A stretch of 6,579 bases of DNA. Origin: DASVDK01 sp036381125 [NCBI: Thermodesulfobacteriota bacterium] (GTDB taxonomy: Bacteria > DASVDK01). A program made the translations under genes and the position numbers. The notes under the pieces were generated by a model that was not told the origin of the DNA, made no database searches, and worked only from the letters and a program-made list of their open reading frames with translations. The number at the start of each line of letters is the position of its first letter. Position 1 is the stretch's first letter. The stretch lies in the NCBI GenBank assembly GCA_036381125.1, contig DASVDK010000279.1:1-6579 (forward strand), read 5' to 3'. Below, in pieces: positions 1 to 6,579 of the stretch.

Positions 1-2
1 CC

Positions 3-965
3 TGGAAGGCCGTCTGCCGGGTGACGATGCTCGGGCTCGCCGCCGCGGCGGTCGCGGCGGCCCCGCTCGCCGCCGACGCCGCGGAGTCGTTCCCGAGCAA
101 GCCGATCGTGATCTACGTCGGCTCGGCGGCGGGATCGCCCGTCGACCTGTACGCCAGGAAGATCGCCAAGCTGGCCGAGCCGTACCTCAAGGTCCCGGTC
201 CAGGTCCAGAACCGGGAGGGGGGCAGCTCCACGATCGCGATGTCGGCCATGCTCGCCCAGCCGGCCGACGGCTACACGCTCTACGGCGCGACCCGATCGA
301 TCACGACGGTGCTCGTCGAGCGCGACACGGGGTTCACGGTCGAGGACTTCGCCTACATCGTCCGCAGCCAGGTCGACCCGTTCGTCTTCGCCGTGCCGGG
401 GTCGAGCCCGTTCAAGACGCTCGAGGAGTTCGTGGCGGCGGCGAAGCGGCAGCCGGGCAAGTTCAAGGTCGCCGGCTTCGGCAGCGGGACGCCGCACCAC
501 ATCGCGATGCAGCGCTTCGCGCAGGTCGCCGGCTTCACGTACGGCTGGATCCCCTACGACGGCGGCAGCGCCGCCACCGCCGCGGCGATGGGGGGACACG
601 TCGACGCCGTCATGACCAACCCGGGGCAGCTCCGGGGCAAGGGGAACCGAATCCGCGGGCTCGCCGTCACCAACCCGGAACGCATCCCGAGCTTCCCCGA
701 CATCCCCACGATGCGCGAGCTCGGCTACCCGGTGACCGATCTCCACTGGCGCGGCCTGGTGACGAAGAAGGGGGTTCCGGCCGACAGGCTCGAGATCCTC
801 CACCAGGCCTTCAAGAAGGCGATGGAGACGAAGGAATGGGAAGACTTCACCGAGCAGCAGGGGCAGCTCAGCGGCTACCTCGATCCGAAGGCGTTCATGC
901 AGGCGGCGATCGAGGACACGATCGACGCCAGGGCGATGCTGCAGCGGTTCGGGCTGATCAAGTAG
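3..965 (+). CDS. tctC: Tripartite tricarboxylate transporter substrate-binding protein (TctC/Bug family), 5' end outside window
   Basis: Periplasmic solute receptor that captures a carboxylate and delivers it to the TctAB membrane pair. The frame is open to the left edge. A GTG at 21 could start it, but the codons before it add Lys and Arg (WKAVCRV) ahead of the hydrophobic stretch, as in a signal-peptide n-region, so the true start probably lies just upstream. The signal peptide would end near the Ala-rich ADAAES. The mature part carries family landmarks: FPSKPI at the mature N terminus, GSPVDLYARK (ligand-loop Asp), VQNREGGSS, ADGYTLY, a GGHVDAVMTN segment, and LAVTNPERIPSFPDIPT near the C-terminal lobe. 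About 320 codons are visible, close to the usual 320-330, so little is missing. The ligand loop reads AGSPVD rather than the commoner PGGxxD, which may mark a different ligand. Family assignment is secure; the substrate cannot be read from sequence. tctB and tctA follow. Confidence 0.93.
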   Translation, partial: WKAVCRVTMLGLAAAAVAAAPLAADAAESFPSKPIVIYVGSAAGSPVDLYARKIAKLAEPYLKVPVQVQNREGGSSTIAMSAMLAQPADGYTLYGATRSITTVLVERDTGFTVEDFAYIVRSQVDPFVFAVPGSSPFKTLEEFVAAAKRQPGKFKVAGFGSGTPHHIAMQRFAQVAGFTYGWIPYDGGSAATAAAMGGHVDAVMTNPGQLRGKGNRIRGLAVTNPERIPSFPDIPTMRELGYPVTDLHWRGLVTKKGVPADRLEILHQAFKKAMETKEWEDFTEQQGQLSGYLDPKAFMQAAIEDTIDARAMLQRFGLIK

Positions 966-1450
966 CCGTAGCGTCGGCGACGCCGCCCCGGCGGGACCTC
1001 ATCACCGCCGGGGCGGCAGCCCTCTTCGCCGCCGTCTACCTCTACCTCGGGTGGGGGCTCGAGGCGGGGGCGGATCAGGGCGTTCCAGGGCCGGGCGCCT
1101 TCCCGCGCATGCTCGGCGTGGCGATGCTGCTCGCTGCCGCGTACCTCGGGTCGCGCAGCCTGCTGCTCGAGTGGCAGCGCGGGGCGCGGCCGGGGGCCGG
1201 CGCGGTCTGGCGGCCGGCGCGCAGCCGTCGCGTCCTGGTGCTCTACGGCCTGTTCGTGGTCTACGTGCTGGCGATGCCGATCGTCGGCTTCCCGGTCGCC
1301 ACGTTCGCCTTCGCGGCGGCCGGCATGCGGGCCACCTTCGGCATGCCGATCTGGCGGAGCGCCTTCTACGGGGCGCTTCTCGCGCTGCTCGTTCAGGGGC
1401 TCTTCGGCGTCGGGCTCGGCGTGCCCTTGCCGGCCGGGCGGCTCTGGTAG
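962..1450 (+). CDS. tctB: Tripartite tricarboxylate transporter small membrane subunit (TctB), start unresolved
   Basis: Small integral membrane subunit that pairs with TctA. Counting from 962 it has 162 residues, the normal TctB size. Hydrophobic helices lie near residues 13-32, 48-68, 91-120 (one or two helices) and 132-153. The family motif GPGAFPRML follows helix 1, and RRDLITAG resembles the usual TctB N terminus. The start is a problem: in this frame there is no ATG, GTG or TTG between an ATG at 836, inside tctC (130-base overlap, 204 residues), and an ATG at 1109, which would remove helix 1. The coordinate 962 marks the homologous span, not a proven start; GTA codons sit at 962 and 968. 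Possible explanations are a non-canonical start, use of 836, or a base error near the tctC stop. The frame overlaps the tctC stop, and tctA starts 9 bases after its own stop, so the three are one transcription unit. Confidence 0.85.
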   Translation, partial: VAVASATPPRRDLITAGAAALFAAVYLYLGWGLEAGADQGVPGPGAFPRMLGVAMLLAAAYLGSRSLLLEWQRGARPGAGAVWRPARSRRVLVLYGLFVVYVLAMPIVGFPVATFAFAAAGMRATFGMPIWRSAFYGALLALLVQGLFGVGLGVPLPAGRLW

Positions 1451-1459
1451 GGACGGACC

Positions 1460-2986
1460 ATGTCGATCGTCGACGCGCTCGCCCAGGGGGCCCAGGTCGC
1501 GCTGGCGCCGATCAACCTGTTCTACTGTCTTCTCGGCGTCACGCTCGGCAACATCGTGGGGATCCTTCCGGGGATCGGACCCGCCACCGGCATCGCCCTG
1601 CTCATCCCGGTCACGATGTCCATGCCGGCGGAGTCGGCCATCATCATGCTCGCCGGGATCTACTACGGATCCAAGTACGGCGGCGCCATCACCTCGATCC
1701 TGCTCCGGACGCCCGGCGAAAGCTCTTCCGTGATGACCTCCGTCGACGGCTACGAGCTTGCGCGGCGGGGCAGGGCGGGCCCGGCGCTCGGCATGGCGGC
1801 CTTCGCCTCGTTCATCGCGGGGACCGCGAGCGTCGTGCTCCTCATGCTCCTGGCGCCGCGTCTGGCGGAGGTCGCCCTGGCCTTCGGGCCGGCGGAGTTC
1901 TTCGCCCTCATGATGCTCGGCCTCGCGGCGACGGCGTCGCTGTCGGGCGGCAGCCTCGCCAGGGGGGTCCTCGCGACCCTCGTCGGGCTCGCCCTCTCGA
2001 CGGTCGGCCTCGACATCATCACCGGGCAGCCGCGCTACCCGCTCGGCCGGTTCGAGCTGCTCGAGGGAATCGACTTCCTCGTCGTGGCGCTCGGCCTCTT
2101 CGGAATCCCCGAGGTCCTCGACACGATCCGGTGCGGCGCCATCGAGCCGGTGCGGACGAAGTACGGGCGCCTCGCCGGCCTCCTGCCCGCGCGCGACGAC
2201 TGGCGGCGGAGCGCCCTGCCGCTCGGACGCTCGACGCTGCTCGGTTTCGCGGTCGGCGTCCTGCCGGGCGTCGGCTCCATCATTGCCTCGTTCCTCGCGT
2301 ACGCGACCGAGCGGGCCCTCGCCCGCGAGCCGGGGCGCTTCGGCAACGGTGCGATCGAGGCGGTTGCCGCGGCGGAGTCGGCCGACAACGCGGCGGTGAA
2401 CGGCTCGCTCGTGCCGCTGCTCACCCTCGGCATCCCCGGTTCCGCGTCGACGGCCATCCTGACCGGTGCGCTCCTCATGTTCGGCCTCACGCCGGGGCCG
2501 CTCCTCTTCGAGACCAACCCCGACTTCGTGTGGGGCCTGATCGCGAGCCTCTACATCGGCAACGTGCTGCTCCTGCTCCTCAACATCCCGCTGATCGGCC
2601 TCTTCGTGCAGATCACCCGGCTGCCGTTCGCCCTGATCGCCGTCCTCGTCTTCGTGCTGTCGGCCGTCGGCGCGTTCGCCGTGCACAACAACATCTTCCA
2701 CGTCTGGCTCCTGGTGATCTTCGGTGCGCTGGGCTACGCGATGCGCTGGGCCGGGCTTCCGCCGGCGCCCCTGATCCTCGCCCTCGTGCTCGGCAACGCG
2801 CTCGAGCAGAACTTCCGCCGCGCGCTCGCCATCACCGACGGCGACTACTCGGTCTTCGTCTCGCGGCCGCTGCCGGCCGCGCTCCTCCTCCTCGCGGTGC
2901 TCTTCGCGATCGGTCCGGCGATCCTGCAGCGGCATCGCGGGCGGGGCGAGGCGCCGGAGGCCGTGCCGGGCGAGGCCGGGGCATGA
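1460..2986 (+). CDS. tctA: Tripartite tricarboxylate transporter large permease subunit (TctA)
   Basis: Main membrane subunit of the TTT transporter, a secondary carrier that moves the carboxylate delivered by TctC. It has 508 residues, the usual family length of about 500, with many hydrophobic helices. The two-fold internal repeat of the family is visible: GILPGIG at 34-40 is echoed by GVLPGVG at 266-272, and the TPGESSS loop (84-90) by IPGSAS (325-330). Other signatures are YYGSKYGGAITSILL (68-82), TSVDGYELARRGRAGPALG (93-111), FGNGAIEAVAAAESADNAA (294-312) and a late LGNALEQNFRRAL (444-456). Residue 83 is Arg where I recall Asn as usual (ILLN-PG). The ATG at 1460 follows a weak GGACGGA ribosome site and fits the N terminus. 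The final TGA overlaps the next ATG as ATGA (2983-2986), implying translational coupling to the oxidoreductase gene. Substrate unknown. Confidence 0.96.
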   Translation: MSIVDALAQGAQVALAPINLFYCLLGVTLGNIVGILPGIGPATGIALLIPVTMSMPAESAIIMLAGIYYGSKYGGAITSILLRTPGESSSVMTSVDGYELARRGRAGPALGMAAFASFIAGTASVVLLMLLAPRLAEVALAFGPAEFFALMMLGLAATASLSGGSLARGVLATLVGLALSTVGLDIITGQPRYPLGRFELLEGIDFLVVALGLFGIPEVLDTIRCGAIEPVRTKYGRLAGLLPARDDWRRSALPLGRSTLLGFAVGVLPGVGSIIASFLAYATERALAREPGRFGNGAIEAVAAAESADNAAVNGSLVPLLTLGIPGSASTAILTGALLMFGLTPGPLLFETNPDFVWGLIASLYIGNVLLLLLNIPLIGLFVQITRLPFALIAVLVFVLSAVGAFAVHNNIFHVWLLVIFGALGYAMRWAGLPPAPLILALVLGNALEQNFRRALAITDGDYSVFVSRPLPAALLLLAVLFAIGPAILQRHRGRGEAPEAVPGEAGA

Positions 2987-4842
2987 CCGAGTCCCGCTGG
3001 CTCTCCGGCAACGAGGCGGTCGCGCGCGGGCTCCTCGACGCCGGCGCGCGGGTCGTCGCCGGGTACCCGGGAGGCCCGAGCGGCGAGGTGGTCGAGGAGG
3101 TCGCCCGGCTGGCCCTGGCCGGGGCGGCGGGCGAGGCGCCGCGCGTCGAGTGGTCGATGAACGAGCGCGTTGCCCTCGACGTCGCGGCCGGCGCCGCGAT
3201 GGCGGGCGTGCGCGCGGCCGCGGTGATGAAGCACTTCGGCCTCAACGTTGCGGCCGACGTGCTCCACTCGGTCAACGTGATGGGCGTCCCGCGGCTCGTG
3301 CTGATCGTCGGCGACGACCCGCAGGGGCACAGCTCGCACAACGAGCAGGACAGCCGACGGTACGCCGCCTTCGCGCAGGTCCCCTGCCTCGAGCCGGCGA
3401 CCCCCGAGGACGCCTACCGTGCAGTCGGGCTCGCGTTCCACCTGTCCGAGACGCTCGCGATCCCGGTCGTCGTGCGGCTGGTGACCTCCGTGTCGTACGC
3501 CGAGGGGCCGGCGCGGCTGCCGGGACCGGGTGAGACCTCCCTCCCGCCGGCGGGACCGCTCTGGACCGAGCACGGGTTCCACGGCCGGCCGGTCGTCGGC
3601 AACCACGTTCGCCTGTACCGGAAGACGGCCGACGCCGTCCGGGCGCTCGCGGCGCTCGGCGTGGCCCGGCGCTACGGGCCGGCGACCGGGGCGCTGGGAG
3701 TCGTCGCCTGCGGCGTCGGCCGGCCGATCGCGCTCGCCGCGCTGGCCGACGAGGGGTACCTGGACGCCGTTCCGGTCCTCGAGCCGGTCACGAGCTTCCC
3801 GCTGCCGGAGGAGGCCTGCCTCGCGTTCCTCCGCTCGGTCGGATCGGTCCTGGTCGTGGAGGAGACCGACCCGGTCGTCGAGGACGCGCTGCGGGAGCTG
3901 GCCCATCGGCACGGCGTCGCGACCCCCGTGCGCGGCAAGCGGGACGGCGCCATGCCGGTTGCCGGCGAGCTGGACGGCGCGGCCGTCGCGGCGGCCCTCC
4001 GGACGCTCCTCGCCCCGGACGGCGCGCCCGCGCCGCAGCGCCCCCGGCCGCCGGAGGCGCTGGCCGGCGCCCTCGTCGACCGCAGGTCGGTCACCGCGCC
4101 CGGGCACGCCCATCGGCTCTTCTTCTTCGCGCTCAGACAGGCGATGGCGAAGGCGGAGGCCGAGGGGCGGCGCGTCGTCGTCATGGGGGACGTCGGCGAG
4201 GCGCAGAAGAACGCCGGCCCGGTGATGTTCCTGCACGGGGCGATGGGCTCCGGGATCGGCTCGGCGCACGGCGCCGCCCTCGCCGACCCGGCCGCGATCC
4301 TCGTCGGCCTCTCGGGCGACGCCACGCTCTACTCCTTTGCCCTCCAGGGCGTCATGAACGTCCTCTACAACCACGGAAGCGCCGTCCTGCTCGTCGCGGA
4401 CAACCGGAGCATGGAGTCGAGCGGCGTCGACGTGACCCCGACGAGCGGCGCGAACCTCACCGGCGCCGCGCCCGCGTGGGACCCGGCGCCGACCCTCGCC
4501 GCGCTCGGCGCCAGGGTGTGGGAGGTCTCGTCGACCGATCTCGCGGCCGCCGCGGACGCGCTCGAGGCAGCGCTCTTCGGGACCCCCTCGGGGCTTCGCG
4601 TCGTCGTGGCGCGCGGCGAGGCCCTTCCGGCGCGCCTCGCGCAGCTGCGCGGGGCGGAGCCGCTCGCGGTCGACGCGCGGCGGTGCAGCGGCTGCCGCCT
4701 CTGCGTCGACCGGTTCGGCTGCCCGGCGATCCTCTGGACGGGCGAGCGCGCCGCCATCGCGCCGGCGCTCTGCGTCGGCTGCGGCGACTGCCGGCCGGTC
4801 TGCCCGGACGACGCCTTCGTGACCGCCGGGGTGCGGGCGTGA
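2983..4842 (+). CDS. IorA-like thiamine diphosphate-dependent 2-oxoacid:ferredoxin oxidoreductase alpha subunit, proximal-cluster cysteines missing
   Basis: Resembles the alpha subunit of indolepyruvate:ferredoxin oxidoreductase, which oxidatively decarboxylates aryl pyruvates to acyl-CoA in the cytoplasm. It has 619 residues in IorA domain order. The pyrimidine-binding domain has LSGNEAVARGLLDAG (7-21), GYPGGPSGEV (27-36), VEWSMNERVAL with E61 as the likely thiamine-activating Glu, and DDPQGHSSHNEQDSRRYA (111-128). The transketolase-C-like domain has LGVVACGVGRP (238-248) and VVEETDPVVEDAL (291-303). The thiamine pyrophosphate domain has GDATL to DN (445-474), matching the GDS...DN spacing of IorA. 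The C-terminal ferredoxin domain has cysteines at 568, 571, 574, 580 and 597, 600, 603, 607, enough for two [4Fe-4S] clusters. Oddity: the IorA motif C-x-G-C-PHR reads APGHAHR here (372-378), and GDIGC reads GDVGE (402-406), so the proximal-cluster ligands are gone. It starts by ATGA overlap with tctA and ends by GTGA overlap with its partner. Family is clear; reaction and substrate are uncertain. Confidence 0.9.
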   Translation: MTESRWLSGNEAVARGLLDAGARVVAGYPGGPSGEVVEEVARLALAGAAGEAPRVEWSMNERVALDVAAGAAMAGVRAAAVMKHFGLNVAADVLHSVNVMGVPRLVLIVGDDPQGHSSHNEQDSRRYAAFAQVPCLEPATPEDAYRAVGLAFHLSETLAIPVVVRLVTSVSYAEGPARLPGPGETSLPPAGPLWTEHGFHGRPVVGNHVRLYRKTADAVRALAALGVARRYGPATGALGVVACGVGRPIALAALADEGYLDAVPVLEPVTSFPLPEEACLAFLRSVGSVLVVEETDPVVEDALRELAHRHGVATPVRGKRDGAMPVAGELDGAAVAAALRTLLAPDGAPAPQRPRPPEALAGALVDRRSVTAPGHAHRLFFFALRQAMAKAEAEGRRVVVMGDVGEAQKNAGPVMFLHGAMGSGIGSAHGAALADPAAILVGLSGDATLYSFALQGVMNVLYNHGSAVLLVADNRSMESSGVDVTPTSGANLTGAAPAWDPAPTLAALGARVWEVSSTDLAAAADALEAALFGTPSGLRVVVARGEALPARLAQLRGAEPLAVDARRCSGCRLCVDRFGCPAILWTGERAAIAPALCVGCGDCRPVCPDDAFVTAGVRA

Positions 4843-5447
4843 CGCGGCCGGTGCGGCGGATCGTCTTCGCGTCGCTCGCCGGGCAGCCGGCCGCGGCGCT
4901 CGCGCGGGTGCTCGCCCGTGCGGCCGCCGAGGCCGGTCTCGCGCCGGCGCTCTGGGACCCGCACGCCGTCCGGCCTGGGGGGGTCGAGACCCACCTCGAT
5001 CTCGACGCCCGCTTCGCGAGCCCGAGGGTGGCGCCCGGGAGGTGCGACCTGGTGGTCGGGCTCGAGGTCCTCGAGGGGCTCCGCCAGGCGGCTCGCTTCT
5101 ACCGCCCGGGGATCCACCTCGGCCTGCTCGACGTCGTCGTCCCGCCGGTCGCCGTCGCCCACGGGGGCAAGCGGTACCCGGACGCCGACGCGCTCGCGCG
5201 CGAGCTGGCGGGGCAGGTCGCCGTCCACCGCCTCCCCGGGCCGGGCCGTGCCGGCGCGCCGGCCGAGCCGGTCCACCTCGCGTCGGTGCTCGGGCTCGTG
5301 GCCGGCCTCGCCGGGAGCCTCGACCACGAGGCGGTCCTCGGCGCCGCGCGCGCCGCCTTCCCCGACTGGCCGGAGGCCGACCTCGCCGCCGGCTACGCGG
5401 TCGGCCGGCGGGTCGCGGAGGGGGCTCGTACGGGGCCTACAAGGTAG
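4839..5447 (+). CDS. Diverged IorB-like (pyruvate ferredoxin/flavodoxin oxidoreductase gamma-domain) beta subunit
   Basis: Probable partner of the preceding IorA-like protein: 202 residues, the size of IorB, and starting with a GTG overlapping the upstream stop (GTGA, 4839-4842). The resemblance to the gamma domain of 2-oxoacid:ferredoxin oxidoreductases is in pattern rather than exact motifs. IVFASLAGQPAAALARVLA (8-26) stands where IorB has a Rossmann-like G-x-GGQG-x-L strand and helix. HAVRPGGVETHLDL (42-55) stands for the usual G-x-x-QRGG-x-V-x-S-H stretch, followed by SPRVAPGRCDLVVGLEVLEGLR (61-82), which is very like the IorB D-L-L-L-G-LEPLEALR segment. VVVPPVAVAHGGKRYPD (99-115) and HLASVLGLVAGLA (146-158) also align in order. 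The GGQG and QRGG cores and the usual VNM Asn are changed. No Fe-S motif is expected or seen. Gene position and pattern together support the call; alone it could be left as hypothetical. Confidence 0.8.
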   Translation: MTRPVRRIVFASLAGQPAAALARVLARAAAEAGLAPALWDPHAVRPGGVETHLDLDARFASPRVAPGRCDLVVGLEVLEGLRQAARFYRPGIHLGLLDVVVPPVAVAHGGKRYPDADALARELAGQVAVHRLPGPGRAGAPAEPVHLASVLGLVAGLAGSLDHEAVLGAARAAFPDWPEADLAAGYAVGRRVAEGARTGPTR

Positions 5448-5449
5448 GC
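5435..5449. repeat. Short inverted repeat over the iorB-like stop codon, possible weak terminator or pause site
   Basis: GCCTAC, a three-base loop AAG, then GTAGGC form a perfect 6-bp stem that includes the iorB-like TAG stop (5445-5447). No T-rich run follows, so it is not a standard intrinsic terminator. It lies between the five-gene transporter/oxidoreductase unit and the hydrolase gene. In sequence this GC-rich a 6-bp stem may be chance. Confidence 0.25.
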
Positions 5450-5517
5450 TAGGCTGACTGTCGCGACCATCGTCTCGCCGGCGCCGCAGCCCGGCGCATC
5501 TGCCGCGGACGGGAAAC

Positions 5518-5523
5518 GGAGGG
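5518..5523 (+). promoter_or_regulatory. Shine-Dalgarno site of the alpha/beta hydrolase gene
   Basis: GGAGGG lies three bases before the ATG at 5527 and is the best ribosome-binding match in the window. It fixes that start and shows the hydrolase is translated independently rather than by overlap coupling like the genes upstream. Confidence 0.7.
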
Positions 5524-5526
5524 TCG

Positions 5527-6252
5527 ATGACCAGGCCGCTGCTCGTGCTCGTTCCTGGCCTGCTGTGCGACCGGGACCTCTGGCGCGACCAGATCCCGGC
5601 GCTGTCCTCCCTGGCGGAGGTCCAGGTCGCCGACCTCCGGCCCTTCGACTCGATCGCGGACATGGCCCGGTCGATCCTCGACGCCGCGCCGGGGGCCTTC
5701 GCGCTGGCCGGCCTGTCGATGGGGGGCTACGTGGCCCTCGAGGTGATGCGGCGCGCGCCCGGGCGGGTGACGCGGCTCGCGCTCCTCAACACGACGAGCC
5801 GCGCCGACACCGAGGCGCAGACCGCACGGAGGCGGCATCTCATGGCGCTCGCGGCCGCCGGCCGTTTCGGCGAGGTGATCGACGCCCTCGAGGGCGTTTT
5901 CCTCGGCGACCGCGCCCGTCGGGACCGGACGCTCGTCTCGCGCGTGCGGGAGATGGCGAGGCGCGTCGGTCCCGCGGCCTTCCTCCGGCAGCAGCGGGCG
6001 GTCATCGGCCGGCGTGACAGCGCCGACACCCTCCGGACGATCGCCTGCCCGACCCTCGTCGTCGCCGCGGCCGACGACGTCCTCATCCCCCCGGCCCTCC
6101 AGCAGGAGATGCACCGCCTCGTGCCCGGTTCGACGCTCCGGGTGATCGAGGACTGCGGGCATCTGTCGTCGATGGAGCGGCCCGACGAGGTGACGCAGGC
6201 GCTCGCGTCCTGGCTCGGCGGGCAGGCGGGAGGCGGCGCAGGTCACGTCTGA
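5527..6252 (+). CDS. Alpha/beta fold hydrolase
   Basis: A 241-residue serine hydrolase of the alpha/beta fold, the normal length for small esterase/lactonase-type members. The N terminus reads PLLVLVPGLLCDRDLW (4-19), with the oxyanion-hole region after strand 3. The nucleophile elbow is GLSMGG, with Ser64. The acid residue is in AADDVLIPP, most likely Asp184, and the base is His212 in EDCGHLSSMERPDEV. All three catalytic positions are present, so it should be active. A predicted cytoplasmic protein: no signal peptide. Between the elbow and the acid lies an Arg-rich helical cap segment (LLNTTSRADTEAQTARRR, then FLRQQRAVIGR). It resembles the broad group annotated as esterases, 3-oxoadipate enol-lactonase-like enzymes or MhpC-like C-C hydrolases; sequence alone does not choose among them. 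It lies 79 bases after the iorB-like gene on the same strand with its own ribosome site, so it may be cotranscribed or separate. A role with the transported carboxylate is possible but unproven. Confidence 0.93.
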   Translation: MTRPLLVLVPGLLCDRDLWRDQIPALSSLAEVQVADLRPFDSIADMARSILDAAPGAFALAGLSMGGYVALEVMRRAPGRVTRLALLNTTSRADTEAQTARRRHLMALAAAGRFGEVIDALEGVFLGDRARRDRTLVSRVREMARRVGPAAFLRQQRAVIGRRDSADTLRTIACPTLVVAAADDVLIPPALQQEMHRLVPGSTLRVIEDCGHLSSMERPDEVTQALASWLGGQAGGGAGHV

Positions 6253-6370
6253 CACTCCCGGCTCGTCGGCGCTATGACCGGGCTCGAGTCGTTGCCGGTG
6301 CGCCCGGGCGCCCCGGCCGCAACGCACCGCCCCTCGCCTCGCTCGACGCCGGCTCCTCGCGTCGCCCATC

Positions 6371-6398
6371 CATCGATCCCCGCGTGCGCGGGGAAGAT
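6371..6398 (-). repeat. Degenerate terminal CRISPR repeat
   Basis: This unit differs from the consensus at five of 28 positions: CA for GG at its left end, T for C and G for A inside the core, and T for C at its last base. The stem arms remain complementary. Decay of the terminal repeat is typical of the trailer end and supports - strand transcription. Confidence 0.85.
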
Positions 6399-6579
6399 GC
6401 GGCAATACCGCCCGCGCCAACCGCGGCAATGGGTCGATCCCCGCGCGCACGGGGAAGACTACGGGCTCAACCCGTCGGACGAGCAGCGCGGCGGTCGATC
6501 CCCGCGCGCACGGGGAAGACGTTTATCCGGTCGAGCATCCGCAGATTGCCGCAGGTCGATCCCCGCGCGCACGGGGAAG
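6371..6579 (-). CRISPR. CRISPR array, type I-E-like repeat, trailer end (array continues past right edge)
   Basis: Four repeat units start at 6371, 6432, 6493 and 6554 with an exact 61-base period; the last is cut by the window edge after 26 bases. Units two and three match over 28 bases, unit four over its visible 26. The core on the + strand is CCCCGCGCGCACGGGG, preceded by GGTCGAT and followed by AAGAC. Three 33-base spacers lie at 6399-6431, 6460-6492 and 6521-6553 and are unrelated except for a shared octamer. The - strand repeat begins GTCTTCCCCG and has a GCGGGG stem end, matching the type I-E (Cas6e-processed) class, so crRNA is probably transcribed leftward. The leftmost repeat is degenerate, as expected at the leader-distal end, so the leader should be to the right. 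No cas gene lies in the window; the subtype rests on the repeat alone. Confidence 0.95.

What the first reader, a model, noticed from the sequence alone, without database searches (positions are those of the whole stretch)
4093..4200. IorA-like protein has lost all three proximal-cluster cysteines but keeps the thiamine site and ferredoxin domain
Seen: where IorA proteins carry C-x-G-C-PHR followed about 25 residues later by GDIGC, this protein has APGHAHR (372-378) and GDVGE (402-406); the flanking RLFFFALRQA and GD-x-G still align. Known: in pyruvate:ferredoxin oxidoreductase, the equivalent cysteines (812, 815 and 840 in Desulfovibrio africanus) bind the [4Fe-4S] cluster next to thiamine diphosphate. 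Inference: this cluster is absent or held by other ligands, which would break the usual electron path from thiamine to the ferredoxin domain. The enzyme may run a non-oxidative decarboxylation or carboligation, or use a different electron route. With the eight ferredoxin cysteines intact, this looks like a variant rather than decay.
Basis: partly seen in the sequence, partly recalled or inferred. Interest (0 to 1): 0.66.

Follow-up and report, generated by a model that had tools for sequence, protein, structure and literature searches.

The report
IorA-like enzyme lacking proximal iron-sulfur site
A bacterial gene pair resembling an iron-sulfur, thiamine-dependent oxidising enzyme has lost every ligand of the cluster that normally takes electrons from thiamine, and also its presumed coenzyme-A loop, while keeping the thiamine site and the outer ferredoxin domain, so it may do non-oxidative thiamine chemistry.

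Summary
The IorA-like protein (2983-4842, 619 aa) lacks not three but all four proximal-cluster cysteines (A372, H375, E406, A547). All four are kept in 61 of 61 IorA-type homologues examined, and residues 280-567 contain no cysteine. ThDP residues and all eight ferredoxin-domain cysteines remain. Divergence is concentrated in the ThDP/beta domain (25% mean identity, 45% among IorAs). The IorB-like partner has lost the GxGGQG loop of 35 of 35 IorBs (SLAGQP). In Sulfolobus OFOR the cluster is reported as needed for oxidative decarboxylation, while cluster and CoA are not needed for the non-oxidative reaction (PMC5020499, passages). Best reading: an OFOR-derived, redox-uncoupled ThDP lyase, decarboxylase or carboligase, probably co-operonic with a TctCBA importer; substrate unknown. 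Weaknesses: one sequence, no relative sharing the change found (narrow searches), homologue sample mostly archaeal, poor structure models, and no obvious reason to keep the ferredoxin domain. New variant of a known kind.

The parts
21..965 (+). TctC, solute-binding protein of a tripartite tricarboxylate transporter (frame open to the left edge, so the true start may lie outside)
   Evidence: Pfam TctC 138.5 bits
836..1450 (+). TctB small membrane subunit (ORF as listed; it overlaps TctC, and the true start was not determined)
   Evidence: Pfam TctB 69.1 bits over residues 60-199
1460..2986 (+). TctA permease; its last 4 nt overlap the IorA-like start (ATGA)
   Evidence: Pfam TctA 507.5 bits
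2983..4842 (+). IorA-like ThDP protein, 619 aa
   Evidence: TIGR03336 382.2 bits against a cut-off of 650.9; POR_N, TPP_enzyme_C, Fer4
3064..3078 (+). YPGGP: Thr of the YPxTP motif replaced by Gly31 (Thr in 61 of 61 homologues)
   Evidence: Thr binds the substrate carboxylate in StOFOR, PMC5020499 passages
3163..3165 (+). Glu61, catalytic Glu for ThDP activation, kept (61 of 61)
   Evidence: role of the OFOR equivalent in PMC5020499 passages
4096..4116 (+). APGHAHR (372-378) in place of CxGCPHR; two proximal-cluster ligands lost
4186..4200 (+). GDVGE (402-406) in place of GDIGC; third ligand lost
4315..4404 (+). GD(445-446)...DN(473-474) Mg/ThDP-diphosphate motif, kept (D446 in 59 of 61, N474 in 61 of 61)
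4417..4431 (+). SSGVD (479-483) in place of IorA MTGxQ; substrate-pocket positions changed (M479 aligns with StOFOR Leu123b, which the paper equates with PFOR Asn996)
   Evidence: (numbering counted along the printed alignment); PMC5020499 passages
4621..4623 (+). Ala547 at the fourth proximal-cluster ligand (Cys in 61 of 61)
4684..4803 (+). Two-cluster ferredoxin domain, all 8 Cys kept (568, 571, 574, 580, 597, 600, 603, 607)
4839..5447 (+). IorB-like (gamma) subunit, 202 aa, starts GTG overlapping the IorA stop by 4 nt
   Evidence: NF005322 42 bits against a cut-off of 237; Pfam POR 20.3 bits, below cut-off
4872..4889 (+). SLAGQP in place of GxGGQG (35 of 35 IorBs), presumed by position to be the CoA phosphate-binding loop of the gamma domain
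   Evidence: a P-loop of domain III binds CoA in M. thermoacetica PFOR as told in PMC8091585 passages
5527..6252 (+). alpha/beta hydrolase (Pfam Abhydrolase; PcaD-like NCBIfam scores below cut-off), possibly part of the same pathway

Best explanation
The gene pair encodes an OFOR/IorAB-derived thiamine diphosphate enzyme that has uncoupled from oxidation. Without the proximal [4Fe-4S] cluster and with an altered CoA loop, the carbanion/enamine formed on ThDP after decarboxylation (or C-C cleavage) is not oxidised. It is protonated to an aldehyde or added to another carbonyl (carboligation). The TctCBA system in the same apparent operon probably imports the carboxylate substrate, and the substrate pocket (T31G, M479S, T480S, Q483D) is retuned for something other than an aryl-pyruvate. 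The outer ferredoxin domain is kept for folding, assembly or oxygen sensing rather than for electron export. Shown here: loss of the four ligands, loss of the GxGGQG loop, retention of ThDP residues and of the 8 ferredoxin Cys, and gene overlaps. Inferred: non-oxidative catalysis, identity of the CoA loop, role of the ferredoxin domain, substrate class, operon.
For: Proximal Cys 0 of 4, against 4 of 4 in 61 of 61 homologues. No Cys in residues 280-567. ThDP residues E61, D446, N474 kept (homologues 61, 59 and 61 of 61). Identity loss is concentrated in the ThDP/beta domain (25.1% mean against 45.5% among IorAs, z -8.0; N-terminal domain 45.4 against 55.9; middle 31.0 against 35.4; ferredoxin domain 40.2 against 44.6). 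TIGR03336 scores that domain 53.7 bits, against 230.7-261.3 for 5 of 5 controls. IorB GxGGQG 35 of 35, SLAGQP here; GGQG is also seen in the four gamma-subunit chains printed. Published: cluster required for oxidative decarboxylation, cluster and CoA not required for non-oxidative decarboxylation to acetaldehyde in Sulfolobus OFOR (PMC5020499 passages; the primary paper, PubMed 24491525, is not held); a gamma-domain P-loop binds CoA (PMC8091585 passages). Overlapping gene ends TctA-IorA-IorB.
Against: All eight ferredoxin Cys are kept, which a purely non-redox enzyme should not need. No relative sharing the change was found, so conservation under selection is not shown. Both AlphaFold models are poor (pLDDT 59.8; 46.1). 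Resemblance to decarboxylase/lyase ThDP enzymes is not discriminating. In a single-sequence PDB search the window domain hits 2-hydroxyacyl-CoA lyase first (E 5e-4), while 3 of 3 control IorA domains hit an OFOR beta first (the last only at E 0.035). But in NCBIfam its second and third hits are OFOR beta families, and the IorA-dominated profile itself hits the ThDP enzyme CsmA first and many lyases and decarboxylases. Fold comparison ties OFORs and lyases. Altered pocket and loop residues could equally fit a non-catalytic protein.
Confidence: 0.45

Rival explanations
1. Still an oxidoreductase: electrons leave the ThDP adduct by another route (direct hop to the ferredoxin domain after domain rearrangement, another cofactor in the vacated site, or a non-Fd acceptor).
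For: Eight ferredoxin Cys kept; the ferredoxin domain is nearly as similar to IorAs as they are to each other (40.2 against 44.6%), so it looks constrained.
Against: The proximal Cys are kept in 61 of 61 homologues, including three that lack the ferredoxin domain, which suggests the proximal cluster is the indispensable one. The presumed CoA loop is altered too. The Pfam and NCBIfam scans (E up to 0.001) gave no clear sign of another redox cofactor domain; weak partial matches of the ferredoxin domain to larger redox enzymes were listed.
Confidence: 0.2
2. Non-catalytic or decaying remnant: a paralogue that lost activity and persists as a scaffold, or is on its way out.
For: 15 of 74 near-invariant IorA positions are lost, 12 of them in the ThDP/beta domain; the partner subunit lost 11 of 22 positions at least 90% conserved; no relative sharing the change found.
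Against: Intact overlapping frames, GC3 0.95-0.96 (neighbours 0.94-0.97), Cys codons changed by 2-3 bases each, ThDP and ferredoxin residues kept, divergence concentrated in one domain.
Confidence: 0.17
3. A proximal cluster is still present, held by non-Cys ligands (H375, H377, D403, E406) or by a partner protein.
For: His and Glu stand at two of the four ligand positions, and H377 and D403 are close by in the sequence.
Against: Two positions are Ala; there is no Cys in the domain and only one Cys (C69) in the IorB-like partner, at a column where 34 of 35 IorBs have Ala; an all-His/carboxylate [4Fe-4S] cluster would be unusual (general knowledge).
Confidence: 0.08
4. Ordinary IorA in a lineage where the motif is routinely variable (sampling artefact).
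For: The sample is mostly archaeal (54 of 61 by the phyla searched) and does not knowingly include the window's own, unidentified lineage.
Against: Cys at all four columns in 61 of 61, including the 7 plasmid records of Bacillota and Bacteroidota; flanks align well.
Confidence: 0.1

Closest known systems
Indolepyruvate:ferredoxin oxidoreductase IorA/IorB (TIGR03336 / TIGR03334)
   Same: Domain order, ThDP residues, C-terminal two-cluster ferredoxin domain, adjacent IorB-like gene, 29-37% identity over the full length
   Different: Below the curated cut-offs (382 of 651 bits; IorB 42 of 237 bits at best); all four proximal Cys, YPxTP Thr, MTGxQ pocket and IorB GxGGQG are lost
Two-subunit 2-oxoacid:ferredoxin oxidoreductase of Sulfolobus tokodaii (5b46-5b48)
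   Same: ThDP motifs align; its four beta-subunit Cys mark the lost positions; its cluster-Cys mutants are the laboratory counterpart of this natural variant (PMC5020499 passages)
   Different: Keeps only the proximal cluster and has no ferredoxin domain (PMC5020499 passages); the window protein keeps only the ferredoxin domain
Oxalate oxidoreductase (5c4i)
   Same: Also departs from YPxTP (Arg there, PMC5020499 passages; Gly here); best OFOR beta match of the isolated domain (E 0.022)
   Different: Has proximal, medial and distal clusters (PMC5020499 passages); the match is weak
2-hydroxyacyl-CoA lyase / acetolactate synthase type ThDP enzymes
   Same: Non-oxidative C-C chemistry without a cluster (general knowledge); first PDB match of the isolated ThDP domain (6xn8, E 5e-4)
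   Different: Single-chain enzymes without ferredoxin domain or gamma subunit (general knowledge); match is weak

Membership tests
IorA (TIGR03336 equivalog) | Whole-protein score at or above curated cut-off (650.9 bits) | tested here: not met
   382.2 bits
IorA (TIGR03336 equivalog) | Proximal [4Fe-4S] ligands CxxC, DIGC and fourth Cys | tested here: not met
   0 of 4, against 4 of 4 in 61 of 61 homologues
IorA (TIGR03336 equivalog) | ThDP-binding residues (Glu61, GD...DN) | tested here: met
IorA (TIGR03336 equivalog) | C-terminal 2x[4Fe-4S] ferredoxin domain | tested here: met
   8 of 8 Cys
IorA (TIGR03336 equivalog) | Adjacent IorB with GxGGQG loop | tested here: not met
   IorB-like gene present but below cut-offs and with SLAGQP
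IorA (TIGR03336 equivalog) | CoA-dependent oxidation of aryl-pyruvates with ferredoxin | not testable with these tools
   needs purified protein
2-oxoacid:ferredoxin oxidoreductase superfamily | YPxTP motif (not absolute: oxalate oxidoreductase has YPIRP) | tested here: not met
   YPGGP; Thr in 61 of 61 homologues
2-oxoacid:ferredoxin oxidoreductase superfamily | Overall fold and domain arrangement | tested here: inconclusive
   Low-confidence model (pLDDT 59.8): oxalate oxidoreductase 5c4i_D Z 21.9, rmsd 11.6 over 288; PFOR 6cin_B Z 21.8, rmsd 6.6 over 341; but lyase 8vzk_B Z 21.0, rmsd 14.3 over 295
2-hydroxyacyl-CoA lyase / acetolactate synthase group | Best family match by curated profile | tested here: not met
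   The isolated domain matches TIGR03336 best (1.1e-14); acetolactate synthase at 0.0014

The most novel reading that the evidence does not exclude
A natural OFOR that has shed exactly the two elements needed for oxidation (proximal cluster and CoA loop) and become a ferredoxin-domain-bearing, non-oxidative ThDP lyase or carboligase serving TTT-imported carboxylates. This is the reverse of the reduction seen in three Bacteroidota homologues and in Sulfolobus OFOR, which lack the ferredoxin domain and keep the proximal cluster.
Probability: 0.35. Interest if true: 0.7.

Novelty: new variant of a known kind. Interest (0 to 1): 0.5.

Why it matters
OFORs are textbook examples in which a cluster next to ThDP turns decarboxylation into ferredoxin reduction. 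A natural member without that cluster, but with the outer wire intact, would be an evolutionary version of the laboratory cysteine mutants. It would test whether non-oxidative ThDP enzymes can arise from OFORs, and what a stranded ferredoxin domain does. It also warns that a gene annotated IorA by similarity may not be an oxidoreductase.

Tried and rejected
Looked for close relatives: one scan of genome contigs (87 stretches matched a pattern) found 3 relatives, all archaeal IorAs at 32-33% with the Cys kept. Three scans of viral contigs found none. Plasmids gave 7 records with IorA-type proteins for the IorA-like query, all with the Cys kept, and none for the IorB-like query. The six 8-residue patterns can miss homologues, so absence is not shown. 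No whole genome is held for the window, so its lineage is unknown; the TctA matches among plasmids are all under 60% identity.

Domain-swap hypothesis (the ThDP domain taken from another family): rejected, because the isolated domain still matches TIGR03336 best. Resemblance to hydroxyacyl-CoA lyases and to oxalate oxidoreductase: kept only as weak leads, since controls do not separate them. Fold search: not decisive, since OFORs and lyases tie and the model is poor. Domain-only model: pLDDT 46, not used. The single-sequence PDB search with the IorB-like protein gave nothing.

Literature: ten searches; four of them returned no paper. In the listings of the others I saw no title or abstract on an IorA lacking the proximal cluster, or on IorA with TTT transporters. 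Passages only were read, of PMC5020499 and PMC8091585. Most subscription papers are not held.

Full report
What is there. The window (6579 bp, 74% GC) carries TctC, TctB and TctA of a tripartite tricarboxylate transporter, then an IorA-like gene (2983-4842), an IorB-like gene (4839-5447), an alpha/beta hydrolase (5527-6252) and the start of a CRISPR array. TctA and the IorA-like gene overlap by 4 nt, and so do the IorA-like and IorB-like genes, so they are probably co-transcribed and translationally coupled (inference from the sequence).

The observation. I aligned the protein first with 7 IorAs, then with 37, then with 61. The 61 are the 3 loci, 1, the 30 loci issued for the best matches of the Thermoproteota search (207 of 398 genomes matched at E up to 1e-30), the 20 loci issued by the Thermoplasmatota search (131 of 292 at E up to 1e-60), and all 7 plasmid records. 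So only the most window-like part of the archaeal matches was examined. Dropped before counting: L005-L007 as duplicates and L008 as a partial match; L009-L011 are not homologues. Positions 372, 375, 406 and 547 are Cys in 61 of 61, and Ala, His, Glu and Ala in the window protein. The profile of this domain aligns with the S. tokodaii OFOR2 beta chain (5b48_B) so that these columns meet its Cys12, Cys15, Cys46 and Cys197 (positions counted along the printed alignment). The paper names the Cys12-Cys15 CXGC loop as proximal-cluster ligand (PMC5020499 passages). The protein has 11 Cys in all: 135, 243, 279 and the eight of the ferredoxin domain, so no other cysteine of this chain lies in the domain.

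Not random decay. Of 74 columns at least 95% conserved in 37 IorAs, 59 are kept and 15 lost, 12 of the 15 in the ThDP/beta domain. The lost ones include all four cluster Cys, T31, Y407, S447, F449, M479, T480 and Q483. The kept ones include Glu61, D473, N474 and all eight ferredoxin Cys. Mean identity to IorAs falls to 25.1% in the ThDP/beta domain (IorAs among themselves 45.5%, z -8.0), against 45.4/55.9 in the N-terminal domain (z -3.1), 31.0/35.4 in the middle (z -1.9) and 40.2/44.6 in the ferredoxin domain (z -1.6). TIGR03336 gives this domain 53.7 bits, against 230.7-261.3 in 5 of 5 control IorAs. The Cys codons have become GCG, CAC, GAG and GCC, each 2-3 changes from any Cys codon, and GC3 is 0.95-0.96 in both subunits (neighbours 0.94-0.97). 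This fits long divergence under coding constraint; it does not prove selection, which needs close relatives.

The partner changed too. An IorB was found beside 35 of the 37 IorAs, and in 35 of these 35 the N-terminal loop is GxGGQG. Here it is SLAGQP, and the QRGG motif has lost its Gln and one Gly. Of 22 columns at least 90% conserved, 11 are lost. The IorB-like protein is 23.9% identical on average, against 36.9% among IorBs. GGQG appears in all four gamma-subunit chains of solved structures whose alignments were printed. A paper on T. kivui PFOR reports, citing the M. thermoacetica structure, that a phosphate-binding loop of the gamma domain (domain III) binds CoA (PMC8091585 passages; the structure paper itself is not held). 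That GxGGQG is this loop is my inference from position and sequence.

How it most likely works. In OFORs the proximal cluster takes electrons from the ThDP adduct and CoA then collects the acyl group (general knowledge). [quoted passage not shown] the primary paper (PubMed 24491525) is not held. The window enzyme has lost the cluster ligands and, by inference, the CoA loop, and kept the ThDP residues. The simplest reading is a redox-uncoupled decarboxylase, lyase or carboligase. Its substrate is probably not an aryl-pyruvate: the YPxTP Thr, which binds the substrate carboxylate in StOFOR, is Gly, and M479 (aligned with StOFOR Leu123, which the paper equates with PFOR Asn996, pocket residues) is Ser. 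The transporter suggests an imported carboxylate. Confidence 0.45.

What speaks against it. The ferredoxin domain keeps all eight Cys and near-normal similarity, which argues that its clusters still matter. Structural, assembly or oxygen-sensing roles are possible, and so is an unusual electron route. Three Bacteroidota homologues (L045, L047, L048) show the reverse loss: no ferredoxin domain in the chain, proximal Cys kept. No relative with the same change was found, but the search was narrow: one genome scan with six 8-residue patterns, three viral scans, plasmids, and two archaeal phyla. The bacterial part of the whole-genome set could not be reached without a handle. Models of the full chain (pLDDT 59.8) and of the ThDP domain (46.1) are too poor to show the site, and the fold comparison ties OFORs with 2-hydroxyacyl-CoA lyases. 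Sequence searches of the isolated domain lean to lyases in the PDB (3 of 3 controls lean to OFORs, one of them only at E 0.035). But they lean to OFOR beta families in NCBIfam, and the IorA-dominated profile itself matches CsmA best, so they do not decide.

Membership. By curated cut-offs and defining features it is not an IorA/IorB pair. It is best called an OFOR-derived, IorA-like ThDP protein lacking the proximal cluster. None of the ten literature searches listed a title or abstract describing such a protein. New variant of a known kind; interest 0.5.

Noticed in passing
window 6371-6579: Start of a CRISPR-like array: four repeat copies (GGTCGATCCCCGCGCGCACGGGGAAG type) at 61-nt period, first copy 82-85% like the others; the window ends at or inside a repeat.
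   Followed up: no
L045, L047, L048: Three Bacteroidota IorA-like proteins (about 540 aa) lack the whole ferredoxin domain but keep all four proximal Cys.
   Followed up: partly
window 5527-6252: alpha/beta hydrolase with PcaD-like (3-oxoadipate enol-lactonase) scores below cut-off, 79 bp downstream of the IorB-like gene; may belong to the same pathway.
   Followed up: no
L002 2046-3959 and its neighbours: Archaeal IorA with CAAC instead of CxGC and an atypical AGKHHGIAW segment, below the IorA cut-off (589.9 bits), next to IorB and a 710-aa ORF that by its sequence looks like an ADP-forming acyl-CoA synthetase (not run through a family scan).
   Followed up: no
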